From Enchytraeus crypticus (taxonomy: Eukaryota > Annelida > Clitellata > Enchytraeida > Enchytraeidae): a DNA stretch of 64,000 nt. Where the stretch lies: positions 188,501-252,500 of the forward strand of contig CAJHZI010000373.1 in the NCBI GenBank assembly GCA_905160935.1, written 5' to 3'. Within the stretch, counting starts at the first letter, position 1; each line of letters opens with the position of its first letter. The position numbers and the translations under genes are program-made. The notes under the pieces are model-generated. The model was not told the origin of the DNA. It was given only the letters and a program-made list of their open reading frames with translations, and did not search any database. This document shows positions 1-64,000 of this stretch, piece after piece.

Positions 1-354
1 ACTAAGATGAATTCTTGACAATAAGTGAATTTTATTCTTGTTTTGTTATTCTGTTCTTGTTATATTTTCGCCTATTGTGTTACGCAAGCTTCTTCTATCA
101 GTAGTTGCCGCTTTAAATGTATTTCACAATGTAACATTAATTTCTGTTAATGTCGAATCCATCTCGACTGTTGAGAATTAAATCGGACTGTAAAATACCG
201 TACAATAGAGTTTCATTAAATCATTTAACAATCTCTTTAACTTAATCAAATATTTTATCAACATTATTCAGCTAGATAGTTTTTGATGAAATTTAATATT
301 TTCGTGTAAATGTTAGCTAAGCATCCTTTGTTATTGTCCAATTCTAATGCTACG

Positions 355-424
355 GGGAAGAGCCTAATGGCTATCATGTTTACCTCTTAATATGAAGTCT
401 CGGGTTCGACTCAGCCCTCTTCCC
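355..424 (+). tRNA. tRNA-Lys(CUU)-like relic or pseudogene
   Basis: A 7-bp acceptor stem GGGAAGA/TCTTCCC, an A-box-like GAGCCTAATGG, the loop CTCTTAA typical of tRNA-Lys(CUU), and the B box GGGTTCGACTC are all present. T and anticodon stems pair poorly, so it is probably a decayed copy or tRNA-derived repeat, not a working gene. Confidence 0.35.
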
Positions 425-943
425 TTTCTCTCAGCTTCGTGACATCGAAACCGACTCTATGGACTGCTGCTTCTTGAATTACGTTTTGCTTAACAACGAA
501 ATCTCTCCTTTTCCCGTATAAATCTGACGTGATCCTGTACCATAGAGTCTCGTTTAAACCCTACAGTTAACGTTTGCAGCTATTGCGCGTAAAAAGTAAA
601 TAATCAAGAGTTTTTCACTTAAAAACCTTTAGTTAGATTTACTTTCTCGATGGATAGATATAGTTTTAGTCTGGTTTTGTAGGAGTTGATGCCGAATTAT
701 TCAAATGTATGGCTTATTTGATCAACTTCATTGTACTGTTTGATGAATAGTGAAAAATTAAATAAAATATATCAAATTGCACTGATTCAATTGCCTCTAG
801 TATTTTAAGGCTAATTTTGTATAAAAAAATAAACAAAAAGAGCAATAAAAATAATACAGGTTCAACTGCTTATATTCTAAAATAAATTTTAAGTTTTTGT
901 TTGAGGTTCTCTTTTACCAATGTCATGTCCGGTTTTGCTGAAA

Positions 944-1275
944 AATCCAACCTTAGACTGCACGTGTCGTAAAGGGCGGCAAGGCACTAAGATGCATGCC
1001 AACGTCAGAAAGGGTATTCCTTTGGTGAGCGCCTAAGCTCTAGCAATTGCTACAAAATTTTCTAAAACGAGTGGAAGAAGTGGAGTTAATTTCCGACTCT
1101 ATGTATTAACTGAGATTTCAACGTAAAATGAAGATTGAATGAAAGAGAGTATAGGAGATTGACTGACGATATAGTGTGGGACAGAGAGGAGTGGAGAAGA
1201 TCTCTTCGTATCCCTGCCCTAGTTAAACTGGGATTCAATGAAAGAAGAAGAAGATGCTGATGATGACGATGATTT
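944..1275 (+). repeat. GAT-tailed dispersed repeat (family 3)
   Basis: Contains GCACGTGTCGTAA, AGAAAGGG and GGTGAGCGCCTA blocks and ends in a GAA/GAT tail. Shared with 5928-6185, 46145-46345, 47806-47945 and 57455-57665. Looks like a SINE or short LINE tail. Confidence 0.7.
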
Positions 1276-1301
1276 AAGATACTCTTTACAGAATCGAGCT
1301 G

Positions 1302-1451
1302 CTAACTGGCTGGTAGTTTATTCTGCTTGGTTCTGGATGCGGTAAGGTAGACGACGTCCGAGATGTATTCCAGATATTCCAGGAACGTCATAAAGGCGAT
1401 TCCGAACCACAATCCCAGTATTCCACCAATATCCGACAAGTATTGAATGAA
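1302..1451 (-). CDS. Channel gene exon 13: TM2, selectivity filter, C-terminus
   Basis: 50 codons including TAG. LSDIGGILGLWFG is the classic pre-TM2/TM2 motif. The position usually read as the G-x-S selectivity filter is G-I-A (residues 927-929), an Ala where Ser is typical. FLEYLEYISDV keeps the acidic residues on the inner side of TM2. The cytosolic tail is short (about 20 residues) and has no PY motif. Confidence 0.92.
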   Translation of the reverse strand, partial: FIQYLSDIGGILGLWFGIAFMTFLEYLEYISDVVYLTASRTKQNKLPAS

Positions 1452-2196
1452 CTGAAATAGTAAGTAAGTAAGCACTCACTATAGTGAAATGATCAACTAT
1501 GTTGATACCTATCACTTTTAACACCACATGTTTAATCCGTTAGGCAATTTAGACCATTTTCCGTATAATCAGTCCAATGAATGTCCGAGGTTTACTCTCA
1601 GATCAGCGCGGCTGGGATTCGAACCACGAGAGTTCAATCCACCTCAGGATTTGTCATTTAAAACTTCCTGACGTTACCCCTACGCAATTTAGACATTCTA
1701 AATAAGCATTGTTCAATATTTTATTTTATTTGTGTTTCTCTTTCTCTGAGGTTCTGCCAAGTGGCAGGTTCAAGGTGACTCCTTAAAGAGCACTTCTTTG
1801 ATCAATGAGTTAATCCATGCTCAATAGGCTATGCCTGGTCCTCATCTTAATGTAACCTATAGTTTGGTAATAATACTGCTTTTTTACGGGCAAGGCAAGA
1901 ATAAGAGTATCTTTAAAGCATTAAAATCTGTAAATAGGCTACAGATAAATGATGTGAGACAATATAATTTTTGCAAACTAAAAAATTAATACTTTTGCAT
2001 GTAGCTTAGTCTACAAAGCCTGTAAGGGAAATTAGGCCTAGTCTAATTTAATTTTCTTTTACCTTCTTGTGCAGTTTAGTGGATTTGCGCACCAAAAGTA
2101 GAAGTGAACAAAAATTATGAAGTTTCTAACAATACCAATTACTGTTAGAATGAATAGCATATCTATAATTATTGTTATTATTATTATTGTTATTAA

Positions 2197-2261
<65 letters not shown>

Positions 2262-4120
2262 TTGTTATTATTATTGTTATTATTATTATTAGGCCCTATT
2301 ATTATTATTACAGTAAACTAGTAACGTTATACTACCAAATAATCGGGATCCTCCTGAAGCACTTCGTATGTTAGAGTATCGTAGTACACTTCCAGTTTTA
2401 TCAGATTCTGTCTGATAGCTTCCTCTGTTAGATTCCATTTATCTCCCAAGCTTTCCTCGAGACTCTCAAGTAATCTATCCTGCAGGGGTTAGAAATCCAG
2501 CTAATAAATCACTCACGAATGCATTTTATTTATAGTGAGAATTTAATTTTGTAACGTTATTTTTTATTTCAATTTTTAGTTTCAATTTTTATAATTAAAT
2601 TCTTCGATTCAAAAAGTTATTTTTATTTAATTATTTTAATTTTTGTAATATTTTAAATTATTGATTTTTGTGAGAATTTCATTTTTTAGGGAGAATGCAT
2701 TTTATGTTATATTTTAGTCGAGAATGCATAATATTTACTAAAAAATAGCTAATTTATAGTTAGTGACATCTACTTAGTTAGTGACATGAGCTGTTAGAGG
2801 CTAAGCAAACAATTATTATTGGTTGTAACTATTAATTTAATTACTTAATTATTAATTAATTTTACTAGTATTCCTTCATTTAGACCATACAAACCCGCGA
2901 GACTTCGTTTGGCCACGAGGCATAAGAGTCTTGAACACTGTACAGTGTGTCGCTGAAATAAAACACATAATCGAATTACATTATTGCATTATTACATTAT
3001 TGCATTATTGCATTATTGCATTATTGCATTATTGCATTATTGTATTATTGCATTATTACATTATTATATTACATTATTAAATTATGCGTGCAGGTCCATT
3101 GCACAATATACTAAGTGAATGGGAGCACTATTAGTGTAAAAATCAATCAATTAATCAATCAATTAGCAAAAGCAATAAAGCTAATATTAACGTCAGTTTC
3201 CTCACTCGAAAGCGATGTCATTGACGGGCGAGACCAGGACTTGAACCTCGCACATAATGATCCGCGGTCCAGAACCTTACCGACATCGCCACTGGCTCCA
3301 ACCAATTAATTAACAAACACGCAATTGATTATGAAAAAGATAAAGAATACTAATAACCGCGAAGTAAAGGATAAAAAATAGAACTAAAAAGCTGTAACTT
3401 AGCAAGGAAGATCTGTAGTATGGGAACAAAACAAATCGGTGAGAATTTGATGAAAGGTTCTTAATTCACCCGAAATGAAATTACGTAAGATATATCAATT
3501 ATGTAGTGGAATTAAACTACATTTAAAGAAGTTCCATCATATAATTTTTATAATTTATTAGTTTAATGTGTAGGCATACGGTGCATACATGTAAAAGCAT
3601 ATGTATCACACAGACATAGCCAACACTATAAACTGTGCAGGAGAAAAATGCAATAAGGGAAAAATGTTGATATATTAGACAACATTGTACACCCAAACGC
3701 ACTTAATTTACAGACTATAACTTTCAAATGTGTATGAAATAAATTTTAACCTGTAATTGATATGACTTATAGTAGACTAATCGAAGTTAGAATTTATTTG
3801 GAAGCCAATGCGAAGGGAAAAGGTTTTAAAGAGGTCAAAAACAACAAAAAAGCAGCTTTAAAGACAGTCTTGAAGACCATATCCGTTATAATTTGAGGAA
3901 GATGGTCATTAATGGCAATAAATTAGTTTAAGGTGTTTTAAAATTTCAGACAATCTTCTTTCAAATTGCTCAAATAAACCTGATTAAAACATGTGGTATG
4001 AAACCAAGAGGCAGTTTAGCCAGTTATCTGTTTTACCAGTCTTGTGAACGCCATGATTTTACTCTCAGATCAGCTCTACCGGGAATTGATCCCAGGACCT
4101 CAGGAATATGTCACGATGTG

Positions 4121-4156
<36 letters not shown>

Positions 4157-7100
4157 GAATAAGAATGACTTATTCTTATTCTTATGACTAAGAATAAGAA
4201 TAAGTCATGACTTTAGTGCCCTGGTGCAACGGTAAATGTGCCGTTTGGGACGTCACGGTCATTGACACTATGGCAAACTCCTACCTGAATACGACTTCAG
4301 TCACAGCCGGTGGTGCTGCTGTTCATGCCGCCTCTAGGAAGTTGGATAAATACCGTGATCTGTCCTTAGGATATGAAGTTGTTCCGGTGGCTATTGAAAC
4401 CATGGGCCCGATGAATCCCGAAGGAGTTGACTTTATTAATGGCATAGGCAGACTTATTGCAGAGCAAACCGGCGATAAGCGAGAGACATCTTTTCTTTGG
4501 CAAAGGCTTTCCATGACTTTGCAAAGATTTAATGCAGTCTGCTTCAACAATTCTTTTAAGCCGATTGATGACCTCGAGTAGCCGGGCGGCGATTCAGCAC
4601 GTATTGCTCGAATCGTTTTTATCAAACCCCAGGTTCTTTACACCGGGGTATAAAAAAAAAGAATAAGAATAATAATAATAGCACGTGAGCACGAGGGTGA
4701 TCGTCAACGGGTTGAACACAGCCCGTCTGAAAGAGAAGAGATGCGTCCTACGTCCCGGCCTCTCAATACCTCCCTCCTCCTCCTCGAGTGCGTCCATAGA
4801 GCCTGAGCTACATCCACAAGAGTTTTCTGGGCTGACCCTCAGCGAGAAAAAGGAGATACTCGAGGCTAGAATGGCCTCTACGTCCCAGGGGTCCCTCCCA
4901 CTAGGGCCACAGCACCAGGGTCTAGGGCTGAACCAGGTGCTGGCGTCAGGGCAGGCTGAGGCAGAGAGGCAGAGCTCATCGGGTTTTACAAATCAGAGCC
5001 CTAATCAAGCGGAAACTAGATCCAAGAATTCTCTAGGAACAGCTATCCAGATTTCAGGGTTGTTGACTTCTAAAAGCGGTTCTCCCAACAGAGTTCTCAC
5101 AACTGTCTCATCAACGCCTATTCAGGGGAGTCACCGTCGTCGTGGATCGATAACAGAGGAAGAGGGGACGGGCGTTGCTGGAGCCAAAAAGTAGTGGATT
5201 CAGGGCAATGTCACCCGCTGCTGCGATCAGCAACGTTTAACTTTCGCAAGAATAATAAGAAAAGAGCAACTGTCGAAGATAATAATAATAATAGTAATAA
5301 TAATAATAATGATAATAATAATAATACGCAAATTTACGCGAAAAAGCTTTTCTTTGGTGGCGACTGTCTATTGCTCTCCAGCGATTCAATTCAGTCTGTT
5401 TCAGTGAGACTTTGGCTATGCGGCTTACCAGAGTGTAGAGGAATTATTTTAATCGCTTCTTTTTAAAACTTTTAATTAAATAAAGCCTCTTTTATCTTAT
5501 TTTTATTTATTTATTTAGCCCAGGGCCCTTTACAGCCCAGGGCATTAATTAAAAAAAATAAAATAATAATAAAGATTTAACGTCCGTTTCCTCATCAAGG
5601 GCTGATGTAAGGGACGTCTATATATAACGCACTTACACACGGAGCTATTGGACACTCTACTAACCTGCATCTCTCTGGACAGTTACACTGGAGTTTGTTG
5701 GAGCCATGCAGTAGAGAAATGTTGTAAAGGCAATCTCCTGAAAATTTATAAAAATGTTTAGAATTGTTAATATACTTAACAATATTGATAAGTTTAATGA
5801 AGTAAAATGAAAGAAAATTACGACTGCTGACCGTCTATCTGCTGAAAACATTGGCAAGGTAATGTCGATAACACTTTCTGAAAATAATAACAGCTCTAGA
5901 AAGAAATCTGGAGTATATTTGATGATTATCATCATCATCATCCTCCGTTGAATTCCAGTTTAATCGGGGTCAGAATACAAATAGACTGTCTCAAATCCTC
6001 TCTGTCCTACATCACACCACCAGCCAATCCCCTATTTGAGACTTTCATTTGCTTAAATTTGTGTAGCAGTTTCTGAATCCTAGGCGCTCACCAACCGAAT
6101 GCCCTTTCTGACATTGGTATGGATCTTAGTGCTTCAGTCGCCTTCTACCACACGTGCAGTCACCGGTCGGTCAATCCTTCAGACAACCCGGAGTATATCT
6201 GACGACATTATTTCAATATTTACCATTAACTAATTCGCTAATAAATAAATCAATAATTAATGACGCTAATCAATTAATGAGCTAATTGTTTTTATCAAAT
6301 AAGTAACTTATTAGGACATTTATCCAAACCTTCAGAAAGGATGGATGAGCGACAGAAAGGCACAGGGGCGTTGTCATCTGTGGCCCATGAAAGGGGCATG
6401 TTAACATCAGCACAGCCACATCTCTCTATGACACTCCTCTGATAGCAACTCTTCTCACAAGCCTACATCAAAATCAATATTATATTATTTTAAAACTTTA
6501 TATTATTATACAACTCAATATTATATAAACTGAATGAGCTTCTAGTCTTTTAGTTAACAAAAGCTGGTAAAGCTTATGTTAACGTCAGTTACCTCACACG
6601 AAAGCGATGTCAGTGACGGGCGAGCCCAGGATTTGATCCCCGTATATACTGATCCGCGGTAGAATATCTTACCGACATCGCCACTGGATCCAGCCAGTGA
6701 ACACGGATGAAAGTTCTAGCAAAAGTCTCCTTTATAGCCCACATACACGGTATACAGGAGAATCAAATTTTAGAGTTGAAGAAATATGTGACTGTCAGTT
6801 AATCGCCCTCCTAGCAGTCATTAAAGGTCTGGCCAAACGTGATTTTAACTTCACAACTGGTAGCGATTTTGTTTGTGACGGTAAATGCGCTTATTGATTG
6901 CCTCGAGATTCATGGTAATGCAATAAAAATGTATTTAAAGTCCGGTTCATCATCTGATGATGGTATATGGGAGGTCTCCGACATCGTACCCTGGTCAATA
7001 TCATTTGATAATTAGGCTGACAGTGAAGAAGATTCTGCAAAACAGGCTATGGATAACTTAATGAAAATTACTTTGATGGAAGTTTCCCTTTAGATATATG

Positions 7101-10100
7101 AATTGCATGGATGAATAACTGCTAAATTAAATTAATATAATTTTAAAAGCTGGTAAAGCTAATGTTAACGTCAGTTTCCTTACTCGAAAGCGACGCCAGT
7201 GACGGATGAGGCCAGGTTTTGAACCCTGCACATACTGATCCTTGGTCGCATATCTTAGCAACATCGCCACTAGCTCCAGCCAATATTAGTAATAAATAAA
7301 TAATAAATAGTTAATTAATAAATAAAGGTAAGTAATATATCAGAGCAAAGAGTAAATTGTGGTTCAGCGTCCCCCGTGCATTGCTACAATATACATGTAT
7401 ATACTACAATATTAGTATTCTGTATCTTATAATACATGTATATATTCTATAATATTATACTGTATTATATAATATAATGCCGTGATATGACACAGTGTGC
7501 CGTATAATATAATACAGCACACTGTGCTCACCGTTTGGCTGTACTCCACTGAAGGGTAAGAGATCTCGTAATAGTTCAGAGCTGGGTTGTGCAGATCTGA
7601 TGTACAGTCTCCGTATGGCTTAGACTCTCTGCCTATCTCTGTCTGTAGCAATCAAACAGTCAATAATAAATAAACAAGTAGATAAATCAATCAATCGATC
7701 AGTCTATCAATCTATCATTCGATCACTCATTCGCTTAACCAATAAATGAATCAGTCTATTAATCATTCCATCAATCAACCAGGTAATCGGTAAATCATCA
7801 AATACTCAATCAACCAATAAATCAATGAATTCATATATTTGCTTTATACTATCACTGCTAGAGAACTATTTATACTGAGCGAAGTTTGTTGTATGTAACA
7901 GGAAAAGTTGTCTAACGGAAAACTTCAAAAATAAGATTTAAACTTTAAGACAATATAAGGTTTAACGTACATTAGCTACAATAGATACTTTCACTGCAAT
8001 AAATTCATTAAAATAAATAATATTCCTTAAAAATAAAAATAATAAAAACACGCACTATAGAGAAAAGATCTACTATGTTGATATCTATCACCTTTAACAC
8101 CACATATTTAAACCGTTAGACAATTTAGTCCGTTTTCCCGTATAACCAGTCCAGTGAATGTCCGAGATTTTACTCTCAGATCAGCGCGTCTTGGATTCGA
8201 ACTCACGAGAGTTCAATTCACCTCAGGATCTGTCATTTAAAACTTCATGTAGTTACTATTTCGCTATTGAGACATTCTAAATCATTTAATTAATATTATA
8301 AAATTATTTAATTATGTAATCGTCGAATTAATATAATTCGTGATAAGAAATAATTGTGCAATAATAAATTTCCAATAATAAATTCTTTGGTTAAAATTAA
8401 ATAATTTCGACAAAGCAGTATATAAGGAAGGCTACGCTGTTTAGAATAGCTCCATACCCTTCTAACCCTCACGTAGCTGGCCCGACCAGGGGGGAGAGTT
8501 AACCCATCATCCTCAGGGAGGGGCATGAGGTTCTGAGCCTGCACGAGCAGCCTGGCCCCTGCTATCTCCCCAGCGTCCTTTATGTACTCATCCTGATCTA
8601 TGTTCAACAGCATCTTCAGTCCTACATGACGTCAGGCAATTAGACAATCAACCAATAGCATCTACAGTTCTGTGTGACATCAGGCAATTAAATAATCAAC
8701 CTATAGCATCTTCAGTCCTGTGTGACGTCAATTAAACAATCAACCAATAGCATCTTCAGTCCTATGTGACGTCAGTCAATTAAACAATCAAGCAACAAAT
8801 CTGTCAGGTAATCAATCGTTAAATCAATAAAGTAGTCAATAAATTAATCCATCGGTATCTTTTCTGAAAGATTAAAATCTATTTTTTTTTTTTTTTTATT
8901 ATTAGCAATGAGTCAATGACAGCGAGTGTCTGAAATAATATTTCAAGACAACAACCAAGCATATAAAAAACGGATATTCTTGTTTTAATTCTGAGCACAA
9001 TATTCCTATGCATTGACTTCACAGCACATTATTCCCCTACTTTGACTTTATAGCACAATATTTCCATGTAGTGTCTTCATTGCACAATATTCCCATGTAT
9101 TGACTTCATAGCACAATATGGCCCATTCTTTAAATCTCATAAGAACTCGTAAAGTTTACCATATTGTCGTCCGCTCTTTCCACTCACACGAGTTTCCGTA
9201 GAATTCCACCCAGAGTTGAATATGTAGCAGTTTCCGTAGATAGGATTGTGAAATTTTCTAAAATCCCTGAGCAAGAAAAAATATTTTAAAATGATTACGG
9301 ATAAATTTTGATGCAACACATGAGTAAGAGTTAAGCTTAAGATTATAAAGTAAACGGGCTGCTAGCAGTCCATGCAATAGATGGACTGTAATTTACATAG
9401 CGGTTATAAGTAGATAATTAATCAGGATTATCAGGTAATGAACATTTGAAATTGCATTGCAATGAGTTCATAATACACTCTAAGCTTAATGCTGATTTTG
9501 TTTCAGTCGCTCAAACTGAAGTCTCTTATAGTCATGAATAAGAATTCAACCAGGCAATCTGAATGACGAGTTTCAATCTAATTTAATTTAAATTAAATTA
9601 AGCATTATAATACGGACGTACATGTAAACAGAATTAAAGTCTTTTGTGCCACAATACGGTGTTGTCATGGAATTACTTGACAATAAGCTTGTCTTGACAC
9701 TTATATCAATGAAAAAAGCCTAACAAAAGAAGAAAAATATGAGAGTGGGAGTTTGCAAACAGTCCTAGACATTGATCCTGGCCTAGAAAATCATCAGTTT
9801 AGAAAGATCTCGAGCAAATAACCGAATGCAAATATAAGAAAATCGTTCAATAAATATTTTACGCCGTCGGTCATTAATGTAGTGACACGGTTGATATGTA
9901 AAAGGGCATACTACAAATGCACAACAGTAAATTAGTATTCTGATTGAATAATTCTTTCTCCATGAAACTTAATTTTTCTTTGTTTTTCTTTGAATGAATG
10001 AAAATATAAAACTGCCTGAGAGAGTTTCTATTTGCTCAAAATATTTTGAACAATAGATAGATTCGATAAAAGTTTTACTTTTCGGAAAATATTAATTCCT

Positions 10101-11578
10101 TTCAGAGGGTGCTAGCAGATTGGAATAATTTCAATATCTATCTTTTGTCAGAACATTAATAAACAAAATTTCAATATTTGTGTATTATTATTGTATTTTA
10201 ATTTTTATTATAATTTTAGAATTACCCATCTGAAAACAGTATTCATGACAGAAATAACAACAGAGAAGAGATCACGAATAAGGAGCTAAATCAAAACTAT
10301 TAAAATATCAACCTCTCCATGTTGCACTCTTCTTCATGGAATTCACAACTTAGTATCAGATCAGCTATAGCATATCCTAGACTATCCTTTTCCTGCTCGT
10401 TTCGCTCAGCCAGATCTTCCGTGAAAGCCTCCATCGCTTCAAACTCTTCCGTCAATGCCACCCGGTCTTCAAAAGCACTTCCGCTCAAAGATGGCGGTGG
10501 TTGTAAGTTCGATTCCCCGTCTCGCTGATAAAGCGGCGAAATCGTAGTCGAAGGAAATTGCGTGATGTCACATAGAGCTGCCTCAGATATGTTATCCCCA
10601 GAACATCTAGTGCATCTAGAATCATCCATTAAACAGCAGTGACAACAGCACTGTAAATCCGTGCGTAAAGTAACCGCTGCACTTGATGGAAGATTCTCAG
10701 TAGTAGTGGCCAGTGATGTTGTCATGGACGGCGTTGTATTAGCTGATGAAACTGTTTGACTGCTGCTTGGTAATTTATCAGCAGCGGTCGTCATTGGTGA
10801 AATTGTTGTTTGTGCTGCTGTTGGAGAAGTCATTTGTGGAATTGTTGTTTGCGAAGCTGTTACAGAAGTAACAGGTAAAATTGTTGTTTGTAATGTTGTT
10901 GGAGAAGTAACAGGTGGAATTGTTGTTGATAATGTTGTTGCAGAAGTCACTGGTGAAATTGTTGTTTGTGATGTTGTTAAAGAAGTCACTGGTGGAATTG
11001 TTGTTTGTGATGTTGTTAAAGAAGTCACTGGTGGAATTGTTGTTTGTGATGTTGTTACAGAAGTCATTGAAGCAGATGTCGTTATAGATTCTTCTGTTGT
11101 AGATTCAAACGATGACGACGTTACATTATCCACTGGAATTGTCTGCTTGGTCGTTGCTCTCATTGTTGTCAAGTCTTTAGACGACTCCTCTCTGACGTCA
11201 CCCGCTGACGTCACTTGTTTTGAAGTGACGTCATTCGCTGACGTCACTTGTTTTGAAGTGACGTCACTCGCTGACATCACATGTTTTGAAGAGGCAGAAG
11301 ATAACTCAGGAGTGAGCTGTGAAGAAGTCACGCTGACACCAGATGTATCTGTCTCCCCTGTGGTTGTTGTTGTTGTTGACCTGATGTACTCTGAGCTTCT
11401 CTCAGAGCTCACTGTTGTGGTCCAGTCTGCAGTGTTTGAGGTAGATGGCGCGGAGAAATAATCTATGAGTAGCGTTACATGTAGCAGTTATCAACAAAAA
11501 TTTCATTTGTATATATTAGTAACTCTACGCAGCGACACCATCGATCCAACTCTCTCTCTCTCTGTCTCTCTCTGTCTT

Positions 11579-11619
<41 letters not shown>

Positions 11620-14600
11620 TATCATGATGCACTCATTGGCTATTTAATTAGTTTAATAATTTCATTGTACTCACTGGCTACATAATTTTAGTGGAATAGT
11701 TTCTCTATACTCACGGGCTACATTTTTAATAGTGGAATAGTTTAAGTGTACTCACTGGCTAATAATTATTATTACTAATTATTAATAATTACTGATAATA
11801 ATTATTATCTATAGTGGAACAGTTTCTTTATACTCACTGCCTATTTTGCAGATGAACATTTGTTTCTCAGTGCAGGTTTTATCTTCGAATTCTCCGCCTC
11901 CCTGGATGTATACGCAGATGGTGTTGTCGTTGGGTTGACCGTTCTTCCACAGGCGGAATGTAGAAGGATTTCCATCCAACCAATATGACGTGGCATCATT
12001 TGTGGGATTAGTGAAATTCTTAACCAATCCAAACCAATACTTCTTGCCCGTCCTTGCAACACTATAATTACGAAAAATTCATATTAATAAAGATCTTCCT
12101 TAAAAGCACTCATTGTTTCAAACAACTTAGATTATATTGTAAACTAGGTGCAGGTATTAGGTAAAGCATTATAATATAAAAAGAAAAGAAAATTTTGACA
12201 AAATGCAAACCTCTTTCTGTCAGAGATATAAAAGTTCTGTTGTAAATTCACATTCGTTTGTTAAACCATTAAACATCTAAATGTTAGAGCCTTGTAAATC
12301 TGGTCTTCACGTTAAGCAGATTAACAAAAAGAAATCTTTCACCAAATTAAAGCGGTTATAATTTATTATTTCAACCGTAATCACGCCAGAACGTGAAATG
12401 ATTACGAAGAAGAAAACGGCTGAACCAGTCCCTTTTCGTTTTCTTTTAATATTTGTCGATACCATTGAGTTAATGAAATAAATCGGGCTGAAGCCAGTGG
12501 CGATGTTAAAAGATATTCGACCGCGGATCATTATGTGCGGGGATCAAATCCTAGGCTCTCCCATCACTGACGTCGCTTTCGAGTGAGGAAACTGACGTTC
12601 ACATTAGCTTTTTAAAACATAAAATAATTATAAATGAAATTATAATCCTGTTACTGATGATGATTAGGCTATCATCTGTTACTGATGATGATGATTATCA
12701 CCCGTTACTGATGATGATTATCACCTGTTATTGATGATGATTATCACCTGTTATTGATGATGAAGTCGTATTCATTCTGATCTGAGACACTCGCAAGCTC
12801 CGCCCCTGGCGTCACGTGACACAAGGACCTGGCCGTGTACCAGTCCTCCTGTGCCTCAGAGACGTAGTAGCAGTTAGTGGAGTAGATCAACCAGTACTCA
12901 GGGCAGCTCACCGTGGCTTTAGGAAAATAGTTGAGTAATAGCAACGATAAGAGTAACGATAATAGTAATAATAATAAATTAATAATAATAATCTTAATGA
13001 ATAATAATAATAATAATAATAATAATTACTACTAATAATAATTCTATGGCAGAGCCTGTCTATTGCACTACAGCGCTTTCTTGCTGTCTTGGCACATTGG
13101 CGAATGTGGCCTCCCAGAGAGTAGAGGAACTATTTTAAATATTTCTTTTTCATCTTTCTTTTAATTAAATAAAGTCTTTCTTTTTCTTTTATTTTTAGCC
13201 CAGGGCCATATACAGACCAGGGCAATAAATAATTTAATAACAATTATTATAATAATAATAATAATATTAATAATAATATCATTGAGAGTAATAACAATAA
13301 TATTGATAATGATAATACCAATAATAATAAGGCCAATAATAATAATAATTATAAATATAATTATTATTATATATATAATAAATTATTATAATATATATAT
13401 AATTATTATTATATATATAAATTATAATAATAATTATAAATATTATTATTATTATAATTATAATTGTAATAAATATAATAAAAATAATCGTTTTCATAAA
13501 ACCTCAGGTTCTTTACGCCCGGGGTAAAAAAATAAAATAACAAAATAAAAATAATATTTGAATTGTAGCTGTAAACAATAGCAACATCGTGCACTCTGGA
13601 AACAATAAAAATCCGACTAGCAAATTACAGAGGGTTCAATAAACGGTGCAAATTCAATATCCGAAAAATCAGCCAAAAGATAGCAAGATCAAAGAAGGCG
13701 GCTTACATTTCTAAGGTAACGTGTTTGCTCATTGAACGTAACTAAAATTAAAATATAAATAGGATCAACTAATTATACAGGTAAAATATAGTGTTTTTAA
13801 CCTACCGAAATAGGGCCCAAAATCAATAAATGTTCCTTCCAAACTAATACGAAATCACAGAATATCTGTTGAATGCGGATATTATATTTTATATATTAGG
13901 GTTCTAACGATATATTGCTTGTTGTACTAGCTAACGAATAGTGGATTCGATTGGTTGAAGGCGAATAGTATAAGAACTACGGGAACGAATGTATGACGAT
14001 AGGTTTTGCCAAGAGATGAGCGTCTCAAATTCTCTTTTACTTCCCATATACATGTACGACTCCTAAGTCAATATAATTAAGATTTAAAATATAGGCAATC
14101 AATCAATGATTACAACAATAAGCATGGAGAGGAAGGAGAAAGTATTGAAAACTTTCAAAACAGAAACTAGATAAGGAAACTATTTAGACACGTGCGGTAT
14201 GTCATGTCTGTGAGCTAAGTGCAAAACAAAAAAATAATAGTTTTTAAGCAATAAAAAAGACAGCCAAATAGCGACATATTAAAAACTGATATTTCGCAGT
14301 AGTAGGCCTATTGGCTAAACAGTAAAATCTTACATCTCTTTCCACGTGATGCGCCTACTTTAGATTCAAGCTGCAGCTTTTCCCACAAAACCCTTTTCAC
14401 GGGATTTACATTACAGACAGTGACGGCAGGGAATTCCAGTTCTGTGGCGGAAAGTACAGAGACAGAGACAGCCACAGGGTAACTGAAGTACCTTCTCGTC
14501 AACGAGTAGAGGTTATATACCATTCCACCAGTCCCAGCCAACAATATCAGACCCCAGAAGCATCTCTTAATTACCCCTATTAAGAAATCAATATACTAAT

Positions 14601-15503
14601 ATATAAAAATATAATATATTAATATAATATAATATGTTAATATATTATATTAATACATAATCGGCTGTATAAATATATTATAATATACATGTATAAATAA
14701 ATTATAATGTATTTATAATAAACTCCGATTTATATAGAATGACAATGTAGAGTTGTATTGACTTTGTATAGTCAAGAAAAGTAGAGGCAAAATACCATAA
14801 TCAGTGAAGGCAATATCCTGTGTAACAGCACGACCTCTCCTTGCCTCGCTTTCATTACTTCATTATTACTTCATTATTACTTCATGATTACATTACTATT
14901 ACTTCATTATTACTTCATTATTACTTCATTATCATCCCATTAGGACTTCATTACATATGTATAATATTATACTAATACATTGCATATACTATAATATTAT
15001 AGGTAGATTTACTTTTTAAACTTGTTGATCACTGTTCTGTAGATACACAACAGCTTGATCATCGTTCGGTTTTGTTTTGATTCGAAAAGGTTTAACGCCT
15101 GAATCTATCTTTGACATGAGGATAAGATAAGAAGTTTTAAGCTTAATGACGATAAAGTATTCGACCGCGGATCAGTATGTGCGGGGTTCAAATCCTGGGC
15201 TCTCCGGTCACTGACATTTCTTTCGAGTGAGAAACTGACATTAACACTAGTTCAAAAAAATCTAATTCTGTTTTACTATTTAATTAACATGTGATAATTA
15301 AAATTATCATTTTCATGAGATATTTAAATGCGGATCAAACCTCGGGATTGGAAGAACCGGGGTATCCCATGAGCAGAGGTGTCCTGATTCAGACTAGTAA
15401 GGACGGACCCGTAGCTGGGTCTGTGGACGGGGTCATCACGAGCCTGGGTTTGGGTCATACATCGATACAGTGGGTTGTTTGGTGGGCTTCTCCCATCGGC
15501 CAT
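1302..15503 (-). CDS. DEG/ENaC channel with C-type lectin and mucin insert, 13 exons, 959 aa
   Basis: Exons in transcript order: 15503-15341, 14576-14334, 12916-12748, 12052-11838, 11462-10313, 9266-9160, 8621-8458, 7642-7532, 6462-6330, 5737-5665, 2952-2895, 2479-2336, 1451-1302. All junctions are GT/AG, phases agree at all 12 introns, and the sum is 2880 nt (960 codons with stop). An in-frame TAA precedes the ATG. The product should be an amiloride-sensitive-type Na+ channel subunit with both termini cytosolic. Seen: HG gating motif at residues 45-46, TM1 about 60-82, FPAVTVCN after TM1, C-type lectin about 137-263, Thr/Ser-rich region 265-525, Cys cluster 535-561, ASC ectodomain about 620-905 (YGNCYIFN, PYGDC, CGCAD, CNCPERC, SWPNE) and TM2 about 911-940 with GGILGLWFG. 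The roughly 510-residue insert is not part of any ASC architecture I know. Seven exons match ASC signatures independently. Ligand and partners are unknown. Confidence 0.92.
1474..1701 (-). repeat. SINE-2 copy
   Basis: tRNA-like B box GGTTCGAATCCC on the minus strand inside a conserved unit of about 230 bp. It lies in the last intron of the channel gene. Confidence 0.75.
1738..1890 (-). repeat. Dispersed repeat related to 33575-33785
   Basis: Shares the GGCAGGTTCAAGG block and the following 120 bp with the copy at 33575-33785. Confidence 0.6.
2165..2300. repeat. ATT/AGT trinucleotide microsatellite
   Basis: Long ATT and TAG triplet runs next to channel exon 12. No coding meaning. Confidence 0.9.
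2336..9266 (-). CDS. Channel gene exons 6-12: ASC ectodomain
   Basis: Exons 9266-9160 (HNPIYGNCYIFN), 8621-8458 (GLKMLLNIDQDEY), 7642-7532 (PYGDC), 6462-6330 (CEKSCYQ, CGCADVNMP), 5737-5665 (CNCPERC), 2952-2895 (ASWPNE) and 2479-2336 (LIKLEVYYDTLTYE). These are the diagnostic blocks of the DEG/ENaC extracellular domain in the right order. The 58-nt exon 11 was found from the expected SWP block and restores the phase between exons 10 and 12. Confidence 0.92.
2972..3080. repeat. 9-bp tandem repeat (ATTATTGC-type)
   Basis: Repeated ATTATTGCA units directly upstream (minus sense) of channel exon 11. Confidence 0.85.
3171..3304 (-). repeat. SINE-1 copy
   Basis: tRNA-derived unit of about 135 bp. 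In sense it reads GCCAGTGGCGATGTCGG, then a B box GGTTCAAATCC, then the tail GAGTGAGGAAACTGACGTTA. In a channel-gene intron. Confidence 0.8.
4018..4119 (-). repeat. SINE-2 fragment
   Basis: Only the central block with ACTCTCAGATCAGC and CCTCAGGA is kept. Confidence 0.6.
4120..4206. repeat. AAT microsatellite and hairpin beside TE fragment
   Basis: An AAT run is followed by TTATTCTTATTCTTA and its inverted copy AAGAATAAGAATAA around a short GACT-type loop, forming a hairpin just before the element at 4207. Confidence 0.7.
4207..4670 (+). mobile_element. 3' part of an autonomous retroelement-like ORF with A-rich tail
   Basis: An open frame (4207-4581) with LVPWCNGK, VWDVTVIDT, ETMGP and FLWQRLS resembles a recurring C-terminal segment of invertebrate retroelement proteins, from memory and not checked. 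The sequence then runs through CCAGGTTCTTTACACCGGGG to an A tract. The same 3' end recurs at 13480-13535. The 5' part is missing. It lies inside a channel-gene intron on the opposite strand. Confidence 0.55.
4685..5194 (+). mobile_element. Unidentified ORF, probably TE-derived
   Basis: An open frame of about 170 codons, Ser-rich and Gln-rich, with no domain I recognise. It sits between AAT runs and TE fragments in a channel-gene intron, so I take it as part of a mobile element and not a host gene. Confidence 0.35.
5352..5558 (+). repeat. Dispersed repeat shared with 13040-13232
   Basis: Blocks CAGAGTGTAGAGGAA, TTTTAATTAAATAAAG and GCCCAGGGCCCTTTACAG recur in the same order at 13040-13232. 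Confidence 0.7.
5928..6185 (-). repeat. GAT-tailed dispersed repeat (family 3)
   Basis: Reverse copy starting with a CAT run and ending at CACGTGCAGTC. Confidence 0.75.
6559..6698 (-). repeat. SINE-1 copy
   Basis: Full-length, in the channel-gene intron between exons 9 and 8. Confidence 0.85.
7145..7282 (-). repeat. SINE-1 copy
   Basis: Full-length, in the same intron as the copy at 6559-6698. Confidence 0.85.
8050..8278 (-). repeat. SINE-2 copy
   Basis: Full-length, closely matching 1474-1701. In the intron downstream of channel exon 7. Confidence 0.75.
8609..8790. repeat. Tandem repeat (about 48 bp, 4 copies) overlapping channel exon 7 acceptor
   Basis: Four units each contain CATCTTCAGTCC followed by a GTGACGTCA-like block. 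The first unit includes the real exon-7 acceptor and its first 11 coding bases (GACTGAAGATG on the minus strand); the other three carry the same sequence upstream of it. Confidence 0.85.
8996..9122. repeat. Minisatellite, about 30-bp unit, 4 copies
   Basis: Imperfect units of TTGACTTCATAGCACAATAT next to channel exon 6. Confidence 0.75.
10313..11462 (-). CDS. Channel gene exon 5: mucin-like region, Cys cluster, start of ASC ectodomain
   Basis: One 1150-nt exon, residues 264-647. The first part is rich in Thr/Ser/Pro, as in O-glycosylated stalks, and contains three 11-residue repeats (322-353) and seven 13-residue repeats (399-489). A compact cluster CCCHCC with three more Cys follows (535-561). 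An acidic linker then leads into LGYAIADLILSCEFHEEEC, the first conserved cysteine motif of the ASC ectodomain. Because mucin and ASC signature share one uninterrupted exon, the fusion does not depend on any splice prediction on this side. Confidence 0.92.
10786..11058 (-). repeat. 39-bp coding minisatellite (13-residue mucin repeat)
   Basis: Seven units of the pattern TTSQTTIPPVTSx within channel exon 5. The first units are nearly identical and later ones diverge, as in a recently expanding VNTR. Confidence 0.9.
11191..11289 (-). repeat. 33-bp coding minisatellite (11-residue repeat)
   Basis: Three units resembling SKQVTSANDVT in channel exon 5. Each DNA unit carries TGACGTCA-like palindromes. 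Confidence 0.85.
11550..11625. repeat. CT microsatellite
   Basis: CTCTGTCT-type run between channel exons 4 and 5. Confidence 0.9.
11838..12916 (-). CDS. Channel gene exons 3-4: C-type lectin domain module
   Basis: Exons 12916-12748 and 12052-11838. The two-exon module begins and ends at phase 1, so it can be inserted without breaking the frame. Seen: CPEYW opening with an extra Cys pair (long form), W..AR..C, YWFGL in the WIGL position, WLDG, QPND in the EPN/QPD position, FEDKTC in the WND position and the closing FICK. Six cysteines (140, 151, 168, 239, 252, 260) fit three disulfides. Only part of the calcium site survives (QPN kept, WND replaced by FED, no Glu before the middle Cys), so the sugar specificity is uncertain. 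The first acceptor has a short pyrimidine tract. Confidence 0.88.
12487..12613 (+). repeat. SINE-1 copy
   Basis: Lies between the two C-type lectin exons, opposite to gene sense. Confidence 0.8.
12660..12765. repeat. TGATGATGATTATCACC tandem repeat
   Basis: Several units of about 26 bp. The last one contains the donor of channel exon 3. Confidence 0.75.
13040..13232 (+). repeat. Dispersed repeat shared with 5352-5558
   Basis: Same ordered blocks, flanked by AAT runs at both ends (12960-13040 and 13240-13470). Confidence 0.7.
13240..13540. repeat. AT-rich microsatellite and retroelement 3' end
   Basis: ATT/TA runs lead into CCTCAGGTTCTTTACGCCCGG and an A tract, the same tail as at 4610-4660. 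Confidence 0.7.
13578..13685 (+). repeat. Dispersed repeat (family 5)
   Basis: Diverged copy of a unit also seen at 30420-30540 and 42725-42842, recognised by CACTCTGGAAAC and AACGGTGCAAATTC. Confidence 0.55.
14334..14576 (-). CDS. Channel gene exon 2: TM1 and post-TM1 motif
   Basis: Encodes residues 55-135. RCFWGLILLAGTGGMVY is TM1, and FPAVTVCNVNP is the conserved stretch just outside the membrane. It enters at phase 1 and leaves at phase 1 (AGAT|GTAAGA). In ordinary DEG/ENaC proteins the finger and palm region would follow; here the next phase-compatible exon is the C-type lectin. Confidence 0.9.
14853..14950. repeat. CATTATTACTT tandem repeat
   Basis: 11-bp units in channel intron 1. 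Confidence 0.8.
15144..15251 (+). repeat. SINE-1 copy, 5' truncated
   Basis: Starts near the A-box region. Lies in channel intron 1. Confidence 0.75.
15341..15503 (-). CDS. Channel gene exon 1: start codon and cytosolic N-terminus
   Basis: 54 codons plus one base (phase 1). It ends with the motif TSAHGIPRFF. His-Gly at residues 45-46 is the conserved DEG/ENaC gating motif, normally about 15-20 residues before TM1, as here. The donor is G|GTTTGA. A TAA lies in frame upstream of the ATG, so 15503 is the first usable start unless a 5' UTR intron intervenes. Confidence 0.88.
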
Positions 15504-16405
15504 TCTCTCGTGAACCGTTAGAGAGAGAAATATGTTTTATTTCACAAAATTTAACAAAATTCATAGAGTAAGCATATCTATGAACGTGTGACAAATAACA
15601 TTAGATAAGCATTATCAGAATCATAGTAATAAATGCAATACTTCTTGTAAGTGCAAAATAAAACGAAAAATGCGCATAAGAAATTAAATAAAAACTAGGC
15701 CATCAAAGTGGACGTAAGGCGTCCTATCCGGTTGAATACCCATTTTTCACTCCAGTTTAGCTTTCCGGCAAATGACTCTGAGAGAGCCCAAATCGTTTGC
15801 AAGTTATTATACACAACCATTTTTATGAATTGACAAAATTTAAAATAATTTACAAGAAGTTTTCTAAATCATCGTAAAACGTACAAGTGTTTGGTTTACC
15901 GTTAGTTAACTCATAGAGTTAAGTCTACATGACCGCGAATGATTCTCTGATAAACGTCTGAAGATTTCTTGCAAACTTTACACACATGAATGTTGTATTA
16001 GCTAAAATGTAGAAGATAATATACAAAGGCTTATACAAAAGATTTAAAATTTACTTTAAAGCTCTACAACCAAGCCCAATGTCAGTTTCTCTACAAAAAG
16101 GCCACCTACCCCTATGCAGATTGGTTAGCTAGAATTCTTAACAACATAGACTAACCAAGAGGCAAAGTGTTTTACTTAAAGTTTAAGCATTTTTATACTT
16201 AAAGCATAACCTAAAGGTTTTGGTAGGCTTACAATTACAAATGAGCCTAAATTATATGGATGATCTTAATTTTATATAATCATTATTATATAACTATTAA
16301 CAAATTTATGAAAACTCAATTCGAATTTTTAAAATGTCAAAAAGTATAACAGCATAACTAAAATACACAACAATGGAAGTTTGGTTATCAATAATTTATT
16401 AAATA

Positions 16406-16843
16406 ATACCTCACGAATCAGCGGAAACTGTATCCTGAGTGACAAAGTGGACTTATAAAAATAATTATAATTAAAATAATTAAAATTTAAAATAATTAAA
16501 ATTTAATTAAAATAATTTATTAAATTAAATTAGATAATAATGTGTGTTTCTCAAATTAGAGTCTATTCGAATTGAATGTTCTGTCGTCGCACACCTGAAG
16601 TAGGCCTAAGGGATATTAAGTTATGGCTTATTTTCACTCTTCGTTTCTTGTCAAAGAACACTGAGCAATGTAACCGTAGATTGAAATGCATAACACCGTG
16701 AGATCTCCTTTCTCTCCTCTCTCTCTCACTTTCTTTCTTTCTCTCTCTCTCTCTCTCACTCTCTTTCTCATTCTACGTGTCTCTGTTCATCTCTCTCTTT
16801 CTTTCTCTCTCTCTCTCTCTCTCTCTCTACGTGACTCACTTCG

Positions 16844-16886
<43 letters not shown>

Positions 16887-17037
16887 GTGCCATACTTGGA
16901 CTCTCTCTCCTTCTTTCTCTCTCTCTCTCTCTTCCTCTTTTCTCTCTCTCTCTCTCTCTCTCTACGTGTCTTACTTCGTCTCTGCCTTTCTCTCTCTCCC
17001 GCCTCTTACATTTCATTTCTCTCTCCTGCTGTCTACC

Positions 17038-17086
<49 letters not shown>

Positions 17087-17136
17087 CTCTCACACTTTGT
17101 CACTCAGGATACAGTTTCCGCTGATTCGTGAGGTAT
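16406..17136. repeat. 44-bp perfect inverted repeat flanking a CT-rich core
   Basis: Arms 16406-16449 and 17093-17136 are identical in inverted orientation (44 of 44). Similarity continues outward after a gap (GGTTATCAAT against GGTATCAAT). The core holds CT microsatellites broken by TACGTG. No target duplication is evident. Confidence 0.85.
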
Positions 17137-17836
17137 ATTGATACCAATGATCACATCCAGTGATCCCTATATTGTTGCTATTTTGTATTGAGATAATGCA
17201 TGTGCATTGCGGGTATGTCGATTTTGTATCTTCTATTCCACGTGATAAGTAAGTCTAAAAAGTAATCGAATTTCAAATTAAAACATTTAACTAAAACTGT
17301 GCAACAAAGCATCAGGTTTAATGCAATGAGATGTGTTCGGAATTTACCTTATACAAGGGTCTCCACCCAATTTATCAACAATTAATTATTTGTAACTGTA
17401 AACATTTTGTAATTTTTCTCTGATATTTTATATTCGTAAATTATTTCTACGGACGTAACAGACAAAAATATGCTACACGTATTTGGCATGGAGACTTAAA
17501 ACTCCCTATACTACTCCCTCTGGCAGGCCAGTGGCATATAAAAATGCTACATATTTTTATCTCATACTTAGTCCATGTCAAAATAACAAAAAACTTCAAA
17601 ACTACTCTAAAACTACCATAAGGTATTAGGCCCCTACATTAAGAGAGATATTTACTGCAATAGCAGCTTCTAGTTTGCGCGATTTGCATATACGAAAGTA
17701 GATAAAAACTGACGCCATAAAAATTAAATGCCTAACCCGCATGTTGTAAAGGGTAATGAAAAACTATCTCAAACCATATTTTCCTGACAGTTAATTAGCA
17801 TACCTTAGTAGGCCTTTTCCTAAATCAAAGGGAATG

Positions 17837-17965
17837 TTATAGATGATTTAAATATCCACACATATGTGGACATGAATAGGAAATGGAAGAAATAGATGAT
17901 TGTTGACGTTTTATACCATGGACTTGCCAGTAGGCAGTGCACTAAAGAGAAGAGAATAGATTCAT
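17837..17965 (+). mobile_element. LINE 3' terminal fragment
   Basis: Matches the coding end seen at 57832-58100 (ATTTAAATATCCACACATAT, then CCATGGACTTGCCAGTAGGC). Only the last about 130 bp remain. Confidence 0.65.
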
Positions 17966-18842
17966 CTCTGTTCATGAGTGAAAATAATTAAATTTGGTCC
18001 CTTTGTGACAATATCGATTAGATCTTAACCCCAGTGCAGTTAGGTCTTATGAGCCTTCATATGGACCTTGAATTGAGACTAGAATTAATACTCCACATTT
18101 GATTGAAGAAAATCAATGTTAACTTAGACGCTGACGTCACAGTTATAGCTCAGAAAGTGACATCAATTATATGCACGGCTATTAAAATAGTTGAATGAGT
18201 GGCAGCAGACATTTAGAGCCAGTGCTATTTAAAGTTATGTCATTATCAGAGCGAAATAGAAAGAAATTCTATGTCTGTTTATATTGATAAAAGTCATAAA
18301 CATTACAAAAACTATTCGCAATAAAATCGTTTTACACAATAAATCCATTTTTCACTGCATCGCAGTGGTTTATTCCATTGCAGCGTTGGGCCATTTCTTG
18401 CGAGATCGATAATGTTTTGCAGGAAATCAATCAATAAGACATCGATGAATGGGCCATTGTTCTCGGCGATACTGTTCTCTAATGGACACTTTATTCTGTA
18501 CTGATCAATGATGTCGGCTTTCCTCTGAACCCTCTTATACAGCAATCAGTCATAATAAGAACCGAAGAGGTTATCGATCTGATTTCTGTAAGGCGTTTTA
18601 TTTATGTTAATTGTCGTATAAAATTCCCTTCAATGAAAGTCTCCTATGCACTGGTCCATGATAATATTTAAGTTCCGTAGCCATTTGCCTTCGTATGGGG
18701 TCTAGAAGGCCTGAGAACAAATACTGAGGAGTAGGTTTGATAAGATTAAACATGGAGAATATATAGGTCGATAGATGATAGAAGATTTAAGTAAAACAAG
18801 CGACACATCATTATTCACTATTATTTTTGTCAGTTTGCATCC

Positions 18843-18860
18843 TCTCTCTCTCTCTCTCTG

Positions 18861-18897
<37 letters not shown>
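18843..18897. repeat. CT microsatellite
   Basis: Simple CT run. Confidence 0.9.
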
Positions 18898-18902
<5 letters not shown>

Positions 18903-19262
18903 CAGAGTCGGCGTTTAGTTCACTGTTATAAAATTTACTAAACCATTATCAAACTCGCTAAAATTCTACAATTACCCAAAATTATCCAAAAAGAAGTTGA
19001 TGTCAATGGTAGTGGTACTCATTGCCGCATTCTTAGATTACTGCAATCATAGCATTATAGTTTCCTTCGTATCCTTCGCATTAATAAAAGATCTACAAGA
19101 ATCTGTTTTGTTTGAATTTCCGGTACTCTTCCTTACCGTCAAAAGTTTTACATTTAATCCACTCATTGAGACTTATTCAAGTTATAATCACTTTGTGAAA
19201 GTTTAACTGTCAAGCCCTAAACGTACATATTACACTGCTCGCTTGATACTAGTTTATCTCTC

Positions 19263-22200
19263 TTATATGTAGACTCCGACCTCGCAGAGGACTAACTCGG
19301 CGAGTCCTTGCATTTGAATGAAGAGATATTTTCCCAGTGCGATATCTTTGGAGCAGCAGATCTTAACGGTGGCTCCAGCTGGTGGTGAACCAGTGTAGTT
19401 AGCGCACAGCGAGTAAGTGCTTGACATTGGTCCGCTGGGGCCAGGAACGACGTTTGTTGTTCCTACCACGAAGTTGCTCGGTGGATTATCTGCAACGAGG
19501 CAAAGTTGTATTGTATATAGTATAGTGATAAACGTTAATACAATTAATTAAATATTATGTACTGTAAGATCTTAACCTATGCCGCTTGAGTAAAGCAACC
19601 TCGGATGGACTAGTGACCAGAATTCTGAATCGGGCAGCCGGTCACGCATCTGACACATAGATACACGTAGTCTCAGATACATACCACAGCCTGAGATACG
19701 AATAACCATAGACAGTCATAGATACATAACAGTTTACGATACGTATAAACACAGATAATGTGACAGATGCATACCGCATGCTCAAAATTTTAAATATATA
19801 TATACATGTATATATATATATATATACATGTATATATATTAGTGCTTTCGTGGCCTATGTGTCCTTTTTCACTTTGTCTCATGTATTTCTTGCGTATGCT
19901 ATATCGTAAAGTGAAATAAATATGATTCAATTCAATTCATATAAATATTTACAGTCATTGAACCATGCCAGAGCTTTAGAGACAGCTATATGAACATACT
20001 GTATATTGTCCCTTACACTTGAGACTGCTTCACATGCCTGCAAATACCAATAATGTTTATAATGTTATTTATGTCAGAGACATAAATAACATTATAAAAT
20101 ACATACAAATACAGACAGTATCAGATACATACGACAGTTTCTGGCCAGTTCCCCATGGGTGACAAATGATACACTGGTTAATGGTGAGTTTGAAACACTT
20201 CCAAGAAAGCACGCTATGTTCTGACTGTTGTAATCAAAGGCTTTGCAGTTCTCGATAGTCTCACATGCCTTTATACATTCTTCCTCTGTGATTGTACCAG
20301 CATTTCCATACGAGTTGAGGTTTGAAGCGTGCCAATTTGGAAACATGGTCCAGTTGTACCGGTAGCCTAAAGAGATAGAAACTGATTAACAACAAGGAAC
20401 TACATTTAACGTCCGTGGCTGTGAAAGAAGTAGACTGTCTGAGACTATTCGGTAGAGTGTCGATTCACTGACGATATTCTTGATCAGGCAAACGTGCTAG
20501 CTGCCAACCGAGTCATTTGAATCTAGTAGTCAGAAAACTAAACTACGAAGATTTCATGAAGGGTTCAAATCCTGGGCTCGACCGTCAATGACATCGCTTT
20601 CGAGCGAGGAAACTCACATTAGCTTTTTAAAGTCCTGTCCGCAGAGCTTACAGATGATCATCAGCTGTTATTAGTTGAACTGAGAGAAGAGCTGACCAGA
20701 TTAGAACCCATATTTGTAGGTATGCTTTAAGAATATCACGTATGAATTGATCAGTAATGATTAATTTGTGAGACTACTTGTTTAAACTATTAGGCAATTT
20801 AGTCCACAACTACTATTCAGTCCTGTGGATGTCCGAGATTTTAATCTCAGATCAGAGCGGCCGAGAATCAAATCAACGAGAGTTCAATTCACCTCAGGAA
20901 CTGTCATTTAAAATTTCATGACGTTAACTGACGCCTCTAAACACTGAACTATTGAGACATTCAGTTAATATCAAAATGACAGTAATATTTATTAAGGGCA
21001 CTACAATATGCTATCTCTTTTTCTCCTGTTCAGCGTGTGGCAAGCCTAAGTTATACAATTTTGCTAACTTGTCTGCATTTAAACTAGTCAGGAGCACTCC
21101 GTCGATCATTTAATTCTTCTAAACAAAACGTTCTGCTATGAGTTCGCAAACTCTTAATTGTATAGACAAATATGCCTTCTGGAATATCCATTGCCTTCCT
21201 TAATAATTGCTTGATGGCCTCTTACAAAGCTCATTGTAATCGATCGGTCTATTCTACTATGTGACTCGGATGCATCCTGATTTTGCTCTATCTATCTACA
21301 GTACAAGTGCACTGCCTATTGGGAGGTCCATGGCATCCAACCCCTCCACAAGCAATGACACATTTATGCTAAACATATTTATATAATACTCTACCGCAGT
21401 CATCCCGGTTTGTAAGCGTGATGTATTTGACTTTTAGCGGGCTATCCAGTTTCACCGCCCACCAAGGATTTGTAGTCCATCCAGTGATGGAGCAAGTTTT
21501 TCCTCCTGTAAAGTCGGTATTATAGCCGCCGTCAACCGCTAACAAAGCTCTGGCAGTGAAGTTGTAGTGAGAATAAACATCCGACTGAATTGCAGGACGC
21601 TTAAGAGCCACATTTTCAGCGCTCGGTATTCCTGTTAAAAATTGTAAATAAAAGACACGTGAATCTGGGGAATTCCTGTGTATACCGCCCCTACTCGAGG
21701 TTTAAAGCAGGGGCAGTATTTGGAACATTTGATGGTGCTTGCTCGTTATAAAATATGTTAAGCTACGTCTAATTTGGTTAGTACTTAGAAGGACGACCAC
21801 CCCAGAAGACAGTGTGTTTTAAGCTTTAGTTTAAAGCACAGGATGTTGGAAGAATATTCCTAATTCGTGCTACTACAAAGTACTGCACTACAGGCCTATT
21901 GTACCATTTCTATGCAAAGATTATTAATGATCACGCAAAAGGAAAAAAATAAAAATAAAAATAATATGCAGTACAAGCAAGTAAACGGCATATGGGCCTT
22001 CATATGGCAAATAAATGGGAATTTTATAATAAATTTAGAAAAGAACAAAATATTTCATTGGTTAACGAAAGGTAAAAAGGAGGAAAATGAGAGTCAAGCA
22101 TTCCAGGTTATAGATATGGAATCCACATTTATCATATCACTTTTCATTGCATGATTAATATTTAAACATTTACAAAACCATCCTCTGTGGTTGGGTTGTA

Positions 22201-23473
22201 TGATTGTATAAGAACAGTTGTGATAGCATGGACTCATCGAAACTGCATTGCATTCGATGTTGTTGCACGAGAATGCAAGCTACGAGTTAAAAAGGTGAGG
22301 TTTTTATATATGAAAAGAGAAAATGCTTTTACATTTGGCTGAATGTATAATGGTACGAGTTAATCAAGTAAATGGTCAGGTACAGCTTACCGTCAAGTAT
22401 AGAATTTGCCCAGGCTTTCGTCTGTAAACAACAACAATATGCCGAATAACGTATGAAATTAAGAAAGTTAAGTTATCACTTCGGTCCATAAATTTTCTAA
22501 ATATTATTTAACGAATCGTTAGTATTAATGCAAAAATTTGCAAATAGCTAAATGTTTCTTTTCGGGTAGCCCATTTTTATCGACTGTACGATTAAAATTG
22601 CGTTTTATCCGCGGTCGAATATCTTACCGACATCGCCACTGGCTCCAGCTAGTAGGAGATCTACAATGGGTGCCCAAGACAGAGACGATGAAGAATTAAA
22701 ATTTCATCCATTTGTAAATGAAGAGAAATTACGGGGATAGAGAACAGGTAAAATTCTAGATATTTATGAGCTTCGTCCACCGACACTTCGTCCACCGAGA
22801 CTTCGTCCATCAAGGCTTCGTCCACTAAGACTTCGTCCACCGAGGCTTCGTCCACCGAGGCTTAGTCCACCGAGGTTTCGTCCACCGAGACTTTGTCCAC
22901 CGAGGCTTCGTCTACTGAGGCTTCGTTCACCGAGCTGGACGCCCTTCAATGAGTGAAAGTTTCAGGATAGAATTCGTAAAATATTCAAAATATTACACTT
23001 TAAAAAAATATAAAAAACCGAGTCAGAACTCTCTATTAATTCTATACTAAGCAATGATTTTGTGTGAGAGATATAAAAAATTATATATTTATATGGGGAG
23101 AGAGAGAGAGAGAGGATTTTTAAAGTAGGTTAAGCATAACCTGATAGTTGACACAGTCTGGCAGAGTCGTATGACAATCATATTCTTTATCAAACAGTTC
23201 GCAGACTCTCTGATCTTCAAAGTAGTTGAAGGAGGAACAATTGTCTTCTAGCTTTTGCAGACAGAATAGAGCGCACTGAGACTTGGAATCGATGATCCTG
23301 CGGACAGCTGGATCCTCATCCAAACAGAGACTTCCACCTAGGTGGAAATCCTGAACTGCGTGGAAGTGTCTGGATTGTGCTAGAAAATCACTCGAGTCTG
23401 AACTCTCTGTGAATTCTACAGATCCTATGAAGACGAGGTATAATTGAAATATCTTCCATAGAGGTGTGGTCAT
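19263..23473 (-). CDS. L1: secreted PAN / split F-type lectin, 5 exons, 353 aa
   Basis: Exons 23473-23141, 22421-22391, 21631-21395, 20366-20133, 19489-19263; 1062 nt, phases 0,1,1,1. Residues 1-24 are a signal peptide. Residues about 45-111 form a PAN/Apple-like domain (C..FC...C.SFNY...CELF). A 10-residue linker exon follows. Residues 123-200 are the first half of an F-type lectin (NVALKRPA, NPWWAV, ITLTNRDDC). Residues 201-278 are a second PAN-like domain (EEEC..AC...C.AFDYN...C.LG, HGELARNC). Residues 279-353 are the second lectin half (NFVVGTTN, SLCANYTGSPPAGATV, LCEVGVY). No membrane segment follows, so it is probably an extracellular glycan-binding protein. RxD of the fucose motif is kept; the upstream His and the final Arg are not. 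SINE-1 and SINE-2 copies sit in intron 3. Confidence 0.92.
19800..19842. repeat. TA microsatellite
   Basis: TATA run in the last L1 intron. Confidence 0.85.
19843..19945 (+). repeat. Dispersed repeat shared with 42283-42402
   Basis: Contains AGTGCTTTCGTGGCC, a TTTTTCACTTTG block and GTGAAATAAATATGATTCAA. The inverse copy is at 42283-42402. Confidence 0.65.
20059..20095. repeat. 17-bp perfect inverted repeat, 3-nt loop
   Basis: ATAATGTTATTTATGTC and its complement around AGA, 38 bp downstream (gene sense) of the L1 exon-4 donor. Confidence 0.85.
20133..20366 (-). CDS. L1 exon 4: PAN-like module inserted in the F-type lectin
   Basis: A symmetric 1-1 exon of 77 codons with six cysteines, opening YRYNW and closing HGELARNC. 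The equivalents are 28962-28729 (L2), 43292-43065 (L3) and 53051-52830 (L4). The last Cys takes the place of the second vicinal Cys of the F-type fold. Confidence 0.88.
20560..20628 (+). repeat. SINE-1 copy, 3' half only
   Basis: Begins at the B box. In L1 intron 3; the corresponding L2 intron shows no such copy. Confidence 0.75.
20786..20963 (-). repeat. SINE-2 copy
   Basis: Diverged, in L1 intron 3. Confidence 0.65.
21296..21355 (-). mobile_element. LINE 3' tail fragment
   Basis: GTGCACTGCCTATTGGGAGG is the inverse of the LINE end at 17940 and 60240. Confidence 0.6.
21395..21631 (-). CDS. L1 exon 3: F-type lectin first half
   Basis: 78 full codons between phase-1 introns. NVALKRPA and NPWWAV are F-type (FTP) signatures. 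The exon stops immediately after the first of the two cysteines that are adjacent in ordinary F-type lectins (NRDDC|G). Confidence 0.9.
22607..22653 (-). repeat. SINE-1 fragment
   Basis: Only the tRNA-like head remains, in L1 intron 1. Confidence 0.7.
22770..22932. repeat. 15-bp minisatellite
   Basis: About 11 units of CTTCGTCCACCGAGG in L1 intron 1. It is open in two frames only because the unit is a multiple of three. Confidence 0.9.
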
Positions 23474-23983
23474 GCTGTCGTGTTTATGGGATTTTGATCT
23501 CCTTTAACGTTTACTAAAATGCTAAAATAATTGCCCAGTGATGATACGCTGTGCTAATGAAATCTAGAACTGCAATACGTGAGTATTTGAAAATAGCTTA
23601 GAGTCGAGTTGGAAAATTTTTTAAAGATATAACTCTAAGTATAACTGAAATATCTAAATTAAGGTTGCAAGTGTTTTAAGATATCTGCAACCCTCACCTT
23701 GAAATAAATTCATTTCGTCAGTTTTTGTGGCGCGTTTGCGCACTTCCTTATGAGTGCACGTCAAATACGAAATTAAGCAACTTCCGATGCGGCTAGTATT
23801 TGAATGGGCAATCACCGTGGAAGGCTGAGAGTGAACAGCTTTGAATCAACAAAACCCTCAGGTTGTTGGAAATTTACTCTCAAACATGCTCCAGTTACAA
23901 ATGCGCTATAAAACGAAAGTGACTACTAATGAAATCATAGAAAGAAGGAGGAATTAGCGTGCGAAAATATACAGTATTTTCAG

Positions 23984-24323
23984 AAATCTCATTGGTACAG
24001 TAATTAATCTCATTACTATAACTAATCTCATTGGTACAGTAATTAATCTCATTACTATAACTAATCTCATTGGTACAGTAATTAATCTCATTACTATAAC
24101 TAATCTCATTGGTACAGTAATTAATCTCATTACTATAACTAATCTCATTGGTACAGTAATTAATCTCATTACTATAACTAATCTCATTGGTACAGTAATT
24201 AATCTCATTACTATAACTAATCTCATTGGTACAGTAATTAATCTCATTACTATAACTAATCTCATTGGTACAGTAATTAATCTCATTACTATAACTAATC
24301 TCATTGATACAATAATTATTCTA
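23984..24323. repeat. 39-bp minisatellite, about 8.5 copies
   Basis: Nearly identical units built from ATCTCATTGGTACAGTAATT and ATCTCATTACTATAACTA. Confidence 0.95.
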
Positions 24324-25293
24324 GATACCAAGTAAAATAATTACAAATAATTAGGTGTGCACTTTATTAATCATAATGCGATCGCAGCTATAAAATTTGG
24401 TCATTTTAATTGAACCGTTTATTAATACTCTTTACACACACACTTCAATGAACAGTAGGCCCTACACTCGTATATATTCATTCTGTCGATTCTGAATAGT
24501 TAAATTAAGTATAATTGCTAATAGTAAAGTTCACATTGCCAATGTGTTGTCGTCAGAAGCTGCGGCTTGTATGAAATTATGCGACAACTCTATCAATAAT
24601 TAAGCGTCAGTTTAATTTTTTATATCTTTTTTAAAATCTCCACTATTAGAATTTTAGTTATCAATTAGTATCCGGATGATCGCGTATCCTACTGCGTTTC
24701 TTTTATTTCATAGAGTTCCACGTTCTGATAATGTTGGAAACCTGCCTTTCAACACAGATCAACTTCGCAGCACAACGAAACAAAATGTCAGCAATTCAAC
24801 AGAAGTGACAAATTTATTATTTTCTCTGTTTAAAATAACAGTCCAAATCCCGCAGGGGAGAGCTGCTGAGTTTTGGAGTTATGCAGGCTTATGTCACGGT
24901 GCTTTCACACAAGTCGACAGGGCCTACATTGATATTCTTTTATTCACTTCTCTCATAACAATCTGACAACCTGGAGGAAGTTATAATAAATGAAATATTA
25001 AATTATAACGCAAGGACTTCATCGGATCAAGATATTGAATACACATCATAAGATGTTATTTTTGCTTTATTGCTTTAGGCATACGACCAATAATAAAGGT
25101 TTAATGTCCTTTTCCTGATCCGGGGATGATGTCAGGGACTGAGCTGAGTCGATAGCACATCGGATTTACAGTAATTTATCGGCCGGACAGCACAGCACCA
25201 TGCTTGGCTCTAGATTTGGCTTTTAATTTTGAATAATATTAACAGTTCAGTTCCTTCTAAATTTGAGAGTTTACTGATTTAAGCGCCTGATAT

Positions 25294-25472
25294 CAGTGGC
25301 GTAGCCAGGATTTAGACTTGGGGGAGGCAATTTAATCTTGAAGGAGGCACTTTGGGAAGGTACACACTTTATACAATGTTTACACTTACATTTTGGCCTT
25401 AATAAAACTTTTACATGACATCTTTGAGGAGGTACATACCCTCCCTGCCTCCCCCTCGCTACGCCACTGCCT
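25294..25472. mobile_element. Short terminal-inverted-repeat element with direct repeats
   Basis: Begins CAGTGGCGTAGC and ends near GCTACGCCACTG. It is flanked by the direct repeat CGCCTGATAT (25284-25293 and 25473-25482). The termini resemble hAT-type MITEs; four extra bases lie after the right terminus. No coding content. Confidence 0.7.
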
Positions 25473-25864
25473 CGCCTGATATAGCTTAGCTGTAGTGTAA
25501 TATATTGAAATTATATAGCACGACCCCATTTATCACTAATATAATGGTAATTCGAGGGCTCAGACGAAGAAGCAGATTAAAAATGATACATTCTACAATG
25601 TTAACGTACAAGTTCCGAAATAAAACAACTGGCTAGTCCTATGAATTTATTTTTAAAATAAATGCCTTGATTTAAAGCCTTATGAAATGCAATCGATTAT
25701 TTAGTTTTAACAGGACTGTGAATAACAACTGTTCAAAATGCATGTGAAATTCAACACCGTCAATTTCCTGAAAATCGACAATTATGTTGTTCGTTTATAT
25801 TCCTGGTCTCTGTGAAATAATAGATTTGAAATATTTGAAATCTACAAAAAAATTGGGGGTTGCT

Positions 25865-26826
25865 CAGGGTGAGTAAAAAATGATTACACCTGCAAAAAGT
25901 TTGAATATCTCAGGCTATTGTTAAAATTTTCACATTAAACTTTTACCAATTACTAAAGATCTAATTTTGGATGGGGTGGCCAATTTTCATCAATTTTAAT
26001 CTAAAGATTAAAATGGATTAAAGTTATACAAGTTTCAGCAGAGCAACCCCCCATTTTGTATCTTAAAATGGCGTTTGCTACAAAGTAAGGGCAAATTGCA
26101 CTACTTTGTCGAGAAGGAAAAGATGAGCGCTCAGTATTACGTCAGTACTTTAATTCCCAAGCTATTTTATGATTGCTATGCTCTTCTACCAAATGGTTTC
26201 ATCTTTCACCAGATTGGTGCTCCGGCTCATGTTTCTCGTAATGCACAGGAATGGATCAGCGAGAGAAATCCTCATTTCATCAAGAAGAGTGGATGTCCTC
26301 CAAACTCTCCCGATCTAAATCCACGGGATTACAATGTCTGGGAATCCATGCTGCATCTCTATCAGAAACACCAGTCGAAGCCTAAAAACAAGACAGAACT
26401 GCAGGAAGTGCTACAATCAGTGCTACAATCAATATGGGAGAGACTGCCTCAAGCTGGAATCAACAAGGCTGTCCTAGCGTTCCGAAAGCGACTGCAGTCC
26501 TGCGTAACTGAGGGAGGAAAGCATATCGAATAGGCAGCAATGCTAGCAGATACAACTGGTTCTTTTTGAATCACCACAACGACCCTTTTCAGGGCCAAAA
26601 AAATAAATTTAATGTCTATTTATAGTACATTCAAAAAGGGGGGCGTTGCTCTGCTGGCCTCTGCTTACATAACTGGCCAATCTATGTATTAATATGGATT
26701 AAAATTGGCCAGATCATCCATAATTAGTCCTTTAGTAATTGGTAAAGTTTGATTTGAAAATACTAACAATAGGCTGAGATATTCAAACTTATTGCAGGTG
26801 TTTTCACTTTTTTTTTACTCACCCTG
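25865..26826 (+). mobile_element. Internally deleted mariner-like element
   Basis: Inverted termini beginning CAGGGTGAGTAAAAAATGA run for about 200 bp. Inside is only the C-terminal part of a transposase (26075-26533) with GAPAH and PNSPDLNP. The Asp before GAPAH is Ile, and the N-terminal DNA-binding region is missing, so the element is non-autonomous. Confidence 0.85.
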
Positions 26827-27674
26827 TATTTGAATTTTTAAGTTCTACATTACAGCAAATGCGTACCGCTATTACTTTACAGAATAATTCCAGCTTTGAT
26901 TCGTCTAAATATCAGGAAATTACAGTAACCCTACTTAGAAATCGTCCAGCCTAGACAATCTCCTAGGTCTAGTTCGATAACCTAAATAACACCACTTTAA
27001 AAAATCAACATTTAAAACTAATTACAATAAATTTTGACCGGTAGGTCAAACACCAAATAATAGCACAAATATCGCATGTAACTCGAGATGGAACAAAATA
27101 TTTTGACTTTTCTAGACCGCTAAAGGTTTCGCAGATTTTATTTACTATACCTGACAGGCACTCACATTAATTGTTATCTCTGTAACTTTTATTTTATCAA
27201 TCATTGTATGATTGCAGATTTAATTTTTGGAAATATTTCCTTGAGTTATTTGAATTCCTATATAGACTTGAGTTAAGTTTTTTATGTGGGGTCTATATCA
27301 ATTGTACTGTAGCATATAAGGTACTGAGGATTGCACAAGGCTACGTAGAATCTTCTCTATTCTTAGCCGGTAATTTCGTTTGATTGTACTTTTGTAGTCA
27401 TACAGAATTTTCAACTCTTTGATAGTGGCTATTTACTCAATTTGATGTTTTCTGTTCTTGACTATTGAATATTTTTGTTGCATAAAAAATGAGAATGAAA
27501 AATAAATAAAATAGTATGAAAATGCTACTAGTAAATGAAATGTTTAGTAAATGAAAACAGTTTCAGATAGTTACGTATCGTATGTGAAGAGAACGAAGAA
27601 AGAATGGCTGATAGCTTTATATAGTATTAGCTGCTGGAGCCAGTTTCAGCCCTTTTATGTACACAGGACCTACA

Positions 27675-27756
27675 TACGACAGTTTCTGGTCAGTTCTCCA
27701 TGGTTAATGCCTTGAAAAGTTTTCCACTGCCAAGTTTGAAACATTTCCAAGATAGA
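27675..27756 (-). pseudogene. Decayed copy of the PAN-insert exon
   Basis: About 80 nt closely match the 3' end of L2 exon 4 (HGELTRNC region and donor), but the match decays beyond that and the piece lies downstream of the L2 stop codon. It is a relic of an exon or partial gene duplication. Confidence 0.65.
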
Positions 27757-27870
27757 TTTGTAGATTCTTTCAGAAACTTTTTTCTAAAAATATTTAGTGA
27801 CTACCGCCTTATTTTTAAAAAGCGATATTTATACATTTAGCTCCAGCTCAGCTTAGCTTTTGAGATACAT

Positions 27871-28567
27871 CTATACGTAAACTCCGACCTCACAGAGGAC
27901 TAACTCGGCGAATCCCTGCATTTGAATGAAGAGATATTTTCCCAGAGCGATATCTTTGGAGCAGCAGATCTTAACGGTGGCTCCAGCTGGTGGTGAACCA
28001 GTGTAGTTAGCGCACAGCGAGTAAGTGCTAGACATTGGTCCGCTTGGGCTTGGTATCACGTTTGTCGTTCCTACCACGAAGTTGCTTGGTGGATTATCTG
28101 CAGCGAGGCAAAGTTGTACAGTATCTAGTATAGTGCTAAACATTAGTGCAATTAATTGAATTTTATGCAATGGAGGATCATAACCTGGCAGGATCATAAA
28201 GTTGTATTTATAGATAGTATAATGCCAAAATTATTACAATTAATGAGATTTAGTGCAATTGAGGATTATAAGATAGGCCTACTTGTGTAAAACAACCTCC
28301 GAGTAGATGAAATGATCAGAATTCTGAGGCGGGTAACCGGGCCCACATCTGATACACTAGATACGTGTAGCCTCAAATATATGCCACTTTCTCAGGCAGG
28401 CTACTTATAAATATATAAGCCTATAATCACAGATATATACTAGAGTTTTAGATACATATAAATATACAGAGTTTGAGAAGCATACCAAAGCTTCATATGC
28501 ATATAATACGTGTACGTATATACGGGTATAGTCATAGAAACATGAGACAGCTGCGCAAACCTATATA

Positions 28568-28616
<49 letters not shown>

Positions 28617-28631
28617 TATAATATATATACA

Positions 28632-28678
<47 letters not shown>

Positions 28679-31600
28679 TCAGTATAATATACATGTACAT
28701 ACAAATACAGAAAGTATCGGATACTTACGACAGTTTCTGGTCAGTTCCCCATGGTTAACGCCATGAAAACTTTCCATTGGAATGTTTGAAACATTTCCAT
28801 GATAGCATGCCTCGTTAGGAATGTTGTAATCAAAGGCTCTGCAGGTTTCATTGTTCTCACATGATTCCTTGCATTCCTCCTCCGAGATTTCACCATCTCT
28901 TCTGTACTTCGTAAGGTTCCGAGTGTGCAAATTTGAAAACATAGTCCAGTTATATGGATAGCCTGAAAAGGTAAAAAACTGATTAACTAAAAGGAGCCAT
29001 GTCTAACGTTTGTGTGTGTCTGTGCAGGATGTGTACTGTTAGAGACCATTTGGTAGAGTGTCGAGTCAAAGACGACATTCTTGATCAGATAAACATGCTA
29101 GCTGCCAACTGGTTCATTTAAATCTCATTTTTAAATCTCACAATAATCAATTTTAGTCAGAAAACTAAAAGATAAAGTTTTCGTAAAATCCTGTCCTCAG
29201 AGCTTACAACTGGTCATCATTTTTTATTAACTGAGCTAAAAGCATAGCTGATTAGCTGAACACCGATATCTATTAATATAATTCATATACGTTGATCAGC
29301 AAGGATTAATAAGCTATGATTATGTAGCATTGTATTGTTGAATTAATGAATATTAATTCATTCAATATTTGAAAGAGAATATCCATTAAATACTTATTGC
29401 CTTTTCTCTTTTTGCAAGCTATTGCTATGTCGTATAATTCTTCCAATGTTCAAGCTATGATTCTTCTTATAATAATAAGGAATTGCATTAATAGTGATAG
29501 CGTTTGGTAGCGACAACAATGCTAGCTAAGCTTTCGTCTAATCCAACAGCAATCTCTCATATGAATTTAATTTTCAAGAATGGACCGTCCAACAGTACCT
29601 GCTACTCCTACTGTATGCAACTGTTTTTGTAGTGTCTGCAAGAGACGTCCCTGACATTGCCTTATGGCGAGGAACCGGACGCTAAATTCTTATTATTTGA
29701 TTGATTGATTGAATTCAATTCAGAAGTGATCTAACGAAAAGGCATCAATAAAAACTGAAACAGTATTTAATATTGATAATACTACAATTCTGTTTCTATC
29801 GAGTTCAGCAAGTGATCAGTCAAAGGCATGTATTTCTACTAACTGTCAGCTCTCGCGCACTTCACAATCAGTCGACCAATATCATTTGCTCAAAAACAAA
29901 CTTTTACGCTATGGGTTCGCAATCTCTGAAGTTAGCTCTTTACGTTAGAGACAAATATGTCTTATGCGGTTTCCATTTCCTTCTTGAGTCGTTGCTTTGT
30001 CGCCTCTTAAAACACTCGTGTTAAAGATAGGTATAGTCTACCGGGACTCGGTCGCAACAGGATTCTGCTCTCTCCCTGTCCCTCTGTCTCTCTTTCTTTA
30101 AGTGTACTGCATACATTGGGAGGCCCAAGGCGCATTTCACTCATAACTATATGAACCTATGTATTTACGCTGCTATATCACCTTACGATTGGTTCTTATT
30201 TAGTTTTTTTGTTTACATGCTGCATGTGCTGGACGGGTTATATTGTTTTTGAACCTGATCCTGTTTTTTATGACCCTCTGTGGTGTTTCTATTACATAAA
30301 CATATAGTTTTGTAATACAATACCGCAGTGATGATACATGTAGTTTTATAAGACTCTACCGCAATCATAAATATATAGTTTTATAAGAATAATAATAATA
30401 ATAATAACAACAACAATTAGAGTGCTACAGTCATCAATGACAACATCGAGCACTATTGAGACAAAATCAAGCCGGCGAGCAAAAAAAGAAGGTCCAAAAA
30501 CGGTGCAAATTCCAAAATCCAGAAATTCAGTCCAAAGTAATATAATACTCTACCGCAGTCATAAATACATAGTTTTGCTATACTCTACCGCAGTCATCCC
30601 GATTTGTAATCGTGATGAACTTCACTTTTATTGGGGTATCCAGTATCACCGCCCACCAAGGATTTATAGTCCATCCGGTATTGGAGCAAGTCTTTCCTCC
30701 TGTAAAGTCGGTGTTATAGTCGCCATCAACCGCTAACAAAGCTCTGCCAGTGAAGTTGTAGTGAGAATAAACATCCGCCTGAATTGCAGGACGATTAAGA
30801 GCAACATTTACAGTACTCGGTATTCCTGTTAAAAATTGTAAATAGAAGACACGTGAATCTGGGGAATTCCTGTGTATACCGCACCTGCTCGGGGTTAGAG
30901 CAGTGGCGGTATTTAGAACACTTGATAGTGTTTGCAATGTGCTTTCAGTTGAAGCTAAAAACCCAGGTTGTTGTCGATTATTCTGAAAGCGCGATTCCTG
31001 AAATTTACTGCACGGCGTAATTGTGACATTTAATCTTAGAGTAAATATAGTTTTATTATACCTTTATGCATTTAATGGTCAACGTTTAATAGTGCAACAG
31101 TAAAAAGGGAATAAGGAAAAAACAACTAAAAGTAGCGCAAGCAGGGATAGGGCAAGGTCAACGTCAAGTATAACTTACCGTCCATTATGTAATCCACCAC
31201 AATCTTTGTCTGCAAACAAAACACAGCATGCCGAATGAAATTATCTAGCTAGCTAGATTGATAGCGTATGTAATATAAAAGCTTACGTATAGTTGTAAAA
31301 GAATGAGAGAAAAAAGAATGATGCCTATATGAAATCAATAGTGGACGATCGTGAAAGAAACAGTGGAGAATTAACGTTTCGAATTAACTTTTCGAGATGA
31401 ACAGAACTACGCGGACAGAATTAACTGAGGCAATTCTAGATATTATGTGACATTGAACAATAGTTTTGTGTGAGAAAAATTAAAAAAAATATGTAGATAC
31501 ATTAAGAATTTCTATAGTAAGCATAACCTGATAGTTGACACAGTCTGGCAGAGTCGTATGACAATCATATTCTTTATCAAACAGTTCGCAGACCCTCTGA

Positions 31601-31860
31601 TCTTCAAAGTAGTTGAAGGAGGAACAATTGCCTTCTGGCTTTTGCAGACAGAATCCAGCGCACTGGGACTTGGAATCGACGATCCTGCGGACAGTTGGAT
31701 CCTCATCCAAACAGAGACTTCCACCTAGGTGGACATCCTGCACTGCGTGAAAGTGTCTGGATTGTGCTAGAAAATCACTCAAGTCAGAACTCTCTATGAA
31801 TTCCGACGACTGTATGAAGACGAGATATATGAAGAGACCCTTCCAAAGAAGTATGATCAT
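27871..31860 (-). CDS. L2: secreted PAN / split F-type lectin, 5 exons, 353 aa
   Basis: Exons 31860-31528, 31209-31179, 30825-30589, 28962-28729, 28097-27871; 1062 nt with the same exon lengths and phases as L1, its closest paralogue. Signal peptide, PAN-like domain (to residue 111), linker TKIVVDYIMD, F-type half (123-200, ending ITITNRDDC), PAN-like insert (201-278, YPYNWTMF at the start and HGELTRNC at the end), second F-type half (279-353). The last exon is nearly identical to that of L1. Similarity to L1 extends into introns and upstream DNA, so the two arose by segmental duplication. Intron 3 holds repeated copies of the exon-3 donor and a dispersed repeat; intron 4 of the pre-mRNA holds no other exon I can find. 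Confidence 0.92.
28561..28676. repeat. TA microsatellite
   Basis: Long TA run in the last L2 intron; the matching L1 intron also has one (19800). Confidence 0.95.
29600..29715 (+). repeat. GATT-tailed repeat (family 4)
   Basis: Block GACGTCCCTGACATTG, then GAGGAACCGGACG, then a GATT tail. The same core occurs at 5565-5620, 25093-25142, 53920-53965, 56020-56065, 59160-59290 and 62650-62775. Confidence 0.6.
30060..30140 (-). mobile_element. LINE 3' tail fragment
   Basis: CTCTGTCTCTC run, then an AAGTGTACTGCATACATTGG block, as at 21296-21355. Confidence 0.5.
30306..30600. repeat. Repeated copies of the L2 exon-3 donor region
   Basis: CTCTACCGCAGTCAT (donor TGCG|GTAGAG on the minus strand) occurs at the real site near 30584-30600 and again, intact or slightly changed, near 30547, 30353 and 30320, each with a TATAGTTTT block. 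L1 has only one copy. Confidence 0.8.
30420..30540 (+). repeat. Dispersed repeat (family 5)
   Basis: Best copy of the unit also at 13578-13685 and 42725-42842, inserted among the repeated donor sites. Confidence 0.65.
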
Positions 31861-33574
31861 GCTGTCGTACTTATGGGATTTTAATCTTTTCTAACGTTTA
31901 TTAAACTATCTATGAAATTATTCAGTGACGACTCACTCACTAAGCTAATGGAATCTTGACCTGAATTATATAAGTATGTATGATAGTTTAGGAATTTCTT
32001 TCAGTCGAGTTATATAAAATTTTAAAGATATAATTTTACGTATGTGTACGGTAACTGAAATATCTGAAGTAAAATTACAACTGAATTTGAATATCTGCAG
32101 GACTCGTCTATATATGAAATTATTCCGTCAGTTTCGAGTTAGCTGTCTGGCGCACTGGGTTAAACAAGCGCATCAGTAAACGAAGTTAAGCTACGTCGAA
32201 TACGGTCATTGTTTGAATTGCAACCACCTTAGAAGATCGAGTGTTGACAGCTTAGAATGAAGAAAAACCCCACGGGTGTTGGAAGGTTATCCTTAAACCT
32301 GTTTCAGTAGCAAGCTGCTTTACCAAACGATAATGATTACCAATTTTGGTGGAAGGAATGAGGAACTAGGGAGACTACTAAGCAGCAACTAAACAAAGGA
32401 CCTTTGTAACGCCTGCGGTATAATAAGTTTTATAATTATGTTAACAAAAAAGTCAAAGGAATGGAATGGAATATTGTATAAATTGAAATATTGAAAATAT
32501 TGGAATATTTGATAATGGAATTGAATCTAAGAGGATTTAGACGCATGAAATGTGTTAAGAAACCTCAATATAATGGTTATTCATGACACGGTGTTTTACT
32601 TACAAGATTTACATAGCGCAACAGTGAAGGTGCGAATACTGGACATAAATAATTTAGTCCAGTGCTCAAACAGTTACAAATATGCGTTCGAGGCTGAAAA
32701 CTGACGCTAAACTTGGCTATAGCTTTTGGCTTTTTAGTTTTGAAGATTATAAACAGTTCAGGTCTTAACAAATTTTAGAGACTACTGCTCCTGAAGCAAC
32801 TGCTCCTGAGACTACTGCACCTGAAGCAACTGAAACGCTGGCCTAATACATGTATATTTAAAACACATTGCAGGACAGAATTTCTCATTAATCTAGCAGT
32901 AACTTAAGCGCTCAGTCGAAACGTCGTATGCAAAATTATTTTTCTGCAATGCTAATTTACCAGTTCACCGAAGGAAACAAGCAAATTACTAATCCTATAT
33001 GTCGATTTTATTATAAATGCTTGATTATAAAAGCCTAAAGAAATGAGTTATTAAGCTCTCTCAGGTGATTTGAAAATGTTTTCCAGAATCTATGAGTTGG
33101 AAGCTGTTCAGAATGCTTATGAACTTTCTTACCGTCAAATGTCTGAAAATTAGCAAACCTGTCGTTCGCATATATTCTAGTCTCAATAGCATAATCGATT
33201 TTATTTTCTGTACATATCAATGTACCTTATTTGCAATCGATTCATTGACTTCAACATTTTTGTACAGAAGAATGAAGTCTATGCAGTTTAAAATTGTTCT
33301 AGAGATGAATGAAGTCTGTTTCAGAGAAGGAACTTATAAATCAATGACTTTTTCCATTAGTCGTAGACATTAATGGTGATCATGCTAGCCGTATTTAATG
33401 GCAAACATGTAAAAACGATAACAGTTTTAAACCAACAAACCCATTCAGATTAGAAACAAAAACTAACCAGTCCGTAAATGCGGTCAACCTTGATGAAATC
33501 GGAGTTACTTTCTTTATAAATAGCATAAAGACTCATTCCAACAGTGTGTGACAAAAATGTTAACTTTTTAATAT

Positions 33575-33785
33575 TTCCCTCTTCAGTGCACTGCCAATTG
33601 GCAGGTTCAAGGCACATATTCATACACAAAGTCTGCTTTCTCGCTCCATAAGAGCACTCATTAGATCAGCAAGTTAATCCCTTCACAAAGTCTATGCCCG
33701 ATCCATACCTTATGTAGCCTATAGCTTGGGAAAGGTATGGCTTCTGAGGTGGTTTCCCGTTGCCTTCCTTAGCAACTTTTTAATA
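33575..33785 (-). repeat. Dispersed repeat related to 1738-1890
   Basis: AGTGCACTGCCAATTGGCAGG at one end and a reverse-strand GGCAACGGGAAACCACC block at the other. Confidence 0.65.
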
Positions 33786-33974
33786 TAACTATCGATAAAG
33801 AATTTATAACTAGATAGAATTACAATATTCATTGATGTTATTATTGATTCAAAATTAACCTGGTAACATCGTATTAGCTATGTAACGCAGAATATTTCTA
33901 ATAAATCATTAAGCCTGCTAAGCAGAATCAAAAAAAAGATAACTTAAACGATGTTCTCAAGCCTTTATTATAGT

Positions 33975-34140
33975 TTATTATATGGGCCTATCCTCAGTTT
34001 AACTACTGCCTAATAATATGGGGATGTGCTTTCGAAATCATAAGTTCATAAACTATAGCTCTTTCACAATGGCGAGCTGCTCAAATAATCGATAAAGTAA
34101 CCAATTTCATTGCCCATATTGATCCTATAGACCTTTCATC
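33975..34140 (+). mobile_element. LINE reverse-transcriptase C-terminal fragment
   Basis: Reads FNYCLIIWG, then SQWRAAQIIDKVTNFI, the thumb-end pattern of non-LTR reverse transcriptases, with a stop between. A second scrap of the same region is at 35607-35690. Confidence 0.6.
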
Positions 34141-34377
34141 CTTTCATAAAACTTATTAACTTTGAAAAAATCACCTTGTGTATTTTCTTATTCGTTGGAG
34201 GGCGCCACCGTGCATTCAATAGTTGACTAGGTACGTTGTATGTAGTGTGTTTAACGTAAAGGTTCAGAAGCACAAGGCTTCTCTTCAAGACAACAGTTGA
34301 CTGTTTTACGGCAAGCATTGGTAATGTAAGATATCTCATAAATGTAAGGTATCAGCTCTAGATACTTTATCTAGACA

Positions 34378-35492
34378 CATTAGCGTAACCACCGAGGGGA
34401 CAGGGGGACACGTCCCTCCAGAATTTAGACTGGGAGGACATGCATGCAAATGTCCCCCCCCCCCGAATTTAGGCTCAAATATATATACTTTATTTAAGAA
34501 ATTTTGCGTATTTTCGATGTCGCTCAATAACTGCATGTGTAAGTATTACTAGCATTTATGGAGCCGTGCTGTAGATCGATTGGTAAACTAATACCCTTCC
34601 ATGATATTAATTAATGACATAGCTGTAGTTGTACTGGGTATGCTCGGCCGTAGACTCCTATATTCTGTCACATAATTTAGTAGTATATACTATATAGGAG
34701 ACTATAGGGCTAAGCGACCGATGTTAAGTGAGTGTGACGAAATATGGGAGAGTGCCAACTAGCCGATCTAAGCGGGATGAAACTATATTGTCCTATCTAG
34801 AGTTTTCGGCTGCTTAGGCCTATTGCATCTTGAGAGGTCAACTTATCAACCATCGGTAGATGATGTGAAAAATGTGCATAAAGGTTTGGCTTATGAAGTT
34901 TGTTACAAAATAAATTCGTAGACAGTAAACCAAGTTCTGCATAATTGCATCATGGATAAATTTCTGTTAAAGACCAAGAAGCCGCGTCTGATAAGAATTA
35001 ATACATTACTAATTTCGATTTTGAATTCTGAAAGTTGTAAAAGTAATTTCATAGCATCATCATTCAGAGTTTTATTAGAAACTCTCTAGGAATTTGCGCA
35101 CAGCGCTGCTTCTACCATGCAGGGCAAGGCCACTGCCAGTGGATCGATTTTTGAAAGTTAAAAGCTGGTAAAACTAATGTTAATGTCAGTTTCCTCACTC
35201 TAAAGAAAGCGATGTCAGTGACGGGCTAGTCCGGGATTTGAACCCCTCACATACTGATCCGCGGTCGAGTGCCTTACCGACATCGCCACTGGCTCCAGCC
35301 AGTAGTTGTACTGTGTTTGCTAGTGAAACTAAGTCCCCCCCTTAATAACTGCTCTTATATACCTATTTTGACATAGAAATTGCCAATAAAACAATGAAAA
35401 TATTGTTTACATCTTTTATCGGTGGGTTTGGGGGGAGAAGGCACAAGCCTGATTGTGTCCCCCTCGGATTTTCGATCGTGGTTACGCCTATG
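34378..35492. mobile_element. hAT-like non-autonomous element, 1115 bp
   Basis: 8-bp direct repeat TCTAGACA at 34370-34377 and 35493-35500. Termini CATTAGCGTAACCAC and inverted CATAGGCGTAACCAC match at 13 of 15, with further G-rich similarity inside. A SINE-1 copy is nested at 35160-35303. No transposase is seen. Confidence 0.75.
35160..35303 (-). repeat. SINE-1 copy nested in hAT-like element
   Basis: Full-length. The insertion may postdate the host element or have travelled with it. Confidence 0.85.
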
Positions 35493-35606
35493 TCTAGACA
35501 TATTAAATGTAAAGTACGATATTATTTTATAATAATTTGATAATTAATTGAAATATAATTTCCTTTCAAATATATTTAATGTCATTCTCTTAATAAATGA
35601 AGAAGA

Positions 35607-35690
35607 CAAAGACGACAATGGCGAGTTGCTCGAATAATCGATAAAGTAACTAATTTCATAGGACACATTAATCCTACATTTAGGCCTAAG
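35607..35690 (+). mobile_element. LINE fragment, duplicate of 34061-34130
   Basis: ACAATGGCGAGTTGCTCG, then AATCGATAAAGTAAC, parallel to 34061. Confidence 0.6.
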
Positions 35691-35975
35691 AAGTTTAACT
35701 GTTTAAATTAAAAATTAAAAAATGTGCGCAAAATTTAAAAAAATTAAACTAAAATTAAAATTGTATGATAAAATTAATATTTTACTATCATATACAATGG
35801 TTATGTAGGCCTATGCAAGTCAGTGTAAACTATGCTTATTACCTGAAACGTGTGCTAATTAATTTAATAATGAATAATTTGAATACTGGTGTTAACGTCT
35901 ATCAAAATTCTACAACTGTTTATGCTCTGTAATTCCTTCTCACAAGCAAAAGAAATCCCCAAGGATATTGATATA

Positions 35976-36722
35976 CAGGGTGCGTAAAAAAAAGATAACA
36001 CCTGCAAAAAGTTTGAATATCTCAGGCTATTGTTAATATTTTACAATAAAACTTTTACCAATTACTAAAGGACTAATTTTTGATGGGGTGGCCAATTTTC
36101 ATCCATTTTGGTACATAGACAGGCCAGTTATGCAAGTTTCAGCAGAGCAACCCCCCTATTTTTACCTAAAAATGGCGTAAAGCACCTCCTGCAGTTCTTT
36201 CTTGTTTTTAGGCTTCGGCTGGTGTTTCTGATAGAGATGCAGCATGGTTCCCCAGATATGGTAATCCAGAGGATTATGATCGGGTGAGTTTGGACGCCAT
36301 TCATTTTTCTTGATGTAATCCGGTTTTCTCTCGCTGATCCTTTCCTGTGCATGACGAGATGCATCAGCCGGAGCACCATTTTGCTGAAAGATGAAACCAT
36401 TTGGTAGAAGAGCATGGCAATCATCAAACAGCTCCGGAAGCAAAGTACTGACGTAATACTGAGAGTTCAACCTTACCTTCTCGTCAATGAAGTGCAATCT
36501 GCCCTTACCGTTGTAACAAACGCCATTTTAAGGTAAAAATGGGGGGTTGCTCTGCTGAAACTTGCATAACTGGACAATCTATGCACCAAAATAGATGAAA
36601 ATTGGCCACCCCGCCAGAAATTAGTCCCTTGTTAATTGGTAAAAGATTAATTTACAAATATTAACAATAGCCTGAGATATTCAAACTTTTTGCAGGTGTT
36701 ATCATTTTTTTTACTCACCCGG
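35976..36722 (-). mobile_element. Internally deleted mariner-like element
   Basis: CAGGGTGCGTAAAAA terminus flanked by TA at both ends. Minus-strand transposase remnant (36162-36497) with FIFQQNGAPAD and PNSPDHNPLDY. The catalytic Asp is Asn. The same N-terminal deletion point as 25865-26826, with an extra deletion of the C-terminus. Confidence 0.85.
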
Positions 36723-36740
36723 TAGACTATCAAAATGAAT

Positions 36741-36872
36741 GTTAGATGATATAAAGATCCACTCGTTTGTGGACGTGAAGAGGAAGGCGGAAGATGGAGA
36801 TGAGTGAAGCGCTGTATTCTGTGGACCTGCTAGTGAGCAGTGTTGCGATAGAGAGAGAGAAGGAGAGAGAGA
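36741..36872 (+). mobile_element. LINE 3' terminal fragment with GA tail
   Basis: AAAGATCCACTCGTTTGTGG to the GAGA run. Same family as 57832-58100. Confidence 0.7.
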
Positions 36873-37159
36873 GAGAAGTCCCTTCTATATCGCACGAATC
36901 TACGCCAATAATTATTTAAATTTTGATGTTCTAAGCACTGGAACTCTCTATATCTCAGAATGAGAAATTCGTGGACTCTTCCAATTTTAACTCTGACGTT
37001 AAACTTGGCTAGATCTTTCATTTGCAATTGGCGCATTAGTACTGTGTAGTGGAGTAATTAGCCTCTTACATCAGGCTACTTAAACCATGGTGGGGTTCCA
37101 GGTGATCGACCAAGAAGATATGAAAAGTGAAAATATATAAAGTCTGGCCGCAATATTCT

Positions 37160-37540
37160 TCAAACTACATGTTTTTGCATGCGTGTATGTAACTGCATTT
37201 CATCGTCACAGAGTAATGTGGTATTTAAGTATGCGTATGTAACAGCATATCCTCGACATAGAGCAATATGGTATTTAAGTATGTGTAGGGCCTATGTAAC
37301 TGTATGTCATCGTCATAGAGAAATGTGGTATTTAAGTATGTGTAAGTAACTGTATGTTATCGTCATAGAGTAATGTGGTATTTAAGTATGTGTATGCAAC
37401 TGCATATCATCGTCATAGAGTAATGTCCCTAATGTGGTGTTTAAGTATGCGTATGTAACTGTATGTCATCGTCATAGAGTAATGTGGTATTTAAGTATAT
37501 GTATGTAACAGTGTCATCGTCATAGGGTAATGTGATCTAG
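37160..37540. repeat. Minisatellite, about 50-bp unit, 7 copies
   Basis: Units of ATCGTCATAGAGTAATGTGG plus TATTTAAGTATGTGTATGTAAC. Confidence 0.9.
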
Positions 37541-38807
37541 CTTCTGCAGCGGTTGAGTGGTTGAAGTACACGAATAATATATTAACAATCTAATTATTCT
37601 ATATTTTTGAATTCCTCTACAGCAGTACTTCTATATAGCTAGACGCGTAATTATCAAAGTGCACTTTCTATCCCGTCACTGATATGCTTTCTAGATAGGT
37701 AACTGATTTTAATATTGGCTTTAGTTATTTAGTTTAGTTTATTCTTTAGTTATTCATTGTGTGTTATATTTAAACACAACATATTTTCTTACTTTTCTCT
37801 ATTCCCTTCTTTGCATACTACTTTTCTTTCTAAATTACTTTTACTTCTTTACCATCCTCTATATTTCCCATAGGGCCTACAGCTGCTAGGTGAGCTCATT
37901 TTGAGAGCCACTGGTCTCTATGATGAAGAAATCCTTACCCTAACTTTATATGTATAGGCTACGCCGTGAGTTTCAGTCCCAACATATCCCAGGAATAAAT
38001 ATAAGTTACTGAGCAAAGGATATATAATCGAATAGATCAACCGTAAACTGCACGTGTCGTAAGAGACAACCACACAATAACTCGGGAATGCAACATAAAA
38101 ATACTCCAGAAGTCATAATATTCCAAAGCCAGAAGCTATATAAGGTTTAAATAAGGCACAGCCTTTTGTGAATGCGTTAACTTGTTGATCTGCGGAGTGC
38201 TCTGTATGGAGCTTGAATGCAGTCTCCGAGTAGGAATATATAAGTTGTACCTGCCAATTGTCAGAACACTAAAGAGCAAGAGTGAGAGAAGAAGTATCAT
38301 GGTACTAGAGGAGTTGATCGCACTCATAAATACAACGTATTCATCAACGTATAAAATAGATATAAAATATATCTTACATGTCTGTGAGATTTCTTATAGT
38401 AAAGCAAATGGCTGATGTGATGAGAAAATCACTTAGGAAGAGTAGATGGAAGCGAATTGCAGATCTGTGGAGCACCGCATTGGCTGGATAAAATGCTAAC
38501 AAACTTAAAAGGATTACATGGAGAAGGCTTGCTTCCGTATTAAGGTGAGTTTATTTAGAAGATGGATTTCATATCCGTAGCTCATCATTAACTCATTCAG
38601 ATTTCATCTTTGAGCTTTTTAAGATATAGACTAGGCTCTAGGGTCTCAAACCTTCAACATTTCATGAATAAACTAGATTTTAAAAAGATTTTTAAAATTT
38701 CAGCCTACTTTTACATTGGAGTTAATATGCACTATTGTTACTTTGCAGGTTAATCCCAGTTTGGCTTCATCTCAATATGAATTAAGAACTATAATCGCTG
38801 GAGATCA

Positions 38808-38938
38808 TAAAAAGCTAATGTTGATGTCAGCTTCCTCACTCGAAAGCGATGTCAGTGACAGGAGAGCCCAGGATTTGAACCCAGCACACACTGATCCGCG
38901 ATCGAATAACTTACCGACATCGCCACTGGCTCCAGCCA
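38808..38938 (-). repeat. SINE-1 copy
   Basis: Near full-length. Confidence 0.8.
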
Positions 38939-39222
38939 TTGATAATGATAATAATTATCGTCCAATGTATAGGTAAACTTTCCTAAGTGTGGTACGCTAA
39001 CCGAAATGACGAAATGACACCGCTTCAAACATCAATTCGAAAATTTAATAATTTACAAAATAACTCACCGGATTTCCAAGAATAAAATGAAAATTCAAGC
39101 GTAGCACAAAGAAAATCATATTGGCTTATCTAAGTCTTTAAAGTTACATCCCGCAAACTCAATTCCATTTGCAACATCTAATACACACTCCTATTAATTG
39201 CTATGTCTGATTCTAATGATTC

Positions 39223-39298
39223 TAATCCTGGCCTCGCCCGTCACTGACATCGCTTTCGATTGAGGAAACTGACGTTAACTTTAGCTTTACCAGCTTTA
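39223..39298 (+). repeat. SINE-1 copy, 3' half
   Basis: B box to tail; 300 bp past the L3 stop. Confidence 0.75.
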
Positions 39299-39597
39299 AT
39301 GCATCAATCATATATAACTGTTAATTTAATTTTGAAAATCATGTGAAATTGCTATCTAAGTATGGCATGTGAGAAATTGTGTCTGATGTACGACATACTT
39401 GCACGTCGTACGTGACGAGGGCCTAAGAGAGAATAATTGAAACATTGTGACTTCTAGACTAGTATTTATATCCTTTTCTGTTCAGATCCTTTCGAAATTC
39501 ATTCATAATTTTACAATAGCAACATTATAGGCCTAATAAGATATCTCAAAAGAATATTTTACACAATTCCGCTATTGCTCAGCTTAATGAGACACAT

Positions 39598-42500
39598 CTA
39601 CGTGTAGACTCCGACTTCACAGAGAACTAACTCAGCTAAAGCCTGAAGTTGTATGAAGAGGTATCTTCCTGGAGCGGTATCTTTGGAGCAGCAGATCTTA
39701 ACGGTGGCTCCAGCTGGTGGTGAGCCAGTGTAGTTAGCGCACAGCGAGTAAACGTCAGCCATTGGTCCAGCGCTGCCAGGAAACGTGTTTTGCGTACCAA
39801 CTACGAAGTTACTTGGAAAAGTATCTGCAATGGAAATTAAATAAACTTAGTTTTTACAATAAGTTGAAGCCACATCTCGTTTAACATAAAGCTCTATGGC
39901 AAGGAACACTAGTGTAATTTTGAGCTAACCTGTGAATAGCATATGCACCTTGTTTACAAAATCGACATTAGTTAAAGCTGGTAAAGCTAAGGTTTACGTC
40001 AGTTTCCTCACTCGAAAGCGATGCCAGTGACGGGCGAGCCCAGAATTTGAAACCCGCATATGTTGATCCGCGGTTGAGTATCTTACCAACGTCGCCACTG
40101 GCTCCAGCCAAAATATAGGCGTTAAAAATTGATATTCATCTGGCAGAAGTCTGAAGCTGTTGAAGGCAAAGTAAACGAAATTAAAATCTAGAAATGCTGT
40201 TAAATGCAATGCTTACATTGAACTGACAAATGAGGTCGTGATCTCATAAAATAATCAGATAATAACGGACAATCGGTAACTCCGCACGATTTTAAGTAAT
40301 AGGAAACCATAAGCCCTATTATTATGCTTGTATCAGTTGTTAATTGCTTACGATAGAACTAATTGTTGTCATTGATAGTGGGCATAATAATAGCGATAAA
40401 TAATTGATAGGTCTTAAAACTCTAATTGAAATAAATGAAACTGCCAGAAGCAGCCGTGTCTCGCTGACTATGAGAAAGATAAAAAGAGCTAAAAAAGCTA
40501 ATGGTTAAGCTGATTTACATTTACGTCAGTTTCCTCACTCGAGAGCGATGTCAGTAACGGAAGAGCCCAGGATTTGAATCACGCACATACTGATCCGCGG
40601 TCGAATTACTTACCCACATCGCCAGTGGCTGATGCCAGTGGCGATGTGGGTAAGTAATTCTTACCCACATCGGTAAGTAAACTTACCCACATCGCCACCG
40701 GCTGATGCCAGTGGCATCAGCCAGTGGCGATGTGGGTAAGTTACTTAATGTGGGTAAGTAATTCGACCTAACATGAAGCTCTATGGCAAGGGACACTAGT
40801 GTGTCACTTGCCATAAAGTAATTGGCTGATGCAACTGGCATCAGCCAGTGTAATAGTGGCTTAATGCTTAGTGCTAATAAAAGTAGTGTTGTTCATATTG
40901 CGAAGAATATAATAGAAAATATGGTTAGACAAGAAAACATAACGACTGAGATATGAAAAATTCATTGGTCTCTCTCACTCACTCTAGATGCGAATTAAAA
41001 TAGGGTTTCAATTTAGAGGCAGAAAAGGAGACTACTGATAGAATAAAGAGAGCTTTTTAGTAGACAAAACGTTTACAAGTATGAGTGTAAAATACTCCCA
41101 TCTCTACTACCGACACTTTATTAACCAGGTCGCATATTACTAAACATGATTGATCCGTCAAAGAACACCAATATTGAAAAAAAATTCATCTGTGATTATA
41201 TTCTGTGAAAAAATAATTAAATACTTTTTCATCTGTGGTTATTTTCTGGAAATACTTTATTGAGAAGTCTGTAAATGTCAGAGGCGGTGAACGAATTTAT
41301 AATATTAGAATGTTTAACAAGTTTGGTGTGGCATATCGAAGTGCGCCTTCAGATTTCCTTTATGCACCCACGACATAAATGTGTTACAACGACGGAGCAT
41401 TGATGAGTGAAGTAATTCAGGATTGCAGCAGTTCTCATAAATCCTTAAATGAATCGATAACGGAACACGGAAGTTTTGAAATTTGATACACAAAGGTTAC
41501 ATTAAGTTACAAGCATAGGCTACATGATCGATTATGGGAAAGTAAGCATTAGAAAACAAAGGTTACATTCTGTTTTAAGATTCGATAAACTAAAGTGGTA
41601 AGAGCTGTCGCTGGAAACGAACAGTTTTACATTGTGTTATAATAGGGGAACCAATTAATGCAATTGATAAGAGCCTCAAGTGAAAAAGATTTTGGATTTA
41701 ATTTGTTGTGTTATGTTGCATAATCTCAGAAAAATGAAAGCGGATGTATATGCGAATACAGAAGTAAACAGGCTAGAAATTGATTTTTAACAAATATCTT
41801 TTACACGAAAGAAAAATGGGGCGAGAAAAACTTACACCAGTTTCGAATTTAATTGAAACTGTAAGTAAAACTTTATTACGATTAGCCTAACATGAAACCA
41901 CCACAGTTGATGATGATTAGCCTAAAGTGAAACCATCATAATTGATTATGAGTAGCAAAAATGAAACCATCACAATTGATCATTATTAGCTTATAGTGAA
42001 ACCACTAGAATTGATTATAATTAGCCCAAAGTGAAACTAGATTTGGTTATGATTAGACTAAAGTGAAACCATCAGAATTACACATTCAATCTCCAAAGTG
42101 GCTGCTAATTGAAACAATTATTGTATATTAATAAGGCAACGTAAGGCTCGAAATTCGAAATAATATATTTTCACATCTCATGATTAGTTACTTTGGGCTG
42201 TTTAGTAAATCCAGCCATTTATCCGCCATCACATAAATGTTTCAGGATAATCCTGGTTCAGATGTTAAGTCAGTCATACAATACAAATTGAATTGAACTG
42301 AATCACGTTTATTTCACTTCGGTAAAATCGTACACCAGAAATACATGGAGATAAAGCGAAAAAGGACACAAAGGCCACGAAGGCACTAACATGTGCCCTA
42401 AAAGCATGATATAGAAATATTTATCCAAAATTCGCATAAAGTAGGGGCGTGAAGTGTAGAGAGGAGGAAAATTATTACTATTAACTGAATGAGTGAGAAC

Positions 42501-45500
42501 TTAAAAATTACACAAATTTTCAGAATATCAAGAAATCTTTGAAAGTCAGAATGGAAATTTCTCCAACAGAGTAGAATTGAAAAAATCAATACTGGCCATA
42601 TTTTCATGCAATCTTGATTTTTATGCAGCCAATTTAAATTTTTACTTGACTTTCAATATATCTGAAATAAGGTTTCATTTTTACTTATTTATTTCACAAA
42701 GCCCTAATTATATTTTTTACAAAAACAACAACACTCAGAGTGCTACTGTCGTCAATGAAAACATCGAACACCATTCAAACTGACGAGCAAAAGAGGCCCT
42801 ATAAAAGCGCAAAATCTAATATCTAGAAAACCCGTAAAAAGACTTAAGCTAGAGTCATAGCAAACTTACACGGCAGAGTAGAAGGTGTAAAAGAAGAAGT
42901 AGAAAGTGATAGAAGAAGACAGAAGAAAAAAGGTGCAACAAAGAAGAAGAAAGTAGAAGGTGTTAGTAAAAATCAGAGAAATCAATCTGATAAGGTATTT
43001 AAAATGTAACACACAATAGAATGAACTGTATGCCTTTCCTGTAAACTAAATTAAATCAACATACGGCAGTTTCGTGTTAACTCGCCGTGATACGTGGCTG
43101 GATTATACTGAAACGTTGTGTAGGGATTTGGTCCAATATAGCAGCCATCGTTAGTGCCTCCCCAATCGTAGTTTCGACACGTTACATCATCTTCACAGCA
43201 CTTCCGGCAGTCCTCTTGAGGGATGTTGAGTTTGCACTCTTGAAGTCCCAAAGACTGCGTAACGTTATATATCGTCCAGTTGAACGGGTACTCTAGAAAA
43301 TTAATAATTAGCAAAAACATAAAAATACAATATGGTACTGTACGTCTACTTTTACTTTTTTACGTTTACTTTTACTCTTGATACTTCTGATTTGGAGAAC
43401 AATTTATTCTCTGTCGCAGTGGACAACTGTAGTAATCTAGTTGTATCGAAATTGAAAAAGTACGGATCAAACATTTGCCGCAGCCAAAGCCTACAGGTTA
43501 GTTTAATCCAATAATCCGTCCTAGAAATGTCTCCCGGAACTCCTACCTAAATATCACTATTTGAATATCACTACCAGAATATTACTACCAGAATATTACT
43601 ACCAGACTATTACTACCAGAATATTACTACCAGACTATTACTACCAGAATATTACTACCAGAATATTACTACCAGACTAATACTACCAGACTATTACTAC
43701 CAGAATATTACTACCAGAATATTACTACCAGATTAATACTACCAGGCTATTACTACCAGAATATTACTACCTGATTATTACTACCAGAATATTACTACCA
43801 GACTAATACTACCAGACTATTACTACCAGAATATTACTACCAGAATATTATTACTTGAATATTACTACCAGAATATTACTACCAGAATATTACTACCAGA
43901 CTATTACTACCTGAATATTACTACCTGAATATTACTCCTATACTAGAATGTTGCCAATAGTAATGTCTTGATAACGTTGGAGTAACGTCATGAAAGTTTA
44001 AGTGACATATCCTGAGGTCAATTAAACCCTCACGGGTTCGAATCCCAGCCGAGTTAATCTGAGAGTAATATCTCGGACATTCACTGGACTGGTTATACGG
44101 AAAATGGACTAATATGCCAAACGGTTTAAACATGCTAAAAAGTGAAAGATATCAACATAGTTGATTGTTTCACTTTAATGCGTGTTTACTTTTTAATGGC
44201 TTTGAAAATGATCATTTTTCGAATGGCTCACCCGTACAGTTGCCTAGGTTAGTGAGTGTGATGTACTGAACTTTAGTTGGGACACCCAGGTCCACCACCC
44301 ACCAAGGATTGATCTGCCAGCGAGTGGCGGCACAACTCTTCTCTGAGAAGCCGGTGCTGTAGTTGCCGTCAACGGCTAGAGAGGCGTTCAGGAATGTGTC
44401 GATGTGGTAGTAGTCGCTGCTCTGAAATGCCGGTCGATATGTGGCCAGATTATTGGCTATGGGTAAATCTGTAAGAAATAATGCGATAAATTTGTCTGAA
44501 CACTATGATGGATTTGATATTTTTCTAATTTATTGTGACTCTGACACTGATATTCTTTCTCTTAAAAATAGCATGATTAGATCATGCTATTACACATTAT
44601 ACATGACACATTATATATCGCATTTGTACGAGGTCTTCATGATACTGATACTAATACATTTGAAAGTATCATGATACTTCCACTAATGCAATGGCATGTA
44701 GGTTAAAAGGTCACGGGAAGTTGGTTATGTTTACACTGGTTCTTGAGATTCGTAGAGCTCCTACAAGGAAGGGCTAGATGGCAAGGAGTACCCCAGTACT
44801 TCAAAGCATTTGTCACTCGGCATTGATTGCTTCATTTCAATATTTCATCACACGGCCCCAAAGATACAGTGTACTATATGACGAAAGCATTGCCATTAAC
44901 TTAAAGATTAGTTTTCATTTTAGATATCCACATTCAAAACGTTAATTGTAATTAATCTCTGTGATGAATTTAAGTTGAATTTTTTATAGCGACTCTTACG
45001 CAATTTATAAAATACATTAACAAATTATTGGCTATGGGTAAATCTGTAAGAAATAATGCGATAAATTTGTCTGAACACTATGATGGATTTGATATTTTTC
45101 TAATTTATTGTGACTCTGTATGGTATGCGGTGTCGTTTTCGATAGTTGTTTCAAAACAATAGAACCTGTGTCCACAAATAAGTGAATGCGTTATATTTTA
45201 AATTCAGCAAAGGTTCAGTTGTCAAATTATTATGGACTTACTTAAATATGCGAAAACAGAAAGCGAATCAATAGTTCCGTTCTTAAGTTGTTACGTCATC
45301 ATAGGATGTCTTTTTAGATTTAACGACACGTTGTCTGTAAGCTTTAAGCGGAATCAAATTGAATAACTTTTCAAATTCAAGCGATTCTTTTTTCATTATT
45401 CGTCTTAATTTAATTACTCGTAAAATTTATTTAAAGCGGATCGTATCAGAGAGCTTAAGAGTTTTTGCTTATAGTTTGATGTTTGTGTTTTTTATTTTAT

Positions 45501-46782
45501 TGTCGGTGACGGGCTCGCCGTCACTGACATCGCTTTCGAGTGAGGAAACTGACGTTAACCTTAGCTTTACCAGCTTTATCTCTCGTACGTTTATCACCAG
45601 CCAGTACTTGGTATTTATCTTGAACATGGATGATTACTTACCGGGCAGTATGACGTCATCCACCCTCCTCGAGGTCTAAACAAGAATAAAAATACAAGCA
45701 GCCATTAAGAAGACTAAAAATAAGACTGAACTGATGTCGCTAAAATAAATAATGTAATATATATTTAACATTGTATTGAATTTATAATTTTACTTATCGA
45801 AAGATCGAAGTATACAAGATATACATATACAGAATGTATAGTATATGGTATGTATAGTGTAGGCCTACAATATATTTGAACGCTCAATTTGTTTGTTCTC
45901 CATCGGAATAACAGTTTCTGTTGTCTCAAATAAAGGTAGCATCAGTTTAGAAAGCTGGCAAAGTTAATGTTAACGTCATTTTCCTCACTCGAAAGCCTTA
46001 TCAGTGACGGGAGAGCCCAGGATTTGAACCCCGCACATACTGATCCGCGGTTAAATATCTCACATATATCGACACTGGCTCCAGCCAGTAACTACAAATC
46101 TCTAGCTGCAAGATATTTTAAAGGCTATTTTCACCTATTATGATAACATCATCATCATCATTCTCCCTTGAATCCCAGTTTAACCAGGGTCGGGATACGA
46201 ATAGACTGTCTCAAATCCTCTATGTCCTATACCTAACCACCAGTCAATCCCCTATTTGAGACTTTTCCAAAAGCTAAAATTTTTGCAGCAATCTCTGGAG
46301 CCTAGGCGCTCACCAACAGAATGCCCTTTCTGACGTTGGTCTTACTATGATTACATATTTACAAAATAAATTTATATAAAAATTATTAAAATTACATATT
46401 TAAAAACAAGTACTAAAATTTACTCAAGCCATACATCGGATTAACTACTATTTAAAGTAGTTTACACCTGATAGTGGGAGCAGTTCCGTCGTGCAACGAA
46501 ACAATCGTATTCCCTCGCAAAAAGTTCGCAGATTCTATTTTCTTTGAAATAGTTGAAGGACGTGCAGTTGTATCCATCGTACTGATGACAGAATCCTGCG
46601 CAGTCGATCTTGGACTTTACGATTCCGCTGTTGATCGGATACTGATCCACACACAGAACCTCTCCCGAGAGGTTCCTGGTTACAAGGAAGAAGTCTTCAG
46701 CATGTACGTCCAAGTAATTTGCATCGATGAAACGATCCGTGTACATAGCAAACAGCAGGAAGAGGAATGAAGCTCTAAACAT
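39598..46782 (-). CDS. L3: secreted PAN / split F-type lectin, 5 exons, 346 aa
   Basis: Exons 46782-46468, 45675-45642, 44468-44232, 43292-43065, 39824-39598; 1041 nt, phases 0,1,1,1. Signal peptide about 1-21, PAN-like domain to 105, linker TSRRVDDVILP, F-type half 118-195 (NPWWVVDLG, ITLTNLGNC), PAN-like insert 196-271 (YPFNWTIY, C.KCC...C.NYDW, HGELTRNC), second half 272-346. The RxD motif is LxN here, so canonical fucose coordination looks lost. The insert has one extra Cys (KCC). A 95-bp exact copy of the exon-3 acceptor region lies upstream in intron 2. Introns carry a 14-bp minisatellite, SINE-1 and SINE-2 copies and nested palindromes near the last exon. Confidence 0.92.
39974..40110 (-). 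repeat. SINE-1 copy
   Basis: Full-length, in the last L3 intron. Confidence 0.85.
40487..40860. repeat. SINE-1 copy rearranged into nested palindromes
   Basis: A SINE-1 copy (40487-40630) runs into a 58-bp palindrome (40603-40660). TTACCCACATCG, GGCTGATGCCAGTGGC and CTATGGCAAG blocks then repeat in alternating orientation to 40860. Part of it copies 39885-39920. Confidence 0.8.
41871..42085. repeat. Minisatellite, about 35-bp unit, 6 copies
   Basis: Diverged units of GATTAGCCTAAAGTGAAACC in the last L3 intron. Confidence 0.85.
42283..42402 (-). repeat. Dispersed repeat shared with 19843-19945
   Basis: Inverse copy with GGCCACGAAGGCACTAA. Confidence 0.65.
42725..42842 (+). repeat. Dispersed repeat (family 5)
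   Basis: AGAGTGCTACTGTCGTCAATG, parallel to 30420-30540. Confidence 0.6.
43548..43937. repeat. 14-bp minisatellite, about 27 copies
   Basis: ACTACCAGAATATT and variants, in L3 intron 3. Confidence 0.95.
43947..44189 (+). repeat. SINE-2 copy
   Basis: Full-length, with intact GGGTTCGAATCCCAGCC. Confidence 0.8.
44568..44592. repeat. 10-bp-arm palindrome
   Basis: AATAGCATGA and TCATGCTATT around TTAGA. A second palindrome, AAGTATCATGATACTT, lies about 75 bp further on. Confidence 0.8.
45024..45118 (-). repeat. 95-bp exact duplicate of L3 exon-3 acceptor region
   Basis: Identical over 95 bp to 44449-44543, which includes the exon-3 acceptor and 20 coding bases. This copy has no lectin coding sequence behind it, so it is a decoy upstream of the real site. 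Confidence 0.92.
45510..45577 (+). repeat. SINE-1 fragment, 3' tail
   Basis: Only the tail from TCACTGACATCGC onward. In L3 intron 2, about 65 bp past the exon-2 donor in gene sense. Confidence 0.7.
45951..46089 (-). repeat. SINE-1 copy
   Basis: Full-length, in L3 intron 1. Confidence 0.85.
46145..46345 (-). repeat. GAT-tailed dispersed repeat (family 3)
   Basis: CATCATCATC start, CCAGGGTCGGGATACGAATAG inside. Confidence 0.75.
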
Positions 46783-47261
46783 TTTCTACGGGTATTCCTG
46801 CATTTAGTCTCTAGGTGTTACGTTACTGTAATATCTCTTGTTATATCTTGTTATAACTCTTAGGTGTTCCATGCATGCAATGTCAATCAGTTGAAACACA
46901 AATCTTCTGCCTGTTCAAGAATATACATAGTCTATTATATATATATCATAGATATTTACATGTATAGCAGATATTCTCAAATGACGAGAATGAATTTAAA
47001 ATCAAATCCAGACTGACGCTAAAATATGGAAGACGAATTAGAAGTTGAGGTAAGTTCATTAATAGAATAGAACTCAGTCTAATATTTCTAAAGCTTTATT
47101 TTTATGACAAATGTGGGTGTAAATAGAGGAAGTGGTAGATCTGCTACATAAAATCCGTGCACTGAACAAAATCACCTGTATGTCATGAATAGAACATTTG
47201 CAGCTATTTGATTAGTTTATTTAATTTTTTACAGTAATAACTCTATAATATTTGGTCGGGA

Positions 47262-47335
47262 TTTAGAGCAGTTGGTAAAGCGTGCGCGTCAAAAACCAAG
47301 TTAACCGACAACGGGTTCGGTTGGTACTTGAATAT
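47262..47335 (+). repeat. Decayed tRNA-like sequence
   Basis: A-box-like AGAGCAGTTGGTAAAGCG and B-box-like GGGTTCGGTTGG at tRNA spacing, without a good cloverleaf. Probably the head of an old SINE. Confidence 0.4.
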
Positions 47336-47805
47336 TGAATATGCGCACACTTGAACAATTGAGTGCTGAGAAGTTTTAATAAAAACCTGCGCGCCGAATG
47401 GTTATTCTTATATCCGCACTAGCTGCGCTCTGAGTTATCAAAAGAAAACTTATACTGATAGTCGTCGCATGAGCAGGAAACTACAAAAACAAAAAATACA
47501 ATAACAGTAACTAATCAATCGCTATAACACTAACGTTAGGTAGCCCAATTTGTTGGACTAAAATGGTAAGAATGAAAAGAAATTAACTTAGACTTCGTTT
47601 AAATGATATGCTACTTATCCCAAGAGATACGAATTGCACCCTAGGAGACTTGAGCGATAACTAAACCGATTTGAGACATATTTATCTTTACTTATTCCTA
47701 GTACACCATCAACACGAGTTTTATAACATACAAGTACGCTGTAATGAAAACAGGTAATTGATCAAACGTATTTCAATAAAAACAGTGAATTTTGATCATC
47801 TTATC

Positions 47806-47945
47806 ATCATTATCCTGCCTTGAATCCCAGTTTAACCAGGGTCGGGATACGAATAGACTGTCTCAAATCCTCTCTGTCCTACACCACACCACCAGCCAAT
47901 CCCCTGACTTGAGACTTTTCCATTCGTTTACATTTTGATAATCTA
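47806..47945 (-). repeat. GAT-tailed dispersed repeat (family 3), truncated
   Basis: Near-identical to the first part of 46145-46345. Confidence 0.75.
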
Positions 47946-48493
47946 ACTCTGATAATCTAAGAAACTAATAAATAAGTAAAAGACCTGATGTACCGTAAAG
48001 AGTTTTCAACAGATTCATCTAATCAATATCTCAGCTTGAATCAAGACGGGTGGATCTTCACAAAATGCTGGTGCTGTAATTTTTATTAGTTTTTACAGTA
48101 AATGCCACGAGTGTCAGCGAGAGAGCCTTTGAATTAGTTGCGTGCGGCTTAAGTAATATGACAGGAAGTCACTGTTAAAGCTGCGTGTCCTTCTACACTG
48201 TAGATCCATTGTTCATTTGTCGGGCATCTGCTGTTGAAAGCTTTATTTTTCACATTAAATCGACAGAAATTCAGAATTTAATTTTAGTCTTTTTATTTTC
48301 AGGTTTAGATATTGTGCAATATTGTCAGAGGCTTCGTGGAAATTCCTATTCGTGGATATAAATATCGTTCAGGGCAAATCTCATCATTTTTGTGTTAATA
48401 ATGTCACAGTAACTTTTAAATACGCAGTGTGGTATTTAGTAAACAAATGCCAGGGGTGTTGGAAATATTTCCGAAGACACAACCACTCCTTCT

Positions 48494-48497
<4 letters not shown>

Positions 48498-48530
<33 letters not shown>

Positions 48531-48545
48531 GCGCGCGCACACATA
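48498..48545. repeat. CA microsatellite
   Basis: CA run with a GCGC interruption. Confidence 0.95.
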
Positions 48546-50457
48546 CACACATATAACATTTACAAACGCAGACAACGGCAGACATACAGAGCCGCATCCA
48601 GGATGAAATGGCAGGGAGATAGCGTAAAAAATAAATACCACGTAGAAGCCAAAGAAAGGGAGTCTGGGGGACGAAATCCCCTGAAGCTTTACGATTTTAG
48701 CAAATTATGTCTTCAAAATGACGGTATTTGATATAAATTGATAGCATACTGAACAAAAAAGTGAGGGGAACGACTTCCACCTGGTAAGGCTTCACACCAG
48801 TTTGGGAAGACAGGAACGAGTGAAGGGGAAATTCCCCGGCTTTCCCTACAAATTAAACGATGAGCAATACTCGGGTTACAGTGTTAAGAAAGCATTACAT
48901 ATATAGTTAGGGTGGGTTTCAACCAACCCACCTGGGGTCTCGCCTAATTGGAGGGTGGGGGGGTCGGCAACGTTGCTATGGTGGGTTCGACCCCCAGCCC
49001 CCCGGAAAATACCAAAATTGGGTATACGTTAAAATAGACTTATATATAATGCGACTCATTATAGACACATATATCTATTTTAAAATTTATTTGTTGATTT
49101 ATTTTTTCGATTTTATAACAAAAGCAGTAATTTTTTAAAATTCATTTGCCAGTTTTGTTAATTGACTTCATTGATTTGTTAAAAATTGTTTGATTATGAT
49201 TGATTTCCAGTCTTGTTGATTGATAATCGCAATGATTTATAAATGTATTTACTAATAAGTGATTTATTAATGGACTGAAATAACGGAGTTTTGTTGAATA
49301 ATTTTAAAGATGTAGTATATTAAAGGCCTATATGCTGATGGCTAACATCAACGAAGTATTAGTGAGAACTAGAAGATTCAGTAACTAGAACTGCAATATA
49401 GTCCAATAGTAACAAATAAACTCTTTTGTTTACATTAAATTTTGATGAAACTCTGCTAATAATTAAGTCTGTTAACTGTTTTTAATAGGCTTTCAGTGAA
49501 TTATTACCGAACCGGAAGTGAGTGAAAAGTCGCCATCATTTTACAGGCTGTGGTGTATCTTCTTTTTTTATCTATGGCTAACATGGCTACCATTTTTCTG
49601 TAGCCATCTGGTGAGAAATCGGTAAATATCCTTTGTTTCAAGTTACACTATAAGAATGTTTCACATCGCTAATCAATTTAATCAATTGAATGGTTGAAAA
49701 CTTCAGTTCTATAGATTTAGAAACTTGGATAATTGCTAAGCAAATTTAGATAAGCTATCATTTCTTAAATTATCGAATTTTCTAAGTTTTTTATAGACAT
49801 ATTGTTGTGATCTTAGGAAATTTCATTACAAAAATTTCTTAAGCAGACGTACAGCCTGAAGAAGCTATGATATGTTAGGAATAATCTAATTACTCTTAAC
49901 CGACAAAATAACCAAGAAATACTTGCCTGTTAATCAGCCGACGGTTTCAAAAAATGGATCCCTCTCATTTTTCTCTCTAACTGTCATTTAGATTCGTCCT
50001 CATTAACTGAAGAAGCCTATAGAAGTATGTTAAAAGTCACCTTAAGCGCTATTGAAGTATGGTAATAACGAGCAATAAAGGTATAGTAAAGGTTTCCATT
50101 TCACAATTTAACGAAATAATCGCTTATTGTGATTACAAATCTTTTGACGGGCTGTCAGGATAGAGTACTTCACTTTATGTTGGACATTTAAGCTTTCTTG
50201 TTGGTTTAATTTATTATAATTCAAACTTAATTTATTAAATTTGATTCCATAGTACTGGATATTTTCATTGTCGACAGTAGCATTTAAATTGTGTCTTTAG
50301 TTTTCCATGGATGATGACAGGAACAAATGGCGCGACTCTGGTTTCATAACGCCTTCTGCTCCGCAATATCGTATCAAATGAACAATTTATTGTTTCTTGA
50401 CTCTGTAGTGTGTTTGTTATTTAATTCAAAGTAACCTACTGGGACCTACTACGTAGT

Positions 50458-50640
50458 GACAGGAATAATAGAAGGAAAAAGATGCAAGGGTCGACAACGA
50501 ATGACATTTATTAAGAGTCTTAGCAAATGGATGCAGTTAACTGAAACAGAGATGATCAGAGCAACAAGGAACAGAGACATATGGAGGAATATGACCATGA
50601 CCGCCCAGGCTTGGAACAGGCACGGCACTTAAAGAAGAAG
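50458..50640 (+). mobile_element. LINE 3' end, second family
   Basis: Reads GIIEGKRCKGRQRMTF, then RATRNRDIWR, then WNRHGT-stop and an AAG tail, a typical C-terminus of a non-LTR retrotransposon ORF2. Confidence 0.65.
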
Positions 50641-50990
50641 AAGAACCTACTGGGACTGATTTGAGGTCATGTTCAAGCTTAGGTTAAGCTTATAGAGAGC
50701 ACATAGAGAGCACATCTGATAAAATGTCTACTCTATTGTTTGATACAATCTTCACATACTTGTAGATAGGTTAATGAATATTCATATATTCTCTTTTTAA
50801 GTCGTGATCCTTAGAGACTGTTCCACTTATTTCTCGACTCAATAACCGACATGCACATTAGTTTTGTAGCCTCCTTTAAATTGTTCGAATAACAAAATAT
50901 TTAAATTTTTATTTTTGTTATACGAGCTTAATTGATTCTTGATCTTTCTTTATTTCTTTCTATCTCTCTTACTTTATCTCTATCCCTATC

Positions 50991-51120
50991 TGGCTGAAGC
51001 CAGTGGCGATGTCGGTAAGATATTCGATCGCGGATCAGTATGTGCGGGGTTAAAATACTGGGCTCCCTCGTCACTGACATCGCTTTTGAGTAAAGAAATT
51101 GACGTCAACATTAGCTTTTT
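50991..51120 (+). repeat. SINE-1 copy
   Basis: Full-length, flanked by CT runs. Confidence 0.8.
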
Positions 51121-51571
51121 GTATTCTTCTCTCTCTCTCTCATTCTCTCTCTAGTGTTGCGATCACGGTAGGACTAATACGTATCCTATGTCTCAACTCG
51201 CAAACTACTTTCAAAACCACAAAATGCTCTCCTCTCAGCAGTAAGCTCAGCCAAGCACACTGATGTGCCAATCTCTTACTTTTAGAATTAAGCTTGAACA
51301 ATACGACTACTGAACACGTTACACGGCATATAGCAATTGTGAAGACTCGATAAAATATAATATTAAGATATAATTTCATTCTAGTGTAGAAATATCATTT
51401 AGCGTCTATGAAAATCGAAGGTAAGGGTCAGTTACTGAAGATTAAGCAAAGCAGTTCGACGGATCATGCCGGGTTAGGAAGAGATCAGATTAACAACTTA
51501 TCTTAAGATATGCATTTAAATTATTCTAAAAATGTGCGCATATTGTATTTCTATTTACAATGCGTGTAATA

Positions 51572-51575
<4 letters not shown>

Positions 51576-51641
<66 letters not shown>

Positions 51642-51645
51642 ATAT
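51576..51645. repeat. TA microsatellite
   Basis: Uninterrupted TA run 170 bp past the L4 stop. Confidence 0.95.
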
Positions 51646-51686
51646 TATATATATTATATGTAAATATACTAAATAATGTATAGATT

Positions 51687-51692
51687 TTTATT
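51687..51692 (-). promoter_or_regulatory. Possible L4 polyadenylation signal
   Basis: AATAAA on the minus strand about 120 nt after the L4 stop. The surroundings are AT-rich, so chance occurrence is possible. Confidence 0.3.
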
Positions 51693-51814
51693 TTTGTTCC
51701 TTAAGTCCGCCCGACTTTTCTACCCACTGCTGTTATAAGATTTATATCCCGGAATTTGCAGGAAATTAATTTGCCATGCCTGCTACAGCCTACTTTTTAC
51801 AGCATGCAACACAT

Positions 51815-54800
51815 CTACATGTAGACTCCGACCTCACAGAGAACTAACTCAGCAAAAGCCTGAAGTTGTATGAAGAGATATCTTCCAGGAGCTGTGTCGC
51901 TGGCGCAGTAGATCCTAGTGGTGGCTCCAGATGGTGGCGAACCATTGTACTTAGCGCACAGGGAGTAAGAACGGTCCATTGGTCCAGTGCCACTGGGTTT
52001 CGTGTTTGTCGTACCAACCGCAAAGTCACGAGGAGGAATATCTGAAATTATCAATAAATATTAGTGAATACACTCAAAATTCAAGATGTCTACCGTGTTT
52101 AGTATGTAACTGTTGTTAAGCTGTTACCCTATTTACTATTCGATATTCTTCATAGATTCACTCATATGTGGACATGAAGAGGAGAGCGGAAGACAGAGAC
52201 GAGTGGAGGCGTTATATACCATGGACCTGCCAGTAGGCAGAGCACTAAGAGAGAGAGAGAGAGATTGTTCGTTGAGGCTTTGACCATCAACACATTGGCT
52301 AAAGCGTGACAGTTGGACTTTAGAAGTGTACCATTCGATATCTTGAGCTTTAGAGATATTATTACGGTTTATGAAGATCAACTTTTATTGGTGCGGGTCT
52401 GCGTAAAATGTAAATCAAAACGCAGAATTGACATTTCGGTGTGCAGCTGACACAGTACCTTCATGCAGGTCAACGATCCACTTCACGTAAATTATTTCTT
52501 GAAGTGAATTGACATTGAAGTAAAATATTTGACTTTCAAAGAAATCAGTAATATAAGTATTTAATGGGTGTCGTTTAAAGTTCAAATTTGTATATATAGA
52601 TTATAATTGGTAGCAATGACTACAAAATACAATCTTTTTCCGACCTTAGCTAAAATGGGACTAAAGAGAAGATGATGATGAGAATGATTATTTTATAGCA
52701 ATAGCATCAAATTTACTAGTGAAAATAAGAAACAACTGTATATTGAGTCTCATGCTTTGCTTACATTCTAGCTTTGAACTAGCCAAGTCTAAGTTATTAA
52801 AGATGAACATTGAAATCAAATATGCATACGACAGTTTCGCGTAAGTTCCCCATGTTTCACGGTGTTTGAATTCGAAGTGGATTTATAGGTCGACCCCAGA
52901 TAACAGCGATCGTCCTGCAGGCCATAATCATACACTACGCAGTCCACGTCTTGTTCACATGCCGCTCTGCAGTCTTCTTCAGTTATTCCAGATTTGTACA
53001 GAGCAAGTCCCATACTTTGGGCATTTGAAATCATCCATTTATACGGGACTTCTGGAATTTTAACCCATCACCAAGAGTATTAGCATGAAGTGTTTAAGCT
53101 ATATTCTATTATTCTACAGTATTCTATAGTATTTTAATAGTATTATAGTAATTCCGCAGTATTCTACAGGTTACTGAACGTAGATCGGATATGATATAAC
53201 TCTACTATCGTTATATTATTGATCTCTATCGTTATATTATTGATCTCTATCGTTATATTATTGATCTCTATCGTTATATTATTGATCTCTATCGTTATAT
53301 TATTGATATTCCCTATACAGTCTCTGCAGGAGAAAATCAGACATATAAATTTAATATTATCAGAAACTCTAAATTAAGGGAAGAAATATGTGCTACGAAA
53401 GTTATTTGATAAAATATATGTAATGGGATAAGGTGTGAAGAAAAACTTCATACATTGCATTCTGAAAGAAATAAATTCTTACATTAGCTTATAAAAGAAG
53501 TGTGAGTACATCCAAAAGTAATCAATTTCATGACATTTTTTAAAAAGATGTCTTTTAGTTTTGTTAAGACATCAGGAAAGCGTTATATATTGTGCTCTCT
53601 ACTACTGTACGAGCCATTGGGAAGGAGCTAAAAGAGTGCGTATATCGTTATAAAGCTAAATTTAACGTCTGTTTTTGTATTACACTGGATATTGTCAGAG
53701 ACGGTATAGCCGTGATTCAATCCAATGGCCTCTTGCTTCTTAGACAAGCGTGCCATCCATTCTGCCATCGAATAACCACCTGTGAATCAGTACCAGAATC
53801 ATACAAACCAGCTAAATGTATGGTACCTGATGAATTTGGCTCAATGAAATACATGTACACGGATTAATTAGATTTCTGTAACAATATAATAATAATAATA
53901 ATAATAAATAATAAAGGTTTAACGTCCGTTTCCTCATCCAGGGATGATGTCAGGGACGTCACCAACAGCACACATCACTACAGATCAATTCACCCAGACC
54001 AATCTGCAAATGAAATGTGCTGAGGAGAAGTAAGGTCCTAATCGAAAGCCAGTCCGATGATCAAAAAATGGTCAGAAGCAGCAATACCGACAGCTAGTCA
54101 AATCTAAATATTGATTGCCAATAGACTCACCGGTGCAATTAGCGAGATTTGTTAGTGTGATGAACCGAACTTCCGATGAAACACCCAAGTCCACGCTCCA
54201 CCAGGGGTTGGTATTAAAGCGCGTGCTGGCACAGTTCTTCAGTGAGAAATTTGTGCCTTGGAGCCCATCTACTGCCAGAGCAGCGACGAGAGCTGTGCCG
54301 CTGAAGTCATAGTCACTGCTCTGAAAGGCCGGGCGATTTAGAGCTATATTTTCAGAGATTGGTATTTCTGAAAAAGTTATTATAAGTACTCCTAGGGTTA
54401 TACAATAAATATCCATGTTGAAGAAGAGAATTCCTAAACGTATTGGTAGATTTTTAACACCTAGGAGTTTCGACAACGTTATGCATTAGATGAAACGAAC
54501 AAGAGCTAGAGCTAAATAAAATAAAATAATTTTGACACTAAATCAGAAGAATAAATATCAATATAGCGAATTGTTCAACTGGAGGCAGTAATGTGTAATG
54601 TCTAGTAGAGTATATCTTGCAAGGGCATCTCTATACCTTAAAAATATGAATATAGTAAAAAATAATACACATGCACAACAAAATACACAGAGAGTGAGTA
54701 TCAGAGAGACAGAACACTATCATATATTAGTAGAGATAAATTATTCAAATCTTAGAGATATTAAAATAGATATTAGCACATAATTTACAGAGAAGGAAAG

Positions 54801-57151
54801 TTCAAAATGAAACGTTTTATTGTTATTTTGTATCTATCAACTGTTGAGGAAAATCTCTGATAAGAGAAAATGGGATCTCGGAAGAGGAAATAGTGTTAGA
54901 GACAAGGTGTCTAGGACTAACCTGTCGATAGCGCAGTCGTTGATGAAATCCATGCCCGAGGTGACGAGGAGCTAGTTCCAGTGGAGGAATCCAGACCTGG
55001 AGAAGTGTTGTAAATCCTTGATGACATCCCAGACTTGGTTGACGAGGAAAGAGTTCCAGTGGAGGAATCTAGACCTAAAGAATTTTTGACATCAGAACCT
55101 GTCAGAGAGGGCAACCCAGATGACGTTGATCCATCTACTGAGCTTCCCCTTGAACAGACTGTAGAGGCAAAAATAAAAAAAACCACGCTGTAAACTGTGG
55201 CGATGTCGGTAAAAATTTCGACGGCACATTAGTATTTGCGGGGTTCAAATCCTGGGCTCGCCCGTCACTGACATCGCTTTCGAGTGACGAAACTGACGTT
55301 AACATTAGCTTTACCAGCTTTTTGATAAGTTTCAGAGAGTGGATTATCAGTAAAGTTTGGTATTGTTAATAGAGTCTCTAGCATAATGTCAAATGATAAG
55401 CTAAAGACATGAACTTCTACTCCAAGTTCATACTTCTGCATAATTATGAGCGACCTTATCATGTAGCGTAAGTCGATCCTATAGTAAATGATATTCTTCG
55501 ACAACATCTACTGGCATAGGCGAAGCGTTTAGTTGGAAGAACAAAACTTTAACTGTAAAGTTGTAATTTGCTATTTACTCTCTGCATTCGGTGGTTTCTA
55601 TGAAGATCTTGCAGTTAATGTCATTAAGACTTCTATAAAATTTTAAATTAATCTACAATTAATCTTATGAATCAATAAATCATTTAATTAGCTAATCTTC
55701 ATTAATAAGTTAAATTAAAATTTAATGTAATTTATTTTAATTGTGCTAAATCTTATTCATGCGCCTCAATGTTAGGCCTATATGTTCAGCACAGTATAAA
55801 ACTTCATTCTTGATCGAGTGACAAACAACTAATGTGTTACAAATAGATAGATTAATTAGTCAAATTACCGTGCTAACATACCTCTGAATGTCTTAGATTG
55901 CACTCTCAGATAAGCTCTACCAGAAATTGATTCCGTGGATTTCAGAAACAGTTATTTGAAATTTCGCTACGTTAACTAAGATCCTTGCACACTGAACCAA
56001 TGAGACAATCCTTTATGTCACTGACATTATCCTTGTAAGAGGAAACGGACGTTAGACTTTTATTAATATTCCAGTGATTTGGTTCAGAATCACGGCAGCC
56101 TTCATGGTCGATGATTAAATTGAAAGCGTAATCTTTGCAGGAGAAAAGTTAACCAGTTTTTCTTGTGAATTAGAATTTAACTTACCCGTCTGTACTAGCT
56201 GATCTGATAGTTTGGTGGGCTAATAAAATATCAATCAGAACAAGAATTTATTTCAAGGCTTAATATAGAGTAAATATATATATATGTACCTATATAACAC
56301 ATACATATTACATATTTAACAACTATTTTCAACAACAACGCAAACATTTGACGGCTAATAAAGAGCCAATGATATTTGCACAATATATTATATTGTGCGG
56401 AATCAATTCATAGTATTGCATAGTTTTTCTTCAGTACGGTATATGATTGTGCAGCACAGTATGTATTGGCTGGGTGTGCAATAGTACAGAATATTATGCA
56501 GCGGTACGGAATGTAATAGTACATCATAGTATGCAGTGGTACGGAATACCATAGTACAGCTACGTATGCAGTGGTACGGAATGCCATAGTACATCATAGT
56601 ATGCAGTGGTACGGAATACCATAGTACAGCTACGCATGCAGTGGTACGATTATTATTACTATTGTCAAAGCCTCTTGAAGCCAAAGGACGTAATACATGT
56701 AAATGATAACAGAATAACAGTACATGTAAATACTGCTTATCGATAAATGGCAAAATTAAAGAACTACATAATAAATTTACAGAATGCACTAATGCTATTG
56801 ACTGATAAGCCATACCTGATAATGGATACAGTTTGATCGTCTAACAAAGCACTCGAATTCCTTCGTAAACAATTCGCAGATTTGATTTCCAAGGAAATAG
56901 TTGAAGGAGGAGCAATTTAATTTCACTTCCTTCTGGCAAAATCCTGAGCACTCTATCTTAGACTTAGCGGTTCCACTCCAGAAGGGTGAATCATCTACGC
57001 ATAGAAATTCTCCGGTCAGGATAGCCGTTACAGGAAAGAAGTTCAATGCACGAATATCGCGATACGCTGCTACTGTAGAAATGTCACAGTGTGCGGTGAG
57101 AAGAGAAGCTAAGAAGAGAAGAGAACCTTTCGAAAATTCTTCTGAATACAT
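51815..57151 (-). CDS. L4: secreted PAN / Ser-Thr linker / split F-type lectin, 6 exons, 430 aa
   Basis: Exons 57151-56816, 56219-56186, 55158-54922, 54367-54131, 53051-52830, 52041-51815; 1293 nt, phases 0,1,1,1,1. Signal peptide, PAN-like domain to 112, linker PTKLSDQLVQT, then an exon absent from L1-L3 (residues 124-202) rich in Ser/Thr/Gly with the unit GLDSSTGT twice, probably an O-glycosylated spacer. F-type half 204-281 (NPWWSVDLG, ITLTNLANC), PAN-like insert 282-355 (VPYKWMIS, EEDC..AC...C.VYDY, HGELTRNC), second half 356-430. RxD is LxN as in L3. The most divergent member, and the first in the array relative to transcription. Confidence 0.92.
52140..52265 (+). mobile_element. LINE 3' terminal fragment with GA tail
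   Basis: ATTCACTCATATGTGGACATG to CCATGGACCTGCCAGTAGGC and a GAGA run. In the last L4 intron. Confidence 0.7.
53204..53308. repeat. 21-bp minisatellite, 5 copies
   Basis: CTATCGTTATATTATTGATCT units in an L4 intron. Confidence 0.95.
53920..53965 (-). repeat. Family 4 repeat core
   Basis: TTTAACGTCCGTTTCCTCATC, then GATGTCAGGGACGTC. See 29600-29715. Confidence 0.6.
55196..55323 (+). repeat. SINE-1 copy
   Basis: Immediately upstream (gene sense) of the L4-specific Ser/Thr exon. Confidence 0.8.
55881..56014 (-). repeat. SINE-2 fragment
   Basis: Diverged, keeping GACAATCC and CTCTCAGATAAGC blocks. Confidence 0.6.
56507..56646. repeat. 35-bp minisatellite, 4 copies
   Basis: Units of CGGAATACCATAGTACAGC in alternating A-B-A-B types, in L4 intron 1. 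Confidence 0.9.
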
Positions 57152-57454
57152 AGTTCAGGGATTCAATGTTACGAAAGAATGCTTCTCTTCAAGCTATTAA
57201 AAAACAACTATTTATCTATTTTTAAACAGTTTGTACTAATTATAATTACGATTCTATATACAATATTCAATACAGGTCACATTAAATTATAAAAATAGTA
57301 GCAATGATGAGGCTGACCATACTAATAATAATGATAGTCACAACGATATTAAATATTCAGGATGATAACAGGAATAATGATATCAATAATATCAACTATA
57401 ATTAAAATTAGTACTATTATTTATTGTTACAATAATAGCCTATGCACCCGTGTT

Positions 57455-57665
57455 GTGTCCGGGTCGTAGAAGAATAGACCAACCGTGTATTACATGTGTC
57501 GTAAAAGTCGACAAAGCACTAAAATCAAAACCGACATCAGAAGTAGGCATTTGGTTACTGAGCGCCTAGGGTTCAGAAATTGCTACAGAAGTTTCTAAAA
57601 CGAAAGGAAAAGTTTATATTCGTATCCCGACCCTAGTTAAACTGAGATTCTAAGGAATATTATGA
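57455..57665 (+). repeat. GAT-tailed dispersed repeat (family 3)
   Basis: ACATGTGTCGTAAAAGTCGAC to CCCTAGTTAAACTGAGATTC. Confidence 0.75.
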
Positions 57666-57831
57666 TTCTGGTGATAATAATTGTCGATATAAAAATAATA
57701 TAATAATTAATAAGATATAAATACACCTGTATGAAATTAGGCTTTTTATACACAGCCGCATAATTGTTGCAGCGAGATATTAAGTTAGATACTTAGATAC
57801 GAGATACTTTGAAAGTTTCTATTCGGTATAA

Positions 57832-58110
57832 TCTCTCTCTTAGTGCACTGCCTACTGGCAGGTCCGTGGTATATAACGCCTCCACTCTTTTCTGTCTTAC
57901 GCTTTCCTCTTTATTTCCACATATGAGTGGGTCTTTAAATCGTCTAACATACCTAATCTCGGCCTGCCTTTGACTCTTTTTCCTTCCATTCTACTTTTTA
58001 TGACCTCTATTAATAGATCTTCCCCCCTTAGGATGTGTCCTATCCATCTCTTCTTCCTATTACTTACTTCATTTATCAACTGTCTATCTGTACCAACTCT
58101 CTCCAGAACT
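57832..58110 (-). mobile_element. LINE ORF2 C-terminal end
   Basis: Frame 58079-57897 reads RKKRWIGHILRG, then EGKRVKGRPRLGMLDDL, the standard tail of non-LTR retrotransposon ORF2. The CCACGGACCTGCC block and CT run (GA in sense) follow. Longest copy of the family in the window. Confidence 0.8.
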
Positions 58111-59159
58111 TCCTCGGTATAATAGCAACCATTAATTATTAGTTTATTTAATGGTTCGCTTGTTTTAACAGACCGAAACGATGTTTGTTCATACTTTAGA
58201 GATTATCAATTTAGATGAACGAACACTTGATAAACCTTTAGGCAGTTACATTTTACTCCAAATATAGACTCAATTCTACAATATATAGGTACATCCGTAT
58301 TCAATATAGATGGAGAAACGAACTGGAGAAAGGAAAGTCCCTAATCTATCGATAACATCAAGGAAAATGCTTCAATACCAACAGCTGTCATGATTCTGTT
58401 GTCCACATCTAGACAGTGTGACAAAGAGAATATTGAAAAGAGTTATAAACATTTAAAGTAATTTCGTTTTAATAGCTTTTAACTAGTCCATGTCCCACAT
58501 CCGGCTAAATATCTTACTACACTATAGCGCAGTTCAATGCAGTCTGCAATCGGTGATATCGAAAGAAAATTGAGGATTTGTGAGACAACTCTTGCAAAGA
58601 AGAATCTGAGAACTAAGGCTGAAAAACATTACACGTGAGCATAATACGATCATTTTCAGCGTATCAGATTATGATGCGCTTAAATCGAGCAATTTCATCG
58701 AATTTTAAATCGTTCGAGTAGGAAACACTCTTCAAAGAAAGACATAGGATAAGAGCAACAATGCAATTAGTATTTCCTGTAGAAATATGATCTGAAATAT
58801 TGCACATCGAATATTTGCTTAACCAACTAAATAATGACACTGTAATTAGAGTATAATAACATACTACCGTCAATTATAATAAACATGTAGAACACTATGC
58901 ACTCTACATGTATGTAGGCAAGAACCATAAATCATGCAGATCTTAGTTCTGTAGTGCGAGATATACATGTATGTGCTGGTATTTAAAAGAAAACTCTTGA
59001 CAATTAAGCGTCACCTTAGTAGTTTTTAGATGTAGTTGTTTTCGTAATTCTCGTAGCAGGTTCGAATTAGATTATGTATTTCAGCAGTTACATGGCATAT
59101 ATTGCATATAGTGCTCAATTGTGGATGCATTATCTTTCGGCCATATTTAAAGTTCTTAG

Positions 59160-59290
59160 CGATTCAGTCCGTTATACGGACTCTTGACAGATGTCGTCAA
59201 TCAATCAATCAATCAATCCATCAATGAGAATTTAACGTCCGATTCCTCACCAATAGGCAATGTCAGTGACGTCGTTACCTACAATATAAC
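59160..59290 (-). repeat. Family 4 repeat
   Basis: AATC tail and TTTAACGTCCGATTCCTCACC; parallel to 62650-62775. Confidence 0.65.
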
Positions 59291-59360
59291 ACTTCTTGGA
59301 TCATTTTGTTTCGTAAAGAGAATTAAATCCACGATTAAGGTTTTCCAGGTCTCTTGAATC

Positions 59361-61634
59361 CTATTTTCTACAGGGAAATCCTAATCCAGCCATATCCTCC
59401 GTGACGTCATACACGGCGTCGATGTTAATGAGATCACCGTTGGAACAGTCGAGAAGTACAAGCTGGGGAATTGAATTCACTCCAAAAATTTTACGAACCT
59501 TTTTCGGAAATACCGAAAAAAATTGCAACCTACATGTATCTATCACGTCATAATTTAACATTTAATTAATACGTTGTTGTGCTGTAGCGACACACTCTAT
59601 GGTACAACAACAACATTACACCATGCAATTGAAATTCTACTGCCATCCATGAAACCATAGAGCACTGTGAAGTCAAAATTAAGCGGCTCTAAAAATCAAA
59701 AAGATTAATCAAAGGTTCAATTCCAAAATTACGAAACTAGACCAAGGATAAGATAGTACATTTTTATTGCCAAAATGTAATTCTCTGCTGACTGTGAAAC
59801 TATATAAAATTATCATTCTATGAGAATTTAACATGTCTTTCTACGGTAGAAGTTGTTACCAGAGACGCAATTTAATTTGTATTTATATCATATAGCTACA
59901 GCTAATGTTAACGTAAGTTTCCTCACTCGAAAGCGATGTCAGTGACGGGCCAGCCCAGGATTTGTAGACCGCACATACAGATCCGCGGTCGAAAATCTTA
60001 CCGACATCGCCACTGACTCCAACCAAATTAGACATACGATGTCGTCAAGTAGACAGGATTGTTTTCTCGGGGAATGACGCCCCTGCCCAGTAAATACTAG
60101 TCGAAGCAGAGGAAGGCATAGGGGGCCCACCTCGTCATAAGTAAAATCCCCAAGAATAATGGTATATCATGTTAGATGATTTAAAGATACACTCGTAAAT
60201 GAACTTTGAAGAGAAAACGGAAGACAGTGTTATATATCATGGACCTGCCAGTGGGTAGTACTAAGAAAGAGACAAGAGAGAGCGAGAGAGATAGATAGTG
60301 AGAGAGAGATCATATATACCGTTCTAGTCCTGTCGCTGAAGGGCAGAACTAACCAGGGCATGGAGCCGAAGTATTCACTCCACTGGGCCTCATCCTTGTC
60401 AGAGCTGACGTACACTACCTCCAGCTGGTAATTCGTCCTGTGATAGAAGTGCGCCAGGTCAGGGGTGAAGCCCCTACACGGGCCACACCAGTGAGCCGAA
60501 AAATATAAACCTGTAAATAGACAACGAGAAGATTATTGTAAGATATGAGATGATCGCACTGTGGGTGGTGATGGGGAGGGGGAGGGATTAGGAGAGATAT
60601 CACAGTTACTATAATATTTTAATTATTTGAGTACTAAATTACATTACCCTTAACCTTAACTAAATTAATTTAGTCTTACTTCTTAACAGAATTACATTAT
60701 TATTAAATGAATTACATAACTCATATTAACAGAATTACATTATTATTAAATGAATTACATAACTCATATTAACAGAATTACATTATTATTAAATGAATTA
60801 CATAACTCATATTAACAGAATTACATTATTATTAAATGAATTACATAACTCATATTAACAGAATTACATTATTATTAAATGAATTACATAACTCACATTA
60901 ACAGAATTACATTATTATTAAATTAATTACATAACCCATATTAACAGAATTACATTATTATTAAATTAATGACATAACCCATATTAACAGAATTACATTA
61001 TTATTAAATTAATTACATAACTCATATTAACAGAATTACATTATTATTAAATGAATTACATAACTCATATTAACAGAATTATATTACTCTTAGACCAGCT
61101 GCAGTATTCTTAACTGAATTAAATTAATTGTTAGTAAATTACATCACTCTTAACTTACAAGGTTAAACAAGGAAACTCTCAGAGTTTAACTCTGTAAACA
61201 TGTGAATAGAGCATTAAGCATAACCAGACTAACTAATAATTAACTCTTCCGTGCATTTCTCTCCTCAGTTTCTCTTTTCGTATTCATATACCAATAAGTT
61301 ATAAAGCTGTCATTTCAGTCTATTAATAATAATATCGCCGTCATCGCCTGGAGTCAGTGGCGATATCGATAAGATACTCGACCGCGGATCAGTGTGTGCG
61401 GGGTTAAATCCTGGGATCGCCCGTCACTGACACCGCTTTCAAGTGAGGAAACTGACGTTAACATTATTTTTACCAGATTTTTACCAGCTTTGAGTAATAG
61501 GCTTGCAATACACACACACTATTCAAGCACATACCGATAACTTTTCCGGAACTGACAAGACTCGAGACCGGTATCTGCTCATACTTTCCATTGACCACAA
61601 CCGGTCCCAGAAGATATTCAATTTCTCCGCCCGT
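59361..61634 (-). CDS. Nucleoredoxin/tryparedoxin-like protein, 5' incomplete
   Basis: Exons 61634-61535, 60510-60320, 59498-59361; 429 nt, phases 1 and 0, ending FPCRK-stop. YFSAHWCGPCRGFTP is the active site of the thioredoxin_8/nucleoredoxin group. VVYVSSDKDEAQW, FGSMPWLVLPFSDR, GVNSIPQLVLLD and a terminal FPxR block follow in the family order. The motif is WCGPC (as in classic thioredoxin) rather than the WCPPC common in nucleoredoxins. It is probably a cytosolic disulfide oxidoreductase. In the first exon found, an in-frame TGA lies just upstream and there is no ATG, so a short first exon is missing: unrecognised in 61635-64000 or beyond the window. The acceptors at 61635 and 59499 have weak pyrimidine tracts. 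Confidence 0.82.
59896..60025 (-). repeat. SINE-1 copy
   Basis: In an intron of the nucleoredoxin-like gene. Confidence 0.8.
60171..60300 (+). mobile_element. LINE 3' terminal fragment with GA tail
   Basis: Ends in the GAGA run only about 20 bp from the nucleoredoxin-like donor at 60319. Confidence 0.7.
60684..61083. repeat. 43-bp minisatellite, about 9 copies
   Basis: Units of AACAGAATTACATTATTATT plus AAATGAATTACATAACTCATATT, nearly identical. Confidence 0.95.
61347..61491 (+). repeat. SINE-1 copy
   Basis: Full-length with a small internal tail duplication (TTTTTACCAG twice), 44 bp from the nucleoredoxin-like donor. Confidence 0.8.
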
Positions 61635-62332
61635 CTTTCAACAACTGGGTTCTTTATAACACCTTAATTAAGAAGTATCTAGTCCGTATTTCAGATCCAG
61701 TTAGATCAGTTTTTCAATACCGTCAAGTAGGCCTATAGCGCATATTGACTTGAATCACAGCCCTATGGTCCCTATCATATCACAGCCCTATGATCCCTAT
61801 CATATCACAGGCCTATCTATTAGCTCAAAACAATTATGCTGATAAATTTGCTGCCCAATTCCTCTGTAAACACTAAATCTATTAAATCCTGGCCTGTTTC
61901 CATATTAACCTTTCATTTATAGTTCTCCATTTTTCGTTACTTTAAACAACTTCATCTATCTATAAGCATTCCACGGGATTAGAATTACGGTTAAAGTATG
62001 ATTTGTGGTGAGGTTTTGGTTAGCACTGGTAGACTTTAAGGCCATGTTTGTGACGATAGTAGTTATTGTAAAATCAGGTCGGTATCTATTGACATGTGTC
62101 AGCGCTGACTCAGCTTCAGTCAGCTTTAACTGTTGTACATGTCAACATGTGAGCGCTGTAAGTTCTTATGAAAACTAACAACTAGGACAACGAAAATCTG
62201 CTTGGCTTGTGAAACTGAATGCGGTCCTTTAAGATTCCTACACTAAAGAAGTGCCGGCCACCACTTCCATTTAACATTTACACAGGATCGATGATGAAAG
62301 CAATGGATAACCCTGAAGAAGGTTTCAAGACA

Positions 62333-62456
62333 TCCGACTTCGGTAAGATACACGACCGCGGATCAGTAGATGCGGGGTACAAATCCTGGGCTCGCCCCTC
62401 ACTGACATCGCTTTCGAGTGAGGAAACTGACGTTAACCTTAGCTTTACCAGCTTTT
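62333..62456 (+). repeat. SINE-1 copy
   Basis: Slightly 5' truncated. Confidence 0.8.
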
Positions 62457-62649
62457 TAGTATTTAATTTAATTCTGCATACTTATAATTTAATGTTGCAT
62501 AATTATGTTACCATACAGAGTTAATAAATCTTTATTTGTGGCTATTTACTCAATTTGATGTTTTCTATTTTCATAATTTCATATTATTATTTTTGCATAA
62601 TAATTGAGAGCATAAAAAATTGTTGAGTAGTTTATCTTTCAGTCATATT

Positions 62650-62775
62650 TAAAGTTCTTAGCAATTCAGTCCGTGACACGGACGATTGACAGATGACGTC
62701 AATCAATCAATAAGCCAGTTGGAATTTAACGTCCGGTTCCTCGCCACAAGTCAATGTCAGGGACGTTGTTACCTA
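62650..62775 (-). repeat. Family 4 repeat
   Basis: TTTAACGTCCGGTTCCTCGCC, then AATGTCAGGGACGTTG. Confidence 0.65.
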
Positions 62776-62861
62776 CAAAGCCAGGTCCCTGAGAAATGTA
62801 CTTAATGCTCCTGGACTCAGACATTTCCTACTGAGCTGGAAAATTCCTCTCAGGGTTCTTA

Positions 62862-63541
62862 GATTAAGACTTTAAGAGAAATGCATGGCCTCTAAAACTA
62901 AACTTTACCCTTGAGCGTGCTTATAGCCACACAAGCTGCAGGCTCTGTCCCTACTAAAAATATTTTTAGTACAATGCAGTTGAAAACATTTTCCTCATCA
63001 AAAGGCCATGTTAGGGGCATTTCTGTAAAAAAAGCCTAAAGCTAAGGTTAACGTCAGTTTCCTCACTCGAAAGCGATGTCAGTGACGGGCGAGCCCAGGA
63101 TTTTAACCCGCATCAACTGATCCGCGGTCGAGTGTCTTACCGACTTCGCCACTGGCTCCAGCCAGTAAAATATATCAAAGATGTAAAATACATCATTGCA
63201 AAATTCAACCTGATCTGCTCCAATCGATCTATAAAAACATATCAAGATGAATAAGTCCAAAATGATGTCGGCAGGATTTTAGATTAAGGTTTCTTAGATT
63301 AAGACTTTAAGAGAGATGCATGGCCTCTAAAAATTAAACTTTACCCGTAATCCTTGAGCTTGTAGCCACATAAGCTGAAGGCTCTGTCCCTACTAAAAAT
63401 ATTTTTGTATAGTGCAGTTGCAAACTTTTTCCTCACCAGACTGGGCATTTCTGTTGAATACAACTCTGCAAAATTCAAACTGATTCGCTCCAATCAATCT
63501 AAAGAAACATATTAAGATGTATGAAGTCTAAAATTATGTCG
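62862..63541. repeat. Local tandem duplication, one unit interrupted by SINE-1
   Basis: Unit A (62862-63270) and unit B (63284-63541) share TTCTTAGATTAAGACTTTAAG, TGCATGGCCTCTAAAA, GCTCTGTCCCTACTAAAAAT and CTCCAATC blocks in order. Unit A alone has a SINE-1 copy inside. Confidence 0.85.
63036..63166 (-). repeat. SINE-1 copy inside duplication unit A
   Basis: Full-length; absent from unit B. Confidence 0.85.
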
Positions 63542-64000
63542 TAGGATGAATAAGGGACGTTCTGGGTAGATATTTGAGAGTAAGCCTATATATCTATAGT
63601 GGAAGAGGTGTGATATTGGTATACTGGTCTATTGGTATAGGTGTTGATAAAGCCTACATACAGTGTACATGTACATTTAGATGGCATTTTAAACTGATTG
63701 TGTTACTTCTTACATACATGTACATATATAAATGCGCAACTTTATTGTTGTTAAAAAGATGATACGATGAAAGGTCCATCTGGGCATCTATACATGTACT
63801 ATCTTTACTATGACATTGAATTTTTTATAAACATTTTTAGTATCATCTGCTTTTGCATGATTAATGACTGTCAACTCGTTATGGTATGCATAGCCTCTTT
63901 GATGACCTTGTGCATGTGTGTATGTTTGTATGTAGGTCTATGTGTACTTTCAATAAACTTAGTTCTCTCTCTTTCTCTCACTCAATTTCTCTCACCAGAT

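Follow-up and report, generated by a model that had tools for sequence, protein, structure and literature searches.

Can a channel of the DEG/ENaC family carry a C-type lectin-like domain and a mucin-like stretch within its ectodomain, and what might such a channel do? The question is raised by a stretch of 64,000 nucleotides from Enchytraeus crypticus (hereafter the window), in which a gene on the minus strand (15503-1302) comprises 13 exons that are joined by GT-AG introns in consistent phases into one open frame. The exon number and phases agree with the first-pass annotation, but the product in the gene model has 962 aa and a single terminal stop (959 aa had been given), and the start of the second lectin exon was corrected from 12052 to 12061. 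The exons are as follows (the evidence is given in brackets; for exons 6 to 13 it is the gene model, Pfam and solved-structure matches throughout):

Exon 1, 15341..15503, minus strand: start codon, cytoplasmic N-terminus, HG motif SAHGIPRF (gene model; alignment to ASIC5, FaNaC1, ENaC alpha)
Exon 2, 14334..14576, minus strand: TM1, post-TM1 strand FPAVTVCNVNP, furin-type motif RGKR at the 3' end (gene model; alignment; spliced copies)
Exon 3, 12748..12916, minus strand: first half of the C-type lectin-like domain, entered in phase 1 (gene model; Pfam; other loci)
Exon 4, 11838..12061, minus strand: second half of the C-type lectin-like domain, left in phase 1; QPN replaces EPN/QPD (gene model; Pfam; other loci)
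Exon 5, 10313..11462, minus strand: Thr/Ser-rich mucin-like stretch, Cys module CCCHCC...C..C, finger segment, ASC motif LILSCEF (gene model; Pfam; paralog exons)
Exon 6, 9160..9266, minus strand: ASC ectodomain HNPIYGNCYIFNSG
Exon 7, 8458..8621, minus strand: ASC ectodomain
Exon 8, 7532..7642, minus strand: ASC ectodomain
Exon 9, 6330..6462, minus strand: Cys-rich ASC ectodomain
Exon 10, 5665..5737, minus strand: ASC ectodomain, CNCPERC
Exon 11, 2895..2952, minus strand: ASC ectodomain
Exon 12, 2336..2479, minus strand: ASC ectodomain as far as pre-TM2
Exon 13, 1302..1451, minus strand: TM2 with G-I-A (G-G-S in ENaC beta), C-terminus, stop

The protein has the DEG/ENaC layout, with an HG motif before TM1, TM1, a Cys-rich ectodomain and TM2. 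The HG motif of exon 1 (DTSAHGIPRFF) aligns with the solved ASIC5, FaNaC1 and ENaC alpha, which bears out the earlier placement of HG motif and TM1 ahead of the lectin. The HMM scan proposed at that stage recovered both expected domains: ASC (PF00858) with E 3.3e-87 (293.8 bits, curated cut-off 23.6; best stretch aa 606-942) and Lectin_C (PF00059) with E 1.1e-15 (58.7 bits, curated cut-off 22.6; aa 158-264). The Thr/Ser-rich region was also found as described (aa 276-545, 27% Thr and 19% Ser), and within the one open frame of exon 5 (11462-10313) this mucin-like stretch runs into the Cys cluster and on into LILSCEF, as had been claimed for the 3' side of the fusion. On the 5' side the lectin is joined to TM1 in frame across introns, likewise in agreement with the annotation (GT-AG borders, consistent phases). 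The gene structure thereby supports a lectin and a mucin-like stretch that sit in frame after TM1 and ahead of the first conserved ASC cysteine. The triplet G/S-x-S in TM2 is typical of the DEG/ENaC family but does not define it; the window gene has G-I-A instead, and G-x-A occurs in all five paralog TM2 exons printed. Another ASC gene of the same genome (C371) fits the Pfam model over its full length (E 5e-58) with neither G/S-x-S nor G-x-A, and G/S-x-S was therefore not treated as defining.

The two lectin exons make up a 393-nt cassette bounded by phase 1 on both sides, so that a transcript skipping the lectin would also remain in frame, and phase alone is no proof that the lectin is included. 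Splicing from exon 2 to exon 5 being allowed by the phases, two neighbouring genes might have been misjoined, a lectin gene lying nested in a channel intron. A search of the genome to which the window belongs (524 Mb) gave 15 further loci, each with an exon for TM1, a pair of lectin exons and an ASC exon of the exon-5 type, arranged in the same order and strand. The E. crypticus genome has no fewer than 16 such loci, the window gene among them, and the fusion is not a single one. Because order and strand recur at the 15 other loci, we consider two separate genes very improbable; the overall correlation of TM1 with lectin distances (Mantel r 0.885, n=14; 0.75 for the 10 divergent copies) also argues against a nested gene.

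Genome-wide, 69 lectin matches were obtained (including the window's own two), of which 23 lie within 15 kb downstream, on the same strand, of one of the 52 TM1-type ASC matches. Uniform placement would give 0.05, although many of these neighbours are tandem copies and the 23 matches are hence not independent events. Contig C586 alone holds eight matches to the second lectin exon, and C669 contains two complete lectin cassettes in tandem. Exon-5-type exons lie downstream at all 15 other loci (nine loci and six C586 copies), and the TM2 exon follows in order at eight of the nine loci with longer DNA, that of the ninth (C407b) having been found in a further search. With splice sites chosen to fit the phases of the window gene, 14 spliced TM1-lectin pieces (13 paralogs and the window gene) are free of stops. 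In all five paralogs checked, in-phase splice dinucleotides lie at most 2 nt from expectation at most of the junctions tested. In a splice-site scan, the best-scoring site was in the expected phase for the exon 3 acceptor in 14/15, the exon 3 donor in 13/15 (with a tie in C743a), the exon 4 acceptor in 14/17 and the exon 4 donor in 16/17; the exon 2 donor in phase 1 scored best in only 9 of 15 copies, a count that leaves out the window's own copy, whose donor comes from the gene model. Among the copies, C586e has an in-frame stop within the second lectin exon, and C586g is without the last lectin cysteine.

The Cys module and the tested ASC exon phases are conserved among the paralogs, and by eye the Cys module and the finger segment are present in each of the nine paralog exon-5-type exons printed. 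Thr and Ser together make up at least 30% of eight of these nine frames, the exception being C669, which is not Thr-rich (7% Thr). The exon-5-type frames range from 148 to 1892 aa, lengths that are upper bounds because they were taken from stop to stop and include non-coding ends. C387, a relative with the same Cys module, was considered as a possible lectin-free ancestral state. It has three exon-5-type matches; it gave no match to the window lectin query and two weak matches to a second query (E 0.037 and 1.8), which sit upstream of two of the three. ASC matches were also seen on C338 and C435, and contig C802 carries COX1, whose frame contains 12 TGA codons.

The conserved cysteines and the WIGL-type core motif of the C-type lectin-like domain are present in the 10 lectins aligned (C4, C15, C32, C105, C119, C127, G67 and L68 are invariant). 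Selection was tested in four of the five pairs compared earlier (C586c/C586g was left out), and in three of them purifying selection acts on the lectin (Fisher p 1e-12, 8e-4 and 5e-5; dN/dS 0.10 in C586a/C587a). The lectin of C586d/C586g, with 11 nonsynonymous and one synonymous change, does not differ from neutral (p 0.31), and positive selection on it was rejected. A chance lectin-like ORF is ruled out by the Pfam match (E 1.1e-15) together with the purifying selection. Within pairs, dS of TM1 and lectin is unlike (0.15 vs 0.45 in C586a/C587a, 1.03 vs 0.22 in C586b/C587b, 0.14 vs 0.62 in C586c/C586d), so that exons may have been exchanged between paralog copies. EPN or QPD, plus WND, are the canonical sugar-binding motifs of C-type lectins. 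Neither EPN nor QPD was found in any of the 14 spliced lectins (the window has QPN), EPN being found only in C407b; the domain is therefore not classed as a sugar-binding C-type lectin, and the link from gating to glycan binding drawn in the first-pass annotation went beyond the sequence. The xPx loop varies among the lectins (QPN, EPD, NPN, NPD, YPK, KPN, GPA, DPG).

Such variation, together with the tandem expansion (above all the eight second-lectin-exon matches of C586) and the PAN and F5/8-type-C exons elsewhere in the window, would suit a recognition receptor, in which the same fused channel recognizes self/non-self or microbes through diversified binding loops and the ion flux is the signal. 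We regard this as quite unlikely, as purifying selection acts on the lectin in three of the four pairs and significant positive selection was seen in none.

Just ahead of the lectin, at most nine residues from the end of the TM1 exon, a furin-type motif (R-x-K/R-R, scored as a motif only) is present in 13 of the 14 spliced copies; C669, with KSKR, lacks the full motif. Its position before the cassette is what one would expect if the lectin is as a rule included. It thus speaks against optional lectin exons, with alternative splicing yielding both an ASC channel that lacks the lectin (exon 2 joined to exon 5) and an isoform that has it. Such optional use, which the phase 1-1 cassette of 393 nt and the tandem pair of complete cassettes in C669 would favour, we hold to be unlikely. 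Known DEG/ENaC proteins had been said to have a compact loop ahead of the first conserved Cys, but in the human alpha, beta and gamma subunits of ENaC this loop spans about 138-148 residues by alignment. The GRIP domain of ENaC sits between the alpha1 and alpha2 helices, and in the alpha and gamma subunits protease sites fall within this insert, the first (furin) on the N side of the GRIP segment and of P1, according to the passages of PMC6197857 considered here. The insert of the window protein takes the place of this protease-sensitive segment, in the finger between alpha1 and alpha2. Cutting at the furin-type site, if it takes place, would free the lectin head on the Thr/Ser-rich stalk. When nine paralogs were inspected by eye towards the C-terminal end of their exon-5-type frames, no conserved polybasic site was seen past the stalk, so that the freeing of an inhibitory peptide in the manner of ENaC is not predicted.

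We propose, with a confidence that stops a little short of an even chance, that the locus is a single DEG/ENaC subunit gene whose finger insert (C-type lectin-like domain, mucin-like stalk and Cys module) works as follows. A furin-type protease would cut at RGKR/S, past the post-TM1 strand, and the ASC fold would hold the cut subunit together. In the channel assembled at the surface, the lectin would then be a free head on the tip of a presumably O-glycosylated stalk, which the Cys module would fix to the finger. Binding of a surface or matrix ligand by the head would pull or release the finger and so alter pore opening, and the diversified binding loops and stalk lengths might set the ligand and the reach of each copy separately. 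Alternatively, the lectin head of the same fused channel might be an adhesive or mechanical tether or a placing anchor, with force as the gating stimulus and neither sugar recognition nor cleavage needed. The sugar motif is not conserved, the broad range of exon-5-type frame lengths is what a role for stalk length would lead one to expect, and one study, by its title, links ENaC shear sensing to its N-glycans; but the furin-type motif, kept in 13/14 copies, suggests that processing matters, and we think the tether reading rather unlikely.

If the proposed cleavage and ligand binding hold, the genes might form a lineage-expanded, undescribed DEG/ENaC class in which proteolysis of the finger frees a lectin head, ligand capture or pulling opens the pore, and the head serves as an exchangeable tether or receptor; we offer this broader reading as possible but somewhat doubtful. 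The way in which extracellular matter (a tether, a ligand or a protease) is coupled to DEG/ENaC channels has long been in question, and a natural family with its own binding head and stalk, set in the place of the protease-controlled gating element of ENaC, would allow a direct test of the coupling through deletion or exchange of a single exon cassette. The family would also show a phase 1-1 exon cassette entering a channel ectodomain and then spreading through tandem duplication. The tandem-duplicated lectin-channel family points to channels that could directly sense or grip their surroundings.

Compared with known systems, the ASC core of the window protein is closest, among solved structures, to ENaC beta and alpha (E 4.8e-44 and 2.5e-43), with weaker matches to ASIC2 (6.1e-33) and FaNaC (1e-27 and 5.3e-22). 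The likeness to ENaC rests on the core, since the TM1 part is slightly nearer to ASIC5 (1.9e-11) and FaNaC1 (4.8e-11), its best solved matches, than to ENaC alpha (9.3e-10). ASIC and FaNaC share the HG motif, TM1 and the ASC ectodomain with the window protein; to our knowledge they have no lectin domain. The window lectin matches the C-type lectin family (174 distinct PDB sequences at E <= 0.001, with the yolk-sac IgY receptor, the PLA2 receptor, LY75 and the mannose receptor on top), but unlike lectins of the PLA2 receptor, mannose receptor and DC-SIGN type it does not keep EPN/QPD and it lies inside a channel ectodomain. Polycystin-1 is a channel-associated membrane protein that bears a C-type lectin domain; it belongs to the TRP-type polycystin family, which is unrelated to DEG/ENaC. 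A literature search for an ASC/ENaC-type channel combined with a lectin found no such channel described. In both ENaC and the window protein a large insert separates the post-TM1 strand from the first conserved Cys, and the two differ in TM2 (GGS in ENaC beta, GIA at the same place in the window protein); the ENaC insert is a GRIP beta-strand segment for which the passages of PMC6197857 considered here give no lectin, mucin or Cys module, whereas the window protein carries all three.

The lectin-bearing DEG/ENaC gene of the window (animal DNA, G000:C286:188501-252500, G000 being the 524-Mb, 802-contig assembly of the species) runs on the minus strand from 15503 to 1302 in 13 exons separated by 12 GT-AG introns, and a single frame of 962 codons passes through all of them. 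This bears out the in-frame model of the first-pass annotation, which had put the product at 959 aa; the Pfam scan proposed there matched both ASC (E 3.3e-87) and Lectin_C (E 1.1e-15). The exons encode, in order:

Exon 1: HG motif
Exon 2: TM1, followed by the post-TM1 strand
Exons 3-4: C-type lectin-like domain
Exon 5: Thr/Ser-rich stretch, Cys module and first conserved ASC cysteine
Exons 6-13: remaining ASC ectodomain and TM2

Exons 3 and 4 together measure 393 nt with phase 1 at either end, so skipping both would preserve the frame. Other features of the window are:

28682-57154, minus strand: PAN-domain exons (3 of 10 ORFs scanned)
28682-57154, minus strand: F5/8-type-C (galactose-binding-like) exons (3 of 10 ORFs, one under Pfam cut-offs)
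26012-26530, plus strand: long ORF, transposase-like by eye, without a match in the Pfam scan
36165-36527, minus strand: long ORF, transposase-like by eye
60233-60532, minus strand: thioredoxin-like exon (Thioredoxin_8, E 1.6e-19)

Further PAN- or F5/8-type-C-like ORFs were noticed by eye, and these exons apparently belong to tandemly arrayed genes for secreted or surface proteins close to the lectin channel. The two long ORFs presumably resemble mariner/Tc1-type transposase fragments, and the thioredoxin-like exon we take to resemble nucleoredoxin.

The lectin channel is a family in this genome, not a lone fusion. The lectin query gave at least 69 matches (the window's two among them) and PF00858 at least 94, both lower bounds because the best candidates alone were scored. 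Among the 69 lectin matches listed, 23 lie no more than 15 kb downstream of a TM1-type ASC match on the same strand (0.05 would be expected under uniform placement, although tandem copies are not independent), and 14 of the 52 TM1-type ASC matches listed have such a lectin neighbour. A TM1 exon followed in order by the first and second lectin exons, both of these identified by profile, occurs at 15 loci besides the window (named by contig, with a letter for each copy: C158, C407a, C407b, C586a-e, C586g, C586h, C587a, C587b, C669, C743a and C743b); C586f showed the second lectin exon alone in the 4 kb examined. At all nine loci with longer DNA, an exon-5-type exon and then later ASC exons follow in order, and the TM2 exon was located at eight of them (that of the ninth, C407b, came from a separate genome search). 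Exon-5-type matches are also present downstream of the remaining C586 copies, and contig C387 has three, with weak lectin matches upstream of two. At C669:84416-85207 and 89831-95342, a single TM1 exon and a single exon-5-type exon enclose two complete lectin cassettes, which might belong to a double-lectin channel or be mutually exclusive. The second lectin exon of C586e contains an in-frame stop and C586g is without the last lectin cysteine (C586:110128-110334, 150648-150899), owing to either recent decay or assembly error.

The TM1-lectin pieces spliced from 14 copies (13 paralogs and the window) were all free of stops, with splice sites picked to fit the window's phases. Only 9 of 15 copies had the phase-1 donor of exon 2 as their top-scoring site; at the other TM1-lectin junctions the expected-phase site scored best in 13 or 14 of 15 copies, or in 14 to 16 of 17. 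Within exons 5-13, splice dinucleotides were sought near the positions of the window model in the same phases (nearest in-phase site within 45 nt), at the exon 5 donor and at exons 6, 7, 9, 10 and 13 of five paralogs, and at exons 8 and 12 of C743b. In all five paralogs the acceptors of exons 6, 7, 9, 10 and 13 deviated by no more than 2 nt from the expected position, and larger departures concerned the exon 12 acceptor of C743b (39 nt) and the donors of exon 9 in C407a (28 nt) and C743a (5 nt) and of exon 10 in C158 (4 nt). By eye, the Cys module and the finger segment up to the ASC cysteine are common to all nine paralog exon-5-type frames, which span 148 to 1892 aa from stop to stop (upper bounds); Thr and Ser make up at least 30% of the whole open frame in eight, C669 lying below. 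Six cysteines are invariant among 10 aligned lectin copies. In TM2, where ENaC beta has GGS, the window (1302-1451) and C586a read GIA, C743b GFA, C158 and C407a GLA, and C743a GVA; this G-x-A motif possibly changes ion selectivity.

The lectin is retained in the channel genes. Compared over 129 codons, the lectins of C586a and C587a differ by 30.5 synonymous changes and 12.5 nonsynonymous ones (dN/dS 0.10; Fisher p 1e-12; five ASC exon segments of this pair gave 0.23), and the lectin is also constrained in C586b/C587b (p 8e-4) and C586c/C586d (p 5e-5); in C586d/C586g (11 nonsynonymous, 1 synonymous) no departure from neutrality was detected. TM1 and lectin distances are correlated (r 0.885 in 14 copies, r 0.75 in 10 divergent copies; both p 1e-4, the floor for 10,000 permutations). 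Unequal synonymous divergence speaks against a simple shared history: for one and the same pair, the values of TM1 exon vs lectin are 0.15 vs 0.45 in C586a/C587a, 1.03 vs 0.22 in C586b/C587b and 0.14 vs 0.62 in C586c/C586d, a several-fold difference in these C586/C587 copies. Exons have likely been exchanged or converted between copies, and the channel genes may have traded parts in this way.

The canonical sugar motif of C-type lectins is EPN or QPD. It was found in none of the 14 spliced lectins, the only sighting being in C407b, which weakens the earlier proposal that gating or placement of the channel is tied to glycan binding. The xPx binding loop varies among the spliced lectins and, together with the wide range of exon-5-type frame lengths, suggests that each copy has its own partner.

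Among the papers listed from a mostly open-access literature, for this combination of domains and for DEG/ENaC phylogeny, none describes an ASC channel that contains a C-type lectin domain, going by titles and abstract openings. In three DEG/ENaC papers (PMC9822975, PMC10507113, PMC10148893) a term search of the main text did not return 'lectin'. Automatic annotations of this architecture may already exist.

Ahead of the lectin, no more than nine residues from the end of the TM1 exon, 13 of the 14 spliced copies carry the furin-type motif R-x-K/R-R (RGKR in the window), the exception being C669 with KSKR only; RRKR is also present in C407b and C586e, both outside the 14. No furin-type site was seen by eye at the corresponding place in two non-lectin ASC genes (C371, C119). 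The C119 gene (L002) has a Ser/Thr-rich insert at the same finger position, without lectin or Cys module, so the stalk may predate the lectin. Cleavage at RGKR would split the protein into an N-terminal chain that holds TM1 and another chain that begins with the lectin head and continues through stalk, Cys module, finger and TM2. By binding to a ligand or matrix, the head could act on the finger, an effect proposed in ENaC for removal of the GRIP segment (PMC6197857). Cleavage, ligand and gating are inferred here.

The GRIP domain of human ENaC occupies the stretch between alpha1 and alpha2, and the first furin site is N-terminal to the P1 strand of that domain (PMC6197857). The alignment of the window product with ENaC alpha extends to residue 140 ahead of the insert and resumes at residue 279 behind it, so the insert occupies the place of the alpha1-alpha2 stretch. 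ENaC beta and alpha are the nearest solved structures to the ASC core of the window, and ASIC5 and FaNaC1 match its TM1 part slightly better than ENaC alpha does.
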